A stretch of 64,000 bases of DNA from Candidatus Zhuqueibacterota bacterium. GTDB taxonomy: Bacteria > Zhuqueibacterota > Zhuqueibacteria > Oceanimicrobiales > Oceanimicrobiaceae. Location of the stretch: NCBI GenBank assembly GCA_029262055.1, contig JAJDAD010000043.1, forward strand, positions 1 to 64,000, written 5' to 3'. Position numbers and translations under genes: made by a program. The notes beneath the pieces are model-generated. The model worked only from the letters and a program-made list of their open reading frames with translations. It did no database searches and was not told the origin of the DNA. Below are positions 1 to 64,000 of the stretch, piece by piece. The first letter of the stretch is position 1. Every line of letters begins with the position of its first letter.

Positions 1-380
1 ACGTAGAGATCTCCGGCAATCAGACTGTCACTCTCAATCGCCGATGAGTCAGCGTAGAGCACGGTCTTGAACTTAAAATTCGGGCCCAGCCTGGCGAGCG
101 CCGTTGCTGTGGGAAGCAGCTTCATGTTGGACGCAGGATGAAACAGACGTTCGCTGTTCCGGTCGTAAAGGACCTCGCCGGACGTGAGGGAAACAACCTT
201 AATGCCGACATTGGTCTGTCTCAGCAGAGAGTCTGCCAGAATCGTATCGATTTGTCTTGCAAGTGACCGAACCGGATCGGACGCCAGGGAAGAGCTGTCC
301 GGTTTGCGCACGCCGGCGCAGGCAAATAGTAGGAACGGAACGACGAGCAAGACAGAAAGAACACTGCAGGATTTTTTCAT
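1..380 (-). CDS. dacB: D-alanyl-D-alanine carboxypeptidase/endopeptidase (S13, DacB/PBP4-like), 5' part only
   Basis: This is the N-terminal ~126 residues of a penicillin-binding protein of peptidase family S13; the gene runs off the left edge of the window. Residues 1-21 form a signal sequence ending in LLFAC, which looks like a lipobox, so the protein may be lipid-anchored. The SxxK catalytic motif is visible as SNMK (Ser84), in the usual HPASNMKLL context about 60 residues after the signal. The family trims or cleaves peptidoglycan cross-links in the periplasm. The gene lies 18 bp downstream of the Nudix gene on the same strand and is probably the last visible member of that operon. The SxN and KTG motifs would lie outside the window. 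Family assignment is fairly secure; the exact subtype is not. Confidence 0.82.
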   Translation of the reverse strand, partial: MKKSCSVLSVLLVVPFLLFACAGVRKPDSSSLASDPVRSLARQIDTILADSLLRQTNVGIKVVSLTSGEVLYDRNSERLFHPASNMKLLPTATALARLGPNFKFKTVLYADSSAIESDSLIAGDLY

Positions 381-398
381 ATGGACAAGACCTGTGTA

Positions 399-1172
399 TT
401 AGCTCGTGTAAAGCCAGAGGGCTCCATGTGCCGACGGGCTGAGTTGGCCGGAATTCTGAGTCATGAAATCTTGTACAGCACCCGGGTCATCCGGAATAGC
501 AAGCACGTCAGCGATTTCTGTCGACTGGGCCTGCTCAGCCGTTGCAGCAATATCCTTAAACGGCAAGTCAACTTCTGCTTGAAAAATCAGTTCCGGTTTT
601 CCGGTCACGACAGTGGTTATGATCCCGATACACGAGAGCTGCTCGTCCTGAAGGTGGAGGTTGATTTCCTCCTTCGCCTCAGTTAGCATCGCCAAAAAAG
701 GATCAGGTGTGCCGGAAAGACAGTGCTCGTCCGGGTGGATATGTCCGCCGACTACATCGAGCTTGCCAGGCCCTTCTCCAACCGTTTCACTTCTCTTGAT
801 CAGGACAATCTGTGCATCGCCGGTCGTTAACACCAGGCTAATGCCGAGCGCATTAGCATTGAAGCGTTCGGAGTATTCGACTTCGTTTCGGCTGTGCAAA
901 TAGTTTGAAAACAGAAGTTCTTTGTAACTGGTTTGTCCTAAACACAGGTGCAGGGTGTCGTCGTCGACGCGCCAATTTTCGAGTGAGCACAGGGGACCGT
1001 TAAAGATGTACCCGCTTTTTTCGCTCATGTCGACCTCCCGCCGCCAGAAGTCGTCCATCTGAAATTGCAGTGATTGGGAATGGCGCTGCTTCTGGGGCCG
1101 CCACTCGGCTTGGAAGCAGGTCCGGGAAAAGCGACCACGGAGGGATAGCGCAAAGGGATGATCAAGGTTCAT
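399..1172 (-). CDS. NUDT22-like Nudix hydrolase (probable UDP-sugar pyrophosphohydrolase)
   Basis: A 257-aa Nudix-superfamily protein. From memory of human NUDT22 (UDP-glucose/UDP-galactose hydrolase) I can align LGQTSYKELL with LGLTSYRDFL, LDVVGGH with VDVPGGH, and SPSAHGALWLY with SPSAKGAIILY. The Nudix box (residues ~141-173) is non-canonical. After GGH there is an insertion, and the REUxEExGU part reads TEAKEEINL, so the Arg and Gly are replaced, as in QEICDEVNL of NUDT22. The start at 1172 is preferred over an ATG at 1028 with a good ribosome site, because the NUDT22 similarity extends upstream (FQAEWRP, FWRREV). It overlaps the end of pduL by 11 bp with AAGGAG 13 nt upstream, so translation is probably coupled. 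Substrate is inferred. Confidence 0.75.
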   Translation of the reverse strand: MNLDHPFALSLRGRFSRTCFQAEWRPQKQRHSQSLQFQMDDFWRREVDMSEKSGYIFNGPLCSLENWRVDDDTLHLCLGQTSYKELLFSNYLHSRNEVEYSERFNANALGISLVLTTGDAQIVLIKRSETVGEGPGKLDVVGGHIHPDEHCLSGTPDPFLAMLTEAKEEINLHLQDEQLSCIGIITTVVTGKPELIFQAEVDLPFKDIAATAEQAQSTEIADVLAIPDDPGAVQDFMTQNSGQLSPSAHGALWLYTS

Positions 1173-1932
1173 CGAAAATGCCGTGCTCCTTTGCAAGGTC
1201 GCGCGCAGCCGGAGTCACAAGCGTGCCGGCCGGCACTACAATTTTTCGGCGGTGCAGGATCGCCTGCCGCACGTCATTCTCAGTGATCAACCTCCTGTTT
1301 TTTACCGGCTGAGCCTTTTTGTCTGATTTGATAATGTAAACATGATCGCCGGTTTTCAATCCTGCGGCATTTGCTTCATCCACGTCGATGTGAAAGTCGA
1401 GTACAAAGGTTTCATCGACCCGAATGAGGACGTTACCGAAAATCACGGACCGCGGCTCGCAGCCCGGATCGAGTGCGCCCTGTTCGACCGGTGCGACAAA
1501 AACGCGGTCGCGATCGCGAACGCCAAGCTCTCTGGCTTCGCGTGGGCTCATGTGGATGTGGCGCTGCGGAATGATTACGCCGGAGGGGATGGTTATCTCT
1601 CCGGCGGGACCGGTCAGGGTCACTCCCGGCGTGCCGGACAAATCGCTGGAATAACGTACCGGCGGATCGACACCAAGCCGGAAAGCATCGGTCCGCGATA
1701 TTTCCAGTTGCGTTTGACCGCGGGTGGGACCTACCATCCGGACACGCGGGATCGTCCCCCTCGGACCGGCTACGTCCACGGTTTCTTCAGCGGCAAATTG
1801 ACCCTTCTGTGAAATCTTTCGGAAAATTCGCAACTGATGATCGGGACCAAACAGTTGTTCCAGATCAGATTGTGAAATATGGATGTGGCGGTTGGAAATA
1901 CCGACAGGAATATGGCGTATGTTTTCAGGCAT
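1162..1932 (-). CDS. pduL: Phosphate propanoyltransferase, PduL family
   Basis: A 256-aa PTAC enzyme that interconverts acyl-CoA and acyl-phosphate, normally recycling CoA inside bacterial microcompartments. Both PduL half-domains are present. Each carries a zinc-binding RHIHxS motif (His16/His18 and His125/His127), and a further His sits in FHIDVDEANAAGL (His181). The protein starts directly with the first domain, so the N-terminal encapsulation helix of the Salmonella enzyme is absent. A C-terminal extension of ~45 residues (ITENDVRQAI ... VTPAARDLAKEHG) resembles a small module I associate with microcompartment enzymes; its role is unknown. The CoA-acylating aldehyde dehydrogenase lies 39 bp upstream on the same strand, giving the usual pair aldehyde to acyl-CoA to acyl-phosphate. 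No shell protein is in the window. Confidence 0.92.
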   Translation of the reverse strand: MPENIRHIPVGISNRHIHISQSDLEQLFGPDHQLRIFRKISQKGQFAAEETVDVAGPRGTIPRVRMVGPTRGQTQLEISRTDAFRLGVDPPVRYSSDLSGTPGVTLTGPAGEITIPSGVIIPQRHIHMSPREARELGVRDRDRVFVAPVEQGALDPGCEPRSVIFGNVLIRVDETFVLDFHIDVDEANAAGLKTGDHVYIIKSDKKAQPVKNRRLITENDVRQAILHRRKIVVPAGTLVTPAARDLAKEHGIFDEP

Positions 1933-1971
1933 GCTTGCTTCCCCGATCAGGGAGAAAAATCCGGGGAGTTT

Positions 1972-3621
1972 TCAATTTCTGTTCTTGAGAAATTCAGTGA
2001 CCACCTGTTCTACCTCTGCTTCCGTCATACCGGAAGCTCCGAAACTGGTGCCTGCATCTGCTGGGGTGGCTGGTTCGGCTTTCTGGGCTTCCGGGGCGGC
2101 TCCGCCTTTTCGGGAGACCGAGGATGACAGGGCTTTGTTGTAAGGCGCCTCACGATTGCGCCAGTCATGCCGTATGGTGCTTCGCCAGGTTGCCTCTTCT
2201 TTCACCTCGGCATACGGCCTGGTCTCGTAGGCGACACGTTTGATGTTCATCAGGTGGTGCGCACTGATATTGTCTGAGGTGATATTCCGGCCACGGCTGC
2301 CGCATCCGAGGGTCAGGGACGGGGTCAGCTCATTTGTGTAGCCGACGGCCCCGACCGAGGCCGGCGAGTTTACGATAACGCGCGAAGCGGGAACGGCCAG
2401 TCCGAACTGCCGCACCACAGCATCGTCTTTCGCGTGGATCGCCGCCGTGTGGCCTCGTCCGCCAAAACAGAGAATTTCGACACTGCGCCGGATACCTTCC
2501 TCGTAACCATTAACTGCGTAAAACGCCAGAGTGGGCGAGAGTTTCTCCATCGAGAGCGGATGCTCGTCGCCTACCCCCGCTAATTCCGCAACCAGCAGCC
2601 GGGTGTTCTCCGGGATGGTTATGCCGGCGGCCTGCGCGAGGTGTTGTGGTGATTTCCCAACCATAGCCGGATTGATAGCATGTTTCCCCGTTATCAAAAC
2701 ACCGGCCAGCTTTGCAGCTTCTTCGGCATTCAGGAGATGCCCGCCGCCCTGTGCCAGTGCCTGTTTAGCGCGGGACGCAAGGGGCGCATCGACGATCATG
2801 GCCTGTTCTGAGGAGCACAGCGTGCCGTAGTCAAATGTCTTGCCGGCAATAACATCGTTAACGGCCTTCTTGCAATCTGCGGAACGGTCGATATACGCCG
2901 GAACATTACCAGGACCAACGCCATATGCCGGCTTGCCGGCACTGTACGCCGCCGAAACGAGTCCCGGGCCGCCGGTGGCGAGTATGACATCGATATATTC
3001 ATGCCGCATCAACTCCTGGGTGGCCGCAAGGCTGGGAGTCGCGATGGTGCCAATGAGGCCCTCCGGGGCGCCCGCCTGCCGGGCGGCATCAGCCAAGATG
3101 TTGGCTGCCTCCAGAATACTCTGCCGTGCGCGTGGGTGCGGTGAGATAACAATCGCGTTGCGCGTCTTCAAGGAGATCAGGATCTTGAACATCGCCGTTG
3201 AAGTCGGGTTGGTTGTCGGAATGATGCCGGCGACAACGCCAAACGGTTCGGCTATTTCCAGCAGCTTGCGTTTGCGGTCATCGTTGATGACACCTACCGT
3301 GCGCAGATTCCGAATGGTTTCATAGATATCGCGTGTGGCGAATTGATTTTTCTTAATCTTATCTGGCACGTTGCCGTAACCCGTCTCCCGGACGGCTAAC
3401 TTGGCCAGGTGTTCTGCTGCTTTGAAACCGGCTTCGGCCATTGCAGCGACCACGCGGTCAATTTCTTCCTGAGTAGATTCTTTAAAAATACGCTGAGCTG
3501 CTTTTGCAGACTCGCACAGGTTTCTTACTTCCTGCAGAGTTTGAAGGTCTTTGTCCAATTGCAAGATTGATTCCCGGATATGGTTAGAAACGAAGTCAAA
3601 AGTATCGCTTGTGACGCTCAT
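1972..3621 (-). CDS. CoA-acylating aldehyde dehydrogenase with C-terminal encapsulation-type peptide
   Basis: A 549-aa NAD-dependent aldehyde dehydrogenase of the EutE/PduP type. The nucleophilic cysteine sits in GTLCSSEQ, and the fold motifs GVVAGIIPTTNPTSTAMFK and ILATGGPGLV are clear. After the catalytic body comes a Ser/Ala/Pro/Gly-rich linker and a short predicted amphipathic helix (MTEAEVEQVVTEFLKN) at the very C-terminus. This is the arrangement of encapsulation peptides that load enzymes into microcompartments. The ATG at 3621 is chosen because the family similarity starts just after it; an in-frame extension to 3816 looks non-homologous. No clear ribosome site precedes it. With PduL downstream it would convert an unknown aldehyde to acyl-phosphate. 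The signature enzyme and shell genes must lie elsewhere, if they exist. Confidence 0.9.
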   Translation of the reverse strand: MSVTSDTFDFVSNHIRESILQLDKDLQTLQEVRNLCESAKAAQRIFKESTQEEIDRVVAAMAEAGFKAAEHLAKLAVRETGYGNVPDKIKKNQFATRDIYETIRNLRTVGVINDDRKRKLLEIAEPFGVVAGIIPTTNPTSTAMFKILISLKTRNAIVISPHPRARQSILEAANILADAARQAGAPEGLIGTIATPSLAATQELMRHEYIDVILATGGPGLVSAAYSAGKPAYGVGPGNVPAYIDRSADCKKAVNDVIAGKTFDYGTLCSSEQAMIVDAPLASRAKQALAQGGGHLLNAEEAAKLAGVLITGKHAINPAMVGKSPQHLAQAAGITIPENTRLLVAELAGVGDEHPLSMEKLSPTLAFYAVNGYEEGIRRSVEILCFGGRGHTAAIHAKDDAVVRQFGLAVPASRVIVNSPASVGAVGYTNELTPSLTLGCGSRGRNITSDNISAHHLMNIKRVAYETRPYAEVKEEATWRSTIRHDWRNREAPYNKALSSSVSRKGGAAPEAQKAEPATPADAGTSFGASGMTEAEVEQVVTEFLKNRN

Positions 3622-3979
3622 TGTCAAGCAAAAAGGGGCAAAGGTTCCAGGGGATTGCAAACCATCTCCGGAAATGATAATATCCGGATTTGCACAACAG
3701 CTTTTGGCTCCAAAAATCGGTTGCGTCCGCACTTGTAAATCGATACTTTTCACTTTGAAGTTGATAGCGCAAGTCCGAATGAGCGCTGTTCTTAAGTGCG
3801 TCGCTGCGGGTTGCAAGTGGCGGCCTGGTTCGTCAAAGCAAAGGGTCTTCGCGCATGGTCACTCCAGACAATCCGGGATTTTTCGCTCTGTGCCCAGCGT
3901 GTCCTGGCCTGATTTCAGATAGAAAGTGAAAGCCGCCGGGCAGTAGGGCGGCGCATACGCTGAAGGTAATAACAGTCAT
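3622..3979. other. Divergent intergenic region
   Basis: A 358-bp gap between the divergent aldehyde dehydrogenase and sensor-kinase genes, so it should hold both promoters. I could not find a convincing -35/-10 pair for either gene. A short inverted repeat GCCGCC (3932-3937) / GGCGGC (3947-3952) lies about 30 bp before the kinase start. Nothing else is evident. Confidence 0.4.
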
Positions 3980-5155
3980 ATGGCAAGGGGAAAAGTGCAA
4001 ATCAGCAAGAGCCGGCAATCACCGGCAGAAAGTCGCACAAGTAAAACAGAGACAGCCGTCCCAGGGAAGGACAGCGCCATGGACCGGGATACACAGATTC
4101 GGGATATCGCCCATGATTTCAATAATATCCTGACGGCCATCATGGTCAATCTGTCCATGGTGAAAATGGAGATCGGCGAAAACGACCCGAAGTTTGGTCT
4201 GCTGAGCGACGCTCAGAAAGCTTGTGCGGAAGGCCGGGATTTGATGAAACAACTGGAGGCTGTTGCGAAGATCGAGTCCATTGCCTCATACTCGGGTGGG
4301 TTAAGCGATCTCCTGCGGGATGCTATTGATTTCGCGCTGAAGGACTGCATGGTTCAGACCAAAATTGCAGTCGAAGAGGACCTGTGGCCAATCGAGTTTG
4401 ATCACATTCAAATGATTCGGGTACTGAATGGCCTGGCGCGTAGTGCTAAGCGTCGCCTCCCGAAAGGTGGGATTTTGCGCGTGAGCGTCCGCAATCGCGA
4501 TCTATCGTCAGATTCGGCCAAAGATTCGCAGCCGGAGAAATACGTACAGATTACCTTTACAGATGCGGGTCCGGGCAACCTACCCTCAGCAGAGACGGCA
4601 GAAGAGGTCTTTGCTGAAGAGATTTCAGAAATTGCCTCGTATGTTGAAAACATGGGAGGATTCCTCAAACAGGAGAGTCCGAATGAATCGGAAGGGATCG
4701 TCGCTCTTCATTTTCCTTATCGCGTTGCTGACGAAACATCACGATCCGAGCCGCCGGCGCAAACACCCGTTTCGGGCAGAATTCTTGTCATGGACGATAT
4801 GGAGTTGATACGCAATAGTCTGGAAAGAATGCTCACCGGGCTCGGCTACGAAGTTGCGCTAGCGACGAATGGCGATGAGGCGATAGCGGAGTGCGCCCGC
4901 GCCTGCGCAGCGCAGCGCAAATTTGACGTCGCCTTGCTCGATATGGCAGTGCCGGGTGGAAAAGGTGCAGATGAAGTAGTCAAGGCTCTGAAGAAGCTCG
5001 ACCCGGAATTAAAGACCATTCTCGCCAGCGGCTATCTCGACACGTCTCTGCCGGCGGCATACGCTCCTCCGGGATATGACGCCGCCCTGGGTAAACCGTT
5101 TCGGACCGCGGAAGTGCGGGATGCTTTGAAGGAAGTGATGCGGCGGAGTGGGTGA
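3980..5155 (+). CDS. Degenerate hybrid histidine kinase with C-terminal receiver domain
   Basis: A 391-aa cytoplasmic protein without a membrane segment. An H-box (IAHDFNNILTAI, His45) is followed by a dimerisation-like helix, an ATPase-like region (~100-247) and a receiver domain (~266-391). The receiver keeps its acidic pair Asp272/Asp273, phospho-acceptor Asp321, Ser350 and Lys372. The ATPase region is damaged. Where an N-box should read like NxALNAxDA it reads NGLARSAKRR, so the Mg/ATP asparagine is replaced by Ser and the following Asp by Arg. A G1-like DAGPG is kept but no G2 loop is visible. It may therefore act as a phospho-acceptor or scaffold rather than an active kinase. No sensor domain is seen, and it is a stand-alone gene. 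Function unknown. Confidence 0.72.
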   Translation: MARGKVQISKSRQSPAESRTSKTETAVPGKDSAMDRDTQIRDIAHDFNNILTAIMVNLSMVKMEIGENDPKFGLLSDAQKACAEGRDLMKQLEAVAKIESIASYSGGLSDLLRDAIDFALKDCMVQTKIAVEEDLWPIEFDHIQMIRVLNGLARSAKRRLPKGGILRVSVRNRDLSSDSAKDSQPEKYVQITFTDAGPGNLPSAETAEEVFAEEISEIASYVENMGGFLKQESPNESEGIVALHFPYRVADETSRSEPPAQTPVSGRILVMDDMELIRNSLERMLTGLGYEVALATNGDEAIAECARACAAQRKFDVALLDMAVPGGKGADEVVKALKKLDPELKTILASGYLDTSLPAAYAPPGYDAALGKPFRTAEVRDALKEVMRRSG

Positions 5156-5198
5156 TTTGCCGCAAGTCCGGCCCTCGAACCTGTGACCACAAAATAAA

Positions 5199-5220
5199 CT
5201 TCGCAGTGGGTGTTGCGAAG
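5199..5220 (-). terminator. Possible terminator after nadB
   Basis: A perfect 7-bp inverted repeat, CTTCGCA (5199-5205) and TGCGAAG (5214-5220), lies in the gap between the convergent kinase and nadB genes. Read on the minus strand it is followed by a T-rich tract (TTTATTTT). This fits a weak intrinsic terminator for the pan-nad operon. Confidence 0.4.
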
Positions 5221-5237
5221 GGACGCAGTACCACGCA

Positions 5238-6809
5238 TCAGTCCTGCCGATAATGACAGCCGATACTCACCTTGTTCTGCCAGGCGGCAGAGGTTACCAG
5301 AATGGCGGCTCGCACGGCATTGCGTAGACCAATCAACTCATCGGTCAAGTGGGCCCTGCTGTAGAACCGTTCGATTTCGAGTTCAAGGTAATGCAGGTCA
5401 TGTAAAGCTCTGCGCAGCCGGTGGTGGGTTCGTACGAGCCCAACGTAATTCCACATGATGTGTTTAATCGAACTCATATCCTGCCGGATTAAGGCCACAT
5501 CGGGGGCCTCAAGGCCGGTATGCTGCCACGGCGGGATCGTTTCGGGATTGACCACAGACTGTTGTGCCAGCCGGTCCTGAACGTGCTGCGCAGCCCGGTG
5601 CCCCCACGTCAGTCCTTCCAACAGTGATGAACTTGCCAGCCGATTTGCACCGTGCAGGCCGGTGCATGAGACCTCTCCGACGGCATAGAGATGGTCTACA
5701 GAGCTGCATCCCCATGCATCAACCCAGATGCCGCCACAAAAATAGTGGGCGGCCGGTACAACCGGGATGAGCTCGCGAGTTATGTCCACAGCGTTGGCAA
5801 GACAGTTTTGGTAAATGGTGGGAAAGTGTGCCAGGATATGTTCTTTTGCAATGTTTGAGTGCGCGTCCAGATAGACATTTTTCACGCCATGTACCAGCAT
5901 TTCGGAATGGATGCTGCGCGCCACCACATCGCGTGGCGCAAGATCCTGCCATTCGCTGTCATACTTTTCCATGAAAGCGATGCCTTCGGCGTCCACCAAC
6001 TTCGCTCCTTCGCCGCGCACCGCTTCGGAGATTAAGAAACTCTCGGCATTCTGTTTGTAGAAAGTGGTTGGGTGGAATTGTACAAACTCACAGTTGATCA
6101 CCCTGGCGCCGGCGCGGTGTGCCATGGCCAGTCCATCGCCTCTTGCTCCGCTGGAGTTAGTGGTTCGCAAATAGAGTTGCCCCAGGCCGCCGGTCGCCAG
6201 TATGGTATTCTTTGCCAGGCAACGAATCACTTTGCCGGTGTTTTGATTGAGGAGATAGACGCCGACGCAAGAGGGTGATTCGTAGATCGCCAGCCGGTTT
6301 CTGGAATGGTGCGACGGCGTCAAAATATCTACGGCGGTATGGGCGCTGAGCAAGCGGACGTTCGGGTGCCCGGAGAGGGCTTTGAGAAGTTCTATTTCAA
6401 TGATTTTGCCGGTGGCGTCGGCGGCATGAACAATCCGTGCCAGGGAGTGGCTCCCTTCACGCGTCAGAGAAAGATCCCCGGATGCGCTCCGGTCAAAAGA
6501 GACCGCCAATCTGTCTAACAGGATCTCCTGTACCAATGCGGGGCCTTCACGAACAAGAACGTCCACCGCCGCAGGCAGGGACAGGCCGGCTCCCGCTCTC
6601 AGGATATCGTCTTTCAGCAGGGTGGAGGAATCGTTCTCCCCGCGAAAAATGATTCCGCCCTGGGCATAATATGTATTGCACTCCTCAGGCTCTTCGGCAC
6701 GCGTTGCCACCGTGACTGAGACGCCGGCATCAGCCAGCCGCAAAGCCGCTGTGCCACCGGCGATGCCGCAGCCAATGACAACTACATCAGTTCGGACGCA
6801 GTCTTCCAA
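5238..6809 (-). CDS. nadB: L-aspartate oxidase
   Basis: A 523-aa FAD enzyme that oxidises L-aspartate to iminoaspartate, the first step of de novo NAD synthesis. The N-terminal dinucleotide fold has GCGIAGG at residues 13-19. Family motifs follow: NTYYAQGGI, ILATGGLGQLY, FVQFHPTTFY, SEAVRGEGA, HYFCGGIWVD and GEVSCTGLHGANRLASSSLLEG. Length matches the family. The start appears to be TTG, 9 bp after the nadA stop; the ribosome site is poor, so expression probably relies on coupling to nadA. It is the last gene of a run with the pantothenate genes. The iminoaspartate product is unstable and is passed to NadA encoded just upstream. Confidence 0.96.
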   Translation of the reverse strand: MEDCVRTDVVVIGCGIAGGTAALRLADAGVSVTVATRAEEPEECNTYYAQGGIIFRGENDSSTLLKDDILRAGAGLSLPAAVDVLVREGPALVQEILLDRLAVSFDRSASGDLSLTREGSHSLARIVHAADATGKIIEIELLKALSGHPNVRLLSAHTAVDILTPSHHSRNRLAIYESPSCVGVYLLNQNTGKVIRCLAKNTILATGGLGQLYLRTTNSSGARGDGLAMAHRAGARVINCEFVQFHPTTFYKQNAESFLISEAVRGEGAKLVDAEGIAFMEKYDSEWQDLAPRDVVARSIHSEMLVHGVKNVYLDAHSNIAKEHILAHFPTIYQNCLANAVDITRELIPVVPAAHYFCGGIWVDAWGCSSVDHLYAVGEVSCTGLHGANRLASSSLLEGLTWGHRAAQHVQDRLAQQSVVNPETIPPWQHTGLEAPDVALIRQDMSSIKHIMWNYVGLVRTHHRLRRALHDLHYLELEIERFYSRAHLTDELIGLRNAVRAAILVTSAAWQNKVSIGCHYRQD

Positions 6810-6818
6810 GGTTCTTTT

Positions 6819-7850
6819 TCATCCGATGGTCAGCATTCGTTGTACCGCTCGCGCAGCTTTTGAGCGAACGGGTTCGGGAACTTCTACAGCATATTTTCCA
6901 TGCTGCAGCGCTGCCAGGGTGTCCTCCAGGGTGATCTCATTCATGTGAGGGCAGCGAACGCTGCATAACCTGAGGATCTCTTTCTGTGGGTTGGCTGCGA
7001 TGATATTGTCGCCCATGGAGCATTCGGTGAGCAGTAAACAGTGCGGGGCAGATGTCTGTTCCACATACCGGATCATCGCCGAAGTGCTGCCGGAAAAATC
7101 GGAGGCAGCGACCACGTCCGGGTGGCATTCCGGGTGGGCAAGAATGACGACGTCAGGAAATTGTTTGCGAACATTGCTGATGTCTGCAACGGTAAACTTG
7201 TCATGAACTTCGCACTTGCCGTGCCAACCAACGAGTTGATAGTCGATATCGGTGCCGTTCTCACCATTTAGCTGAGCAGGAAAGACGATGTGTTTTCCGG
7301 TTTCGCGCGCGACATTTCTGGCCAGATATTCATCAGGTAGAAATATTACGGTCTCGTCCGCAAATGATTCGACAACGGCGACTGCGTTGCCCGAAGTGCA
7401 ACAAACATCAGATTCGGCCTTGACCTCGGCATAGGTGTTGACGTATGTCACAACCGGAACGCCTGGAAAGCGTTTCTTGAGGGTGCGCACGTCTTCCGCG
7501 GTAATGCTTTCCGCCAAAGAACAGCCCGCCTTTTCAGCGGGTATGAGCACGGTTTTGTCAGGACTCAGGATCTTGGCGGTTTCGGCCATAAAACGAACGC
7601 CGCAAAACACGATGATGTCTTTGTCGGTTTGTGCGGCTTTGCGGCTCAATTCCAGTGAATCGCCGGCATGATCGGGAATCGAATGGTATAGAGCGGGCTC
7701 CATATAATTGTGTCCCAAAATAACCGCATTCTTTTCTTGTTTGAGACGGTTGATTTGGGTAGCCAATTCAGCTTTGTATTGTAGTTCAAAGTCAGGGACA
7801 ATGGTGCTCAACTTGCGTTTCAGATCAGCGTATAGTTCAGTTGCAGACAT
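6819..7850 (-). CDS. nadA: Quinolinate synthase
   Basis: A 343-aa cytoplasmic [4Fe-4S] enzyme condensing iminoaspartate with dihydroxyacetone phosphate to quinolinate. Likely cluster cysteines are Cys83 (VFCGVRFMAETAK), Cys150 or Cys151 (VCCTSGNAV) and Cys300 (RCPHMNEI). Other family motifs are ILGHNYMEPALY and HPECHPDVV. An AAAGGAA ribosome site precedes the ATG. It lies 9 bp before nadB and 58 bp after panD on the same strand. No nadC is in the window, so the third NAD-pathway enzyme is encoded elsewhere. Confidence 0.97.
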   Translation of the reverse strand: MSATELYADLKRKLSTIVPDFELQYKAELATQINRLKQEKNAVILGHNYMEPALYHSIPDHAGDSLELSRKAAQTDKDIIVFCGVRFMAETAKILSPDKTVLIPAEKAGCSLAESITAEDVRTLKKRFPGVPVVTYVNTYAEVKAESDVCCTSGNAVAVVESFADETVIFLPDEYLARNVARETGKHIVFPAQLNGENGTDIDYQLVGWHGKCEVHDKFTVADISNVRKQFPDVVILAHPECHPDVVAASDFSGSTSAMIRYVEQTSAPHCLLLTECSMGDNIIAANPQKEILRLCSVRCPHMNEITLEDTLAALQHGKYAVEVPEPVRSKAARAVQRMLTIG

Positions 7851-7908
7851 GTGGTTCCTTTAGCGTTATGAAGCCTCGTTCCAGTTGCTCGATTGTTGAG
7901 TGTGCCAA

Positions 7909-8250
7909 TCAAAGATACCGCGCAAAGCGGTTCTCCCTGTCGACCAGGATAATCCGTGCTTCTATGGGTTTGTCACTCAATTCAAACCCCATGATGATAA
8001 TTTGGTCATTCTTTTTGACCAGGTGCGCAGCGGCGCCGTTCATGCAGATAACCCCTGAACCTTTTTCTCCGGTGATCACGTAGGTTTCCAGTCTTACGCC
8101 CGTGTTGTTGCACACAACCAGGACTTTTTCGCCGGGCAAGAGTCCCACGCGATCCATTAGATTTTCATCTATGGTAATACTTCCCACATATTCCAGGTTT
8201 GCCTCGGTTACATAAGCATTGTGAATCTTTGATCTGAGTATCCATCTCAT
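7909..8250 (-). CDS. panD: Aspartate 1-decarboxylase (pyruvoyl-dependent)
   Basis: A 113-aa proenzyme making beta-alanine from L-aspartate for pantothenate synthesis. The self-processing site is the Gly23-Ser24 bond in YVGSIT; the serine becomes the pyruvoyl group. The [12 protein letters not shown] and [12 protein letters not shown] segments are typical, and length is close to the family's ~115-130. The ATG overlaps the panC stop in an ATGA junction. It shares its substrate, aspartate, with NadB encoded downstream in the same direction. Confidence 0.97.
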
Positions 8251-9110
8251 ACGTTTTCGTTCTGAGCCTCCCGGATGTTGATTGTTAGATTGTCAATGAG
8301 ACGAACTCCGTCCACTGAAACAGCCAAGCAAATCAAGACCCGGCCTGCAATGCGCTCAATTTCATCGACCGTTGCCGGATTGACAATGCTGACGTAGTCG
8401 ATCCGGGCCAGATTGTAGTCCTCAATGTGCGCGCTCAGCGCAGATCTTAGCGTGGCGGCTTTCCTTTCACCAGACGAGATCATTCGTTCGGCTAACCGCA
8501 ACGCCTCATAGAGGCAGATGGCCTGCTTTCTGGCGGGAGCAGGCAAACGCGCATTTCTCGAGCTCATCGCCAGGCCGTCCTGCTCACGCACGGTCGGACA
8601 GGCCACAACCTGAAGGTTGAAATTCAAGTCTTTCACCATCTGTTGAATCAGCAATAGTTGCTGTGCATCTTTTTGACCGAAATAAGCCCGTTGCGGTTCA
8701 AAGACATTGAACAGCTTGGCGACAATGGTGGCTACGCCGCGGAAATGTCCCGGCCGGGCGGCACCCTCCAAAGGCTTGGCCAATTCCTGCACGCTCACAT
8801 AAGTCTGATAGTCCGGCGGGTAAATCTCGGCCGGAGCCGGAGTCCAGACCAGGTCGACTTCTTCATGTTCCAGAAGTTCAAGATCGCGTCGAAGATCCTT
8901 CGGATAAGTTCGCAGATCTTGAACGTCCTCAAACTGTTTTGGGTTCAGGAATATGCTCACGGCGACGTAATCATTTTCCGCACGCGCTTTGCGGACCAAA
9001 CTCAAATGCCCGGCATGGAGATAGCCCATCGTTGGGACTAATCCCCACTTACCGGCCCGGTTTTGCAGGCGACATTGCCTGATATCATCTATTTTCTTAA
9101 GGACTTTCAT
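8247..9110 (-). CDS. panC: Pantothenate synthetase (pantoate--beta-alanine ligase)
   Basis: A 287-aa ATP-dependent ligase joining pantoate to beta-alanine. It shows the nucleotidyltransferase HxGH motif in [15 protein letters not shown], the active-site stretch [13 protein letters not shown], and the KMSKS-equivalent in [10 protein letters not shown]. Length is normal. It overlaps panD by four bases at its end and panE by four bases at its start, so translational coupling is likely. Confidence 0.97.
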
Positions 9111-10087
9111 AACTGATCCACTAATGCAACGACATCGTCAATGGGCGCTGGGACACCTTCTTCCAAGCGTTTCATCTTTTGAAACAAAATATCATTGACC
9201 GGCGTCTTTATGCCATAATTTTTTGCAATAGCGACAATCTTGCCTGTGATAAAGTCTATTTCCGTCTGTCTCTTGTTCCGCATGTCCTGCAACATGGACG
9301 ATTCGTTTTGCGCCGTTGTGCGGCAGATCTCGAATAGTTTTTTGTTCAGGTCGTCGGGATCCAAGTTGACATTTTGGCGCCCGGCTACTTCGCAGACTTC
9401 AAACAAGACCCGTTGCATGATTCTTCCACAGTCAGCGTGAGCGAGAAGCTGGCCATTTTTCACCTGCAACAAAGCGCTCAGTGGGTTGATGGCAGCGTTG
9501 ATGGCAAGCTTGGTCCAGAGAATAGTCCCGGGATCATCTGCCAGGCTGACCGGCATGCCGCAATTGCGAAGAATGCGAGTCAACTGCTGCTGCAAGTCTT
9601 CCCGGTGCCGATTGCGGCCCAAGGTGGTTTGCCCGTTGCCCGCATGGTGCAGGTAACCCCGGCCAAGCCAGGTAGCCGCCTGGGAAGTGGAACCAACGGC
9701 CACCCGCTGTTCACCGACCCGCTTGCCCAGTTCTTCCCGGTTGCCAAAACCGTTCTGCAGAGTGACGCACACGCCTTGCGGTTTCAGGACCCGGGCCACG
9801 AGCGCGGCGGTCTTGCTGGTCTGGTAGCTCTTCACCAAGACAAGAACAGCATCAGCCGCCGGAAGTGCGTCCAGGTCATTCGTAACAGGGAGTTGTGTTT
9901 GAGATTCAGTGCCGTCGGCGTGCAGGAGCCGCAGGCCCTGTTGGGACAGAATCTCGAGTTGCGACTTCCAGGTACCATAAATGTGCAGGCCGAAACGGTC
10001 GGCAGGGGCGATGGTCGAGCGACTCTCCTGCAGATGCTGTGCAAACAGACATCCCAGCGCGCCTATGCCGAACACCACTATATCCAA
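9107..10087 (-). CDS. panE: 2-dehydropantoate 2-reductase
   Basis: A 326-aa NADPH-dependent ketopantoate reductase (ApbA/PanE family) producing pantoate. The N-terminal Rossmann motif is GIGALG (residues 7-12). The catalytic lysine region is LWTKLAINAAINPLSALL, and the C-terminal helical domain follows. Its start lies inside the 3' end of panB (10-bp overlap) and its end overlaps panC by four bases. The order panB-panE-panC-panD follows the reaction order, apart from PanD supplying the side branch. Confidence 0.95.
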   Translation of the reverse strand: MDIVVFGIGALGCLFAQHLQESRSTIAPADRFGLHIYGTWKSQLEILSQQGLRLLHADGTESQTQLPVTNDLDALPAADAVLVLVKSYQTSKTAALVARVLKPQGVCVTLQNGFGNREELGKRVGEQRVAVGSTSQAATWLGRGYLHHAGNGQTTLGRNRHREDLQQQLTRILRNCGMPVSLADDPGTILWTKLAINAAINPLSALLQVKNGQLLAHADCGRIMQRVLFEVCEVAGRQNVNLDPDDLNKKLFEICRTTAQNESSMLQDMRNKRQTEIDFITGKIVAIAKNYGIKTPVNDILFQKMKRLEEGVPAPIDDVVALVDQL

Positions 10088-10950
10088 CTCTGGTCCGGCT
10101 TATTTGCTTTTTCTAAAAACTGTTCTAACTCGGTCGCGTCCATTTTAAAGGAGTGTTCAGGACCGGGAAACTGACCGCCTTCCACCTCCTCACAAAATTT
10201 CTTCAGCGCACTTACAATCGGTTCGCTCAGGTCAGCGTACTTCTTGATGAACTGTGGTGCAAAATCACCAGACAGGCCTAGGATATCGTGAAACACCAGC
10301 ACCTGTCCGTCGCAGCCCGGACCTGCTCCGATCCCGATTGTCGGGATAGTCAGTTTTTTGCTGATCTCGCGTGCCACGGGCTCGGGCACTGCTTCGAACA
10401 CCAGAGAAAAACAGCCTGACCGTTCCAGAAGCAATGCGTCTTCATAAAGCCGTAGCGCGTCTTTGGCTGTTTTGCCCTGAATGCGATATCCGCCTAACTG
10501 AGTCGCCGACTGCGGGGTTAGTCCCAGGTGCCCCATAACTGAAATACCCGCATCCACGATTGCTTTGATCGTGGCAGCAACTGGCTGTCCTCCCTCGAGT
10601 TTGACAGCATCCATGTTGGCCTCTTTCAAAAAGCGTCCCGCATTCTGAATGGCTTCCCGCCGATCAACCTGGTAGGACATAAAAGGCATGTCGCCAACCA
10701 GGAAAGCCCTCTGCGCACCACGAGACACGGCTTTGCAATGATGCAGCATCTCGTCCATTGTGACCTGCACGGTGTCGGGATGGCCCAGAACAGTCATCGC
10801 CAGGGAGTCGCCAACCAGAATGATGTCGGCGCCTGCCGCTTCCACCAGCTTGGCCCCGGGATAGTCATAAGCCGTCAGCATCGTGATCGCCTGACCATCG
10901 TGTTTCTTTCGTTGTAAAGATGGGATGGAAGTTTTTCTAACTTGGCTCAT
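10078..10950 (-). CDS. panB: 3-methyl-2-oxobutanoate hydroxymethyltransferase
   Basis: A 290-aa enzyme transferring a hydroxymethyl group from methylene-tetrahydrofolate to ketoisovalerate, the first committed pantothenate step. Motifs include TAYDYPGAKLVEAAGAD, LVGDSLAMTVLGH, MGHLGLTPQS and GIGAGPGCDGQVLV. I place the start at the ATG at 10950; an in-frame GTG at 10959 adds three residues and is equally possible, since neither has a clear ribosome site. It is the first gene of the pan-nad run. The receptor-gene terminator lies just upstream, so this operon must have its own promoter in the ~90 bp before it. Confidence 0.96.
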   Translation of the reverse strand: MSQVRKTSIPSLQRKKHDGQAITMLTAYDYPGAKLVEAAGADIILVGDSLAMTVLGHPDTVQVTMDEMLHHCKAVSRGAQRAFLVGDMPFMSYQVDRREAIQNAGRFLKEANMDAVKLEGGQPVAATIKAIVDAGISVMGHLGLTPQSATQLGGYRIQGKTAKDALRLYEDALLLERSGCFSLVFEAVPEPVAREISKKLTIPTIGIGAGPGCDGQVLVFHDILGLSGDFAPQFIKKYADLSEPIVSALKKFCEEVEGGQFPGPEHSFKMDATELEQFLEKANKPDQSWI

Positions 10951-10969
10951 TTTATTCACTACTCAACAT

Positions 10970-11001
10970 AAAAAAGGCTGGTACTCAAAAAAGTACCAGC
11001 C
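10970..11001 (-). terminator. Intrinsic terminator of the Oar-like receptor gene
   Basis: A perfect 10-bp hairpin: GGCTGGTACT (10976-10985) and AGTACCAGCC (10992-11001) around a 6-nt loop. On the minus strand it is followed directly by six T residues (10975-10970). It ends transcripts coming from the gene that stops at 11045 and separates them from panB. A second small inverted repeat, ATTCCG / CGGAAT (11003-11025), sits immediately before it. Confidence 0.85.
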
Positions 11002-11044
11002 CATTCCGTTATTGGCCAGCGGAATACTCAGGGTTTCCGCGCAT

Positions 11045-14000
11045 TTAGAAGCTGTACCGAATTCCGAACTGCGCTTGCCAGCGAGATGAGAAACTGGCCG
11101 TACTGTAGGAATCCTCCTGAGTAATCACGCCATCGTTATTGCTGTCACGGGGATCCAGAGTGACTTTCGGTTTGCCCTGGGCATCGTAACCTCGAAAGTC
11201 CAGGAAGTTGTCCGCTCCAAATCGAACATTTTGGACATGGCCCCAATCACTGCTAAAGAAATTGAGGAGGTTCTGGACGTCGAGAGTAACCTCGAAATTC
11301 TGCCCACCAATGGACGGAATCTTTTGCGCAACGCGCAGATCCAGGCGATGGTTCCACGGCGCTCTCGCCGAGTTCCGCTCAAAGATTTTGCCGCGCGAGT
11401 CTTTTAGAGCATCACTGGAATTGATGAAAGTCTCGATCCTGGCCCACTCTGCATCAAACGCTGCTTGATCAGCAAAGGGTTCGGACGAGATATCGCTCTG
11501 GCTAGCAGGGACAAAGACAAGGTCATTGTCGCCAAATGAGCGGTCGCCGTTGACATTGTTGTCGTACATATAACTAAAAGGCTCACCGGAACGACCCTGG
11601 TAGAAAAGTGAAACTGTGGTGCCAAGACGTTGCCCATAATTGAAGCCGTAGGAAACGTCACCAACGATGCGGTGTCTGGTCTCCCAGAGAGAGGTAGCAG
11701 ACTTATCGCCATTAGGATCACTGGTCACCTGGAATTGCCAGTTCGAGATCGACCGGCTGGAGGTACCACTGTTTACATCGTCAGAACGGCCGTAGGTGTA
11801 AGCCAGGCTTCCGCCGAGGTTCGGAAGAAGACCGCGACCCATTTGCTTTTGAATGCGTGCGGTTCCCAGGAATTGAAAGCCGGTACTCACGTTGTCCAGC
11901 AGAATGACGGTGTTGAAATCTGAGCTAACACGGTCGCCGCCATAATCGGGTCTGCCGTCCGGCAATGTGCCAACAGGCGCGCCGGGATTGTTCGGGTCAC
12001 CGATGTTGAGATTGATGAATCGAACCTCATTGATGTTCTTCGAATACATAAACTCAACTGTTCCGACAAGACCCGGCTGAAGCTGATGGTCAAGCGCAAG
12101 GTTGGTTCTCAACACTTGCGGGTTCTTGAAGTCTTTGTCCGTCAACGCGATGTCTGCTGTCGGAATATCTCCCAAAACATCCGGCTGATTGTTTGGATCA
12201 GCACTGGCCTCGATACCAGCGATGTCATCGCCACTTAGATCAACACGGGCAAAATCTACACCGGTATTGCTGAAGGCATTCGACAGCCAAACAGCCGGCG
12301 GCAGACCTGCGAACATACCAAATCCACCGCGGAGTTGCGTGGTTCTGTCTTCTGACAAATCATAATTGAAGCCCACACGCGGCTGCCAAAGAATGTTACC
12401 GCTTGGTACTTCTGCGGTGCTGCGGCCAAATGTTGTTTCAAACAGGGCGTTTGCAAGTGGCTCGTCCGATATGATGGGGATATCCGCACGCAAGCCATAG
12501 GTCAGGTTGAGCTTTGGCGAGGGTTTCCACTCATCCTGGACGTAGAAGCCGAGTTGCAGGTAATCCCATTTTGCACGGGGAGAGTCTACTCCAGAGACTC
12601 TTGACTGACTCAGGAGAAAACGGTCCGGATTGTTTGTTGAGAATGGATCCGTGCCGGCTGCGAGGTCGTTAATGTCGACATTGAATTCGTAGGCGCCAAA
12701 GGCATCCTGGATGAACAGATTGTCAAAGGAGATGAATTCATTGTGCGTCCCGAATGTCAGTGTGTGGTCGCCGGTATAATAGAGCAGATTGTTGGTGAAT
12801 TCAAATGTATTCTGGTCCAATGCGTTTTTCTGAGAAAAGCGCTCCACACCAAACCTGATTTCACCAAGGTCGGAGCCGGCATCTTCCAGATTTATCTGGA
12901 ATTCCGGAGCAGCGGCGAACAGGGGTGACCGTTTGTCACGAACCGTGGTGTAGCCCAGTCTGAGCTCATTGGCCATGTTGCTGCCAAAGGTGCTGTTGAG
13001 CTGCACGACCGTCGAATTGACCTGATTATCACGCTTGAACTGATTGCTTTCGAGTGTATACTCATCATCACTACGGTCAAGCCCATCATCGAAGTCGGCG
13101 TCAACAAAATTGTGACGGACGGTGAGACGGTGCTCAGGTGAAAGGTTGATGTCCAATCTGGCAAAGATTTTCTGGTCGTTGGTTTCATTGATAAACGGTG
13201 CGAAACCGCCGGGATTGTAACCATACACGTTGTTGGCAATATCGACAATCTGATTCATTTGGGCTTCTGTAATCGGAAATTCCTGGGCCTGTCCTGAACC
13301 TTGAAGGCCACCGGTGTCCGGAAAATCCCGACGCCTGACCTCGCCGCTGACAAAGAAGAAGACTTTGTCCTCAACGAGCGGGCCGCCAAACCTGAAGCCG
13401 CCCTGGAAGTCATCAAAATCACCAAATTCATTGCCTTCGAGATCACCCACAAAGGACTGATTTTGGCCAAAAAAGTAGGCTGAGCCCTCGAACTGGTTGG
13501 TGCCGCTGCGGGTGACTGCATTGATCAAACCGCCGGCAAAACTGCCTGAACGAACATCGTAGGGAGCAATCTGCACCTGAAACTCCTGAATGGCGTCCAG
13601 ACTAATCGGTTGGGACTGGGCCCCTGCTGCACCCACCGAGCCCGTCGGTGAACCGTCGGCGTTAAGGCCAAAGGCATCTCTCAAAACCGCGCCGTCAACC
13701 TGCAAATTGTTTTGGTGGTTGTTCTTGCCCGCGACACTCGTGCCGGCCGCGGTGGTGTTCACCTGAGGCGCCAGACGGGTGAAATCGGAAATGCTGCGTG
13801 TGATGGTCGGCAGCGCTTCGATTTGAGCCGTCGTGATATTGCTGACCGTACCCGTGTTGGAAGCGGTCAAGATTGCATCCCGCTCCGCGACGGTTACGAT
13901 TTCTGACAACTCAACAGCCGACTCAGCCAGAGTGAAATTCACCCTGAGATCCTGGCCGATGGCCAGAAATACATTTTCCTGTTTGGCGACATGGTAACCG

Positions 14001-14254
14001 ATGAAGCTCGCGGTAACCGTATAGGGCCCGCCGATCTTCACACCTGGAATATTGAAACGTCCATCGGAACGCGAAGCCGCACCAAATGATGTGCCGGTCG
14101 GCTCGTGAATCGCGACCACGTTGGCGCCAACCAGCGGTTCACCGTTTTGTATCGTCACTGATCCATTTAGCGAAGCAGTGGTGATACCCTGGGCGAAGAC
14201 CATGATCGGTACCAGCGTCGCGATTAGTGTAAGAAAAAGTGTCCTTTTTAGCAT
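11045..14254 (-). CDS. TonB-dependent outer-membrane receptor, Oar-like, with carboxypeptidase-regulatory N-domain
   Basis: A 1069-aa outer-membrane protein. Residues 1-22 are a signal peptide ending in FAQG. Residues ~25-110 form a carboxypeptidase-regulatory-like beta-sandwich (LVGANVVAIHEPTGT ... FNIPGVKIGGPYTVTASFIGY). A plug domain follows (NNLQVDGAVLRDAFG, AIQEFQVQIAPYDVRSGSFAGG), then a long C-terminal barrel ending in QFGIRYSF. The architecture matches the Oar subfamily named after the Myxococcus protein, which is linked to export or signalling rather than to a known nutrient. GGAGG lies 8 nt before the ATG, and a promoter candidate lies ~230 bp upstream. A terminator follows, so it is probably monocistronic. 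Substrate unknown. Confidence 0.9.
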   Translation of the reverse strand: MLKRTLFLTLIATLVPIMVFAQGITTASLNGSVTIQNGEPLVGANVVAIHEPTGTSFGAASRSDGRFNIPGVKIGGPYTVTASFIGYHVAKQENVFLAIGQDLRVNFTLAESAVELSEIVTVAERDAILTASNTGTVSNITTAQIEALPTITRSISDFTRLAPQVNTTAAGTSVAGKNNHQNNLQVDGAVLRDAFGLNADGSPTGSVGAAGAQSQPISLDAIQEFQVQIAPYDVRSGSFAGGLINAVTRSGTNQFEGSAYFFGQNQSFVGDLEGNEFGDFDDFQGGFRFGGPLVEDKVFFFVSGEVRRRDFPDTGGLQGSGQAQEFPITEAQMNQIVDIANNVYGYNPGGFAPFINETNDQKIFARLDINLSPEHRLTVRHNFVDADFDDGLDRSDDEYTLESNQFKRDNQVNSTVVQLNSTFGSNMANELRLGYTTVRDKRSPLFAAAPEFQINLEDAGSDLGEIRFGVERFSQKNALDQNTFEFTNNLLYYTGDHTLTFGTHNEFISFDNLFIQDAFGAYEFNVDINDLAAGTDPFSTNNPDRFLLSQSRVSGVDSPRAKWDYLQLGFYVQDEWKPSPKLNLTYGLRADIPIISDEPLANALFETTFGRSTAEVPSGNILWQPRVGFNYDLSEDRTTQLRGGFGMFAGLPPAVWLSNAFSNTGVDFARVDLSGDDIAGIEASADPNNQPDVLGDIPTADIALTDKDFKNPQVLRTNLALDHQLQPGLVGTVEFMYSKNINEVRFINLNIGDPNNPGAPVGTLPDGRPDYGGDRVSSDFNTVILLDNVSTGFQFLGTARIQKQMGRGLLPNLGGSLAYTYGRSDDVNSGTSSRSISNWQFQVTSDPNGDKSATSLWETRHRIVGDVSYGFNYGQRLGTTVSLFYQGRSGEPFSYMYDNNVNGDRSFGDNDLVFVPASQSDISSEPFADQAAFDAEWARIETFINSSDALKDSRGKIFERNSARAPWNHRLDLRVAQKIPSIGGQNFEVTLDVQNLLNFFSSDWGHVQNVRFGADNFLDFRGYDAQGKPKVTLDPRDSNNDGVITQEDSYSTASFSSRWQAQFGIRYSF

Positions 14255-14661
14255 AAAGTGTTTCCTCCATTTATACTGCTACCCCTGGCAGGTGGATTGT
14301 TTTCCTCAAATTGCAAAGCAGATCAATGCTCGGGTGTTATCACCTCCGTTTTGATTTTTTGAATAATTGAAGCCCAGTTGTATGTTTGGTCATGAGCCGT
14401 CAAGTGTGCGGCTGACACTTAGAGCCATTTCAATGAGTTTTGTTGCCTCGCAGGATACCCACACTAAGCCATAAATATTTGCAAAACGTAAGAATTTCGC
14501 ACCTATTTGTCAAGCTATTTGTCCGGTCTGGAAGCACCTGAAACGATGGTCATGATCTGACGTTCAGCGACTCTTCAAAGCGATGTTTTCACGGGTTTGG
14601 CAATGGTAGGACCCGGGTGTTACGAAAGGCTTGCAATGCGGTGAAAAACGTGTGAAGAGAT
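14255..14661. other. Leader region of the Oar-like receptor gene
   Basis: A 407-bp non-coding interval between mogA and the receptor gene. It contains the minus-strand promoter candidate at 14485-14513 and a ~230-nt untranslated leader. The leader holds a second GGAGGTG sequence near 14340 with no obvious reading frame behind it. I tried to match it to known riboswitch families by eye and found no convincing fit. Confidence 0.4.
14485..14513 (-). promoter_or_regulatory. Promoter candidate for the Oar-like receptor gene
   Basis: On the minus strand, TTGACA (14513-14508), a 17-nt spacer, then TACGTT (14490-14485) followed by TTG. The -35 is perfect. The -10 is poor against TATAAT but fits the TAnnTTTG-like -10 of Bacteroidetes sigma factors and the other promoters proposed in this window. 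Confidence 0.5.
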
Positions 14662-15180
14662 TCAGTCTGTGGGGCCGGGGAAACCGTGGTCCCCGTCGGC
14701 CACGGTTTCGTTTTGTAGAACCCGGATGGCGTGCGGGATCACCTGCAGCACGGCTTCCAGATTTTCGCGTACACCTTTCGGGTTGCCGGGCAGGTTGATT
14801 ATCAATGACTTCTGGCAGGTGCCACACACTCCCCTGGAAAGTATCGCGTAGGGAGTCTTGTTGAATCCTGCGGCCCGCATGGCTTCTTCAAAGCCGGGCA
14901 ACCGTCGCTCAATTACGGCCAGCGTCGCCTCCGGGGTTACGTCGGTGGCAGAGATGCCGGTGCCGCCGGTTGTAAGGACCAGGGCCGCCTGGACTTTTTC
15001 TGTCAAATATCTTAACTGCGCAACAATGGTTTCCTCATCATCCGGGATGATTGCGTATTCGTTAACCGTGCAGCCGATCTCTCTGACCATTTCTTTTATA
15101 ATTGTCCCGCTGGCATCTGTATCGCGTTCTCCGCGACTACCGCGGGTCGAAATGGTCAGGACGGCTGTTCTTATGTTCAT
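14662..15180 (-). CDS. mogA: Molybdenum cofactor biosynthesis protein, MogA/MoaB family
   Basis: A 172-aa cytoplasmic enzyme that adenylylates molybdopterin before metal insertion. The signature TTGGTGISATDVTPEAT and the second motif SLIINLPGNPKGV are both present, in a protein of the usual ~160-190 residues. Upstream is a 299-bp gap shared with the divergent exported-protein gene, and the receptor gene downstream has its own promoter, so it is probably transcribed alone. No other molybdopterin gene is in the window. MogA and MoaB cannot be separated by eye. Confidence 0.9.
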   Translation of the reverse strand: MNIRTAVLTISTRGSRGERDTDASGTIIKEMVREIGCTVNEYAIIPDDEETIVAQLRYLTEKVQAALVLTTGGTGISATDVTPEATLAVIERRLPGFEEAMRAAGFNKTPYAILSRGVCGTCQKSLIINLPGNPKGVRENLEAVLQVIPHAIRVLQNETVADGDHGFPGPTD

Positions 15181-15401
15181 TCTATCGTTCCCAAGATGAT
15201 AAGTGTCTCAACCTAATTCCAAATCTAACACCCTGCAATGCAAGTGGCAAGGGAATAACGCTTCACAGCAATGGCCCGTTCACATAGGCATGTTCAAAAA
15301 TAATGCCTGCGCGGAATTATTAGGGTATGAATAGTGTTATTAGGTGTGGAGTGATCTGTCCTTTCAAAAAGTGAACGTAAAGAAACATTTTTCAGTATCT
15401 C

Positions 15402-15443
15402 GTCAAGTTGAGACTTGACACTTTGATCATAGTTTCTTAGCTT
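15402..15443 (+). promoter_or_regulatory. Promoter with palindrome over the -35, upstream of the 15480 gene
   Basis: TTGACA (15415-15420), a 17-nt spacer, then TAGCTT (15438-15443), with the ATG about 36 bp further on. A perfect inverted repeat, GTCAAGT (15402-15408) and ACTTGAC (15413-15419), overlaps the -35, so a dimeric regulator could block or recruit polymerase here. Confidence 0.5.
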
Positions 15444-15479
15444 CAGAACCTTAATTACTCCTAACAAAAACTCAAGTTC

Positions 15480-17618
15480 ATGAAAATCCTCGGGAAAATC
15501 TCTTTCCTCTTCCTATTTCTGTTTTTTTCAATCACCATCCTGCGGGCCCAGGAAGACCCACGCCTGGCCAAAACAACCGTGGATGATGCTTCAAAGTTTA
15601 CAACTGCAGGCAGCATTGGTTTGACTGTCTCCAACTTCGGCACCTTTGGTGACGGCTTCGCTATTCAGTCGCCGGTCGACCAGCCTTCGTGCGAATACCC
15701 GAAAGGCTCCGGGATCGAACACCTGTTTGTCGGTGGGCTATGGATTGGCGGCAAACGCGACAATGGAACAATTTTTGTCACCAGCGGCGCACGGGACATT
15801 CCTTCGCTGCGTGACGTAGCGGCCGGCTTTGAGTTCACCAGTTCGGACGATCCTGCCGATGTCGTGCGCGAGCGATCCAGTATTATTGATAATCCGTTCT
15901 TCGATCCCAGCGCCATAAGTCATCAGGACTTTATTGCCGACTTCACGGACTCCAATGTCGTCGTTCCAGGGACCACAATCCGCATTCCACAGCACACGCC
16001 GATAAACATGTCCGTCCACCTTGAGAGCTACGCCTGGAATTTTCCATTTGCCGATGCTTTTGTGATTCTTAATTACACCATTAAGAATACCGGACGGGAC
16101 AGGCTGAACGATGTCTATATTTCGCTCTGGGCGGATATGGTGGTGCGGAATACCAATATCACGCCACCACGCGTCGGCGGCCCGTTTTTCCAAAATGTCG
16201 GTAATGGCTTCGAGGACTCGCTGCGCATGGCGTACTCTTACGATTTTGATGGCGACCCCGGGTTTACCGAGAGCGGCCTTTATATCGGCATGAAACACCT
16301 TGGCGCCACCCCGCAAGCGAACGACACCACGTATAAAACTACCGCAAACTACAATGCATGGCTTTTCCGTGACTCTGCTGATCCTGTTCTTTTTTCACCG
16401 CAAAACGACATCGACAGCTATCAAAAGCAGGTGCAGCCTTTGCCGCCACTTTTGATTGACACCGTGATCAGAGGACGACGGGGCAATTTCATGACCCTGA
16501 TCACCACCGGTCCTTTCGAGTCCATTGAGCCTGATTCGTCCATCAACGTGGTGTTTGCGGTCATCACTGCCGGCAAATTTGGCAGTGATCCCAACGACCA
16601 GGATACTTTCCAGAGCAGGCAAAATCTGTACACGAACGCCTTCTGGGCGCAAACGGCCTATGACGGCGAAGACCGCAACGGTAACAATGAGCTGGACCCC
16701 GGTGAAGATCTCGACCGCGACGGACAAATCGACCGCTACATCCTGCCGACACCACCCAATACACCGCGCACGAGAGTCGTCGCGTCCGACCGCAAGGTTA
16801 CCATCTACTGGGATCGTTCTGCCGAAGAGTCAGTGGATTTTATCAGTGGCAGGATGGACTTTGAAGGGTATAAACTCTATCGCACCCGGTTGGCCGAAGA
16901 TCTGCCCGGCAGAGATCTCCTTTCGTCCCTCAGCTTGATTGCCGAATTTGACTCAACAAACGGAATTGGTTTTGATACGGGCTTTGACTTTGTTCGTTTG
17001 GATGAGCCGGTGACGTTTGGGGAGTTTATCACCAACCCCTTTACCGGTGAGCAATCGCCTCTGTTCTACTACTACAAATTCGAAAACGACAACGTCCTGA
17101 ACGGCTGGCAATATGGTTACTCGGTCACCGCCTTTGACCAGGGTGATCCCGTCATTAATCTGGACCCGCTGGAAAGCAGTAGGCTCGCTAACGTGAGCAG
17201 GGTTTTTCCAGGCTCTCCCGCCATGGAGGAGCAACAGGCACAATCACAGCCGGCACAGGAGATCAAGGTAGGGGTTTATCCAAATCCGTACCGGGCGCAG
17301 GGCGCGTGGGACGGCAACCTGGAACGCGAACGGAAGATATACTTTTTCAATCTACCGTCCGACAGCGAAGTGCGCATTTACACGCTGGCTGGCGACTTGG
17401 TAGACAAGTTTGAGCATCATGGTGACACTTACTCGGGTGAGGGCATACAATGGTTCGAGCAGTTCGCGGGCAGGGGTGGTATTTTTGCGGGTGGAGAACA
17501 TGCCTGGGACCTGGTTAGCCAGGACGACCAGGCTTTGGCCTCTGGACTGTATTTTTTTACTGTCGAAAACCTGAGTGACGGAGGGATTCAGCGCGGTAAG
17601 TTTTTGGTCATTAAATAA
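15480..17618 (+). CDS. Exported protein of unknown function with Por/T9SS-like C-terminal sorting domain
   Basis: A 712-aa protein with a signal peptide (residues 1-23, ending ILRAQ). The body is beta-rich and matches no family I can name. It carries an acidic DxDxDG-like stretch (DGEDRNGNNELDPGEDLDRDGQ) that could bind calcium, and a FN3-like segment near residues 430-580. The C-terminus (~600-712) has the layout of sorting domains: VYPNPYR, then VRIYTLAGDLV, then LASGLYFFTVEN, ending KFLVIK. Such domains direct export and surface anchoring through a type IX-like route. No ribosome site is visible before the ATG. It is the first of several exported-protein genes on this strand. Confidence 0.75.
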   Translation: MKILGKISFLFLFLFFSITILRAQEDPRLAKTTVDDASKFTTAGSIGLTVSNFGTFGDGFAIQSPVDQPSCEYPKGSGIEHLFVGGLWIGGKRDNGTIFVTSGARDIPSLRDVAAGFEFTSSDDPADVVRERSSIIDNPFFDPSAISHQDFIADFTDSNVVVPGTTIRIPQHTPINMSVHLESYAWNFPFADAFVILNYTIKNTGRDRLNDVYISLWADMVVRNTNITPPRVGGPFFQNVGNGFEDSLRMAYSYDFDGDPGFTESGLYIGMKHLGATPQANDTTYKTTANYNAWLFRDSADPVLFSPQNDIDSYQKQVQPLPPLLIDTVIRGRRGNFMTLITTGPFESIEPDSSINVVFAVITAGKFGSDPNDQDTFQSRQNLYTNAFWAQTAYDGEDRNGNNELDPGEDLDRDGQIDRYILPTPPNTPRTRVVASDRKVTIYWDRSAEESVDFISGRMDFEGYKLYRTRLAEDLPGRDLLSSLSLIAEFDSTNGIGFDTGFDFVRLDEPVTFGEFITNPFTGEQSPLFYYYKFENDNVLNGWQYGYSVTAFDQGDPVINLDPLESSRLANVSRVFPGSPAMEEQQAQSQPAQEIKVGVYPNPYRAQGAWDGNLERERKIYFFNLPSDSEVRIYTLAGDLVDKFEHHGDTYSGEGIQWFEQFAGRGGIFAGGEHAWDLVSQDDQALASGLYFFTVENLSDGGIQRGKFLVIK

Positions 17619-17974
17619 TCCAACCCACTGGGGATATCTTTTACTTTTTTCTTTTTGGCCCCTGAACGTGGATTAGTCATAAATCTTGATTCCGTGGTCA
17701 AATCGTAAGATGTACTGTGAAGTGGGCCGCGTTGCATGCGGTGAGGTGAATTGTCATTCAGGAGGAATCCATTTTGAAGTGCCCAATCGCGTTCGACGGT
17801 GGATTTTTTCGGGGCAATAGAAGAGTATTTTACAAAATAATTCAGATGAAATAGAAATGAGATTATTCCAGAATACTATTTCCAGATGTGTGAATTCAAT
17901 TCAGGAAGGAGGCATTTACGGTATAACTGATTTTAACGAGATGGTTTCATCCACAATCTAATGGAGGTGAACTG
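17619..17974. other. Intergenic region before the lamin-tail protein gene
   Basis: A 356-bp AT-rich gap. No clear hairpin terminator for the upstream gene and no convincing -35/-10 pair were found. A strong ribosome site GGAGGT (17963-17968) lies 6 nt before the next ATG. Confidence 0.4.
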
Positions 17975-20842
17975 ATGAAAAAGTTGCTATTGGCTTCATG
18001 TCTTGTACTTTTGCTTCTTGCGTCAATGGCTGCGGCCCAGAGCCCGGGGCATTTGTTGATTACAGAGTTTGCGGTGACGCCCACAGTAGGCGAGTTTGTC
18101 GAAATCTACAACCCCACCGATGCGGCAATTGATTTAACAAGCTACTACATCACCGATGCTACATTTGCCGGCGGCTCAACTTTTTACTACAAAATAGTAG
18201 AAGGTGGCGGTGGCGGTGGCGGATTTGGCGATTTCCATGCACAGTTTCCTGCTGGTGCAATGATCGCTGCCGGTGAGCACCAAACTATAGCACTGAATGG
18301 CAGCGACAATTTCGCAGCCACTTACGGTGTCGATCCGACTTATGAATTGTACGAAGATGGGGTAACCGGCGATGCCATTCCGGACTTGCTGGAAGCGACT
18401 GCCGGCAGTATCGGTGGCCAGGGCGGTCTTTCAAACTCCGGTGAAGTTCTTGTTCTTTATTACTGGGACGGTGCCAGCGACCTTGTGAAAGACGTTGACT
18501 ACGTAGTCTGGGGTGACAAAGCTGAAGCTATCGATAAATCCGGCGAAACCATCGATGGTCCAGATGCGGACACAGACGGCTCAACTTATGCTGCCGACAC
18601 ACCGATTGCTGACCAACACATAGTCGACGCCGACAATGATGGTGACGGTAATCCGCACGATGACGACTTCACGGCCCAGCGTCGCCTGGACTACGAAGAT
18701 GTCGAAACATGGACCGGCGGCAACGGCATCAACGGCCATGATGAAACCAGTGAAAACACCTCCTGGTTGGGTGGTATCTGGAGCATCAACGAACCGGCAA
18801 CTCCCGGTTACCGCGCTTTGGGCAAAAAGTCCGCAGCCGACAGCCTCACCATTGCGGACGTTCAGTTCGTGCGTGCGGCCGACATCGGACCGACCGCGGA
18901 AGAAGATTCGCCCTTTAATGGCGACACGTTGAGCGTGACCGGTATCGTGATGCATGGCACGCGCGAATTAAATCTGGGCGCTCGTTGGGGAGCGTTTATA
19001 GAGGATGAGCGCGGTGGTCCGTGGAGCGGTTTTTTTGTCATCCAAAATGACACGACAGTGGGTGGGACACTGCTCAGTTCGGCCCAGGCCGGCGACAAAG
19101 TCCGGTTTACCGGCATTGTGAGCGAATTTCCCGGAAACGCCAGCACCCAAAGTATTTCACAATTTGTACTCATAACAGACCCGGCAACTCCGGTCGAGTT
19201 CCTGGATTTCGGTCTCGCAACGCCAGCCCCAATCCTGCTGCAACCGAACGACATCGGCGCCACCGGCAGCTCGGAAGATCCGCAATTGACCGAACGCCTG
19301 GAAAGCACGCTTGTTCGTTTTGAGGGACTCACCGTCCTGAGTAACTTTGCCGGGCAACCCGGCAACATTATGATCGCCGGCGGTGCGGATGGTGGCCAGA
19401 TAGCGCTTGATGACTACTTCGCAGGGCCGAGGACTTTTCTGGATGCGAACAACGGCGTATGGCCCGGATTTCCGGCCGGAACCAGAATTAATGTGACCGG
19501 CTTTATGCGTGATGTTATTACCGGCGGCCAGGGTCGGACGACGATCAACCCGGTTAGCTTTGATGCGATTGAAGTAGCTTCCTCGCCACCCGAGATTGCC
19601 GGCGTTGGAAGATCCCCTGTTGCCGTTGCCTCTACAGATAATGTGGTTGTCAGCGCAACTATTGCGGATGCGCAAACCTCCGTCGCAACTGCCGAAGTCA
19701 ACTTTCGCGTCGATGGCGGCGCCTTCAGCAGTGTCAGCATGACCAACTCCAGTGGAGACACCTGGGAAGGTACTATTCCCGCCCAGGCGGATGGCGCGCA
19801 GATTGACTATTTCCTGACCGCGGCCGACACCGATGGCGATGCAACTGTAGCTCCGGGCGATACCGCAGCCGCCAAGTTTTTCTATTTCGTACGGGACGCA
19901 GGCCTTGGCATTTTTGATCTGCAGTTCACGCCATTCGCGACTGGAAACTCCAGCTACTCCGGCCTGGACGTAACTGTCACCGGTATCGCAACCACGGATT
20001 CCAGCGACTTTTCATTCTACTTTATCCAGGATGGGACAGACCCCTGGCACGGTATCTCGGTCCAGGACAATGTCAACAATGTTAAGCTAGGCGACGAGGT
20101 CACGGTCACCGGATCCGTCAGAGAGAGATTTGGCGAAACTCAAATCTTCAACGTCACCAGCGCGGTGGTAAACAGCAGCGACAATGCCGTGCCGGGCCCG
20201 ATCGTAACAACCACCGGCGAACTGGGCACACCCGCCACAGCAGAAGCGTGGGAGGGAATGTTTGTGCGGGTGGAAAACGTGACCGTGACCAATGAGCGAC
20301 CCGACGGCTTCCCTGGCTTTGGCGAATTCACTATTGATGATGGGTCGGGCGGTTTGAGAGTAGACGACCTAGCTCCTAATTACCGTGGGCAAACTCCGTC
20401 AGATAGAGATGCCGGTCCGGATACAACCATCGCTCTGGATGATCAATTTGCCTCTATTGCGGGCATCCAGTATTTTTCATTCGGCAACTACAAACTCCTA
20501 CCCAGGAGCGACCGCGACGTTGACGATTCCCCGGTATCCGTCGATGACGGCGGTGAGTTGCCGCTGACCTTCGGTTTGGATCAAAACTACCCGAATCCGT
20601 TCAACCCGGAAACAACAATTCTATATCGGGTAGCGGAGCTCGGTGATGTCAAAATCAATATTTTTAACATTCTGGGTCAGAAGGTAAGAAGTCTGGTCAA
20701 TCAGCAGCAGCCTCCGGGTTCTTACAGGGTGATTTGGAACGGACAGAATGATGCAGGCCGGCAAGTGTCCACCGGTGTTTACATCTACCAGATGCAAGCG
20801 GCGGACTTTGTCCAGGTTCAGAAGATGCTGTTTATCAAGTAG
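17975..20842 (+). CDS. Exported lamin-tail / OB-fold protein with Por/T9SS-like sorting domain
   Basis: A 955-aa protein with a signal peptide (residues 1-21, AAAQS). Residues ~24-165 are a lamin-tail domain (LLITEFAVTPTVGEFVEIYNP). Two OB-fold-like segments of the kind seen in extracellular nucleases follow (LSVTGIVMHGT ... GDKVRFTGIVSEF and LDVTVTGIAT ... LGDEVTVTGSVRE), separated by an Ig-like part. The last ~90 residues are a sorting domain: NYPNPFNPETTI, VKINIFNILGQKVRSLV, GVYIYQMQA, ending KMLFIK. No catalytic domain is visible. Lamin-tail plus OB modules commonly accompany secreted nucleases, and two secreted nuclease-family genes lie ~7 kb away, so a nucleic-acid-binding role is possible but unproven. 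A terminator follows at once. Confidence 0.8.
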   Translation: MKKLLLASCLVLLLLASMAAAQSPGHLLITEFAVTPTVGEFVEIYNPTDAAIDLTSYYITDATFAGGSTFYYKIVEGGGGGGGFGDFHAQFPAGAMIAAGEHQTIALNGSDNFAATYGVDPTYELYEDGVTGDAIPDLLEATAGSIGGQGGLSNSGEVLVLYYWDGASDLVKDVDYVVWGDKAEAIDKSGETIDGPDADTDGSTYAADTPIADQHIVDADNDGDGNPHDDDFTAQRRLDYEDVETWTGGNGINGHDETSENTSWLGGIWSINEPATPGYRALGKKSAADSLTIADVQFVRAADIGPTAEEDSPFNGDTLSVTGIVMHGTRELNLGARWGAFIEDERGGPWSGFFVIQNDTTVGGTLLSSAQAGDKVRFTGIVSEFPGNASTQSISQFVLITDPATPVEFLDFGLATPAPILLQPNDIGATGSSEDPQLTERLESTLVRFEGLTVLSNFAGQPGNIMIAGGADGGQIALDDYFAGPRTFLDANNGVWPGFPAGTRINVTGFMRDVITGGQGRTTINPVSFDAIEVASSPPEIAGVGRSPVAVASTDNVVVSATIADAQTSVATAEVNFRVDGGAFSSVSMTNSSGDTWEGTIPAQADGAQIDYFLTAADTDGDATVAPGDTAAAKFFYFVRDAGLGIFDLQFTPFATGNSSYSGLDVTVTGIATTDSSDFSFYFIQDGTDPWHGISVQDNVNNVKLGDEVTVTGSVRERFGETQIFNVTSAVVNSSDNAVPGPIVTTTGELGTPATAEAWEGMFVRVENVTVTNERPDGFPGFGEFTIDDGSGGLRVDDLAPNYRGQTPSDRDAGPDTTIALDDQFASIAGIQYFSFGNYKLLPRSDRDVDDSPVSVDDGGELPLTFGLDQNYPNPFNPETTILYRVAELGDVKINIFNILGQKVRSLVNQQQPPGSYRVIWNGQNDAGRQVSTGVYIYQMQAADFVQVQKMLFIK

Positions 20843-20854
20843 GCTGCACAATAC

Positions 20855-20890
20855 CACAGAGGCGCACAATCGTGCGCCTCTGTGATTTTA
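20855..20890 (+). terminator. Intrinsic terminator after the lamin-tail protein gene
   Basis: A perfect 13-bp stem, CACAGAGGCGCAC (20855-20867) and GTGCGCCTCTGTG (20872-20884) around a 4-nt loop, followed by ATTTTATT, 12 bp after the stop codon. Confidence 0.85.
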
Positions 20891-20908
20891 TTCAAGAACG
20901 AATCACAT

Positions 20909-20932
20909 TTCGGGTCGGACATGTGACCCGAA
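20909..20932. repeat. 8-bp inverted repeat before the 21022 operon
   Basis: TTCGGGTC (20909-20916) and GACCCGAA (20925-20932) are perfectly complementary around an 8-nt centre, ~90 bp upstream of the next gene. There is no T-run, so an operator is more likely than a terminator. Confidence 0.4.
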
Positions 20933-21021
20933 GACGGCACGAGGATGGATATTCTACGAGGAAACAGAACGAACTAACCGTGGGGACGTTTTGTCGACGC
21001 GTCACTACAACTACCTAATCC

Positions 21022-22422
21022 ATGAAGATTACTCAAAATCCTAAACGCATTTTGACAAGACACATATTCTGTTTCTCATCCCTGCTTTTGCTGGTCCTGA
21101 GCTGCTCGGAGAACTTCAGCGATAATCCCAAAGCCAACCAGCCGCCGCAGACTTTTATCTCTATTTTTTCCGAAAACAGTCTCAATCCCGCCATAAGCCG
21201 GCAGACCCTGAACTGGTGGGGTGACGACCCGGACGGTGTGGTGGAGGGTTTTATCTATACGTTTAACCCCAATGCTGAAAACCTCACCGATTGGCTTGAT
21301 ACCACATCCGTAGATTGGACCTTTACAACCGAAACGCAGGAAACTTTTACATTAACATTAGCAGGTACGGACACCACTTTCACTTTTTGGGTCAAAGCCG
21401 TCGATGATGCAGGCGCCGCCGATCCGGATGGCGTGATTCAGGAGTTCAACATAATCAACACGCGTCCTATTGTTGAATTCCCAGTCAGCACCGATGTACC
21501 GGAAACGACATTTACCGTAGCGGAATTTGTCTGGAGCGGTACCGATCTGGACGGCGACGACACCATCGCGAGGTATCAGTATGTCCTGGATGACACCACC
21601 GACGAGTCCGCCTGGCTGGATATTGACCCAGACCGTAATTCCATTGTTTTAGACGGCTTGCAACAGGGGGAGCATGTTTTCTTTTTCAGGGCGGTGGACC
21701 TGGCGGGCGCCCGCAGTGCCATCATCCGCATGCCGCGTGATGAAAACGACGTGTGGTTCGTACGAGAGCCAATCAGTTCCTTTCTTATGGTTGACGATTA
21801 CAACATAGCAGACGATACGGATGCTTTTTACAGGTCTGCTATCCGAAACATAGTAGGCCCCATTGACATTTGGGACATAAAAAGCAATGGCGGAGCGCTC
21901 GAGCCGCCGACGAGCAGAGCGTTTCTGCTAACCCTGCAACTCTTTGATCGTGTTTTCTGGTACGGCGATACCGGTCCCAATCTTGAAAAGGCGCAAGTCA
22001 CGTTGCCCGAGTTTATCGAGGCCGGAGGCAAAGTACTGATGTCTACGACTTTTCCGGAATTCAGCACCAACCAGGGTGACCCGCTGGACTTCTCGCCTGC
22101 CGACAGTCTGGGGACAAAAATACGCAGACTGACCCGCAACCAACCGGTGAATGTCACTCCTGAGTATGCCGCGTTGGGTTTCCCGGAATTGCAGGTCAAT
22201 GCTGCGATCATCCCCAATGTTTTTCCGGTCGTGCCCAAAATAAGCTCAGAAGTCATTTACAGGTTGCCGCCCGGAACTAACTGGGTCGAGGAACCTCCCA
22301 TGGCTGTCATAAATGCCGATGATACGTTCGTGTTTTTTGGTTTACCAATCCGCAAGCTGAACGGCCAGGGCAGTGTGGAGCAACTGCTCAGTACGATTCT
22401 AAATACGATCCTGACCCCGTGA
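21022..22422 (+). CDS. Lipoprotein with Ig/FN3-like domains and a glutamine-amidotransferase-like C-terminal region
   Basis: A 466-aa protein with a lipoprotein signal (lipobox LVLSC, Cys ~29). Two beta-sandwich segments follow (~40-145 and ~150-245), with repeated acidic motifs such as DDPDGVVEGF and GTDLDGDDTIARY. The last ~210 residues contain SSFLMVDDYN, FIEAGGKVLMSTTFPEF and FVFFGLPIRKLNG, reminiscent of the class-I glutamine-amidotransferase fold used as a binding domain in DUF4159-like proteins; no catalytic Cys-His-Glu triad is evident. It precedes the receptor, barrel and NHL genes in one direction and probably opens their operon. Function unknown. Confidence 0.65.
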   Translation: MKITQNPKRILTRHIFCFSSLLLLVLSCSENFSDNPKANQPPQTFISIFSENSLNPAISRQTLNWWGDDPDGVVEGFIYTFNPNAENLTDWLDTTSVDWTFTTETQETFTLTLAGTDTTFTFWVKAVDDAGAADPDGVIQEFNIINTRPIVEFPVSTDVPETTFTVAEFVWSGTDLDGDDTIARYQYVLDDTTDESAWLDIDPDRNSIVLDGLQQGEHVFFFRAVDLAGARSAIIRMPRDENDVWFVREPISSFLMVDDYNIADDTDAFYRSAIRNIVGPIDIWDIKSNGGALEPPTSRAFLLTLQLFDRVFWYGDTGPNLEKAQVTLPEFIEAGGKVLMSTTFPEFSTNQGDPLDFSPADSLGTKIRRLTRNQPVNVTPEYAALGFPELQVNAAIIPNVFPVVPKISSEVIYRLPPGTNWVEEPPMAVINADDTFVFFGLPIRKLNGQGSVEQLLSTILNTILTP

Positions 22423-22445
22423 GGTCAGGCTGGGAATTCCGGCCG

Positions 22446-22491
22446 AGACCTGCAGGTCTTTTTCTGCGCCCCGGAGTGTAACAGCGTTACA
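22446..22491. promoter_or_regulatory. Two small inverted repeats before the receptor gene
   Basis: AGACC-TGCA-GGTCT (22446-22459) is followed by TTTT and could be a weak terminator. TGTAAC-AGC-GTTACA (22477-22491) is a perfect palindrome suited to a regulator. Both lie between the lipoprotein stop and the receptor start, so the receptor may have partly independent control. Confidence 0.3.
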
Positions 22492-22537
22492 GTTGGTGAA
22501 TAATTGTTTTTCTTACCGTAATTATCAGGTGGTTGCT

Positions 22538-25408
22538 ATGAAGTTTAAAACCCTGTCCATCTGCTGCAGCATGCTTATCTTGCTGACCGCAAGTACTGGA
22601 TTTGCGCAAACGAAAGGTACTTTGAAAGGGAGGATTACCGACGGTAAAAACGGAGACGGGTTACCCGGGGTCAATGTGATGGTCAAGGGGACCTATTATG
22701 GCGCGGCTACAGACCTGGACGGCAACTACAGGATCAGCAATGTAAATCCCGGGACCTACACGCTCGAGATTTCCATGATAGGATTCAAACAGGTACAGAA
22801 TACCGGGGTGAAGGTCAACGCCGGAGAAGTGACGGACCTGAATTTTAAGCTCGAGGAGACCATTCTTGCCCTCGGACAGGATGTGGTGGTCATCGGCGAA
22901 AAGCCCCTGTTCGATATCGAAGAAACAGCGAGCATGAAGAGTATATCGAGCGACCAGATCGAAGTCGAAGTTGTAGAATCCGTGCGGGACATCATTGTTA
23001 ACCAGGTCGGGGTGACAAAGACCGATGAGGCAATTCACATCAGGGGCGGACGGGCGCATGAGAACGCATTTCTGGTTGACGGCATTTCGGTCCAGGATCC
23101 GCTCTCGGGGACCGGCTTTGGCCTGGAGTTGAGCACCGACTCAATCGAAAAGTTGGAAGTTATTACAGGCGGGTTCAACGCCGAATTTGGTCAGGCTATG
23201 TCCGGCATCATTAATGTCAAAACAAAAGAGGGCGGGGAAACCTACAAAGGCACTTTTGGCTACAAACGCGACCACTTCGGCGGGGTCGGTTCGGATGCCT
23301 TCCTGATCGGTACATTTAGCGATGACAACCGGCACAGTTTCAATACCGACATCGTGCAAGCCAGCCTGAGCGGCCCAGAGCCTCTGACTCAGAAAATTCT
23401 GCCAGCCCTGGGTATCAACCTGCCGGGTGAGCTTACGTTTTTTGGCAATGTCTTCATGATGACCAGCGACACGTATCTCGAATCGACCGCACGGCAACTG
23501 TTTTCGTCGACGTTTCATGGGACCAAGTTTGCCCCGAAAGAGCAAAACAGTTGGTCGGGACTGTTAAAGCTTACCTATAAGCTAACGCCCACAATGAAGC
23601 TCACGTTGAGCGGGAATCAATCCATTGGTATAAATCAGAATACAAGATCCCTGCAAACCAACCTTGAATTTGTTGAACCGCAGCCGGGCTTTCCTTTTGC
23701 GTACTCGCAAAATCTAGACAATTTTAATACCTTCACCCATATCAACAAGCAGTTTTCTCTATCCTGGACACACACACTTAACAACAAGACGTTTTATGAA
23801 TTAAAGGGTTCGCGTTTTTTTAGCAACTTGCGCAGCGACGTAAATGGCAAGCCCTGGACGGAAATGGAAGAGCCGCAGGACATCGTCACCACTCCGATCC
23901 CACAATACTTCTTTAATGGGGACAGCAGTTTTGTGTCTGTTTTGCCGGGTGACGGTTTTTGGGATTTTGGTGATGGCGAAACCTGGCACGATCACTACAT
24001 TGAGGAGTACACTCTCAAGTTTGACATCACCAGGCAGTTCGGTACCAACGCGCATGAGTTTAAGGCCGGTATTCAAACCAGCTTTGCGGAAATGCAGATG
24101 GTCGATATCTTCCGGCCCTGGTTCGGCGGCCTGGGGCTGAACAATGATATCTACCGGGTCAGCCCGGCCTACGGCAGCATGTATGTACAGGACCAACTGC
24201 GCTTCAAAGGGCTTATCGCCAATCTCGGCTTGCGCATGGATTACTGGTTCCCGGGAAAATTTGTTGAAGACGCCATTGCCAACCCCGAGATCTCGACCAT
24301 TACCGACGCGACGCGCCAGCAATTCCTCGATGACACCGGCTCGTTGTTCGGCAGACGCTACCGGAGCAGGGTCAGTCCGAGAATCGGTATTTCGCATCCG
24401 ATCTCAGACAACCAGATGTTGTTCTTTTCATACGGCCATTTTTCCAAGCGACCGCAGCCGCAGTTTGTCTATTCCAAGTTAGGGGAGAACAGCGCCAAGT
24501 CCACCTTCCAGAAATTCGGTAATCCAAACCTGGATTATGAGACAACCGTCGCCTACGAGTTTGGTTTGCGCCACAAGTTCAGCGAGAATGACGTCCTGAC
24601 TATGACGGCCTTCTATAGGGATATTTTTGACTATGTGACAACAGTCAATTTCAGAGGCACCGGCAGACTTTCCGGCCGCTCATTTACCACTTATCTTAAT
24701 CTCGATTACGCCCGTTCACGCGGTATTGAGGTTGAGTACACCACGCGTCCGAGCCGCTTTTTTTCAGGCTCAGTGAGTGGTTCCTACAGCATAGCCACGG
24801 GCAAGAGCTCCTCTCCGGACGATGCATTTCTGGTCGCGCAGGGGACGCTAAACGAACGGCCGATCACCGAAGACCTGCTGATTTGGGATCGGCCATGGCA
24901 GGTTAGCGCGGTGGCTAACTTTAACATGGGCAAAGGTCAGGCACCAAGGATCTTTGGAATCAAACTGCCTGACAACTGGAATTTCAACGCGCGGCTGTTT
25001 GCCCAGGCCGGTAAACGGTTCACGCCACAGTCGCCGACCGGGCTTTTTCTGCTGGACGGGCGGCCGCAATTCTCCAACGATGCTGACCTGGACGGCCAGG
25101 CTGACGATCCGAATGGCGGCTTGGGCGATCACTGGTTTTGGATCAATCTAAATTATGAAAAATACTTTAGGATTGTGGGCCTTGATTACACCTTTTCAAT
25201 TGAAGTCGAGAACCTGCTGGACCGGAAGAATCCGCAAATCATAAACCCGGTAACCGGAAGCGCTTACGAATTTGGCGATCCGACGCCGACTTCGTTTAAC
25301 GATCCGTTGTTTCCCGACACTCAGGCGCCGGTGAGCCCCTTTCCGTTCAATCCGGCACGCTACTTGACGCAACGAAATGTAAAACTCGGTATAGCGGTGA
25401 AATTTTAA
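22538..25408 (+). CDS. TonB-dependent receptor with carboxypeptidase-regulatory N-domain
   Basis: A 956-aa outer-membrane receptor. The ATG at 22538 is chosen over an in-frame upstream start because it gives a proper signal peptide (MKFKTLSICC ... TGFAQ) with AGGTGG just before it. Residues ~24-105 form the regulatory beta-sandwich (GDGLPGVNVMVKGTYYGA, GTYTLEISMIGFKQ). The plug domain contains IHIRGGRAHENAFLVDGIS and ISGIINVKTK-like motifs, and a ~700-residue barrel ends in KLGIAVKF. The next gene, a PorV-like barrel, begins 3 bp after the stop, so they are co-translated. Substrate unknown; the neighbours suggest a role with exported proteins rather than an iron receptor. Confidence 0.9.
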   Translation: MKFKTLSICCSMLILLTASTGFAQTKGTLKGRITDGKNGDGLPGVNVMVKGTYYGAATDLDGNYRISNVNPGTYTLEISMIGFKQVQNTGVKVNAGEVTDLNFKLEETILALGQDVVVIGEKPLFDIEETASMKSISSDQIEVEVVESVRDIIVNQVGVTKTDEAIHIRGGRAHENAFLVDGISVQDPLSGTGFGLELSTDSIEKLEVITGGFNAEFGQAMSGIINVKTKEGGETYKGTFGYKRDHFGGVGSDAFLIGTFSDDNRHSFNTDIVQASLSGPEPLTQKILPALGINLPGELTFFGNVFMMTSDTYLESTARQLFSSTFHGTKFAPKEQNSWSGLLKLTYKLTPTMKLTLSGNQSIGINQNTRSLQTNLEFVEPQPGFPFAYSQNLDNFNTFTHINKQFSLSWTHTLNNKTFYELKGSRFFSNLRSDVNGKPWTEMEEPQDIVTTPIPQYFFNGDSSFVSVLPGDGFWDFGDGETWHDHYIEEYTLKFDITRQFGTNAHEFKAGIQTSFAEMQMVDIFRPWFGGLGLNNDIYRVSPAYGSMYVQDQLRFKGLIANLGLRMDYWFPGKFVEDAIANPEISTITDATRQQFLDDTGSLFGRRYRSRVSPRIGISHPISDNQMLFFSYGHFSKRPQPQFVYSKLGENSAKSTFQKFGNPNLDYETTVAYEFGLRHKFSENDVLTMTAFYRDIFDYVTTVNFRGTGRLSGRSFTTYLNLDYARSRGIEVEYTTRPSRFFSGSVSGSYSIATGKSSSPDDAFLVAQGTLNERPITEDLLIWDRPWQVSAVANFNMGKGQAPRIFGIKLPDNWNFNARLFAQAGKRFTPQSPTGLFLLDGRPQFSNDADLDGQADDPNGGLGDHWFWINLNYEKYFRIVGLDYTFSIEVENLLDRKNPQIINPVTGSAYEFGDPTPTSFNDPLFPDTQAPVSPFPFNPARYLTQRNVKLGIAVKF

Positions 25409-25411
25409 CCT

Positions 25412-26407
25412 ATGAAATCCAGGACTCTTTACTCGGCCATCGCTGCACTCGTCTTTGCCACTTGTTTTGTCCAAACCGGTTTTGCGCAGATTATCCCCAA
25501 TTTGGGTAGCCAGCGCGCAGGGACGGCCATGGGGGCTTTCCTGAAGATCGGAGTCGGGGCTCGCGCTGTTGGTATGGGTGAGTCCTTTGTCGCGGTTGCC
25601 AACGATGCTTCTGCGCTCTATTGGAATCCGGCGGGGATCACTCAAATCGAGAAGAATGAGGTGGTTTTTTCCCATACCGAATTTACCGTAGATCTCAAGC
25701 ACGAATTCTTTGGATATGTACACAAGCTGGGCCGCGCAAACACTCTTGGCCTTAGCATTACTTCCGTCAGCACGGATGATTTTGAAGAAACCACCGAGTT
25801 TCAACCGCTGGGCACCGGAAATTTTGTCTCATTTGGGGACCTGGCCGTCGGCCTGACTTTTGCGCGCAAAATGACCGATCGTTTCAGCATTGGAGTTGCT
25901 GTCAAATACATAGACGAGACTCTTGACGTGCTGCATGCGCGTAACCTTTTCGTCGACTTCGGTACCTTCTTCTGGACTGGTCTCGGCTCCTCGCGCTTTG
26001 CGGTTTCGGTTGCGAACTTTGGAACAAACATGGAACCGTCAGGAACGGTGACCGACAGAAGTGGCAACAGGTTTGACGACTTTCAGGACTTTTCTCCACC
26101 GACAATTTTTCGGATCGGCTTCGCGACGGAAGTTGTCGACAATGAATCGCACCGGGTAACCACATCGGTGCAGCTCAACCACCTGAACGATAATGCCGAA
26201 AATTTCAGCTTCGGCACCGAGTATCTCTGGCAGGAATTGTTGTCTCTGCGTGCCGGTTATCGCCTAAATGTAGATGAAGAGAGCTTTGCCTTTGGCGGCG
26301 GCCTGGCTATCCCGCTGAAGAAAGTCAATCTGAATCTGGATTTCTCGTATAGCGATTTTGGCCGCTTGGGGAGCGCAAGCCGATTGACCGCGGTTGTCGG
26401 CTTCTGA
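25412..26407 (+). CDS. PorV/PorQ-family outer-membrane beta-barrel protein
   Basis: A 331-aa protein with a signal peptide (residues 1-25, GFAQI). The opening GVGARAVGMGESFVAVANDASALYWNPAGI is the hallmark of the PorV/PorQ (FadL-like) family, and alternating strands continue to the end (SRLTAVVGF). In Bacteroidetes PorV carries type IX substrates to the attachment complex. Here it sits between a TonB-dependent receptor and an NHL lipoprotein in a tight operon. A second PorV-like barrel is encoded at 47834-49963. It is not clear that either works with a type IX machine, since no core component is in the window. Confidence 0.85.
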   Translation: MKSRTLYSAIAALVFATCFVQTGFAQIIPNLGSQRAGTAMGAFLKIGVGARAVGMGESFVAVANDASALYWNPAGITQIEKNEVVFSHTEFTVDLKHEFFGYVHKLGRANTLGLSITSVSTDDFEETTEFQPLGTGNFVSFGDLAVGLTFARKMTDRFSIGVAVKYIDETLDVLHARNLFVDFGTFFWTGLGSSRFAVSVANFGTNMEPSGTVTDRSGNRFDDFQDFSPPTIFRIGFATEVVDNESHRVTTSVQLNHLNDNAENFSFGTEYLWQELLSLRAGYRLNVDEESFAFGGGLAIPLKKVNLNLDFSYSDFGRLGSASRLTAVVGF

Positions 26408-26425
26408 TTTTAAAGGAGGAAGAAA

Positions 26426-27493
26426 ATTAGTACTCAAAAAATAAAAGCTATAGCGCTCTTCAGCGTTCTTGTCCTTTTCATCTTTGTCCTGGCCTGTGGT
26501 GGTGATGAGTTCCCATTGCCACAACAGCCGGAAAATGATGGCAACACAGCCATCGATGATACCACTTACCTGCAATTGAGCCCGGTTTGGGATGCAGGCA
26601 CCGGCTATGATTTTTCCGGACCAAAGGACATTTTGCTGGGCAGAGAGCCTCTGATTTACGTTGCCGACACCGGCAATGACCGAATTGTCATGCTTGACCT
26701 CGCAGGTAACGTCCTTGGGAGTTCTCAGGCCATCGAGAACCCCGTATCCCTGGCGCAAGATTCCAAGCTGCGCATTGTGGCGGTTACCGACAGCAACAAG
26801 ATCTACCGTTTAGATCTGGTAGCTGTGGGGCATGAGATTGCGAATGCACCGGTGGAGTTGGTCTTTGAAGAGGTAGATAATCCGGATCGGCGATATACCG
26901 GCATCGCTGCCGTTATCGGTGTCTTGAGCGGCCAAATCAGCATCTCTTACTATGTCGCTGCCAGTGGCGCGCAGAAACGAGACAACCAGGTACTCATTTT
27001 CCCGGAGGATTTTGACGTCAATGTGCCCGACGCGATCCTGCTGGAGCCGGAGGGCCTGGGCATTCAGTCTGCTTCTGACCCCAGCGGCATCACGACTCTG
27101 CGGGATTTTACCATCGACTTCATTTTTTGCATGGTAGGACAGAATTCATTTAAAGTGCAGTGGATCACAGCCGGGCAGTTCGGGTTCACGCCGCGCTTGA
27201 ATCCGGCGGACGGCAGCTTCGACCTGTTTGAGCCGGGTAAGTTCACCACCCCGGAGGACGTTGCGGTCGACGAGGAGGGCGCCATTTTTGTGGTGGATGC
27301 CGAAACGGACTTCATGTTGAAGTTCTCTTCGTCGGGTGAGGAACTGCAATCTTTCGGAGGGTCCGGCAGCGGTCTGAAAGAATTCAATAGTCCGGCCGGC
27401 GTCGCGGTTTTTAATAAGACGCTTTATGTCGCTGACACCGGCAATAACCGGATTGTGAGATTCAAGCTCTCGACGGATGTCAGCGCTAACTAG
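26426..27493 (+). CDS. NHL-repeat beta-propeller lipoprotein with apparent ATT start codon
   Basis: A 355-aa protein. NHL blades are visible (KDILLGREPLIYVADTGNDR, PEDVAVDEEGAIFVVD, PAGVAVFNKTLYVADTGNNR), so it forms a propeller used for protein or ligand binding. Choosing the start matters. The frame is open only from 26414, and the first ATG/GTG/TTG in it is a TTG at 26516, downstream of a perfect lipoprotein signal (LFIFVLAC). A strong GGAGG (26415-26419) sits 6 nt before an ATT at 26426. Starting there gives MSTQKIKAIALFSVLVLF and the lipobox. I therefore call ATT as the initiator. It is the last gene of the lipoprotein-receptor-barrel operon and stops 11 bp before the convergent nuclease gene. 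Confidence 0.82.
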   Translation: MSTQKIKAIALFSVLVLFIFVLACGGDEFPLPQQPENDGNTAIDDTTYLQLSPVWDAGTGYDFSGPKDILLGREPLIYVADTGNDRIVMLDLAGNVLGSSQAIENPVSLAQDSKLRIVAVTDSNKIYRLDLVAVGHEIANAPVELVFEEVDNPDRRYTGIAAVIGVLSGQISISYYVAASGAQKRDNQVLIFPEDFDVNVPDAILLEPEGLGIQSASDPSGITTLRDFTIDFIFCMVGQNSFKVQWITAGQFGFTPRLNPADGSFDLFEPGKFTTPEDVAVDEEGAIFVVDAETDFMLKFSSSGEELQSFGGSGSGLKEFNSPAGVAVFNKTLYVADTGNNRIVRFKLSTDVSAN

Positions 27494-27504
27494 ACAACTG
27501 CATT

Positions 27505-29274
27505 TTACTTGAGCAAAACAACCCTGGCAACTTCCGTAAAAGTACCAACCCTCATCTTGATGAAGTAGATTCCCGCGGCCAGACTTCGTGCTCCAAACTG
27601 GACCTGGTGTTCTCCTGCCAGCTTGAATTCTTCCACCAATATCACTACCGTGCGGCCTAACAGGTCGTGTGCCGTTATGGAGACATGCGCTGGTTGCGCA
27701 ACGAAAAATCTTACCGTAGTCGATGGGTTAAACGGGTTTGGATAGGGCGGGAACAACCGAAAGTTCTCCGGAACAACCGCGACGCGTTCACCAACCTGGA
27801 CGGGCAAAATCGTTGCGACGTCCATAATTCTCGGCAGGTGATCGGAGGCAATGTTGGTGTCCTGCCGCTCCAGTCCCCAAAAGGTTAGGTCAGCGTCGGA
27901 CATGGCCAGAGTATTCAGAATATAGTGGTTGCCAAGGTCGATCACGCTGTCCGTGTAGATAATGTAATCGAGTTTGCCCGGGCTAAATGGGCTGGTGTCG
28001 CTGCGCCAGGTGTAGCCCATTCTCAGGGTCGTATGGCGGGAAAACAAATCTGTCAGGCCCGTACCATCCCAATCGGGCAAAAAGTCAGGCCCGGCACGGA
28101 ATTCATCCGATATATCGCCTTGCACCAGCGTCCGGACTTGCTGCGAAAATCCCACCAGGTTGAAGTCCCCCAGGTGAACAACAGGCGTGTTTTCCGCCAA
28201 ATCGAATGGACCGTTGCCTGAGCGCCAATCGCGCAATCGCATGATGATTTCATCCGCATCCTGCTGCCGGGCAAGGTCATTCGCGCAGCAGGAGAGGTGT
28301 GAATTCATGAGCAAAAGGTTAGAGCCAAGCTCGGCCTTTGTGTCGATAAGCGCCAGCATGGTTCGCCCGGAATTCGTAAAGACTGTGCTGGTCAGGATGG
28401 GAAATCTGGATAGCACCATGTTGTTGTTGCCAAGGCCGATGCCCTGCCAGTTTGGGTCCTGCAGCCAGTTGGCGACGAGAGCAACGACCGCATCGGCATT
28501 TGCCTGTTCCTGCACCGCGAGAATGTCCGGACGAATAGCCTTAATGATTCGCTGAAATCTGGGTTGCCGGGCAGGAGCCAGAATTCCGCTGCCAAGCGTG
28601 TTGTAACTCACAATCCGCAAGTGGTCAGGCTGAGACCTCTGCAACGGGATCACGTCCGGAGGAGCGACAGGAGTGGCATCGATCGTGTACTTTTGACCTC
28701 CGGGATTGTCAGGCAAGAAATCCGCTTGATCCGACGTGGCAAATACGAATGCCAGGGTGTCAGGGATAACGCTGCCGGCATTCGTCATGGCATCACTGCT
28801 TAAGCTGATGGCGATTTCGAAAGCGCGGGCCGTAACGGTGGGGCCTTGGCGCATGACCAGGTCGTTCTGCAGAAGCGGAGTCTCGCCCTGCGGCCCATGC
28901 AGCGTACCTGACCGGCAACCGAAACACCATTCGATTTCAGCACCAATGCCTTGAATACTAAATCCGGTGGTTGCGTCGTTGTCAGCATCAACAAACAAGC
29001 GGATCTGGTTTCGGTCTTGCAGCAAGACCTCCCCATGATGAAAGCTCACATTCAAGAAGAGGAAGCTGTTGTCATTGGTGATTTTTAGTTCGCCAAAATC
29101 CTCGTCAAAACCATCTCCGGCCGGGTCAGAGAAGGCAGTTGGCACGCTACTCCAGTCGTTTAAGAGGCCATCGATCGTAATGGGGTCGCCTGCACTCAGG
29201 CGGCTGCAGAAAGCAAAGACTGCTAAGACAACGAACGACTTAAAGAGTATTACCTGTTCTTTGGTAAACATCAC
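27505..29274 (-). CDS. Exported endonuclease/exonuclease/phosphatase-family protein with N-terminal DOMON/CBM9-like domain and sorting domain
   Basis: A 589-aa protein with a signal sequence (residues 1-28). Residues ~30-185 form a beta-sandwich beginning ITIDGLLNDW, like CBM9/DOMON-type binding domains. Residues ~205-480 are an EEP domain with its catalytic signatures: SYNTLG, ILAVQEQ (Glu), NSHLSC, HLGDFNL (Asp, Asn) and SDHLPRI (Asp-His). The last ~90 residues are a sorting domain (PYPNPFNPSTTV, GIYFIKMRV, VVLLK). The family includes DNases and sphingomyelinases, so the phosphodiester substrate is not known. Its start is 3 bp from the end of the paralogous gene upstream; the two are probably one operon. 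Confidence 0.85.
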   Translation of the reverse strand: MMFTKEQVILFKSFVVLAVFAFCSRLSAGDPITIDGLLNDWSSVPTAFSDPAGDGFDEDFGELKITNDNSFLFLNVSFHHGEVLLQDRNQIRLFVDADNDATTGFSIQGIGAEIEWCFGCRSGTLHGPQGETPLLQNDLVMRQGPTVTARAFEIAISLSSDAMTNAGSVIPDTLAFVFATSDQADFLPDNPGGQKYTIDATPVAPPDVIPLQRSQPDHLRIVSYNTLGSGILAPARQPRFQRIIKAIRPDILAVQEQANADAVVALVANWLQDPNWQGIGLGNNNMVLSRFPILTSTVFTNSGRTMLALIDTKAELGSNLLLMNSHLSCCANDLARQQDADEIIMRLRDWRSGNGPFDLAENTPVVHLGDFNLVGFSQQVRTLVQGDISDEFRAGPDFLPDWDGTGLTDLFSRHTTLRMGYTWRSDTSPFSPGKLDYIIYTDSVIDLGNHYILNTLAMSDADLTFWGLERQDTNIASDHLPRIMDVATILPVQVGERVAVVPENFRLFPPYPNPFNPSTTVRFFVAQPAHVSITAHDLLGRTVVILVEEFKLAGEHQVQFGARSLAAGIYFIKMRVGTFTEVARVVLLK

Positions 29275-29277
29275 TTT

Positions 29278-30555
29278 TCACCGAATCAGTAAGAGTTTTT
29301 TGGCGATCGACTGTTCAGCAGAAGTCAGGCGATAGACATAAACGCCGCTGGCCAGTCCGGCGGCATCAAAATGGACCTGGTGACCGCCCGCGGATTTGAC
29401 TTCATCCAGAAGGGTGGCAACCGACTCACCGAGCAAATTGAACACTTCCAGGCGAACCGAGCCCGCCTGGGGCAGGGAGAATTTGATCTCCGTCGTTGGG
29501 TTGAAAGGATTGGGAAAATTCTGTGCCAGGCGAAACTCGCGCGGGGCGATCACCGGCCCTGCCACGGACGTGGTGAGGTCTCCGAAAACAAACTCGGCAA
29601 AAACCGGGAGATGGTCCGAGGCCTGGTGCAGTGCGTCGGCAACGCTATCCGGCACGGAAAAATTGCTCCCTGAATTTATCGCGCGGTTAAAATGGTCTGC
29701 GTCGTTACCAAAGGAGCGGTAGGTACCGGGCAAAACCTTGACCCGACCGCCGCCGTTAAGCACACTCTGTGAGACCAAAATAAAATCAAAACGGTCATCA
29801 AGGCCGCCGGAGGCGCCGTCGCCAAAAGAAGAAGTCCGGGTGGACTGCGAATGGAAGAGTGCGAAGAAGAGGTTGTTATTCCAGTTGCCCAATTGGTTTA
29901 CGGGATCAATGGACCGGCCGGAGCTGTTGCCCTCATCCTGAATCAGCTTCTGGAACGATGCTTCGGATGACGAGCGCACGTTGAAATCTCCCACAACAAT
30001 GAAGTTGGAGCCGGCGGGAAGCTGGTTCAACTGGTTGCGCAAGAGCGTCGTTTGGTTCAATCTGCGGTTCCGGTCATTGGACGTCGACCCAGCTTTCAGG
30101 TGCATGGAGTAAATGATGAACTCTTCGCCCTCTACCAGCAAGAAGTAGACTGCGATATCGCGCAAATCTGTTCGGATGCGATCGACTGCCGTTATGAGAA
30201 TGTTACGGCCTTGCTTGACATAGAGGCCATTGTCCGTGTCCGGACCGTCCAGAAAAGGCGATGCCTGGTAGTTGTTTCCGGCATGGTTCATGACTTGAGT
30301 CAGAAAAGTGTTGTAGCCGCTTTGTCCTTCCATTTCCTGTACAATGAGAATATCCGCGTCGAGCGCGGGGACGACGATACGGAAGTCGTCCAGCCTGCCG
30401 GCGCCCGTGCTGCCGGGAAAGCGCAACAGGTTGTAAGTAGCGATGCGGAGGGTGTCGGGTTGGGCACGACCCAGGGAGGGCACGCAAAGACAGAAGACAA
30501 GGGTCGTCAACAGGTACTGGTGGCGGCGCACGGGTCGAAAGTAGTTCCTAAGCAT
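29278..30555 (-). CDS. Exported endonuclease/exonuclease/phosphatase-family protein with sorting domain
   Basis: A 425-aa protein. The ATG at 30555 is preferred to one 36 bp upstream because AAGGA lies just before it and the signal peptide (ending LGRAQ) then has normal length. The EEP domain (~35-320) keeps ATYNLLRF, ILIVQEMEG, SMHLKAG, VVGDFNVRSS and SDHLPVF, so the metal and catalytic residues are intact. The C-terminal sorting domain shows NFPNPFNPTTEI, LEVFNLLGESVATLL, GVYVYRLTS and KKLLLIR. It is shorter than its downstream neighbour because it lacks the N-terminal sandwich domain. A secreted phosphodiesterase, perhaps a DNase, is likely. Confidence 0.85.
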   Translation of the reverse strand: MLRNYFRPVRRHQYLLTTLVFCLCVPSLGRAQPDTLRIATYNLLRFPGSTGAGRLDDFRIVVPALDADILIVQEMEGQSGYNTFLTQVMNHAGNNYQASPFLDGPDTDNGLYVKQGRNILITAVDRIRTDLRDIAVYFLLVEGEEFIIYSMHLKAGSTSNDRNRRLNQTTLLRNQLNQLPAGSNFIVVGDFNVRSSSEASFQKLIQDEGNSSGRSIDPVNQLGNWNNNLFFALFHSQSTRTSSFGDGASGGLDDRFDFILVSQSVLNGGGRVKVLPGTYRSFGNDADHFNRAINSGSNFSVPDSVADALHQASDHLPVFAEFVFGDLTTSVAGPVIAPREFRLAQNFPNPFNPTTEIKFSLPQAGSVRLEVFNLLGESVATLLDEVKSAGGHQVHFDAAGLASGVYVYRLTSAEQSIAKKLLLIR

Positions 30556-30602
30556 CAATCGTCCTTTTTCTAGGGGATCCGTCATGAACATTGTTTACTT
30601 GC

Positions 30603-30630
30603 AATCTAGCTTTTTATGCCAAGCTTGCAA
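30603..30630 (-). promoter_or_regulatory. Weak promoter candidate for the two EEP genes
   Basis: On the minus strand, TTGCAA (30630-30625), 16 nt, then TAGATT (30608-30603), about 48 bp before the ATG at 30555. It fits the TAnnTT -10 pattern seen elsewhere here, but the -35 is weaker. It sits in the gap shared with the divergent MoxR-cluster genes. Confidence 0.35.
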
Positions 30631-30728
30631 GGAAATATCTGGTTGTTTTATTGTTATTTTTGCCTAAATTGCCAGCAGACTAACCTGGAAATTCTCCAAG
30701 CTGAAAATCTCTTTGCTTTTTGTGTGCG

Positions 30729-31709
30729 ATGAAAGAAGTCCGGTTCATTAGACAAAATTCCCGCAAGTGGAAAAACATTGAACGGTATGTGGCCGGGCAC
30801 GAGCCGTCCGGGCCGGATCAATTGGCGGACGCTTTTCTGGAGTTAACGGACGACCTGGCTTACGCCCGCACGTTTTATCCGGCGAGCGATACAACCGCTT
30901 ACCTAAACGGTTTGACGGCCAAGTTGCACCAAGCCATTTACCGGAATCGCAAGGAGCAAGCGGGCCGGCTGTGGATTTTTTGGCGCTATGAATTGCCGCA
31001 AAATATTTTTGCTTGTGGTGGCGCGATCCTGACTTCTTTTGCTATCATGCTCACTGCTGTTGCTGTCGGTGTAATCTCGACACTATATGACGACACTTTT
31101 GTGCGTCTCATCCTCGGGGACCAGTATGTAAATTTGACCCTGGAAAACATTAGCAAAGGCGATCCGCTGGGTGTCTACAAGCGCATGAATGAGGTTGACA
31201 TGTTTTTGGGCATCACAGTCAACAACATTCGGGTCGCGCTTCTGGCGTTCGCTGCGGGAACGCTTTTTTCTGTCGGCACCGGCTATATCCTCTTTTCAAA
31301 CGGCGTCATGTTGGGCGCGTTTCACACTTTTTTTTATCAACACGGGCTGTTAGCTACCGGGCTAAAGACGATTTGGATTCACGGCACGTTGGAGATTGCA
31401 GCTATTATTATTGCCGGTGGCGCCGGCTTGACCATGGGCAATGCCCTGTTGTTTCCGGGCACCTACGCCCGCGCCGAGTCATTTAAGCGGGGCGCCCGGC
31501 GCGGTTTGCGGGTCGTGATTGGCCTCGTCCCCATCTTTGTGGTGGCCGGCTTTCTCGAGGGATTTGTCACCCGGCATACCGAGATGCCGCTCGCTGTCAG
31601 CTTGCTGATTATCACCGCCTCATTTGTTTTCTTGCTGGCGTATTTTCTCGTGCTTCCCAGGCAGGAAGTGAGACAATCGACCATGGTTCCGGAGCGCACT
31701 CTAAACTGA
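30729..31709 (+). CDS. SpoIIM-family (stage II sporulation protein M) membrane protein
   Basis: A 326-aa inner-membrane protein. A soluble helical N-terminal ~90 residues (FLELTDDLAYARTFYP ... KLHQAIYRNR) is followed by several membrane helices with typical family motifs (VNNIRVALLAFAAGTLFSVGTGYILFSNGVMLGAF, IHGTLEIAAIIIAGGAGL). In sporulating Firmicutes SpoIIM belongs to the engulfment complex, but in Gram-negative genomes the family occurs in MoxR clusters with no link to sporulation. It is the first of seven same-strand genes (SpoIIM, membrane protein, DUF4129, DUF4350, MoxR, DUF58, RDD). The ATG at 30729 is chosen over a TTG nine bases earlier. Confidence 0.85.
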   Translation: MKEVRFIRQNSRKWKNIERYVAGHEPSGPDQLADAFLELTDDLAYARTFYPASDTTAYLNGLTAKLHQAIYRNRKEQAGRLWIFWRYELPQNIFACGGAILTSFAIMLTAVAVGVISTLYDDTFVRLILGDQYVNLTLENISKGDPLGVYKRMNEVDMFLGITVNNIRVALLAFAAGTLFSVGTGYILFSNGVMLGAFHTFFYQHGLLATGLKTIWIHGTLEIAAIIIAGGAGLTMGNALLFPGTYARAESFKRGARRGLRVVIGLVPIFVVAGFLEGFVTRHTEMPLAVSLLIITASFVFLLAYFLVLPRQEVRQSTMVPERTLN

Positions 31710-31721
31710 GGGGGGATGCAG

Positions 31722-32552
31722 ATGCCTTTTGAAAAAATCGATTTTCGCCAGCCACGCGAGCTCGCTGAACTCATCAATGTGACTTTTTCCTTCCTGCGGC
31801 AGAATTATCTAAAGCTGGGCAAGTGCCTGATTTTCTTGGTCGGCCCGGTTATGCTGATTGCGGCGGTTTACTCCGGCTATAGTCAGGAACGAATGGTGCT
31901 GGATCAGCAGACGTCGTATTTTCCTGTTTTTACAGTGACCTACAGCCTCAGCATGATCCTGGCGCTGCTGGCCTCTTCACTGCTGACCGCCGTAGTCTAC
32001 CACTACATCAAACTGTATGTGGAGAGCGAGGATGGAGATTTTGATATCAATGATGTCTGGCAATCGGCCAAAGGCGACGTGCTAAAATTTATCGCGGCTT
32101 CCTTTGTCTTCTGGGCGATTATTATGGTTGGCCTGATCTTTTGTATTGTACCCGGCATCTATCTGGGGATCGCCTTTTCGTTGATTTACGTGGTTCTGAC
32201 CCAGGAACGCCTCGGCGTGTTCGAGGCTCTGTCACGCTCCAGGGAGTTGGTGACGGACTACTGGTGGGCCACGCTTGGGGTGACATTCGTGCTGGTCCTG
32301 GTCCAGGCCGTCTTGTCTTTGATTTTTTACGTGCCCACCATAGTTGTTTCGGCCATGGCGGAACTGCATCGCATTGAAGCCGGCGGCGAGTCTTCGCGAC
32401 TGGTGCTGATTCTGGCTAGCGTGGTCGCCGTCTTCGGCGGATACCTGCTGTCCACGATATCGCTGGTGGGCTTGTCATTCCATTACCACAATCTGGTTGA
32501 GCGCAAAGAGGCCACCGGTCTTTTGGGTGAAATCGACGAGATCGGGAGCTGA
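31722..32552 (+). CDS. Multi-pass membrane protein of the MoxR cluster (DUF975/DUF4013-like)
   Basis: A 276-aa inner-membrane protein with about six hydrophobic segments. A conserved-looking WWATLGVTFVLVLVQAVLS and IVPGIYLGIAFSLIYVVL pattern is typical of the loosely related DUF975/GlpQ-membrane-domain group. Two ATGs are available. A GAGGGGG ribosome site touches the first (31716) but is well spaced for the second (31722), so I use the latter. It fits between SpoIIM and DUF4129 genes, with the next gene starting at the base after its stop. Function unknown; probably a membrane partner of the cluster. Confidence 0.7.
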   Translation: MPFEKIDFRQPRELAELINVTFSFLRQNYLKLGKCLIFLVGPVMLIAAVYSGYSQERMVLDQQTSYFPVFTVTYSLSMILALLASSLLTAVVYHYIKLYVESEDGDFDINDVWQSAKGDVLKFIAASFVFWAIIMVGLIFCIVPGIYLGIAFSLIYVVLTQERLGVFEALSRSRELVTDYWWATLGVTFVLVLVQAVLSLIFYVPTIVVSAMAELHRIEAGGESSRLVLILASVVAVFGGYLLSTISLVGLSFHYHNLVERKEATGLLGEIDEIGS

Positions 32553-33326
32553 TTGTTGCGCCTGCCTGTTTTGATAAAACTGAGCACGACGTTTATATTG
32601 ACGGGCCTCCTGGTTTCCTCTACCGGCGCAGTCGCCGAAAGCGCATCACCGGCACAGCCTGGTTTGATGACTCCGGGTTCTTCCGACTCGGGGGCAGTGG
32701 CGGTGCGCTATTTCTCCGCGGGTCGGCTCGAAGCCTACGCCCTCGATCCGGTTTTTGACTATAACCGGGATTCCGCGGGCGGCGTTACTTTTTTCAAGAG
32801 ATTGCAGCAATGGCTCATCAACAAAATCGGAGAAGTTCTGTTTGCGGACAGCCTCCGACCGCTTTGGACCTTGTTGACTTACCTTGCGGTTGCAGCCGTC
32901 ATCCTGTTCCTGGTGGCGCGGCTGACCAAAGGTACGGTGCGCGGCTTGTTCCAGGCAGCAGATCGTCCCGGCACCATCGATTTTGAAGAACTCGACGAGG
33001 ACGTGGAAGCGCCTGACTTGCAGCGCCTGATCGACCAGGCGGTTGCGCAAGCCAAATATCGCCGCGCCGTGCGCCTGCTCTACCTGCAGATGCTGAAGCA
33101 CCTTATGGCACATCGGGCGATAGAATGGCGCAAGGACAAGACCAATCGCGACTACCTGGCGGACTTGCGTGAGTCACCACTGGCTGCGTCGTTTACTGAG
33201 TTGACCCGGATTTTTGATTGGATTTGGTACGGCGGGTTGCCACTGGAATTGGCGCAGTTCGAACAGATTCAGGGCAAATTCAGCGACTTTTACAGAAGCT
33301 TATCCCAGACCCTAAACGGCACCTAA
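32553..33326 (+). CDS. DUF4129-domain membrane protein
   Basis: A 257-aa protein with a signal-like N-terminus, one membrane segment (~105-125, LWTLLTYLAVAAVILFLVA) and a C-terminal cytoplasmic DUF4129 domain. The domain is recognised by RRAVRLLYLQMLKHL, then KTNRDYLADL, and a FDWIWYGG-type ending. The start is TTG at 32553 (or the next TTG), immediately after the preceding stop; its own stop overlaps the next ATG as TAATG, so the genes are tightly coupled. DUF4129 proteins occur beside DUF4350 and MoxR, but their biochemical role is not established. Confidence 0.82.
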   Translation: MLRLPVLIKLSTTFILTGLLVSSTGAVAESASPAQPGLMTPGSSDSGAVAVRYFSAGRLEAYALDPVFDYNRDSAGGVTFFKRLQQWLINKIGEVLFADSLRPLWTLLTYLAVAAVILFLVARLTKGTVRGLFQAADRPGTIDFEELDEDVEAPDLQRLIDQAVAQAKYRRAVRLLYLQMLKHLMAHRAIEWRKDKTNRDYLADLRESPLAASFTELTRIFDWIWYGGLPLELAQFEQIQGKFSDFYRSLSQTLNGT

Positions 33327-34519
33327 TGCACATGCAACGAACACCCCTGAGATTTTATCTTGCCTTTGCGGTCAGCCTGGTCTTCGCCCTGTTTATGGCG
33401 TTGAGCACATCGGAGCCTTTGGATTGGACCCCCAGTTTTACGCAGGAGGATAAGGTGCCTTTCGGCAGCTACATTCTGTTTGAGCTACTCCCTGAACTGT
33501 TTCCAGGGAGAAAGATCAGCACCGCTGAGCGGCCGATTTACAACGTCTTGCAGGATTCTACCACCGGCGACGCCAACTATGTTTTCGTAAACACAGTCTT
33601 CCAGCCGGACGACCTTGATGTGCGGGAGCTATTGGACTTCGTGGCTGCCGGGAACAGTGCATTCATTGCGGCTCAGGGTTTTGGCGGCCCCCTGGCAGAC
33701 TCACTCAACATTGACACTGAAGTGGATGTGACGCTGAGCGACTCTTCCACAGGCGGCTTCGACGATCCCGGCTTGCAGCATGAAACAGGTTACGGCTTCA
33801 CCAAGGGGAGCGCCTCATTCTATTTTTCAAAATACGACACTGCGCGGGCCGTCCCACTGGGTTGGATGAGTGCCGGCCCCGTGAATTTCATCAGAGTTGA
33901 TTTTGGCAAAGGGCATTTTCTCCTGAGCTCTCTGCCATTAGCGTTCACCAATTTCAACATGCTCTATCAGGACAACGCGGAATATGTTGCCACGGCGCTG
34001 TCTCATCTGCCGGTGCGTGATACCGTTTGGGACGAGTATTACAAGGCCGGGCGGCGCCTGGCCGAGACACCGCTACGCTTTATTCTCAGCAAAGAGCCGT
34101 TGCGCTGGGCTTACTACGTCGGACTGGTGGCACTACTGCTTTTTATCATTTTTGAAGGACGGCGACGGCAACGGGTTATCCCGGTTATTCAACCGCTGCG
34201 GAACACTACCGTTGATTTTGTCGAGACTACCGGCAGATTGTATTTTCAGAATGGCGATCACAGAGATTTGGTCGGCAAGAAAGTGGCCCATTTTCTTGAT
34301 ACGGTGCGGGAACGATTCAGGCTGCCGGCCAGTGATTTGTCTGACGGGCTGGCGGGTAACTTGGCGGTAAAACTGAATCAGCCCGAGGAAGAAGTTAAAC
34401 AATTGTTTGAGAAACTGCGCAAGCACTTACAAGCGCCCGCGATTCTTGCGACGGATCTTGTGGAAATAGACCGGCGGATTGAGGCGTTCTACCGAAACAG
34501 CGACGGCAAGATCGAATGA
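33326..34519 (+). CDS. DUF4350-domain membrane protein
   Basis: A 397-aa protein. An N-terminal membrane segment (~6-26) precedes a periplasmic DUF4350 domain (~40-240; VPFGSYILFELLPELFPG, LLDFVAAGNSAFIAAQGF). A second membrane segment (~265-285, LRWAYYVGLVALLLFIIFEG) is followed by a cytoplasmic tail of ~110 residues. The extra-membrane part resembles the GATase1-like fold and is thought to bind a ligand. The ATG at 33326 overlaps the upstream stop; a longer in-frame start at 33218 would lie deep in the DUF4129 gene and is rejected. Confidence 0.82.
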   Translation: MHMQRTPLRFYLAFAVSLVFALFMALSTSEPLDWTPSFTQEDKVPFGSYILFELLPELFPGRKISTAERPIYNVLQDSTTGDANYVFVNTVFQPDDLDVRELLDFVAAGNSAFIAAQGFGGPLADSLNIDTEVDVTLSDSSTGGFDDPGLQHETGYGFTKGSASFYFSKYDTARAVPLGWMSAGPVNFIRVDFGKGHFLLSSLPLAFTNFNMLYQDNAEYVATALSHLPVRDTVWDEYYKAGRRLAETPLRFILSKEPLRWAYYVGLVALLLFIIFEGRRRQRVIPVIQPLRNTTVDFVETTGRLYFQNGDHRDLVGKKVAHFLDTVRERFRLPASDLSDGLAGNLAVKLNQPEEEVKQLFEKLRKHLQAPAILATDLVEIDRRIEAFYRNSDGKIE

Positions 34520-34551
34520 CATACCTGGCGCAATAATGAGGAAGGATTTTT

Positions 34552-35526
34552 ATGGCAGAAGAACTTAAAGCACGTATCGACCTGGCAGGTGTAGACGAAG
34601 CGGTGCAGAAGATGAACCATGAGTTTCACAAAATAATTGTGGGTCAACAAAAGATGATCGACTTTCTCATCGCCGCATTGCTGGCGGACGGCCACGTGCT
34701 CCTGGAAGGAGTGCCGGGCGTGGCCAAAACGCTGGCGGCCAAGCTGCTGGCACGCACCGTGTCGGTTGACTTTTCCCGGATTCAGTTCACCCCCGACTTG
34801 ATGCCGTCCGATGTCATCGGTACGACTGTGTTTAACGTCAAGACATCGGAATTTGCCTTCAACCAGGGGCCGGTTTTTGCCAATCTGGTACTGGTTGACG
34901 AAATAAACCGGGCGCCGGCCAAAACGCAGGCGGCGCTGTTTGAGGTGATGGAAGAACGGCAAGTCACGGTGGACGGTGTGACGCACAGCATGACGCCGCC
35001 GTTTCTGGTGGTCGCCACTCAGAACCCGATAGAACAAGAGGGCACGTATCGACTGCCCGAGGCTCAGATCGATCGCTTTCTGTTCAAAATTGAGGTCGAC
35101 TACCCGTCGGCGGATGAGGAAGCGACTTTTCTGCAATCATTCGGTGCCGGAGAGCGGCCCAACGATTTGACGGTGGTCAAGCCGGTGTTCTCCGCCGCAC
35201 AATTGCTCGACTACCAGCAGAAGGTACGCGCAATTGTAGTGGAAGAAGATTTGATCAAGTACGTGGTTGACATCGTTCAGAAAACCAGAAACAACGCGGG
35301 GCTCTATCTGGGCGGCTCGCCCCGGGCTTCTCTGGCGTTGCTGGCCGGAGCCAAGGCATTTGCTGCTATGGCGGGTCGCGACTTCGTGACTCCGGAAGAT
35401 ATCCACACGGTCGTGAAACCGGCGTTACGCCACCGGGTTCTGCTGACCCCGGAGCGCGAAATGGAAGGCGTGCAGCCGGATGAGATTATTTCCCAGATTG
35501 TCGCGGGACTCGAGGTGCCTCGATAA
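34552..35526 (+). CDS. MoxR-family AAA+ ATPase
   Basis: A 324-aa cytoplasmic ATPase. Walker A is EGVPGVAKT (residues ~51-59) and Walker B is LVLVDEINRAPAKTQAALFEVMEE. Sensor 1 is VVATQNPIEQEGTYRLPEAQIDRF, the hallmark MoxR segment, and the sensor-2 region is GGSPRASLALL. MoxR proteins act as chaperone-like remodelers, usually with a vWA partner; the DUF58 protein encoded next is the expected partner. AGGAAGG precedes the ATG. This is the energy-supplying member of the seven-gene cluster. Confidence 0.95.
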   Translation: MAEELKARIDLAGVDEAVQKMNHEFHKIIVGQQKMIDFLIAALLADGHVLLEGVPGVAKTLAAKLLARTVSVDFSRIQFTPDLMPSDVIGTTVFNVKTSEFAFNQGPVFANLVLVDEINRAPAKTQAALFEVMEERQVTVDGVTHSMTPPFLVVATQNPIEQEGTYRLPEAQIDRFLFKIEVDYPSADEEATFLQSFGAGERPNDLTVVKPVFSAAQLLDYQQKVRAIVVEEDLIKYVVDIVQKTRNNAGLYLGGSPRASLALLAGAKAFAAMAGRDFVTPEDIHTVVKPALRHRVLLTPEREMEGVQPDEIISQIVAGLEVPR

Positions 35527-36857
35527 AGGCTCTGATTTCCAATCTCTACTTCGGGCGCCGCATTTACTGGAGCCTGATCGTCCTTGCCTTGCTATTTGTG
35601 GCCGGTTTCTTCAGCTATCAGCTTGTAAGCCTTGCCCGGCTGGCCCTGTTTGTCTTTTTGCTGCTGGTCCTGCTGGACGGGGTTCTGCTATTTCGGTCCC
35701 GCAACGCGCTGTTCGCAGCGCGCCAAATCAGTCCACGTCTATCCAATGGCGATGATAACCCGGTTGAGATCACCGTTGAAAACCGCTTTCCGTTTCAGGT
35801 CTCGGTAAGCGTTATCGATGAGCTGCCGGCAAGATTTCAGGTGCGGGACAAGTCCTTCGAGCTGCGCCTTGCAGCCCACTCCAGCAAAACTATCCGGTAT
35901 TTCCTACGGCCCGTGCAACGCGGCGAGTACGGTTTTGGTGGGGTCAACTTGTATGCTGCCAGCAGACTGGGGTTGGTCCAGCGCCGCTTCCGTTGCGAAG
36001 GGGAGACCACGGTAGCTGTCTATCCGTCCTATCTGCAAATGCGCCGGTACGAGTTCTTTGCCATCTCGAATCAACTGGAGCAGGCAGGCATAAAGCGGCT
36101 GCGGCGCATCGGACACACCCTGGAGTTTGAGCACATTCGGAATTACGTGATTGGCGATGACTATCGCGCGGTCAACTGGAAGGCGAGCGCCCGCACCGGC
36201 AGGATTATGGTCAACCAGTTCCAGGATGAAAAATCGCAGCAAGTCTACAACCTCATCGATATGGGACGTGTGATGAAAATGCCGTTCGATGGCATGACCT
36301 TGCTCGACTATGCCATCAATGCCAGCCTCACTTTGTCTAACATCGCGATTCGCAAACAGGACCGTGCGGGGATTCTGACCTTTTCGGACCGAATAAACAT
36401 GGTAATCCCTGCGGAGCGCAGGAGCACGCAAATCCACAATATTTTGGAGGGTTTGTACCGGCAGGAGACTGCGTTTCTGGAGTCCGACTTTGAGGCGCTG
36501 TATGCCACCGTGCGCAACAAGATCCGGCAACGCAGCCTGTTGTTGCTATACACGAATTTTGAGACGCTGAACGCCATGGAACGTCAGGTGAGCTATCTGC
36601 GCCGTCTTGCCAGGAGCCACCTGCTCACCATAATTTTCTTTGAAAACACGGAGCTGCGGAAGCTGCTGCACACCTCATGCAAAACTGCGGAGGAAGTTTA
36701 CATCAAAACGATTGCTGAAAAATTTGCCCTGGAAAAGCGGCAAATCGTAAAAGAGCTGGCAAGTCACGGAATTCATGCGATCTTGACGACGCCAAAGGAC
36801 TTGACTGTAAATACAATCAACAAGTATCTTGAGTTTAAGACACGGGGATTGATTTAA
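35523..36857 (+). CDS. DUF58 (vWA-like) protein, apparent ATA start codon
   Basis: A 444-aa protein with two N-terminal membrane segments and a C-terminal vWA-like DUF58 domain (GDDYRAVNWKASARTG, LIDMGRVMKM in place of the MIDAS, TLLDYAINASLTLS). The first conventional start in the open frame is a TTG at 35589, inside the first membrane helix. The family normally begins with a short stretch like NLYxxRRxxW before that helix, and this is present here as SNLYFGRRIYWSL upstream of the TTG. GAGGT (35512-35516) lies 6 nt before an ATA at 35523, which overlaps the moxR stop as ATAA. I therefore propose ATA initiation; CTG (35532) or ATT (35535) are alternatives. Confidence 0.75.
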   Translation: MKALISNLYFGRRIYWSLIVLALLFVAGFFSYQLVSLARLALFVFLLLVLLDGVLLFRSRNALFAARQISPRLSNGDDNPVEITVENRFPFQVSVSVIDELPARFQVRDKSFELRLAAHSSKTIRYFLRPVQRGEYGFGGVNLYAASRLGLVQRRFRCEGETTVAVYPSYLQMRRYEFFAISNQLEQAGIKRLRRIGHTLEFEHIRNYVIGDDYRAVNWKASARTGRIMVNQFQDEKSQQVYNLIDMGRVMKMPFDGMTLLDYAINASLTLSNIAIRKQDRAGILTFSDRINMVIPAERRSTQIHNILEGLYRQETAFLESDFEALYATVRNKIRQRSLLLLYTNFETLNAMERQVSYLRRLARSHLLTIIFFENTELRKLLHTSCKTAEEVYIKTIAEKFALEKRQIVKELASHGIHAILTTPKDLTVNTINKYLEFKTRGLI

Positions 36858-36937
36858 GCCAGAAGCGGTGGTTTTGTTTGCAAATTGCCGCCGGTTTCTC
36901 CGGTGTTCGTCAGCACTGGCCGTACAAAAAGGAAGAG

Positions 36938-37678
36938 ATGGAAAAAGTCAGAATACAAACCTCACAAAATGTCGAAATTGACTTCCAACTTGCCGGTCTG
37001 GGCGATCGTATTTTGGCGGCGCTGCTCGACTATCTGGTCCTGGTGGGTTACGTTTTTTCGGTGGTCATGTTCCTGTCACTACTGGGTGCATTTCGGAATG
37101 CCGGCGAAGAGGGAGGTGTGGTATACACACTGCTGGTTTTCTTGCCCTATTTGTTTTACGATTTGGCATTCGAGGTTTTTTATGATGGTCAAACCATCGG
37201 CAAGCAAATCATGAAGATCAAAGTGGCGCGCCTGGATGGCACACAACCCGGTATCGGGGATTATCTGCTGCGTTGGATTCTGCGGCCCATCGATGTTACC
37301 ATTTTGGCTGGCACGGTGGCAATCGTCACAATCCTGGCCAATGGCAAAGGACAGCGCCTGGGCGATCTCGCCGCGGGTACCACGGTGGTAAGACTCAAAG
37401 CCGCAACCGACTTATCCGAAACCATGCTCGCGGACGTGGGTGCGGACTACTCCCCGGTTTTCAGACAGGTCACGTTGCTGAGTGAAAAGGACATCCGGAC
37501 GGCGACCCGGGTGCTGAACCGGGAAGTTGAAGATGGTCTCATGGCCGAGCATGTTGCTTTCAGGATGAAGGGCGCTCTGGAAAAGAAGATGGGCGTCAAA
37601 TCGGAGCTGTCCGGTAGGACTTTTCTGGAAACTGTGGTGCGTGACTACAACTTTTACCACCTCAAGGGTTTGCAGTAG
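36938..37678 (+). CDS. RDD-family membrane protein
   Basis: A 246-aa inner-membrane protein. The RDD domain (~10-150) is recognised by LGDRILAALLDYLVLVGYVF and FYDGQTIGKQIMKIKVARLDG. A cytoplasmic C-terminal part of ~95 residues follows. The ATG at 36938 has AAGGA just upstream; an in-frame start at 36878 adds 20 residues that look non-coding. It ends the MoxR cluster, as RDD proteins often do. Its last 17 bp overlap the end of the convergent thioredoxin-like gene. Confidence 0.87.
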   Translation: MEKVRIQTSQNVEIDFQLAGLGDRILAALLDYLVLVGYVFSVVMFLSLLGAFRNAGEEGGVVYTLLVFLPYLFYDLAFEVFYDGQTIGKQIMKIKVARLDGTQPGIGDYLLRWILRPIDVTILAGTVAIVTILANGKGQRLGDLAAGTTVVRLKAATDLSETMLADVGADYSPVFRQVTLLSEKDIRTATRVLNREVEDGLMAEHVAFRMKGALEKKMGVKSELSGRTFLETVVRDYNFYHLKGLQ

Positions 37679-38264
37679 GCCCTTCTGACTTAGCAAAATC
37701 CTTCAAAGAAGCGATCATAGCGATGGCTTGCTCTGGTGCAATGTGAAAATCATTGTAGCGCACAATTCTCTGTCTATCGATGATGACGGTCCAGGGCGTG
37801 CCGCCGGTGCGGTAGTTGCGCATCAGTTGCGAGCGCTCGCCGGGACTGCCGCTCTGGCCGATCGGAATGTCCAGGTTGTACTTTTGCGCCACCTGTTTTG
37901 CCTGTGCGAGGCCGTTTTGTGAGAATCCCTCAAAAGTCGTCTGTACCGCAACAATTGCCACATCCGGGTCGTCCTTGTAGGCCTCGATGACTTTTTGCAG
38001 GGTCGGAAATCCGTGACTGTGGCAGCCCGGGCACCACGACTGGAAGCAGTACAAGTAAATCACCTTGTCTTCGAAATCAGAAACGTCCAGTGAATCTTTA
38101 CCGTCTTCGAGCTGGAACCACTGTTTGACCTGCCACTCCGGCGCCGGTTGATTGACAATGCCGCGTGTCTGCGCCTGTGCCAGGGACGCCAGAATCAGAA
38201 TAAACAAGAAGACGGTTGGGTAGTCGATTGCTCTTTTCAAAGGGATCTCTCTTGCTATTACCAT
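37662..38264 (-). CDS. TlpA/ResA-like thioredoxin-fold protein, exported
   Basis: A 200-aa protein. A signal peptide (ending LAQAQ) is followed by a thioredoxin fold with the redox motif WCPGC in VIYLYCFQSWCPGCHSHGF, and the cis-Pro region TGGTPWTVIIDRQ. It probably acts as a thiol-disulfide reductase or peroxidase-like protein in the periplasm. The ATG at 38264 has no ribosome site; a TTG eight codons later (38240) would give a more usual signal peptide, so the start is uncertain. It is a single gene converging on the MoxR cluster. Confidence 0.82.
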   Translation of the reverse strand: MVIAREIPLKRAIDYPTVFLFILILASLAQAQTRGIVNQPAPEWQVKQWFQLEDGKDSLDVSDFEDKVIYLYCFQSWCPGCHSHGFPTLQKVIEAYKDDPDVAIVAVQTTFEGFSQNGLAQAKQVAQKYNLDIPIGQSGSPGERSQLMRNYRTGGTPWTVIIDRQRIVRYNDFHIAPEQAIAMIASLKDFAKSEGPTANP

Positions 38265-38501
38265 GAGGGCGCTGGACCGAGCTTTGCGTTGATTTGTATA
38301 GAGCTAACAAGCAAGCGCCGCCGAAAATTCCACATCAGGTATCGCCGGGCCCAACATGTCTGCCATTCCAGAATAGTTGGAATATTTGGGGCGAAAGCCA
38401 TATACTTTAGAGTATTCTGACTGTACAGCGCCTATTAGCGAAACGAGAATTAGTCTTTTGCCACGACATCGGCGGAATTATCCGAACCCTGCAGCCTGCG
38501 G

Positions 38502-39167
38502 ATGCTACAAATGAAACTTGTCATTATGACGGCGCAATGCCTGTGCCTTTGCTTTCTGTCATGTGCGAACAGAGCAGCCATTCCGGACTACTATCTGTTA
38601 CTGGAATCTGAGCTGGTCGACAGCCCGGCCCTGCGGGCGCCCGTCAGGCTGGATTCCCTCGATCTGCCACTGCTGGAATGGGCGATTTTCAACGAAACAA
38701 ATATTCATCGCACTATGCTGGGCCTGGACCCGTTGCGCTATGAGAACCGGCTACACAGCGGTGCCCGCGCGCATTCCCGGGAGATGGTTGCCTTCGGTTA
38801 CTTTGATCACATATCGCCCGTCACGGAAAATGAAACCGTTGAGAAACGCTTGCAGCAGATGGGGATTAAGAATGGCTATCGTGGGGAGAACATTGCGATT
38901 CACCCGGTAGTCAAGCGTCAGGAGATGATGATTAGGCTGGTAGGGAATGAGAGACCTTCCAGAAACTCCTGGCGCAACCGAGGGACGCACTACACTTACC
39001 AGGAGTTTGCGAAGGATCTTGTCCTGCGCTGGCTGTACAGCCCGCCGCACCGCCGCAATATTCTCAACCCACTGTACCGTTTTCTCGGCGTCGGCGCCGT
39101 GCCTGCCCTTTTTGATCAGCGTGATGTCTTTTATGTGACCCAAAACTTCTCCTCAACCAACTATTGA
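38502..39167 (+). CDS. CAP/SCP-domain lipoprotein
   Basis: A 221-aa protein. A hydrophobic N-terminus ends in a lipobox (CFLSC). The CAP domain (~60-220) shows FNETNIHRTMLGLDPLRYENRLHSGARAHSREMVAFGYFDHISP, GENIA and SPPHRRNILNPLYRFLGVG, including the His and Glu positions of the CAP cavity. Bacterial CAP proteins are envelope proteins of mostly unknown function. A ~25-residue basic insertion (VGNERPSRNSWRNRGTHY) splits the domain. The start could be this ATG or one nine bases downstream; no clear ribosome site. Confidence 0.82.
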   Translation: MLQMKLVIMTAQCLCLCFLSCANRAAIPDYYLLLESELVDSPALRAPVRLDSLDLPLLEWAIFNETNIHRTMLGLDPLRYENRLHSGARAHSREMVAFGYFDHISPVTENETVEKRLQQMGIKNGYRGENIAIHPVVKRQEMMIRLVGNERPSRNSWRNRGTHYTYQEFAKDLVLRWLYSPPHRRNILNPLYRFLGVGAVPALFDQRDVFYVTQNFSSTNY

Positions 39168-39597
39168 TTGGGCGCCTCCCGCTAATATTGTATTTTGGAT
39201 TGTCGGCGTTCTTGAAGCCGCGAACCGCACGTTGCCGTGCATTCGGTCAAACAGGGTATTGTCTCATCCTGGACCGCATTTTCACTCTTTGTATGCAAAG
39301 GCCGACTCTGCAAGCTCAACATCCCTAACCTGCAGCCGTCCCCCTGAAATGTGTACCGGCGCGCACCGGCACAAAATCGGGAAAAGGATTTTTGGAGGCG
39401 GCTCTCTCGAATAAAAGAGGCCCTGGAACTGTTACTCTATTCATACCTGGATTCATATTCAGTTTTCCAAATCTGGCAGAATGGATGGACCGGGAAGCCA
39501 TCCTGAGCATTTCTCTCATTTCAGTTTGATTCGAGCCCGGAGTGCAGGATTGTCAGGCTTGCGAAGCACTCTAACACCAAAAGGTAAAGGAGATAGA
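39168..39597. other. Intergenic region before a small lipoprotein gene
   Basis: A 430-bp gap. A possible plus-strand promoter, TTGGGC (39168-39173), 17 nt, TATTTT (39191-39196), lies at its left end, which would give a ~400-nt leader. No coding frame with a ribosome site and no terminator was recognised. Confidence 0.3.
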
Positions 39598-40005
39598 ATG
39601 TACTTTCAATTCAAAGTAATCTTGTTTTTGACCATTGGCAGTGTTATCATGCTGTCAGGGTGCTCAGACGATGATGACAAGTCCATGTCCGGGAACTCAG
39701 GTACTAGCAATCCCCCGGTCATCAGCCGGGTAACCTGGACGCAAGACGCGGGATGTGCGCAAGGTAGTCAAAGCGACGTTGTTATTGCGGTGACAGTTAA
39801 TGATCCGGATACGGATCCAGCCAACCTAACTTATTCGGGCTCGGTATCGGGCTGTAGCGGCACGTTGGACGGTCAGTCCTCGGTCGTCAGTTGTCCTCAG
39901 CTCGCCCAGTACTCTGGCAGTGTAACTGTAACCGACCCTCAGGGTAATTCCGATTCTGTTAGTTTCTCTTTCGGCCCGTGTGCAAACGGTGAGATCTCAC
40001 CATAG
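39598..40005 (+). CDS. Small lipoprotein, Ig-like, function unknown
   Basis: A 135-aa protein. The ATG at 39598 is supported by AAAGGAG seven bases upstream and gives a lipoprotein signal with lipobox MLSGC. An acidic/Ser-rich linker (DDDDKSMSGNSG) leads to one beta-sandwich-like domain of ~95 residues with four cysteines (AGC, SGC, VSC, GPC) that could form two disulfides, and a VTVNDPDTDPANLTYSGSVSG motif like Ig/cadherin-type repeats. I do not recognise a family. It is flanked by long non-coding gaps and is probably transcribed alone. Confidence 0.7.
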   Translation: MYFQFKVILFLTIGSVIMLSGCSDDDDKSMSGNSGTSNPPVISRVTWTQDAGCAQGSQSDVVIAVTVNDPDTDPANLTYSGSVSGCSGTLDGQSSVVSCPQLAQYSGSVTVTDPQGNSDSVSFSFGPCANGEISP

Positions 40006-40344
40006 CAAGAACTGAACCTTGATAAGACGTGCCTCGGGGATTTGGTCGTCCGGTTTCATTCGCTGATTCAATTTACTAAGGAAAGCCGCACTGAAACCGC
40101 ACGAAAGAAATTCATGCGTCACTGAGCTTGCAGCAATTCTCAACAGGCCGCTCATCCGAGGAACTGAGAGACCTCAGGTGCGGAATTTCAGTGGAAAATG
40201 AGCAGGAAGGTATGATTGGAAAGAACAGGTGCGAAGACAAGTTTGCAAATTCGTCATAGTGACTTTGGCGAGTCTTTCAGATCAGAAGCAACTTAAGGAC
40301 CGCAGACAAAGAAGCGAGGCGAGTTAACAGCACGCAGACTAAAA
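40006..40344. other. Intergenic region before the short-chain dehydrogenase gene
   Basis: A 339-bp gap between the small lipoprotein and the dehydrogenase genes. I see no terminator hairpin, no clear promoter pair and no coding frame in it. Confidence 0.4.
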
Positions 40345-41151
40345 ATGAATAATTTCCTCAGAAGGTATTGGAGCAACAAGACTGTACTCATCACTGGCGC
40401 GTCTTCTGGTCTGGGGTGGGCCATGGTCGAAGCGCTGGCTCGTTACCATGTTCATTTCGGGCTTATGAGCCGAAGCACCGCCAAGATGCAAGCCCTGGCG
40501 GAGAAACTCTCAAATAGCGGCAGTCAGTTTTCGATTTACACCTGTGATGTGCGCAACAGGATCGAGGTTTTTGCAGCCGTGCAGCGATTTCGGCAGGAGG
40601 CGGGCCGGATAGATGTGGCGTGGGTGAACAGCGGCGTCGGTGAGGACTCCTCGCACGACTGCTGGAGCTGGGAGAACTTTGAAGCGATGATCGAGACCAA
40701 CCTGAAGGGTGCGATCTACACGACCCAGGCCTGCATTGAAGTAATGCTGACGCAGGGACACGGCGCCATCGCCGGTATCGGCTCCGCCGCGGCCATGAAG
40801 GGGTTGCCCGGGCGGGGCGTCTACGGACTCACGAAGGTTTCCCTGGAATATTTCTTTCTGAGTAAAATGGCCGAGCTGCCGCAAATCCGGTTTACCGTGA
40901 TTCACCCCGGCTTTGTGGATACACCCATCAACCAGGGTAACTCAAAACGCTTTTGGCTGATGCAACCGGACCGGGCCGCCCGGATTATGATTAAAGCGGT
41001 TGCGAGACGGCGCAGGGTTATGGTCTATCCGTTCCGCATGCGTTTGCTCTTTGTTCTCGTACGGCATCTGCCAAACGCACTTTACTCGCGACTGGCCGCG
41101 AAAGCGGTCAACCTGAGCAGGCCGGGGAAGCCCGGCCCGGCCAGGATCTAA
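40345..41151 (+). CDS. Short-chain dehydrogenase/reductase
   Basis: A 268-aa classical SDR. The cofactor motif is TGASSGLG (TGxxxGxG) near residue 17, and the NNAG-equivalent is VNSGVG. The catalytic serine lies in GIGSAAAMKG, and YGLTK provides the YxxxK pair. The C-terminal ~45 residues are basic and partly hydrophobic (RRRRVMVYPFRMRLLFVLVRHLP), as in SDRs that associate with membranes or act on lipids. Substrate unknown. Its stop overlaps the end of the convergent large operon. Confidence 0.88.
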   Translation: MNNFLRRYWSNKTVLITGASSGLGWAMVEALARYHVHFGLMSRSTAKMQALAEKLSNSGSQFSIYTCDVRNRIEVFAAVQRFRQEAGRIDVAWVNSGVGEDSSHDCWSWENFEAMIETNLKGAIYTTQACIEVMLTQGHGAIAGIGSAAAMKGLPGRGVYGLTKVSLEYFFLSKMAELPQIRFTVIHPGFVDTPINQGNSKRFWLMQPDRAARIMIKAVARRRRVMVYPFRMRLLFVLVRHLPNALYSRLAAKAVNLSRPGKPGPARI

Positions 41152-44100
41152 CGCGCAGATACGAACTCGGACAGTTCATGCCCGCTCTTGCCCAGGCGGT
41201 CGGCCAAAACAAGCTTCGAGTGGCTTGCATACTGCTGCAACATAAAAGAATAAAATGAACCTGCCGTGAAGGTCGCCGCCGGCGAAATGGCGGTGCCCAG
41301 GTAGACGCCGTCCCGGGTGCAGGCGTGGATGCCGCTGCGGTCGGCAACCAGCAGATAATCCTGTCGCCAGTGCGCCTGCTCCTGGTCGCCGCTGCCACGG
41401 ACCAGGACAATTCTGGTTGGAAAAGTAAGCTTGATAGACCTGCCTGCGCTGTCAGCATTGTTCTGCCCGAATGAACCGAACGCAGACAGGAAGTCGCCGT
41501 TTGTCGCCAAAACCACGATGCGCTGATTGCCCCAGTCTGCCACATAAATCTGTCCTTCGGAGGATACGGCGATGCCTTCGGGGCTGTTCAAAGGGATGTC
41601 CAGGTTCGTGCGCAACACACCTTGCCGTTCCCCGGTTTCTTCACTGCTGTAAATCCAAATCTCGGACGTTTGCGAATTGACCGCCAGCACCCGGTTGGCC
41701 AGAATGTCCCAGGCCAGATCCCGCAACTCGAGCATGGCGTCAAAATCCCGGACAAGTTCGGAGTCGGTTGCCTGCGGCGGCAACTGCTGCAAGATAACAT
41801 TCCGATCCGTGCGCGCCTGCAAAGCGTAATCCAGATAATTCGCAATTTCGAGGCCGCGTTTGCCGGGAACAAGGTCCAGCTTTCTGTTGAGATGGATTTC
41901 CCGCTGGACGGTACCAGGCACGACCGCCCGGTATTCTGTGCTGAAAGGGTAGTGGTCTTTCTGTTGCACGGTTACTGCGACCGCGGAACCAAGGGCGATA
42001 TCATGCTTGCTCCAGGAGCCATCGGTGAGCGGCAGTTCGTCGCCGTCAACACTGACCCGTGCGGATTCCGTGCTTGCATTCAGTGCGACTACCTGTAATT
42101 TAAGGGTAGAGCTCACGGGATGGCGCACTTCGTCGAGTGGGCCTGACAAGCCCGCAAAATAGTTTCGGGAGGTGACAAGCTTCTCCGACAGGTGGACCCT
42201 GGAGGGATAGACGTCTTTGAACGGACGACCGTAAAGCAGGAGCCAGGCCAGATCTTCCGAAATAGCTTTTTGTCGCAAAAAGCCTTCTTCCGCCAAGTTC
42301 TCATAAGTCAGTTGGTCCGGGCTCCTTCCAGGCTGGAACTGTACGGTAGAATATTGCAGCTTTGCCAGCACAGCCACATTGCCGGAATCGCCGGCAGATT
42401 CAAAGCCCGCCTGGGAGTTTGTCAGCCAAAACTCACGATTGGCGAGCTCCGGATTGTTGAGATTGTCAACAACCTGGGCAAAACATTTTTTGGCTGCCAA
42501 GCCGTTTTCCTGCTGGCGAAATATTTCACCGAGATAGAAGAGTGCGCGCAGAGAACCTCTCCGGTTCACCAGTTCCGAAAATGCGGAAGTGGCCTGCTCA
42601 AGCTCGTCTGCAAAAAACCAGGAGCGGGCTACGATATATTCCGCTTCACTCTTTTTGTCAAAAATCTCCGGCAAGTCCATCATCAGCCGCGCTGCTTGTT
42701 CAAAGCGTTTGCTTTTTTCCCAGGGCGTCGGTTGAATCTCCGCTTCAAGCGACTTGACAATTCCGGAGAAGAACTGTGTTTCCTCAACCCGGTGCTGCTC
42801 AGTCAGAGACAGCAGCCTGTCCAGAAGTTTCAGATAACGCTCCCGCACCGTGCCGATGTTGAGTGCAGCGCGCGGCAAGATGAACTGGACCGTTGCCAGC
42901 GCCTGTTCGACTTTGTCTTGCGGTGTTCCGGTAAGCACGGTATTCCAGATTTGCTGATTGTCCCTGGTTGTGGCGCAGCTCAGCAACAGGTCGAGTTGTT
43001 GTTTGCTGTTTTTTACGTTAGCATTGTGGGGCTCAAACTGAGTCAATTCCGTGGCCAGTTCTTTCAGCTTTCCGGTTCGTCGCGACAGGTAGAAATCCTC
43101 AAAGTCCAACAAGTACTTGTTGTAGCGGGCGTCTTCCACCAAGACACGAATTCGCGGGCTGTTTTTCTGGTCATCAGTAAATGATTCCAAGAATGTCGCA
43201 TAGCTGGCGCGGCTTGCTGCAAAGTCTCCGAGGGTCATTTGCACTTTTGCAAGCCAATACCTGGACTCAATGTCACCCAGGCTCTTTTGATACTGTTGCA
43301 AGACTTGTTCGCCAAGGTACGGGTTTTTCTTCCAGGCGGTTTGCAGCAATCCGCCTTGCAGGAATTGTGCGTCCGCCGCAAACTCCCCATTCTGCAACTG
43401 CTCTACCAGCCCCTTGAACTCCCGCGTCTTCAGGCCTTCAGGATTTATGTAAAAACGGGTGAAGCCGCTGGCCAAATCCAGATAGTCTGAAACCCCGGAT
43501 GCGGCCAGTCCCGCGAGGCCTGCATCCTTCTGCAAGTCTGCAAAGGAAAGTCGTGACAGAAATGATTCCGCCAGTTGCCGGCATTCATGGCGATTTTGAC
43601 CATTGGGGGTTGAGAAGTGCGATCCTTCAATCGCTTGCAGCAGCCGGGCAAACTCCAGATTAAGCAATTTTGCCTTCAGGAGGGCCGCGAGTTTGAGCGC
43701 ACCGAATCGGTCCGCATCGGCTTGAGCGGCAAAAGCGGCTGTTCTGCCGTACAGGTCGGCGATATCCACAAAAGCGGCCAGCAGCTCTGCCGTGCCTTTA
43801 CAGGTCAGGGAGTTGCCATCGGCCATTTTGTAGACCGTCAACCGGCCTGCTCTGATTTGACTTTCTGCCGCCATGTAGCCTGCAAATGCAGCAATCGAGT
43901 CACGGCCTGTACTGCCCAGCGTGCGGAATGCCGCGTGCGCGCGGGCAAACTCAGGCTCAGATTCGAGCACCTCACCCAGGCGGAAAGTGCTCCATGCGCT
44001 TTTGTATTTGGAGAAGGCGTGCAGGTCCGCAAAATCATTTTCCAGCTCTGCGTTTTTTGCGGCAGTATCAAATTCCCTGCGCGCCAACTGGAACAAACGT

Positions 44101-44342
44101 GTCGCACGCGAGGGCTCCGTGCTGCGAATGGCCTTATTGTAGTAGCTCTCGGCCAGGAAGTAGCGGATCAGTCCTTCGGCTTGGGGGTTGGCCACAATAA
44201 GATCTGGGGCTGATTGAATCACCGAGTCGTATTCAGCGGCATTGAACCACAGGATAGAGCGCAGATGATCCTGGGCCGTAAGCGGCGTCAGCAGCCCCAA
44301 CAGCAGAAGGGGAATCTGAACAAAAATCGTTTTCGAGCACAT
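41148..44342 (-). CDS. Exported helical-repeat protein with PEGA-like and NHL beta-propeller C-terminal domains
   Basis: A 1064-aa protein with a signal peptide (ending LTAQD). Most of the first ~700 residues are helical with TPR-like periodicity (LIRYFLAESYYNKAI, ALFYLGEIFRQQENGLAAKKCFAQ). A PEGA-like beta-domain follows (SARVSVDGDELPLTDGSWSKHDIALGSAVAVTVQQ). The last ~215 residues contain NHL-type blades (PEGIAVSSEGQIYVADWGNQRIVVLATNGDFLSAFG). It is the last gene of the eight-gene operon, 7 bp after the TonB-like gene. Helical repeats plus a propeller suit a periplasmic scaffold that joins the motor to other parts. No whole-protein match is recognised. It is incomplete as a six-blade propeller by eye, so blades may be divergent. 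Confidence 0.75.
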   Translation of the reverse strand: MCSKTIFVQIPLLLLGLLTPLTAQDHLRSILWFNAAEYDSVIQSAPDLIVANPQAEGLIRYFLAESYYNKAIRSTEPSRATRLFQLARREFDTAAKNAELENDFADLHAFSKYKSAWSTFRLGEVLESEPEFARAHAAFRTLGSTGRDSIAAFAGYMAAESQIRAGRLTVYKMADGNSLTCKGTAELLAAFVDIADLYGRTAAFAAQADADRFGALKLAALLKAKLLNLEFARLLQAIEGSHFSTPNGQNRHECRQLAESFLSRLSFADLQKDAGLAGLAASGVSDYLDLASGFTRFYINPEGLKTREFKGLVEQLQNGEFAADAQFLQGGLLQTAWKKNPYLGEQVLQQYQKSLGDIESRYWLAKVQMTLGDFAASRASYATFLESFTDDQKNSPRIRVLVEDARYNKYLLDFEDFYLSRRTGKLKELATELTQFEPHNANVKNSKQQLDLLLSCATTRDNQQIWNTVLTGTPQDKVEQALATVQFILPRAALNIGTVRERYLKLLDRLLSLTEQHRVEETQFFSGIVKSLEAEIQPTPWEKSKRFEQAARLMMDLPEIFDKKSEAEYIVARSWFFADELEQATSAFSELVNRRGSLRALFYLGEIFRQQENGLAAKKCFAQVVDNLNNPELANREFWLTNSQAGFESAGDSGNVAVLAKLQYSTVQFQPGRSPDQLTYENLAEEGFLRQKAISEDLAWLLLYGRPFKDVYPSRVHLSEKLVTSRNYFAGLSGPLDEVRHPVSSTLKLQVVALNASTESARVSVDGDELPLTDGSWSKHDIALGSAVAVTVQQKDHYPFSTEYRAVVPGTVQREIHLNRKLDLVPGKRGLEIANYLDYALQARTDRNVILQQLPPQATDSELVRDFDAMLELRDLAWDILANRVLAVNSQTSEIWIYSSEETGERQGVLRTNLDIPLNSPEGIAVSSEGQIYVADWGNQRIVVLATNGDFLSAFGSFGQNNADSAGRSIKLTFPTRIVLVRGSGDQEQAHWRQDYLLVADRSGIHACTRDGVYLGTAISPAATFTAGSFYSFMLQQYASHSKLVLADRLGKSGHELSEFVSAR

Positions 44343-44349
44343 GGGCGAC

Positions 44350-44973
44350 CTATCTGTTTATCATGATGTTTTGTCTGTGTAAGCCGGTCACATAGCAAAG
44401 CGTACCGTTTTTGAGAAATGCGCGACTTGCCAGCATTGCCGCATTTCTGGTCAAATCTGAGACGTCGATCTGGATCTTCATGTTTTCCAGCCGCGTGGGT
44501 ACGTTGAAGTAAAACCGAATCGGGCCGGTCTTGTACGGCAAGAACTTCCAGGAGCTGACAACGCGACGGATGTAGCTTCCGGCTTTTGGGTGCCCGCGGT
44601 CGCGCAGCCTCGTAACAAGAAAATATCCTTGTTCGTCGATCGTCCCTGCAATTGCGACATCAGCTCTTTTGTCGATGCGCTCCAGGTACGTCCAGTCCAG
44701 CGGTTCCGGGCTGAGCCGAAAGTCAATCTCAAACTTGAGTGTCTTGATCGGCGGGCCGACAATGCGCACACTTTGCGTGCCCGGTCGTTTCGGGACCGGA
44801 ATTTTTTCCGGTGCCAGTCGCAACGGAATTTTGTTCTCTGCCTGCGGGATTTGCGACAGCAGGACCTGGCGGTAGACCACCAGCAGGAACAAGATTGCGA
44901 CGAGGGAGAAGATCGCCGTTCTCAGCTTCCTTCTCGGCTTGACGGCAAAGGGATTTCTTTCGATTTCTGTCAT
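44350..44973 (-). CDS. TonB-like energy-transducing protein
   Basis: A 207-aa protein with a short basic cytoplasmic N-terminus, one membrane segment (~19-34), a Pro/Lys linker (PEKIPVPKRPG) and a C-terminal domain (~100-160). That domain follows the TonB pattern: ADVAIAGTIDEQGYFLVTRL, then a helix ending SSWKFLPYKTGPIRFYFNVP. About 45 more residues follow it, which is unusual. It lies 13 bp after the second exbD-like gene, as in ExbB-ExbD-TonB operons. It probably carries proton-motive energy from the inner-membrane channel towards the outer membrane. Its target is more likely the barrel encoded in this operon than a nutrient receptor (inference). Confidence 0.75.
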   Translation of the reverse strand: MTEIERNPFAVKPRRKLRTAIFSLVAILFLLVVYRQVLLSQIPQAENKIPLRLAPEKIPVPKRPGTQSVRIVGPPIKTLKFEIDFRLSPEPLDWTYLERIDKRADVAIAGTIDEQGYFLVTRLRDRGHPKAGSYIRRVVSSWKFLPYKTGPIRFYFNVPTRLENMKIQIDVSDLTRNAAMLASRAFLKNGTLCYVTGLHRQNIMINR

Positions 44974-44986
44974 TTTCTATCGGTCT

Positions 44987-45553
44987 CTAGTTGAACTCAA
45001 TTTGAATGACGTTGCGTTCGATGAAAATATCGCTGCTGGCGCGGAGGTCGGCAATAGAACCTCCGACGCAGCCGTATTGAAAATGCGGAGAGTCCACCAG
45101 TTTTTCCACGACATTGGTGGCAAAGTAATAGGGTAGCTCATCCGGGCAGCGCACGAGTACAAAAAAGTCGAGGTCCGGCTTAGCATTTACCTCCTGTTTC
45201 AAGCGCTCGATGCGCTGGCCGAGCCGGCGCGAGTCCAGGCTCATTTTGTCCACCAGCAAGTCGACTTTTGCTTCGGTCGAGAGCCGGCGCGTACCATTCT
45301 CACTATAATGGAGAAGAGTATCAATGGCTGTGTGATCAAGCCAGACGTAGGAGTCAGCATCGATGATCTGGATCATGACCTGGGTCTCGCCCGGTTCGTT
45401 CTTCGGAGTCGGCAAATAGAGCTGGGCTTCGCCATCGGTCATCCTGATCAGAATACTTGAAATGATAAAAAAGATGAGCAAGATGAAAATCAGATCGATC
45501 AGAGACACCATTTGCAACTTTCGACCGTGTGGGGCTTCTCTCTTAAACGCCAT
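44987..45553 (-). CDS. ExbD/TolR-family protein (second copy)
   Basis: A 188-aa protein with one N-terminal membrane helix carrying the essential aspartate (VSLIDLIFILLIFF, Asp20) and a periplasmic domain of ~150 residues. The ATG at 45553 is chosen because it starts the conserved MAFKRE segment; it overlaps the end of the first exbD-like gene by 11 bp. The periplasmic part is longer than in E. coli ExbD and differs from the first copy apart from the membrane helix. Having two non-identical ExbD proteins per channel is also seen in the AglQ/AglS pair of Myxococcus. Confidence 0.88.
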   Translation of the reverse strand: MAFKREAPHGRKLQMVSLIDLIFILLIFFIISSILIRMTDGEAQLYLPTPKNEPGETQVMIQIIDADSYVWLDHTAIDTLLHYSENGTRRLSTEAKVDLLVDKMSLDSRRLGQRIERLKQEVNAKPDLDFFVLVRCPDELPYYFATNVVEKLVDSPHFQYGCVGGSIADLRASSDIFIERNVIQIEFN

Positions 45554-46160
45554 GGTTGTCGCTCCGTTTGAGCGGCCGCGTGCGCAGAACAAGTTGTGGA
45601 ATGTCATCCTGGTAGGCGCTACACTGCTCCATGATAAAATTGAGGATTTTAAACTCGGTGCTCTTCTCGGCGCGTACTTCGACCAGGGCCCGGTTAAAAA
45701 AACCTGTTTCTTTGCCACGCTCGATATACTCTGCAATTGACCTGGAGATCAACATACACGGGGCGGTAGCAGCAAATTCGGATTTCGGCAGGGACAAATA
45801 GCCGGGAGGAAATCTCGCAAAGGTAGAGTCCAGGCGTGCTTGCTCCAAAGCCTGTCTGCGTGAAATCTCTGGCGCCTCAGCCGGTCCGGGCCACAAAATG
45901 TAAACAGTCCGGCCAGCCTGGCCTTCGGATGAGTCGGCAGTGACCTCGATCATCAAGTGCTGTAATTCATCTTTTTTGATAATTGCGGTTTCCGTATCCG
46001 ATGTCGGTAGCTCGACGTCTGCTGAAACCCGCGATTTCGAATAGCTGCCGGTGAGTGAGAACGCAAACGAAACCAGGAAGAAGATCAGCAACAGGAAAAC
46101 CACATCGATCAGGCTGGTCAACTCCAGCCCGCGCGGATTTTCGGTTTTTCGAAATGCCAT
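45543..46160 (-). CDS. ExbD/TolR-family protein (first copy)
   Basis: A 205-aa protein. The membrane helix carries the proton-path aspartate in LTSLIDVVFLLLIFF (Asp19), followed by a periplasmic domain of ~165 residues with two cysteines (APCMLIS, EQCSAY). The ATG at 46160 begins the MAFRKTENPRG segment, closely similar to the start of the second copy; an in-frame start at 46211 would overlap the exbB-like gene and is rejected. The gene starts 11 bp after the exbB-like stop. The family forms the mobile part of ion-driven motors together with ExbB-type channels. Confidence 0.88.
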   Translation of the reverse strand: MAFRKTENPRGLELTSLIDVVFLLLIFFLVSFAFSLTGSYSKSRVSADVELPTSDTETAIIKKDELQHLMIEVTADSSEGQAGRTVYILWPGPAEAPEISRRQALEQARLDSTFARFPPGYLSLPKSEFAATAPCMLISRSIAEYIERGKETGFFNRALVEVRAEKSTEFKILNFIMEQCSAYQDDIPQLVLRTRPLKRSDNHGV

Positions 46161-46171
46161 ATCGTACCCGC

Positions 46172-47794
46172 CTATAGTTGCTCGGTTATCGAAACGTAAA
46201 TTTCTTCCCACTTCGAATAAATCCAGTCGAGCTTATGCTTGAAGTAGTAGTAGATGATCACGAACAGGATACCATTGGCGAGACCGAAGATTGTGGTCCA
46301 GAGCGCTTCAAAGATACCGTTGCTAAGCAGTTGCAGTGTTTTCGAAAAGTCTTCAGTGACGGAAGAGGTCGCCAACTGCTGAAATGCGAACGTGATTCCC
46401 GTAACCGTACCAAAAAGTCCAACCAGCGGCGCGAGCGCCCCGTAGTTCCAGAACCACTCGATGCGCGATTTGCGCTTCAGGATCTCGATTTCGCTGGAAG
46501 CACGATCTTCAAACGCGCGTTTAACTTCCTCGGTCGGCTTCGACCAACGGTGACCATTCATCCGGTGGATTTCCAGGCCGGCATGAATAATCCTGCTGGT
46601 TGGGAATGGCCGCAACCCGCGCTTCAAATCCATGACTCCTTTACGCAGACACCACTTGCGGAATCGTGCAAACGGCTTTTCATCGGCCACAACCGGACTG
46701 TAGATTTCATCGATCAGACGTTCCATATTGTGCTTGCAGGCCTGGGGGTGGCCGTTGCCGTTCGGCATGACCAGTTCGTGGAAGTTGTCCTCGATTTTGA
46801 CCACCAGTTCCGTCAGAACGTCGTCAGTCGTTTTCGGCTTGCCGTTCATCTTATATTCCGGGAAAGCGATGATGTCTTCGATTGTACCGATTGCTCGGTC
46901 GCCATCCGACGACCAGTATTCCATACAAGCAACGTCTACTGACGCCATCTTTTCGGTGGAACTCAATTCCGCAGGAATCGTCTTGACGGCCTTGTCAGCT
47001 ATGACTTTGCTTTTTACGGCAATCATCTCCCAGGCATCGAGGATAAACTTGAACTTTTCGGTGAGACGCTTTTCGTAAGAAACGTCGCAGCTCATGGACA
47101 GGGAATAGGCCAGCCCCTCCGAAGCTCGCTTAAAGGGAAAGATATTCCCCAGGTACAAGGTCCGGGACGAGTAGAAGAAGAAGACGAAAAGACTCAGCGC
47201 TCCGGTTACCGAGAGAAACACAAAGGCGACTTTCCCCAGCATGGTTGAGTGGTCGTAAATCTGCGCTTTGCCGACCACCGCCAGTTGCCACCTGCCCGGA
47301 TGCAGGTAGTAGGGCCAGTTATGCCCCAACATCGGCGCTCCGCTTTCCCCGCCTTTCCCGATGACAAGGGTCGCCCGGTCTGACTCCACGAGAATACCGC
47401 CGCCGGCATCTAGCGCCTGGACTTTCAGAAAAAGTTCTGTCCCCACCGGGATGGCATTTATTCCCGCAGAGTTCCCCTTCGTCGCGATGACCTCAGCGTA
47501 GGGCGAACCAGTCTTGCTTTCATAGGCCAGGACCTTGTACGATAAGTTGTCGCCGACAAGGTCTTGATGCTCACCATTTTCGTCCTTCGTGGTTGCGGTC
47601 CAATGCACATTGAGGTCAACAGACTTCGGCAGATAAAGCCAGTTTCTCTCAACTTTTTGGTAAACAACATCTGCGATTGCTAGTTCGTACACTGGTTGCG
47701 ATTCTTGTGCATGAGCGGTCGCAGAATGTAGGCCTAGCGCCGGCAAAGCCAGCGCAACGATGTGCAAAAGCACGCGGGGTTGAAAGACTCTCAT
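46172..47794 (-). CDS. MotA/TolQ/ExbB proton-channel protein with exported FN3-like N-terminal domain
   Basis: A 540-aa protein, more than twice the size of ExbB. Residues 1-30 look like a cleavable signal peptide. Residues ~35-147 resemble a fibronectin type III domain (VDLNVHWTAT ... LSYKVLAYES ... ELFLKVQALDAGGGI). Membrane helix 1 is ~187-207, followed by a cytoplasmic region of ~240 residues. Helices 2 and 3 lie at ~451-472 and ~496-517, with the family motifs LAPLVGLFGTVTGITFAF and GIFEALWTTIFGLANGIL; both pore threonine positions are kept. AGAGGTGG lies 7 nt before the ATG. With the two ExbD proteins it should form a proton-driven motor in the inner membrane. Confidence 0.85.
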   Translation of the reverse strand: MRVFQPRVLLHIVALALPALGLHSATAHAQESQPVYELAIADVVYQKVERNWLYLPKSVDLNVHWTATTKDENGEHQDLVGDNLSYKVLAYESKTGSPYAEVIATKGNSAGINAIPVGTELFLKVQALDAGGGILVESDRATLVIGKGGESGAPMLGHNWPYYLHPGRWQLAVVGKAQIYDHSTMLGKVAFVFLSVTGALSLFVFFFYSSRTLYLGNIFPFKRASEGLAYSLSMSCDVSYEKRLTEKFKFILDAWEMIAVKSKVIADKAVKTIPAELSSTEKMASVDVACMEYWSSDGDRAIGTIEDIIAFPEYKMNGKPKTTDDVLTELVVKIEDNFHELVMPNGNGHPQACKHNMERLIDEIYSPVVADEKPFARFRKWCLRKGVMDLKRGLRPFPTSRIIHAGLEIHRMNGHRWSKPTEEVKRAFEDRASSEIEILKRKSRIEWFWNYGALAPLVGLFGTVTGITFAFQQLATSSVTEDFSKTLQLLSNGIFEALWTTIFGLANGILFVIIYYYFKHKLDWIYSKWEEIYVSITEQL

Positions 47795-47833
47795 GACGTA
47801 CCACCTCTGTTTGAATAAATTACATCAGGACAG

Positions 47834-49963
47834 CTAATTTGTATTCAGTGAAAAATAATCGTGTATGACTGTTCCCGTTGAAAAAGCTCTAATATATGCA
47901 TCAGTTATACGTGTCATTGTCTTTGCCAGTCGTTCAAAGTCGCCTGCCTGATAGGATTCGACCAGGCCGGTCAGCAACGTTTGACCGTTGGTCAGAAAAG
48001 CCGCGAAATCAGAGTCCGGGAAGAACCGCGGGATCTTGGCAAACTCGTTCAGGAACTCGCGAGATTCTTCCGGCGATGACAAGTAGTACATAGATGCGGC
48101 CCGCAAGAACAGCACTTCATCGCCAAACGAACAGTCCGTGGTCAGCGGCAGATAAAGATCAGCAGGAAAAGCCGAAGTGTTCAGATCAACCTCCTGCAAT
48201 GTCTGTAATACTTCCTGGTATTCGCCTTCCAGAAAGAAGATATGTGCAAGCAAAAACTTGCCAAGTTGATGCTCGTTCAGATTGTCCGAAACGAGCCGGA
48301 TAGCTTCCGGTTTACGGCCATCCTTGTACAGCGCATACGCCTTCAGATAGTCCAGCGTGCGTCTCGCAGTTGCAGAAGTCCCGGAAATCGTCGTAACAGC
48401 CAGATTTTTGCCCCACGACTTTCCGTCGCTTTCCAGGGCTGCGAGGCTTTCGTGCGGTTCATTGGCCAGCAAGCCCGCTTGCATGGCGAATAGAAACGAA
48501 CGAAAGTACGCCTCTCGATCGAGTTCCTTTTTGCCGGCGTCCAGCCGCATAAACCGCCGGGCGCGATTGGTATAAGCCTGCACAGTTGACCTGAATCTGT
48601 CAGCTCTGCTTTCGGGATCGGGGTCGTCGACTAATTGTGTCTCCTGCATCTCGCGCAGCAGGCTCAGGAAACGGACATCAGCGGAACGCAGGGCCGCTTC
48701 GTAGCGGTAGGCGCGTTTGCCGGTGTTCTTCGAGGTTTCCGAGTAGCGTAAAAAGGTCAGGGCCTGCTGTGCAGAGCGGGCCGTATAAAGGTCGTGACAG
48801 TCAGGTGCCTGCAATTCTGCCATGGCCGCCTGGTACCAATAGCGCGAAGTGAACGGATTGCGGTCAACTGAAAAGGAGTAGCGCGCGCCGGTGGCGTCGA
48901 AGCTGCTCCGGTCGTTACCGTAGGTCCAGTCAGCGGAAGGAAGCCAGTCGCGGCCCAGCAGGATCTCCGGGCTAAAATTGAGACCGAAAGTTATGGACTC
49001 ATGATTGGAGTTTGAGCCGAGTCGTAATTTTACCGGCCACTCGCTGTTGATTCTTGAGAAGTCATACTCCAGTCCGAACATGACTTCCTGCTCTCGCCCG
49101 GCGGGTGCGACCACGCCGTAATCGAATGACAGCATCAGTCCGTTCAGATAGCCCAGGGCCGGACTTACCGAAACACCCAGGACTGCGTTGGCAGGTATCT
49201 TGTCCTGCAGCACGTTGGCCGTCCTGGAAAAAGTCGGCTGATTAAGATCGCGCCAGGTAAATCCCAGGTTGAAAAAACCGGATTCATGCGCATATTTGAA
49301 TCCCAGGTCAAAGCTGGTGGCCGACAACCCGACGCCAAATAGGTCCTGCTGGATGAACTTCGCAGTGAGGCCGACGTCCAGGTCACCCGCGATGATTTTG
49401 CCAAAGCCGGACTTGGAGCTTAGTCCCGACCTGCGCAGTAAGGAGTTCAGAGGATATGATGCGGAAACGTAGACTGCGCTCTGGTCGGTGGAAGTGCCGG
49501 CACTGGCACCGCCGGACTGCGGTACCGCGGCGTTGTCGAAGAGTTGGAATTCACCCAGAGAGTGCCAGAGAACGCCGACCCCGAGTTTCAGATCCTGCAA
49601 CCCGCGCACGAAGCCACTGGTGCCGGGATTGCCGACAAAAAACAGTCGCACCGGCACCGCGCCGGCGAGGTAATTCAGAGAAGCGCCTTCACGCAGCGGC
49701 ATGTGCATAAACATGAAGGTGCCGCCGGTTCGTCTCAAGGCTGACATCCCCGCCGGGTTCCAATACAGGGCGCTGGCATCGTCGGAAATAGAAGTGAACG
49801 CCCGGCCAAGCCCCATGGCCTTGGCGCCTGTGCCCCAACGCAAGAATTCCCCTGCCTGCCCGGCATTGCCCTGGGCGTGACCTATGTCTCCGGTCAAATG
49901 CAGTACCAAAGCCGCGGTCAAAATCATGGCGGCTACTTGTGTGCTAATAGCTCTATACATCAT
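47834..49963 (-). CDS. PorV/PorQ-like outer-membrane barrel fused to a C-terminal helical repeat region
   Basis: A 709-aa protein with a signal peptide (residues 1-31). Residues ~36-335 form a PorV/PorQ-type barrel, opening with GAKAMGLGRAFTSISDDASALYWNPAGM and continuing as alternating strands. After a short link, residues ~370-709 are largely helical with TPR-like features (TLDYLKAYALYKDGRKPEAIRLV, FLLAHIFFLEGEYQEVLQTL). PorV proteins are normally ~350-400 aa and lack this part, so this looks like a fusion placing a periplasmic helical domain under the barrel. It overlaps the end of the 989-aa FN3 protein gene by four bases and is 39 bp from the exbB-like gene. A bridge between surface protein and motor is a reasonable inference. 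Confidence 0.78.
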   Translation of the reverse strand: MMYRAISTQVAAMILTAALVLHLTGDIGHAQGNAGQAGEFLRWGTGAKAMGLGRAFTSISDDASALYWNPAGMSALRRTGGTFMFMHMPLREGASLNYLAGAVPVRLFFVGNPGTSGFVRGLQDLKLGVGVLWHSLGEFQLFDNAAVPQSGGASAGTSTDQSAVYVSASYPLNSLLRRSGLSSKSGFGKIIAGDLDVGLTAKFIQQDLFGVGLSATSFDLGFKYAHESGFFNLGFTWRDLNQPTFSRTANVLQDKIPANAVLGVSVSPALGYLNGLMLSFDYGVVAPAGREQEVMFGLEYDFSRINSEWPVKLRLGSNSNHESITFGLNFSPEILLGRDWLPSADWTYGNDRSSFDATGARYSFSVDRNPFTSRYWYQAAMAELQAPDCHDLYTARSAQQALTFLRYSETSKNTGKRAYRYEAALRSADVRFLSLLREMQETQLVDDPDPESRADRFRSTVQAYTNRARRFMRLDAGKKELDREAYFRSFLFAMQAGLLANEPHESLAALESDGKSWGKNLAVTTISGTSATARRTLDYLKAYALYKDGRKPEAIRLVSDNLNEHQLGKFLLAHIFFLEGEYQEVLQTLQEVDLNTSAFPADLYLPLTTDCSFGDEVLFLRAASMYYLSSPEESREFLNEFAKIPRFFPDSDFAAFLTNGQTLLTGLVESYQAGDFERLAKTMTRITDAYIRAFSTGTVIHDYFSLNTN

Positions 49964-52929
49964 AAAACCTTCTTGACTACGCCTATTTTGAAGCGAACAT
50001 TCGTCCTGGTCCCTACGACGATATAGCCACCATTCGCTACGTATTCACCATTGCCATTTTTTCCGTCCCAGGCAAAATCGTAGCTAGTGATTTTGGCATT
50101 GAGACGTCGAACGAGATTACCAAAAAAATCGTAGATGCTGACCTCGGTTTCATCCTCATTATCCACGCGGATGGTTGCCTTTTCCTGCATCGGATTGAAT
50201 GGATTGGGAAAGGCAAACATAGGAAGCGGTTTCTGCTGCAGGAAAAAGCCAAGCTGCAACGATGAGCTTTCGTGCCCCGCGCCGTCGATGACTTTCACGG
50301 ACAATTCGATGGGGACGGCATTGTCGGCCACCGTGACGATATCATAGGAAATGATGTCGTTGAACCGGGCAGTTGAGTCGCTGACCGGCATGATCGCTCC
50401 GGCACTGCCGTTTTCCGTGATGACATAGTTCCAAATCTCCCCACCGGCTCCATCGCGGGCACTGAGCGCCAGGTCGAGCTTACGCGAAAAGGCCCAGACC
50501 TGGCCATTTACTCTCTGGCCGCCGGGGAACTCAAAACTTTCAACAACCGGAGGCGTGTCGTCTTGCCGGGACTGAACGGTGTTGGAGCGCACGGTCCTGG
50601 CATGCAGATCGGTGCCGGTAATCCAGTAGCAATAACTCTGGCCATCCTGCAGGTCTGCAAACGGCTGGCAGCCCTGCGCCGCCGGCGTGGCAATGACCAC
50701 TGAATCCAAAGGCGCGCCGTCGCAGCTACTAGCGCGGAAAACAGTCATGTTGGCGAGGGCCCCGGAAATCGACCAACAAATCGAATTTGACAGGCCTGGT
50801 GTAAATTCCGGCAGTTCTGCAAGCTCGATGTGGGGTATGCCGGTGTAGCTGCATGTTTCTTCCGGCCCCTGGATTCGTGCATTGCCTACCGAGTCAACCG
50901 GAACAATCCGGTATGAAAACTCCCGGCTCGGTGCGTCCGCAGGGAAGCTGTCCAGGTAGGACAGCACACCTGCATTGACCGAATCGATGACCACGCCATC
51001 GCGTACAACGCGGTAGACAGCCAGGCCGCTGCAATCCGCTTCATCTGCGGCCGGAGTCCAGATCAGCCCGATGGCATTATCGCCCTGTATCTGACTGCAA
51101 GTGAGCGCGCCCACCTGCTCGGGAGCTTTGTCGTCCAACGCAATGCGGAGCGGATCTGCCACAGTCGTGTTGCCGGCAGCATCGGTAATTTCGAGGGAGA
51201 GGTTAATCGGCCCGCAGATGGAACTAAGCAGCGCGACAGGAATGGTAGCGCTCCACTCACGGCCGTTAGCGCTGAGGTCTTGCTCAAACAGCGGAGAATC
51301 GTTTTCGGTTAGCCGCACGGCCTTTAGTCGTCCCTGCAGAGCGTCGCGAGCCACAACCGAGACTTCGATATCCCGCGTGTTTACCCAATCCTGGTTCGCA
51401 AGATGGATGATGCCCGCAATCGAGAATTCAGGGAGTGTGGGTGCCGAGGCGTCCTGGATGGTGGCAACCGTGTCCGACCGAATCGTACGCTGCTGCACAT
51501 CCACGGCTTCAACCCAAAAAGCGTATGAACTACCATCGATGAGGTCAGTGAAGGTGTGACAGGTGTCGGCCACAGCGACTCGCACGGAAGATTCGAAATC
51601 TCCATCCTGCGCCCGAAATACGGAATAGGTCGTAACATCGCGCGTTCTGGTCCAGCACACTTCGTTTGTAGTGCCGGCTGTAAACTCGGGCTCTGACAGC
51701 ATCGTGAGCACCGGCACGGCGCGGAAACTGCATGTCTGTTCACCGCCAACGGTTTGCACGTTGCCCAGTGAGTCGCTGGCCTGAACCTGGTAAGCCAATT
51801 CCAAATCAGATGTGTTGGCGGTGAACCGGTCAATGAAAGTGGTCTGCCCCGCGCCCACAGTCGCAATGGCTTCACCGTTTCGGAAAATATCATATTTTGC
51901 CAGACCGATACCCGGAGCCGGATCTTCTGATGCTGTCCAGGTTAGCTGGACCGTATTCAGGATCTGCTGGCAGTCCAGGCTGACTGAAGAGGGTGGACTG
52001 GTGTCAATGGTGATCTGAATCTGCGCTGCCGCGCCATCGAGCGGTTGGCCACCGTTGCCGGCAAGCTCAAAGTTCGGGAAGAAACTCGCCGGGGTGTGCG
52101 TACCGTCTTTTGCCTCTACCCGGAATGAGTAGCACCCGTCCGGCAACTCCTGCGCAAAGGTAACGCTCGCTGCTGCATCAAAGGTGAACCCGATATCGCT
52201 GGAGTCACTGGCAAAGGTGGTATCAGCCACCGATGTTGCCCAAAGCGGTTCTGAGCAATCCTTGCGGTACAAAAAAGCCTGCCACACACCTGCATCGTCC
52301 TGCAAGTCGGCACGCAGCGTAAATCCGGGTTGGCGCAACCAACCCGGAAATGCACTCGCTGCTAACTCAGGAATTTCAACATTAGTCACCCCGGGGACTT
52401 GATTGTCCTGAATTGTCCAAACCGTGTCGCTATAGGCGCTACAATGTTTCTCCAGTTGCGTACTGTCTGTAACGGCAGCGCAATCACCCAAACAAACCGG
52501 AAGCACCAGCGCGCTGCTAAATTCATATTTTACACCGTTCTCCAGTTGGCCGATAAATTCGACTTGCGCGGACGTATCGTCCAGATCGACCGGTCTGGGG
52601 AATTCGAAGACGGCGTTCGTGCTCAAATCGCGTACGATGGTGCTGACAAATGGCTCGCGGACACTGTCCACCGGGACCGGCAACAAACCAACCGGCGGCA
52701 GAAAAAATCCCAGTTGGTTTGTGTTTCCCTGAGTGTATCTGGGCTCACCCTGCAGGAGTGGCGCAGGCACATCTTCAATGCAGTCCACTTGCTGCAAGGT
52801 CCTTACAAAAGTCAGAAACTCAGCGAAGTTTTCGTCTGTCCGAAGCGATTTCGGTTGTGCCTGCAGAGCGTCGCCCGACAGAAAAATCGTAGCAAGAACG
52901 ACCGCTTTTTTAACAGAGTATCGAAACAC
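49960..52929 (-). CDS. Large exported FN3/Ig-repeat protein with sorting-type C-terminus
   Basis: A 989-aa protein starting at GTG (AGAGG five bases upstream), with a signal peptide (~1-24). Three repeating blocks are visible. Each has a module opening with a PxFTxGxxNxxCW-type motif (413-426, 706-719; degenerate at 62-75) and closing at a QD-xxx-P motif (174-180, 492-497, 789-794), followed by an Ig-like domain. Ordinary FN3 domains (~305-400, ~601-694) precede modules two and three. Residues ~903-989 resemble a sorting/FlgD-like domain (FAFPNPFNPMQEKATI, VSIYDFFGNLVRRL, WDGKNGNGE) but lack the usual last residues, ending VKKVL. Many paired cysteines suggest disulfides after export. Probably a surface fibre or adhesin. 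Function unknown. Confidence 0.82.
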   Translation of the reverse strand: MFRYSVKKAVVLATIFLSGDALQAQPKSLRTDENFAEFLTFVRTLQQVDCIEDVPAPLLQGEPRYTQGNTNQLGFFLPPVGLLPVPVDSVREPFVSTIVRDLSTNAVFEFPRPVDLDDTSAQVEFIGQLENGVKYEFSSALVLPVCLGDCAAVTDSTQLEKHCSAYSDTVWTIQDNQVPGVTNVEIPELAASAFPGWLRQPGFTLRADLQDDAGVWQAFLYRKDCSEPLWATSVADTTFASDSSDIGFTFDAAASVTFAQELPDGCYSFRVEAKDGTHTPASFFPNFELAGNGGQPLDGAAAQIQITIDTSPPSSVSLDCQQILNTVQLTWTASEDPAPGIGLAKYDIFRNGEAIATVGAGQTTFIDRFTANTSDLELAYQVQASDSLGNVQTVGGEQTCSFRAVPVLTMLSEPEFTAGTTNEVCWTRTRDVTTYSVFRAQDGDFESSVRVAVADTCHTFTDLIDGSSYAFWVEAVDVQQRTIRSDTVATIQDASAPTLPEFSIAGIIHLANQDWVNTRDIEVSVVARDALQGRLKAVRLTENDSPLFEQDLSANGREWSATIPVALLSSICGPINLSLEITDAAGNTTVADPLRIALDDKAPEQVGALTCSQIQGDNAIGLIWTPAADEADCSGLAVYRVVRDGVVIDSVNAGVLSYLDSFPADAPSREFSYRIVPVDSVGNARIQGPEETCSYTGIPHIELAELPEFTPGLSNSICWSISGALANMTVFRASSCDGAPLDSVVIATPAAQGCQPFADLQDGQSYCYWITGTDLHARTVRSNTVQSRQDDTPPVVESFEFPGGQRVNGQVWAFSRKLDLALSARDGAGGEIWNYVITENGSAGAIMPVSDSTARFNDIISYDIVTVADNAVPIELSVKVIDGAGHESSSLQLGFFLQQKPLPMFAFPNPFNPMQEKATIRVDNEDETEVSIYDFFGNLVRRLNAKITSYDFAWDGKNGNGEYVANGGYIVVGTRTNVRFKIGVVKKVL
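50239..52017 (-). repeat. Tandem ~295-residue protein repeat unit (two copies)
   Basis: Within the 989-aa protein, residues 305-600 (bases 52017-51130) and 601-897 (bases 51129-50239) share the same order: FN3 domain, CW-to-QD module, Ig-like domain. They match at many positions, e.g. GLAKYDIFRNGEAI with GLAVYRVVRDGVVI and YQVQASDSLGN with YRIVPVDSVGN. The match is at the protein level and looks old. Confidence 0.65.
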
Positions 52930-52953
52930 GTTATCCTCTCGGGTTGATAGATA

Positions 52954-55900
52954 TTATCTGACCAGGAGCATTTTCCGAGATTGTAGAAACCCTTGGGTAC
53001 GGATGCGATAAATATAGACGCCGCTACCAACCTGCACGCCGAAATCATCCCGTCCATCCCACACGATTGAATAGTTTGCCGGGGCTTTGTTTTCGTTGAC
53101 CAGCGTCCTGACTTGTTGTCCCTTCAAATTGAATACGTCCAGCCGCACCGGGACGCTTCCCGTGTTGACTGATGGAATTGCGTACTCGATTGTGGTCGTG
53201 GGGTTGAAGGGATTCGGATAATTCTGCGCCAGGCTGAACACTTCGGGAACAAGCTGCAAGTTTTCCGAAAGCAGCAGGCGCTCAGGAGCCTGACCATCCA
53301 GGCCGCAAAAGAATGTGTCTGACCAGGCGCTTTCCAGATGTCCAAAGCGCACCTTGATCCGCCAGAAGATCTGTTCCCACGGTACATCGAAATTGATACA
53401 GAGCGAGTCGGTTGGCCCCACAAGAATGTTCGTTGAAGCATTGCCGAAGAGTTCGGAAAATCGAGCACCTTCTACTATATAAGAGACCTGCACATCAGCG
53501 GCCTGGGCTGAGGGCGTCCAGCAAAAGGTCGAATCGTCGCTGCACCAACCCGAATCCGGCGCCGTCAGGGCCAGCGGTATCGCGACAGGTTGGACCGCGG
53601 TTTGTCTGTTGCCTACACTGTCCACCGCGAACACGCGCCAGCTTTGCGCCAATAAGGTTGCATCATTCTTAAGATTACGCTCAATGAATCTATGCGTCGC
53701 TGTCCGGCTGGTATCGCGTGTGACCACGGAATCATTCCGAACGACTTCGTAGAACCAGGTTCCGGCGCAGTTGTCTGCGACGTCCTGCCAGCTCAGTAAC
53801 ACATTTACGACACCCGAACCTCCGAATATGGGCGCCTGAATTGAATCGATGGCGACTATCGCCGGAGACGGCGGCACATCATCGAAAGAGCCGCTGGCTG
53901 CACCCAGTTGCGGGTAAGCTGTGGACCACGGTGACTTGTGCCCCCATCGGTCTTGGGCGCGTACCCGCACGTGCAGATCGCTGGCATCGGTGTTGAGAAA
54001 CCCCAGGTCTCTGGCGCGCAAAAATGTCCCGGATTGTGTCCCGCCGGCGCCAAAGCGTCTTTGCAGCGCAGTCCCCGAAAAATCGGGTTCGACACTTACT
54101 TCGACAATGACACTGTCGGCGCCAAAGTTGCCGGCAGCCGTTTTGAGAGACTCGTCCAGCCACTCCCAGACGACCGCAACGCTGTCCCGAAAACAGGTGG
54201 GTTTCAGGTGCGCCACCTTCGGGGTAAACAGCCAGGGTGGCGAAAAACTCGCGTGTTGGGTTGGTGTCATCAAAGAACGTTGCCCGAGGGAATCGACAGC
54301 GTAAATGTCGAAATCGTAGACCTGGGTGATATCCAGTCCGGTGATGAGCAGAGAATCGATGTCCTGCAACTCGACGATCGCGGGGTTGTGCTGCCCGCTG
54401 CCTTCATACTGGATCAGGAACTTGCTTTGCTCATTGCCAAGCGCATCCCAATGCAGAAAAACTCGGCCCGTGCTCGAATCCGGATGAACGGGCAGGGCCT
54501 GGGCATCGAATACAACCGTCCTGGGCAAATTCTTGAACGGCACGATTATCCTATCTGAGATCGAACCGGGAAATGAGTCCGCGCATTGCTGTTGCGGGTC
54601 AGTGCGCGCAGTTTCCCGCACCTGGAAAATATAGTTGTGCATTTCCTGCGGCGAAGGAAAAGTGAAACACGTCTCATTCGTCACGGTGAATGTTGCAAAT
54701 GGCTCGGTAGTGACCGAATCCTCATAAACCAACACAGTGGTCTCGAACAGGTTTGCACCCGCTGCCAGCGGCACTGGCCGGTTCCAGCAGACCGTGATGT
54801 CCGTGTCGCTGACTTGCGTCATTGATTCGTCAAAGACGAGCGGCGGACTCGAATACTGTACCACCATGCTTTCGACTTCCGAGAGCAGGCCAAAGCAGTC
54901 CTGGGCCTGGACTGCGTAGTTGGTGCATTGATAGGCAACCAGCGTCCCTGTGCTGAACTCGTGGGTCCAGTTTGTGATGTCTCCAGCCAGGGCAACGATG
55001 GGCGTATCCGGCCGGGCTTCCGTTTCACCCCAGGCAAAGATCCGGAATTGCTCGATTTCGTCCATTTCAGGGTGAGACCAGGTCAGGGAGATATTTCCGG
55101 TTCCGCTCTGGTCCTGATCCGCGGTCACGTTCGTCGCCACAGCCAGATTCACCTTCCGCCGGATGGTAAGAGTGTTGGAAAAGAGCGTGGTGTCGCCATT
55201 GCTGTAAAAAGCCCGAACGCGAAAACGGTAGATGCCGTCGCCTCCTGCCATCGGGGCGCTGAGACTGGTGGCCGCGCCGTTGGCCGCAACCTTGATGTGT
55301 TTCGAAGCATCGGGTAAGATGGTTTCGACTTCGTAGCCGGCCAGGTCCGCAGGATCGTAGTTTTGCCAGAAGAGTCGTATGCTGTCAAGCGCCACCCGCG
55401 TCCGGCCATCTGAGCAGGACAGCAGGGCGTTTTCATCAAATTGAATCGTCGGGCCGACCAGAGCCCTGAGCGCTACTTCATGTGAAGAAGCCAGCGCGTC
55501 CCGGAGATTGCCGACGTTGTCCGTGGAGCCAATCCGGTACGTGATGATGTCATTGCGAGCAAAATTCTGCAATGAGTCACAATAGCTTGTCAATCCCGCA
55601 GCCACCGAGTCGATGATAGTAAACTCTGTGGCGTCCTCACGTCTACCGTAAATGAAGAAAGCGCGGGTTCCGCTGACAGAATCTTCACCGCCTTGCCAGG
55701 TGAGCTGGTTACAGCCCGTTGCGCCGTCGCCTGCTTTTAGCGTCTCAGCTTTGAGACTGCTTACGTCGAGCGGCGCGAAGGCGTCCTGAGTCGAGGCTAC
55801 CGTATCTGACCAGGCACTGAAATTGTTGAATCGATCCTTTGCCCGGACGCGGTAGAAATAGGTTTTGCCACTCACGAAGTTCGGATCTTCTCCGGTCGGC

Positions 55901-57681
55901 AGGAGACTAAATTCAACTCCCCACCGTTTTGCGAGGTCATTCACATGCATCCAGCCACTGTCGAAAAAGTCCGGGCCGGCTGCGGTTGAGCTATCCCCTG
56001 TAAAGAGGCTGGCCGACTCACGCGCCGCCTGAAAACGAAGGGAGTCCGTGTCTCTGAATCCGACACATTCAGCATCCTGCGATGGGTCCAGGATCGTCAC
56101 CAGATTTGACACTCCGCGGCTGAATTGGCGTCCGGCAGGGCTGTCAAAGTCAAACCACCGCTCCGGGTGCGGTCGGCATTTGGAGCTAAGATCGGCAACG
56201 ATTGGAACTGATTCGGCGCCGATTGACACATTCCCAGCACCATCGACCACTGAAATTCGATATCGGAATGTAGAGCCGTCGTCCGAGTCGGCGAGCATGT
56301 CGTCGTAGCTAATGCGCTCACCGGATACGAAAGGCAGGATCGCATCGACGGGTTGTATAAAGACAACGTACATAAGCGGTTCTTTGTGCACCAGTGACGT
56401 ACCCGAAGCAAAATTTCCGCCGAGGACGACTTTCCCCGGTTGAAAAATCTGCCGGCTTTTGAAGAGAGGGACCCGCTCACTATTCGCCGTGACACTCTTC
56501 CCCAGAGGCTCGAACTGCCGGCTCAGCCATTCCGGCACGGCCAGGTTAAGCTGGTCGTAATCGTAAGCTATGTAGAGCCAGGAAGCCACTTGTAGATCAA
56601 ATGACAGGAACTCGTCGTCAGTATTCCATCTGTCGTTAATCGCGGTCTTGATCATTGCCGAACCTGCCAGCTTGTTCATAGGCAGCCAGTCGATCTCGAA
56701 GTCGCTCCCGAACTTCGCTGAAATGGAAGAATCAGCATTCGGGCTATCAACATAGAGGCTTTCCCCGACATTAGTGACTACGGGATAGTAGCTGGCGGGG
56801 ACAATATGGCGCACGGGGAAAAACGCCAGGGTATCTCTTGATACAAACGCTTCATTGCCGGCAAGAGGTTTGCGTGCGATTACATAGCTGTCCAGATAGC
56901 TGGTTTCGTCGGGCAGGATGGGCCAGGTCAGGGTGAGGCGCCTTTCTGCCAGATCCAACCGGAAGCGCTCTATGGCTACTTGTGGCGGAGCAGCATTATC
57001 CTGTGTTGAGTAAACTACATTTGAATCAAAGTAGAGGGCACCTGCAGGGTCGGTAGCCCGTACGAAATAGCCAAAGCGAACGCCCTCGGGTAAGTTTTCC
57101 AAAACACCGCAGGTGTCGGGTCCAACCCCGGTGAGAGCCGCCGGTGCAGGAGAAGGCGAACCAGCGCTGCCCCCAGGTTCTTGCAGCAAAAGCTCATACT
57201 GGAATCTATCGTCAAAGGGCCCCCAACATACCTGGTTGGATGAGCCTTTGCTGAATGCAGGTTCGTCCGGGATAGTTGATGTAACATTGATACGGACGCG
57301 CCGGCTCTCCTCGGCAACCTGTTTGCCCTGAACGAAAAATCGAGCAATGACATTAAAGGAATGCGAGCCGTAGTCGGCATCCGTCGGCGTAAAATAAATG
57401 GTGTCTATCATCGCACACGCTGTTTCTGTACAATCCAGCCGACGCGAATCCCATTCAATGAAAGCCGGTTTCACGCCGCCAACCCTGAAGTCTAATGTGC
57501 CGGGTCCCTCGGCTTCAGCAGATAAGATTATCCTGCTGGTTTCATTGGGCCGCACGTGGACATTCAAGTTCCCCTGAACTTGAAAACTAATTAAGGCATT
57601 ACCTTCGAATGGGAAGGCGATAGCGGGAAATAGAAACAGGAGTGCGATTAGACCGAAGTTGAGGACTTGAAGCAATAGCAT
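52954..57681 (-). CDS. Giant exported FN3-repeat protein with Por/T9SS-like sorting domain
   Basis: A 1575-aa protein with a signal peptide (~1-22) and GGAG 8 nt before the ATG. About ten beta-sandwich domains fill the length; typical FN3 strands are FRYRISVVDGAGN, YFYRVRAKDRFNN and SWRVFAVDSVGN. CW-to-QD modules like those of the 989-aa protein occur at ~140-233 and, degenerate, ~517-637. CW...C pairs recur near residues 965-1005 and 1387-1428. Residues ~325-425 (YIAYDYDQLN ... PEWL ... GKVVLGGN) resemble an accessory domain found in sugar-active exported proteins. The last ~93 residues are a classic sorting domain: NYPNPFNPTTTIEY, LDVFNLKGQQVRTLV, GVYIYRIRT, KMLLVR. First gene of the operon; probably surface-exposed. 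Confidence 0.85.
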   Translation of the reverse strand: MLLLQVLNFGLIALLFLFPAIAFPFEGNALISFQVQGNLNVHVRPNETSRIILSAEAEGPGTLDFRVGGVKPAFIEWDSRRLDCTETACAMIDTIYFTPTDADYGSHSFNVIARFFVQGKQVAEESRRVRINVTSTIPDEPAFSKGSSNQVCWGPFDDRFQYELLLQEPGGSAGSPSPAPAALTGVGPDTCGVLENLPEGVRFGYFVRATDPAGALYFDSNVVYSTQDNAAPPQVAIERFRLDLAERRLTLTWPILPDETSYLDSYVIARKPLAGNEAFVSRDTLAFFPVRHIVPASYYPVVTNVGESLYVDSPNADSSISAKFGSDFEIDWLPMNKLAGSAMIKTAINDRWNTDDEFLSFDLQVASWLYIAYDYDQLNLAVPEWLSRQFEPLGKSVTANSERVPLFKSRQIFQPGKVVLGGNFASGTSLVHKEPLMYVVFIQPVDAILPFVSGERISYDDMLADSDDGSTFRYRISVVDGAGNVSIGAESVPIVADLSSKCRPHPERWFDFDSPAGRQFSRGVSNLVTILDPSQDAECVGFRDTDSLRFQAARESASLFTGDSSTAAGPDFFDSGWMHVNDLAKRWGVEFSLLPTGEDPNFVSGKTYFYRVRAKDRFNNFSAWSDTVASTQDAFAPLDVSSLKAETLKAGDGATGCNQLTWQGGEDSVSGTRAFFIYGRREDATEFTIIDSVAAGLTSYCDSLQNFARNDIITYRIGSTDNVGNLRDALASSHEVALRALVGPTIQFDENALLSCSDGRTRVALDSIRLFWQNYDPADLAGYEVETILPDASKHIKVAANGAATSLSAPMAGGDGIYRFRVRAFYSNGDTTLFSNTLTIRRKVNLAVATNVTADQDQSGTGNISLTWSHPEMDEIEQFRIFAWGETEARPDTPIVALAGDITNWTHEFSTGTLVAYQCTNYAVQAQDCFGLLSEVESMVVQYSSPPLVFDESMTQVSDTDITVCWNRPVPLAAGANLFETTVLVYEDSVTTEPFATFTVTNETCFTFPSPQEMHNYIFQVRETARTDPQQQCADSFPGSISDRIIVPFKNLPRTVVFDAQALPVHPDSSTGRVFLHWDALGNEQSKFLIQYEGSGQHNPAIVELQDIDSLLITGLDITQVYDFDIYAVDSLGQRSLMTPTQHASFSPPWLFTPKVAHLKPTCFRDSVAVVWEWLDESLKTAAGNFGADSVIVEVSVEPDFSGTALQRRFGAGGTQSGTFLRARDLGFLNTDASDLHVRVRAQDRWGHKSPWSTAYPQLGAASGSFDDVPPSPAIVAIDSIQAPIFGGSGVVNVLLSWQDVADNCAGTWFYEVVRNDSVVTRDTSRTATHRFIERNLKNDATLLAQSWRVFAVDSVGNRQTAVQPVAIPLALTAPDSGWCSDDSTFCWTPSAQAADVQVSYIVEGARFSELFGNASTNILVGPTDSLCINFDVPWEQIFWRIKVRFGHLESAWSDTFFCGLDGQAPERLLLSENLQLVPEVFSLAQNYPNPFNPTTTIEYAIPSVNTGSVPVRLDVFNLKGQQVRTLVNENKAPANYSIVWDGRDDFGVQVGSGVYIYRIRTQGFLQSRKMLLVR

Positions 57682-57970
57682 AGACGTATCTCCGACAGAT
57701 CCAAGAGTGTCTGATCACAGCTCCCTCTAACCTCGTAACTAATTGAGCCTTGACGAAAAGAAGTAGATGTAGATTAAGCCTGATGGGTTCCTTTCCCGAA
57801 AACGCGCGAGACCTCAAACGGAACAAATCGAAATAAACAATAATGGCCAGCTTTCTCCATCCAAGAGGGCAGCCATTAGAACTTCCATGTCTAATTCGAT
57901 TATAGAAAGGGGGTAGTCAAAAGATGTGAGACTTCCCCGATGTCAACGCGTAAAGGCTTAAAGCGGTGCA

Positions 57971-57999
57971 AATATAGAACTCTTCCGCAATTTTGTCAA
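57971..57999 (-). promoter_or_regulatory. Promoter of the FN3 / ExbBD / TonB operon
   Basis: On the minus strand, TTGACA (57999-57994), exactly 17 nt, then TATATT (57976-57971) followed by TG. This fits both the E. coli housekeeping pattern (perfect -35, strong -10) and the Bacteroidetes TAnnTTTG -10. The leader would be ~280 nt. It is the best promoter I found in the window. Confidence 0.72.
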
Positions 58000-58091
58000 G
58001 CGTTTTTTCAAATGTTTGCGTTATTTAAAACATCGGTATCAGGTTGAAACATGATTCTTGACTGTTTTAATTTGTTACGATTCATTCATTG

Positions 58092-58125
58092 TGTATTTAA
58101 GTGTTTATTTGACATGTATTTAAGT
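58092..58125. repeat. Direct repeat TGTATTTAAGT, 23-bp period
   Basis: Two exact copies of TGTATTTAAGT at 58092-58102 and 58115-58125, centre to centre 23 bp, about two helical turns. They lie ~95-125 bp upstream of the operon's -35, a usual place for activator binding. Confidence 0.45.
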
Positions 58126-58660
58126 TAAAATCATGGGGAGTGAGCAAGTCTTTAGTACTTGCATCTTTCAATGATTGGGTATTTAGGCATTTTTTACGGA
58201 TAGAGTGATTTTATTGCGTAATGATAATATTTGTAGATTTGAATTGTATTCTCAGCAAAGATAGCTCTTGGTACAAACACAGGGGTTTGTTCGAGCAAAA
58301 GGTGTGCCGGTCTCAGCTTTGTTGGTGCATATATTCGGTTCACAAATAAAGAACAAACATTCTCACTCGCATATCTGCCTTCTAAACAAGTGCTTGGAAT
58401 GACCGTGAATCGAAGTGAGAAATATTAGTGGTAGGCACTCGGACGCCATGTGAGGAACCCTTGAAGCAATGAAATGAGCGAGAAACGGCCAACTGTGATT
58501 TAGATAAGCAGTCCAATCAGCGCAATACATGCGCTACTATGTGCATTGCCTGCGTATCAGTTTCTTTGATGGCAAAGGATGGAATGATGGTGGTGGGCTC
58601 ACGGCCGTGACAAAAGAGAGCGTTGGCGAAGTGGGCTTTGCTGGATTGTCAGAATAGTGG

Positions 58661-58690
58661 AAAACCCGCAAGAGAGTATGGCGGGTTTTT
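58661..58690 (-). terminator. Terminator of the K+ channel gene
   Basis: AAAACCCGC (58661-58669) and GCGGGTTTT (58681-58689) form a 9-bp stem with an 11-nt loop, 9 bp after the channel stop codon. T-runs occur on both strands, so it may work in both directions and shield the FN3 operon. Confidence 0.75.
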
Positions 58691-58698
58691 GCGTAAGA

Positions 58699-59751
58699 TC
58701 AGTCGGCATTAGCTATCCGCAGCAACTCCTCGATTTGCTTTTCATTCCCCAGTACGATGAGCACATCGCCGGCACTGAGAATGGTCTCCGCTCCCGGATT
58801 GATTTCCATTGCATCGTCTGACTGCTGATGCGCAATGATGAGCGTGCCCGTGCGTGCCCGGACATGGAGTTCGCGAATTGACTTGCCCGCGAACGGGCCC
58901 TCGGCTGAGACTCGCACTTCTTCGAGGCGTAATGCCAATTCGTCATCGTGCATCATGACGTCGAGAAAATTAACCACGCGCGGCCTTAATAGAACGGATG
59001 CCATTCTGCGACCGCCAATCTCGGCGGAACTGATGACCTTGCTTGCTCCGGCTCTGAACAGTTTCGAAACCGTGCCTTCGTGAGCTGCGCGTGCAACTAT
59101 CGTCAAGTCAGGATTAAACCCACGGGCAGTCAGGGTGACAAAGACATTCTCAGAATCCTCTTGCACGGCCGCGATTAGCCCCTGAGCAACCGATACCCCA
59201 GCCTGTAGAATAATATCATCTTCCGTCGCATCGCCATTGATGGCCGGAACTCCGTTATCTTGTAACCTCTGCACAACATCAGGGTTCTTGTCGATGACCA
59301 GGAAGGGTGTGTTGCTGCGTTTCAGTTCCTCGCCTGCATGTTTGCCTTCATCGCCGTATCCACAAATAATAATGTGGTCCTGCATTCTCTCAATTGTTTT
59401 TTCCATTCTTCTAATCCTAAATAAGTCGCGCAATTCTCCTTCAATAAAAAAGGCTGCGACACTTCCGAAACCATAGCCAACAACACCAATCCCCAGCAGA
59501 ATCAAGCCGCTTGTGAAAAGCCTGCCATCATCGGACAACACCCGGACTTCCTGAAAGCCGACCGTTGACAGGGTGATGATTGTCATGTAAAAGGCCTCGG
59601 TCGGCGACCAGTCTTCTTCGATGATGACATAGCCAAAGGTCCCACCTAAAAGGATCAGTATCAACGCGATAAGGGTTATCCAGATTCGCTTGAAGGTGCG
59701 TAGCCTGACGCGCCACCAGTGCAAGCGCTCGGAGAGGACTCTTGGCTGCAT
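58699..59751 (-). CDS. Potassium channel with RCK (TrkA-N/TrkA-C) domains
   Basis: A 350-aa membrane protein of the MthK-like two-helix channel type. The first helix is ~24-44, the pore helix and filter are TIITLSTVGFQEV (Thr63-Val-Gly-Phe66), and the second helix is ~80-103. The RCK N-domain begins HIIICGYGDEGKHAGEEL (residues ~126-143) with an acidic residue after the strand (VIDKN), and a TrkA-C domain occupies ~265-345. The filter ends GFQE instead of GYGD; Phe for Tyr is common in this subfamily. It gates K+ flux in response to a bound nucleotide or ion. It has its own promoter (59789-59817) and terminator. Confidence 0.9.
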   Translation of the reverse strand: MQPRVLSERLHWWRVRLRTFKRIWITLIALILILLGGTFGYVIIEEDWSPTEAFYMTIITLSTVGFQEVRVLSDDGRLFTSGLILLGIGVVGYGFGSVAAFFIEGELRDLFRIRRMEKTIERMQDHIIICGYGDEGKHAGEELKRSNTPFLVIDKNPDVVQRLQDNGVPAINGDATEDDIILQAGVSVAQGLIAAVQEDSENVFVTLTARGFNPDLTIVARAAHEGTVSKLFRAGASKVISSAEIGGRRMASVLLRPRVVNFLDVMMHDDELALRLEEVRVSAEGPFAGKSIRELHVRARTGTLIIAHQQSDDAMEINPGAETILSAGDVLIVLGNEKQIEELLRIANAD

Positions 59752-59788
59752 TCAAAACTCGTTAAAATAGAAGGACTTAAACCTCGAA

Positions 59789-59817
59789 AAGATATGGAAC
59801 CGCAGCGAGGTTGTCAA
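59789..59817 (-). promoter_or_regulatory. Promoter of the K+ channel gene
   Basis: On the minus strand, TTGACA (59817-59812), 17 nt, then TATCTT (59794-59789) followed by TT, ~38 bp before the ATG at 59751. Same pattern as the FN3-operon promoter. Confidence 0.68.
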
Positions 59818-59856
59818 CCAATATGACCGGACTCGGTGGTCCTATCCCGGAAGCTC

Positions 59857-59893
59857 AAAAAAAGGAACCGCCAGCATACTGCCTGACGGTTCC
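59857..59893 (-). terminator. Intrinsic terminator upstream of the K+ channel promoter
   Basis: GGAACCGCCAG (59864-59874) and CTGACGGTTCC (59883-59893) pair over 11 bp (one G-T on the transcript) around an 8-nt loop. On the minus strand seven T residues follow (59863-59857). It is ~315 bp beyond the pump stop codon and insulates the channel promoter. Confidence 0.8.
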
Positions 59894-60050
59894 CGGAGGG
59901 AGGAAGAATATTAGTTCACAGAGCGTGTAATGCCCCTGTCCTGATTTTCTTGTCTCTATTTACCACTTACCAGCGGCGGTTGCACAAGTTTCCGATTTTA
60001 AATGATTTTAACATTTTTTATAGAGGCGGGAGGGACCAAGGGAGTTCGAT

Positions 60051-60108
60051 AAAAAAAGGCGGCCATGTGTTATTGGTTTCTTGAGGAGGAAGAAGCCACA
60101 TGGTCGCC
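60051..60108 (-). terminator. Terminator of the RND pump operon
   Basis: GGCGGCCATGTG (60058-60069) and CACATGGTCGCC (60097-60108) form a 12-bp stem with one A-C mismatch in the minus-strand transcript and a 27-nt loop. Seven T residues (60057-60051) follow on the minus strand, ~100 bp after the pump stop codon. Confidence 0.65.
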
Positions 60109-60207
60109 GGATGAAGCACTAGAGGTTACCTATAGTACAGAGTTGTGCTCGTTTTATTCCAGGTGGCGGCTGATGTAAATCATCTTCATGATAGAGGGTA
60201 AGGATGC

Positions 60208-63200
60208 TCACTTAGAAACCGCTTGCGGGTCCGGGTGATTTTTTCTCTCCACCATGTAGTAGATAAGGGGGACCATGCCGAGGGTCAGCACGGTTGACGC
60301 GATCGCGCCCCACATGAGCGCGATTGCCAGCCCTTCAAAAATGGGGTCGAAGAGAATCACGATGGCGCCGATCACCACGGTGCCGGCGGTAAGCAAGATC
60401 GGGCGTGTCCGGACCGCGCCCGATTCGATCACCGCTTGCCGCAGAGAGACTCCATCCTTGAGGCGCAATTGAATGAAATCTATAATGAGCACCGAATTGC
60501 GCACCATAATTCCGGCAAGCGCGATCATGCCGATCATGGAAGTTGCGGTGAAAAAGGCTCCGTGCAGCCAATGGCCGGGAATGATGCCAACCAGGCTGAG
60601 TGGAATAGCCACCATCATAACCAGAGGTACCTTGAACGACTGGAACCAGCCGATAATCAACAGGTAGATGATCACCAAAACCACTGCGAAGGCCGCGCCC
60701 AGGTCTCGAAAAACCTCAAACGTGATCTGCCACTCGCCATCCCATTTCATCTGGACTTCTTCACTCAGAAAAGGGGTTCCTTTATACATCGGGTCAATGC
60801 TCACTCCATCCGGAAGTTCAAGCGCTTTGATTTTGGTGTCCATTTCAAGCATGGCATAAACCGGGCTCTCGATTTCTCCCGCGACATCGGCGGTTACGTA
60901 GACCACCCGCTTGAGATTCTTGCGAAAGATACTTTTGCGTTCTATGCGCTTCTCTGTCTTGATAAGATCGACAACGGGAATGAGGACGCCTGTCCGTGAG
61001 GCGACCGAAATGTTGCTGAGCCTCTCAATTCCTGAACGGTTTTGGCGTGCCAGCCGCAGTTGGATCGCGACAGGTTCAATCTCGTTTTCATCATGCAGCA
61101 ATCCTGCTTCATGACCGTGCAAAGCGAACCTGAGCGTACTGGCAATTTGAGCCGTGGCGATACCGGCGAGCGCAGCTTTTTCTTTGTCAACGGCAATTGA
61201 ATAGACTTCGTGGTCATCTTCGACCAACCAGTCGACGTCAACCACGCCCGGAGTTTCTTCGAAGATGTTGCGGATTTTTTCTGCTACAGCAATTTGAAGT
61301 TCGTGATTCGGACCGTAGATTTCTGCCACTAAAGTCGACAACACCGGCGGTCCCGGTGGGACTTCAGCGAGTTTGACCCTCGCTCCGTACCGGCGCGCAA
61401 TCTCCTGAACGCCTGGGCGTAGCCGCCTTGCAATTGCGTGGCTCTGATCATCTCTTTTGGATTTCTCCACCAGGTTGACTTGAATGTCTGCCACGTTTGC
61501 TCCCCTGCGCAGGTAGTAGTGCCGGACCAATCCATTGAAGTTGATCGGGGCATTGCTGCCGACATAGTATTGATAGTTCTTCACCTCCGGTTGCGTGCGT
61601 AAATGCCGGGCGATCTCTTTTGCTACCAGCGCGGTCTGTTCGAGAGTTGTCGACTCCGGCATGTCGATGATCACCTGTAGCTCGCTCTTGTTGTCAAATG
61701 GCAGCATCTTGACTTCAACCAGACGCAGGAACAGAAAACTAATCGAGAGCAACAGCAGGCCAACACCTGAACCGAGAAACAACCAGCTCTTCTTGCTGCT
61801 GCCGAGGACCGGGCCGAGGGTTCGTTCATAGAGTTTGAACAGCAGAGTGTCTTCGAGTACGTATTCTTCGTGGGCCGCGTCAGGTTTGAGCAGACGATAC
61901 GAAAGCCAGGGGGTCGCGATAAGCGCTACGAACAGAGAAAACATCATAGCCATCGAGGCGCCGATCGGCATGGGGCTCATATAAGGCCCCATCAAGCCCG
62001 ACACAAACGCCATCGGCAGTACCGCTGCTATTACGGTAAAAGTCGCAAGTATCGTTGGATTGCCGACCTCATCGATGGCTGCGATAGCTGCCTGTAACGG
62101 ACGGAGCTTCCGCATCGAAAAATGCCGGTGGATATTTTCCGCGATAATGATAGAGTCATCGACGACGATTCCGGTTACGAAAATCAAGGCAAACAGCGTA
62201 ACGCGATTAAGGGTATAGCCAAAAAGGTAGTAGACAAAAAGGGTCAGTGCAAAGGTCACGGGCACTGAAGCGAACACCACAAGTCCGCCGCGCCAACCGA
62301 GAAAGAGACTAACCACAATCGTCACTGCCACGATAGCGCCCAGCAGATGCTCAAGCAAGGTCGTGACTTTCTCAGAGGCGCTCGCTCCGTAGTTTCTGGT
62401 TTCTTCAATGCGAATGTCCGCCGGAATGAGGGGGCCTTTAAGCGCTTCGACTTTGCCGAGTACCGCTCTGGCCACGGTCATGGCATCGGCGCCTTTGCGC
62501 TTGGCAATGGCAATCGTCACTGCCGGAAACTCACTTCGGGGGCTTTCCTCCTGCAACTCTTCAACCGCTTCTCCGAAGCCGATGAAGGTGTAATTGTCCG
62601 GTTCTTCCGGTCCGTCTTCGACAGTGGCCACATCACGCAGGTGGACCGGGTTTTGATCAAAAACTCCGATCACCAGGTCCTCGACGTCCCGTGCGGTTTT
62701 AAGAAATTCGCCGGCCTCAACCAGGAACTCCCGGTTCAAACGCTGGAAGCTGCCGGAGGGGAGATTCTGATTCGCGGCCTTGATTTGTTCAGCGATCTGC
62801 AGCGGTGAAACATTGTAAGCGCGGAGCCGGGCCTGGTCCAGGATGACGCGTAGTTTGCGGCCTGGCCCGCCTTTAATCTCAACTTGCGATACGTCCTGGA
62901 TCTGCTCGAGCGACCTGGCCAACTCACTCCCTACCCGGCGTAGTCGGTAGGCGTCGTAGGTTTTGCTCCAAAGTGTCAGGCTGACAATGGGGACGTCGTC
63001 GATGGATTTTGTCTTGATGAGCGGGAAGATACCCGGAGCCGGCATCATGTCCATGTTTTTCATGAGAACGGCCCAGAGCTTGACCAGACTGTCCTCGGAA
63101 TCTTCTCCGACAAGATATCGCACCGTGATGAGGGCAAAACCGGGGAAGGAGGTTGAATAGATGAATTCCACACCATGGATTTCGTTTAGAACACTTTCCA

Positions 63201-63414
63201 GCGGCCTGGTGACACGTTCCTCGACTTCTTTCGGTGAACCTCCGGGATACGGAATCATGATATCTACCAGAGGAACGACGATCTGCGGCTCCTCTTCGCG
63301 CGGAGTCATCAACGTAGCGCTCAACCCGATCAGCAGTGCAGCCAGCATGAGCAGCGGTGTTAGGTTTGAATCGATAAAAGCACTTGCTATTTTGCCTGCC
63401 AACTGTCCCTTCAT
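60208..63414 (-). CDS. RND-family efflux transporter, inner-membrane component
   Basis: A 1068-aa AcrB/CzcA-type pump with twelve expected membrane helices. Key features are GGSPKEVEERVTRPLESVLNE near the N-terminus, the helix-4 proton-relay pair in TGIVVDDSIIIAENIHRHF, and the matching helix-10 region (GWFQSFKVPLVMMVAIPLSLVGI, ALAGIMVRNSVLIIDF). Length is normal. It overlaps the adaptor gene by four bases (ATGA), giving the usual adaptor-pump order; no outer-membrane TolC-like gene lies downstream. The helix-4 sequence suits an HAE-like drug/lipid pump as well as a metal pump, so substrate is unknown. Confidence 0.93.
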   Translation of the reverse strand: MKGQLAGKIASAFIDSNLTPLLMLAALLIGLSATLMTPREEEPQIVVPLVDIMIPYPGGSPKEVEERVTRPLESVLNEIHGVEFIYSTSFPGFALITVRYLVGEDSEDSLVKLWAVLMKNMDMMPAPGIFPLIKTKSIDDVPIVSLTLWSKTYDAYRLRRVGSELARSLEQIQDVSQVEIKGGPGRKLRVILDQARLRAYNVSPLQIAEQIKAANQNLPSGSFQRLNREFLVEAGEFLKTARDVEDLVIGVFDQNPVHLRDVATVEDGPEEPDNYTFIGFGEAVEELQEESPRSEFPAVTIAIAKRKGADAMTVARAVLGKVEALKGPLIPADIRIEETRNYGASASEKVTTLLEHLLGAIVAVTIVVSLFLGWRGGLVVFASVPVTFALTLFVYYLFGYTLNRVTLFALIFVTGIVVDDSIIIAENIHRHFSMRKLRPLQAAIAAIDEVGNPTILATFTVIAAVLPMAFVSGLMGPYMSPMPIGASMAMMFSLFVALIATPWLSYRLLKPDAAHEEYVLEDTLLFKLYERTLGPVLGSSKKSWLFLGSGVGLLLLSISFLFLRLVEVKMLPFDNKSELQVIIDMPESTTLEQTALVAKEIARHLRTQPEVKNYQYYVGSNAPINFNGLVRHYYLRRGANVADIQVNLVEKSKRDDQSHAIARRLRPGVQEIARRYGARVKLAEVPPGPPVLSTLVAEIYGPNHELQIAVAEKIRNIFEETPGVVDVDWLVEDDHEVYSIAVDKEKAALAGIATAQIASTLRFALHGHEAGLLHDENEIEPVAIQLRLARQNRSGIERLSNISVASRTGVLIPVVDLIKTEKRIERKSIFRKNLKRVVYVTADVAGEIESPVYAMLEMDTKIKALELPDGVSIDPMYKGTPFLSEEVQMKWDGEWQITFEVFRDLGAAFAVVLVIIYLLIIGWFQSFKVPLVMMVAIPLSLVGIIPGHWLHGAFFTATSMIGMIALAGIMVRNSVLIIDFIQLRLKDGVSLRQAVIESGAVRTRPILLTAGTVVIGAIVILFDPIFEGLAIALMWGAIASTVLTLGMVPLIYYMVERKNHPDPQAVSK

Positions 63415-64000
63415 TGCATCGTCCTTACTGCTTGTCCGTCCGAGAGCTTCGTCTCGCTTCGTACCACCACTGTTTCTCCCGGGCTGAGTCCGGCGAGGAT
63501 TTCAACCATTCCGCCATCTTGCAGTCCGGTCGTTACCCAACGCAACCACGCTCTGCTTGCCAGCGTATCGACCACAAAGAGGCCCTGCAACTGTCCTCTC
63601 CTGAAGAGCGCTAATCGCGGTACTTGCAGAGTCAGGCTTTCGGCGCCAGCGACGGATACGCGCGCAAACATCCCGGGTTTTATCTCATCACCGTTGTTGT
63701 TGAGGAAGAGGTGTACGTCGAATTGCCTGCTCCTCGGATCGCCGGCAGGGACGACACGGTCGAGGCTGGTTGCGAGGGTTCGATCATTCCCACCGTTTTT
63801 CGTGGCGAAAGAAACCTGCGCGGGCATCCCGGCCGTCATGCTCTTCACCGAGCTTTCCGGGACTTTGGCCACGACTTTCAGGTCTGTTAAGTCTTCAATT
63901 TGCAGCAGCGTGCGGCCCGGTGCTGCCAGGTCACCGACCTGCACGGATTTACCGGTGATTACGCCGTCAAAGGGAGCGCGGATAGTAGCGTAGGCGAGCA
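63411..64000 (-). CDS. RND efflux periplasmic adaptor (HlyD/MFP family), 3' part only
   Basis: The C-terminal ~195 residues of a membrane-fusion protein; the start lies beyond the right edge. The lipoyl/barrel-sandwich end is visible as YATIRAPFDGVITG ... QVGDLAAPGRTLLQIEDL. A beta-barrel domain follows (LKVVAKVPESSVKSM, IKPGMFARVSV) and the membrane-proximal end (VPRLALFRRGQLQGLFVVD ... SPGETVVVRSETKLSDG). It joins the pump encoded immediately downstream to an outer-membrane channel. The gene frame stays open to base 64000. Confidence 0.92.
   Translation of the reverse strand, partial: LAYATIRAPFDGVITGKSVQVGDLAAPGRTLLQIEDLTDLKVVAKVPESSVKSMTAGMPAQVSFATKNGGNDRTLATSLDRVVPAGDPRSRQFDVHLFLNNNGDEIKPGMFARVSVAGAESLTLQVPRLALFRRGQLQGLFVVDTLASRAWLRWVTTGLQDGGMVEILAGLSPGETVVVRSETKLSDGQAVRTMQ

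Follow-up and report, generated by a model that had tools for sequence, protein, structure and literature searches.

An ExbB-type proton channel with a predicted exported FN3-type domain in a conserved operon of the phylum KSB1

We describe in a genome of the bacterial phylum KSB1 an ExbB-type proton channel protein, here called FN3-ExbB, in which a predicted exported FN3-type domain precedes the first transmembrane helix (TM1). The protein is conserved across part of the phylum together with an operon that encodes two ExbD proteins, a TonB-like protein, a PorV-like protein, a TPR/NHL protein and two FN3 proteins with putative secretion signals. In this operon the FN3-type domain probably links a proton motor with a partner that belongs to a surface or envelope machine not yet studied. 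Throughout, ‘the window’ designates the whole stretch of DNA analysed (64,000 nucleotides), and the coordinates of all features are collected in Table 1.

Table 1. Features of FN3-ExbB and of its operon in the window.
Feature	Coordinates	Strand	Evidence
FN3-ExbB, 540 aa, A-subunit of a proton channel; predicted exported FN3 domain at the N-terminus	46172..47794	(-)	Translation, Pfam, profile alignment
Predicted signal peptide, residues 1-29 (AHA-QE)	47708..47794	(-)	Sequence; conserved hydrophobic start and AxA/AQ boundary in relatives
FN3-type beta-sandwich (predicted), residues 35-144	47363..47692	(-)	AlphaFold, Foldseek, profile versus PDB, Pfam fn3 in 10/18 relatives
Conserved linker into TM1, residues 145-184 (Y..P.GR..L..G...YD.ST)	47243..47362	(-)	28-sequence alignment
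TM1, residues 185-211	47162..47242	(-)	Hydropathy; AlphaFold helix 185-211
Enlarged helical cytoplasmic region (predicted), residues ~212-440	46475..47161	(-)	AlphaFold, low-confidence model
TM2-TM3 channel core, residues ~446-539, GLFGTVTGI and EALWTTIFGL	46178..46457	(-)	Pfam, alignment to TolQ chain 8odt_A, invariant columns
Giant FN3 protein, 1575 aa, signal-peptide-like start, T9SS-like C-terminal domain	52954..57681	(-)	Pfam fn3 1e-10, weak FlgD_ig / Por_Secre_tail
Second FN3 protein, 989 aa, FlgD_ig / T9SS-like C-terminus	49960..52929	(-)	FlgD_ig 4.8e-11, fn3 1.9e-5
PorV/PorQ-family-like outer-membrane protein, 709 aa, weak TPR-like C-terminal region	47834..49963	(-)	NF033709 PorV_fam 7e-17, below cut-off
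ExbD-1, likely ATG start at 46160	45543..46160	(-)	Weak TolR match; orthologues in conserved position
ExbD-2, likely ATG start at 45553	44987..45553	(-)	ExbD Pfam 1e-8
TonB-like protein, 207 aa, one N-terminal TM, TonB_C-like C-terminal domain	44350..44973	(-)	hhalign
TPR + NHL protein, 1064 aa, signal-peptide-like start	41148..44342	(-)	NHL 2.9e-8, weak TPR; co-occurs with FN3-ExbB

Channel core and N-terminal domain of FN3-ExbB

A preliminary description of this DNA had read the open reading frame as an ExbB-type channel, and this assignment is borne out. More specifically, the single Pfam domain of the protein is MotA_ExbB (PF01618; residues 399-530, E = 1.6e-21), with a score of 76.8 bits that passes the curated cut-off of 22.9. 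The equivalog models TIGR02797 (ExbB) and TIGR02796 (TolQ) match the same core with 43.1 and 57.2 bits, far under their cut-offs of 206.2 and 221, so that these scores place FN3-ExbB within the channel family without making it a classical ExbB or a TolQ. Across TM2 and TM3, a profile built from seven relatives matches structures of TolQ and ExbB; the GLFGTV motif, the threonine of GxxGT in TM2 and the EALxxT of TM3 align with TolQ and are invariant among the relatives. The domain order runs from a signal-peptide-like start through the beta-sandwich, linker, TM1 and a large helical cytoplasmic region to the MotA_ExbB channel. Between TM1 and the TM2-TM3 pair, AlphaFold places ~230 mostly helical residues at low confidence, the full-length model (pLDDT 59) being too weak for domain contacts to be read from it.

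Residues 1-29 resemble a Sec signal peptide (MRVFQPRVLLHIVALALPALGLHSATAHA, followed by QE), beginning with basic residues, continuing with a hydrophobic stretch and ending in AHA-QE. The hydrophobic start is common to the relatives and the AxA/AQ boundary is found at the same place in most of them, in agreement with the signal peptide first proposed for residues 1-30. Because the N-terminus of ExbB-type proteins lies outside, the domain that follows should be located in the periplasm.

That domain had been matched to FN3 by pattern only, over residues ~35-147. AlphaFold modelling of residues 31-188 together with six relatives predicts strands at residues ~35-144, behind which a short linker is helical; mean pLDDT is 73.6 (block means of 72-89 within the sandwich) and pTM 0.64. 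The predicted fold is a beta-sandwich, as the FN3 reading demands. When this model was compared with the PDB using Foldseek, nearly all of the top 50 matches were FN3-type domains, including those of growth hormone receptor, fibronectin (FN3-3 and FN3-6), irisin, EphA8 (FN3) and tissue factor, with E-values of 1e-4 to 4e-3 and TM-scores of up to 0.70 by target and 0.3-0.5 by query, the latter partly because the query takes in the linker. A profile of the N-terminal domain from 18 relatives matches 58 PDB sequences at E <= 0.1; nearly all are FN3 proteins, with titin (2.7e-11) and fibronectin (8.4e-6) as the best. Taken together, the structure prediction and the profile matches put the FN3 signal well above chance and identify the domain as FN3-type.

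The segments originally singled out as strands fall into place within this fold: HWTAT is the strand around the invariant W65, SYKVLAY the C strand and FLKVQALDAGG an F strand typical of FN3. The Pfam fn3 model, proposed as a check, matches the domain in 10 of the 18 relatives (best E = 3.6e-6) and gives no match to the window copy as a single sequence, so a plain Pfam scan misses it. Conserved core positions of the domain across FN3-ExbBs are W65, D60, P56 and G146. For the same relatives, identity to the window copy is 27-41% over the N-terminal domain versus 35-61% over the whole protein, showing that the domain evolves faster.

FN3 domains are common binding modules, and here the linker that leads to TM1 shows good conservation; both points would suit an anchor that binds peptidoglycan, a polysaccharide or a fixed envelope protein and keeps the ExbB ring from rotating or drifting. 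Pfam searches, however, matched no carbohydrate- or peptidoglycan-binding family, and we regard such an anchor as improbable.

Operon structure and distribution in the phylum

The operon comprises, in order, the giant FN3 protein, the second FN3 protein, the PorV-like protein, FN3-ExbB, ExbD-1, ExbD-2, the 207-aa protein and the TPR/NHL protein, separated by intergenic gaps of -11 to 39 bp. Both ExbDs retain the transmembrane aspartate (LIDVVFLLLIFF in ExbD-1 and LIDLIFILLIFF in ExbD-2). The two giant FN3 proteins that the preliminary description had noticed in the operon are real (fn3 matches in Table 1) and, given their T9SS-type C-terminal sorting domains, are expected to reach the cell exterior. 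In profile comparison, the FN3 domain of ExbB resembles the repeats of the operon's secreted FN3 protein (E = 4.4e-7 for the window copy). Compared by hhalign with ten TonB_C domains of the same genome, the 207-aa protein reached a probability of 88%, versus 8.9% with the five strongest alone and 0.2-0.4% for controls. Pfam (including TonB_C, PF03544) and PDB searches with this protein gave no match, and we call it TonB-like with the caveat that its TonB_C identity comes from pairwise profile comparison alone.

Using the N-terminal-domain profile, FN3-ExbB was found in 26 of the 82 genomes of phylum KSB1; other weak matches, which were either not ExbB frames or unchecked, were not counted. Also set aside was a match in L109, a sequence without the channel and of von Willebrand-type appearance by eye. 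Outside the phylum, no FN3-ExbB was found among about 300 further relatives at E <= 1e-5. In a tree of the channel region, the FN3-ExbBs and the second ExbBs of a variant operon (see below) stand apart from the ordinary ExbBs of the same genomes, 23 in all, with support of 99/95 for the ordinary ExbB group and 91/91 for the split holding the FN3 group. This topology, which includes some long branches, is consistent with one origin of the FN3-ExbBs.

Wherever contigs allow, the FN3-ExbB clade sits in one conserved operon, whose gene order is unchanged within the family (L040-L043) and across distant ones (L044-L047, L091-L107); where the sequence extends far enough, it nearly always begins with the secreted FN3 proteins. 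Of the 82 genomes, 24 have both FN3-ExbB and the TPR/NHL protein and 54 have neither (Fisher p = 3e-16 ignoring kinship; p = 1e-7 within the class alone). The exceptions are two genomes with only FN3-ExbB and two with only the TPR/NHL protein, where the contig or the gene looks truncated.

This distribution bears on whether the FN3-type domain is a structural passenger that helps only the membrane insertion or assembly of ExbB. Its low overall sequence conservation (mean column identity 35%) and the presence of another domain at the same place in one variant lineage would fit such a passenger. All 27 FN3-ExbBs of the tree, however, keep the domain at a fixed position and with a conserved core, whereas a passenger should be lost often, and we consider this explanation quite improbable.

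An additional ORF of ~360 aa with an aromatic C-terminal end, possibly an outer-membrane barrel, lies between the PorV-like gene and FN3-ExbB in L098-L107; Pfam gave no match for the two copies tested.

Variant operon, T9SS connection and possible role of the domain

A related operon with two tandem long ExbBs occurs in three genomes of family f3 and in G002:C33 (L048, L049, L050, L051). After its signal peptide, the first ExbB probably carries a fused TonB_C-like domain, in the same N-terminal place as FN3. Among the four first ExbBs, the TonB_C Pfam model gave E-values of 4.7e-4, 2.3e-3 and 0.22, all below cut-off, and no match to the L051 copy; comparison of the domain with the 207-aa protein by hhalign gave 93-95%. 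The second ExbB had been read by eye as carrying FN3, a reading dropped when profile comparison gave 0.2-14%. FN3 and the TonB_C-like domain probably represent a natural domain swap at the same ExbB position, and the periplasmic N-terminus of these ExbBs seems to be an attachment place for different partner-type domains. A probable TonB_C-like domain at the place of FN3 supports a docking role.

Accounting for these features, we propose, with about an even chance of being right, that the FN3 domains provide a dedicated 5:2 proton motor with a docking face in the periplasm, this motor energising an envelope machine. FN3-ExbB would be the A-subunit of an ExbB5:ExbD2-type proton motor dedicated to this machine. 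Its signal peptide would export the N-terminus, and we infer a pentamer whose periplasmic side would bear five FN3 domains arranged as a ring, with the conserved ~40-residue linker tethering each of them to TM1. The ring would dock the machine's own periplasmic transmission protein beside the ExbD axles; the TonB-like 207-aa protein, whose gene lies immediately downstream of the ExbD pair, is the likeliest candidate. Proton flow would in turn be relayed as mechanical output to an outer-membrane assembly comprising the two secreted FN3 proteins together with the PorV-like and TPR/NHL proteins.

The FN3 fold, the intact channel core, the ExbD transmembrane aspartates, the tight conserved operon and the co-occurrence with the TPR/NHL protein all argue for a docking motor. 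A precedent for docking to a TonB-like protein comes from Serratia, where the exported extension of ExbB, whose signal peptide is cleaved, binds HasB, a TonB paralogue, at its C-terminal domain (PMC9008036). The faster divergence of the N-terminal domain relative to the whole FN3-ExbB counts against docking, as do the negative Pfam and PDB searches with the 207-aa protein.

Alternatively, the FN3 domain may bind the giant FN3 proteins (or the PorV-like carrier) as they cross the periplasm, the motor directly powering export or surface movement. We find this rather unlikely, even though the position of the secreted FN3 proteins at the head of the same operon, the recognition of their FN3 repeats by the ExbB FN3 profile, their T9SS-type C-termini, the presence of SprA in the genome and a second operon with the same logic (G000:C73) all speak for it. 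Against it, FN3-FN3 recognition is no general property of the fold; furthermore, SprA is found in 60 of 60 relatives, including the close genomes G001 and G007 that are without FN3-ExbB, so the operon is unneeded for T9SS itself. Given the resemblance between the ExbB domain and the FN3 repeats of the secreted protein, a direct FN3-FN3 contact during export is possible. The preliminary description had suggested that the channel's FN3 domain may contact the giant FN3 proteins or a periplasmic link; the evidence slightly favours such a link, the TonB-like protein, the giant proteins being expected outside the cell.

The presence of SprA in all 60 relatives and the patchy presence of FN3-ExbB, found in a minority of the class, also led us to reject the operon as the general or core motor of T9SS; families f4 and f9, in addition, have a different short ExbB adjoining SprA. 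The GldM profile (TIGR03517) matched nothing in the 60 relatives, and the controls were silent too. At the SprA loci of G010, G022, G015 and G031 (L121-L124; f4 and f9), the region immediately downstream of sprA holds a short ExbB, an ExbD and an ORF that may be TonB-like, the short ExbB/ExbD being a candidate T9SS energiser other than GldL/GldM.

The second motor operon of the same genome (L053 4793-15863, corresponding to G000:C73:61792-72862) encodes a 1207-aa protein with a CHU_C T9SS tail, a PorP/SprF-like protein (E = 0.002, below cut-off), an ExbB with a weak C-terminal Big_1 domain, two small ExbD-looking ORFs and a TPR protein.

Relation to known systems and significance

FN3-ExbB shares with ExbB/TolQ of the TonB and Tol-Pal systems the MotA_ExbB core, three transmembrane helices, the GxxGT and EALxxT motifs and ExbD partners. 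It differs in length (540 versus ~230-245 aa), in the predicted exported FN3 domain and ~230-residue helical cytoplasmic region, and in being accompanied by two ExbDs and an operon with secreted FN3 proteins. The layout resembles the AglRQS-Glt gliding machinery of Myxococcus, which has one TolQ-like and two TolR-like proteins along with TonB-like, TPR and outer-membrane parts; the FN3 domain and T9SS-type cargo set the KSB1 operon apart from it. The Bacteroidota T9SS (GldL/GldM with SprA/PorV/SprB) combines a proton motor, a PorV-like carrier and giant secreted proteins with C-terminal sorting domains. The FN3-ExbB operon has the same combination, with ExbB/ExbD instead of GldL/GldM.

Closer to the domain itself, the long ExbB of the Serratia marcescens HasB system likewise has a signal peptide and a periplasmic extension before TM1 and pairs with a TonB-type partner, but that extension is ~50 residues long, Ala/Pro-rich and invisible in cryo-EM density, whereas FN3-ExbB is predicted to carry a folded FN3 sandwich (PMC9008036). 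Generic ion transporters with DUF3450 or DUF2341 appendages are A-subunits with lineage-specific N-terminal domains of unexplained role, in a paper that makes no mention of fibronectin/FN3 domains or KSB1 (mBio 2025, PMC12505986). Appendages on ExbB-type channels are thus already known, and to these we add an FN3 appendage in a conserved operon; in the open-access literature we found no paper on an ExbB with FN3, and our literature search found none on KSB1 with T9SS.

The function of extra domains on ExbB-type channels is a question posed in that paper (PMC12505986), and the present case makes it testable by offering a recognisable folded domain, a phylum-wide operon that supplies candidate partners and a probable natural swap. 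A further-reaching and speculative possibility, which we think unlikely, is that KSB1 has a proton-driven surface machine in which the FN3-bearing ExbB ring would move or assemble the giant T9SS-type FN3 proteins by periplasmic force transmission, a counterpart of gliding or adhesin motors with ExbB/ExbD replacing GldL/GldM. If the proposed role of the FN3 domain is true, FN3-ExbB would be part of a proton motor with its output on the periplasmic side, in a phylum of almost no known physiology.
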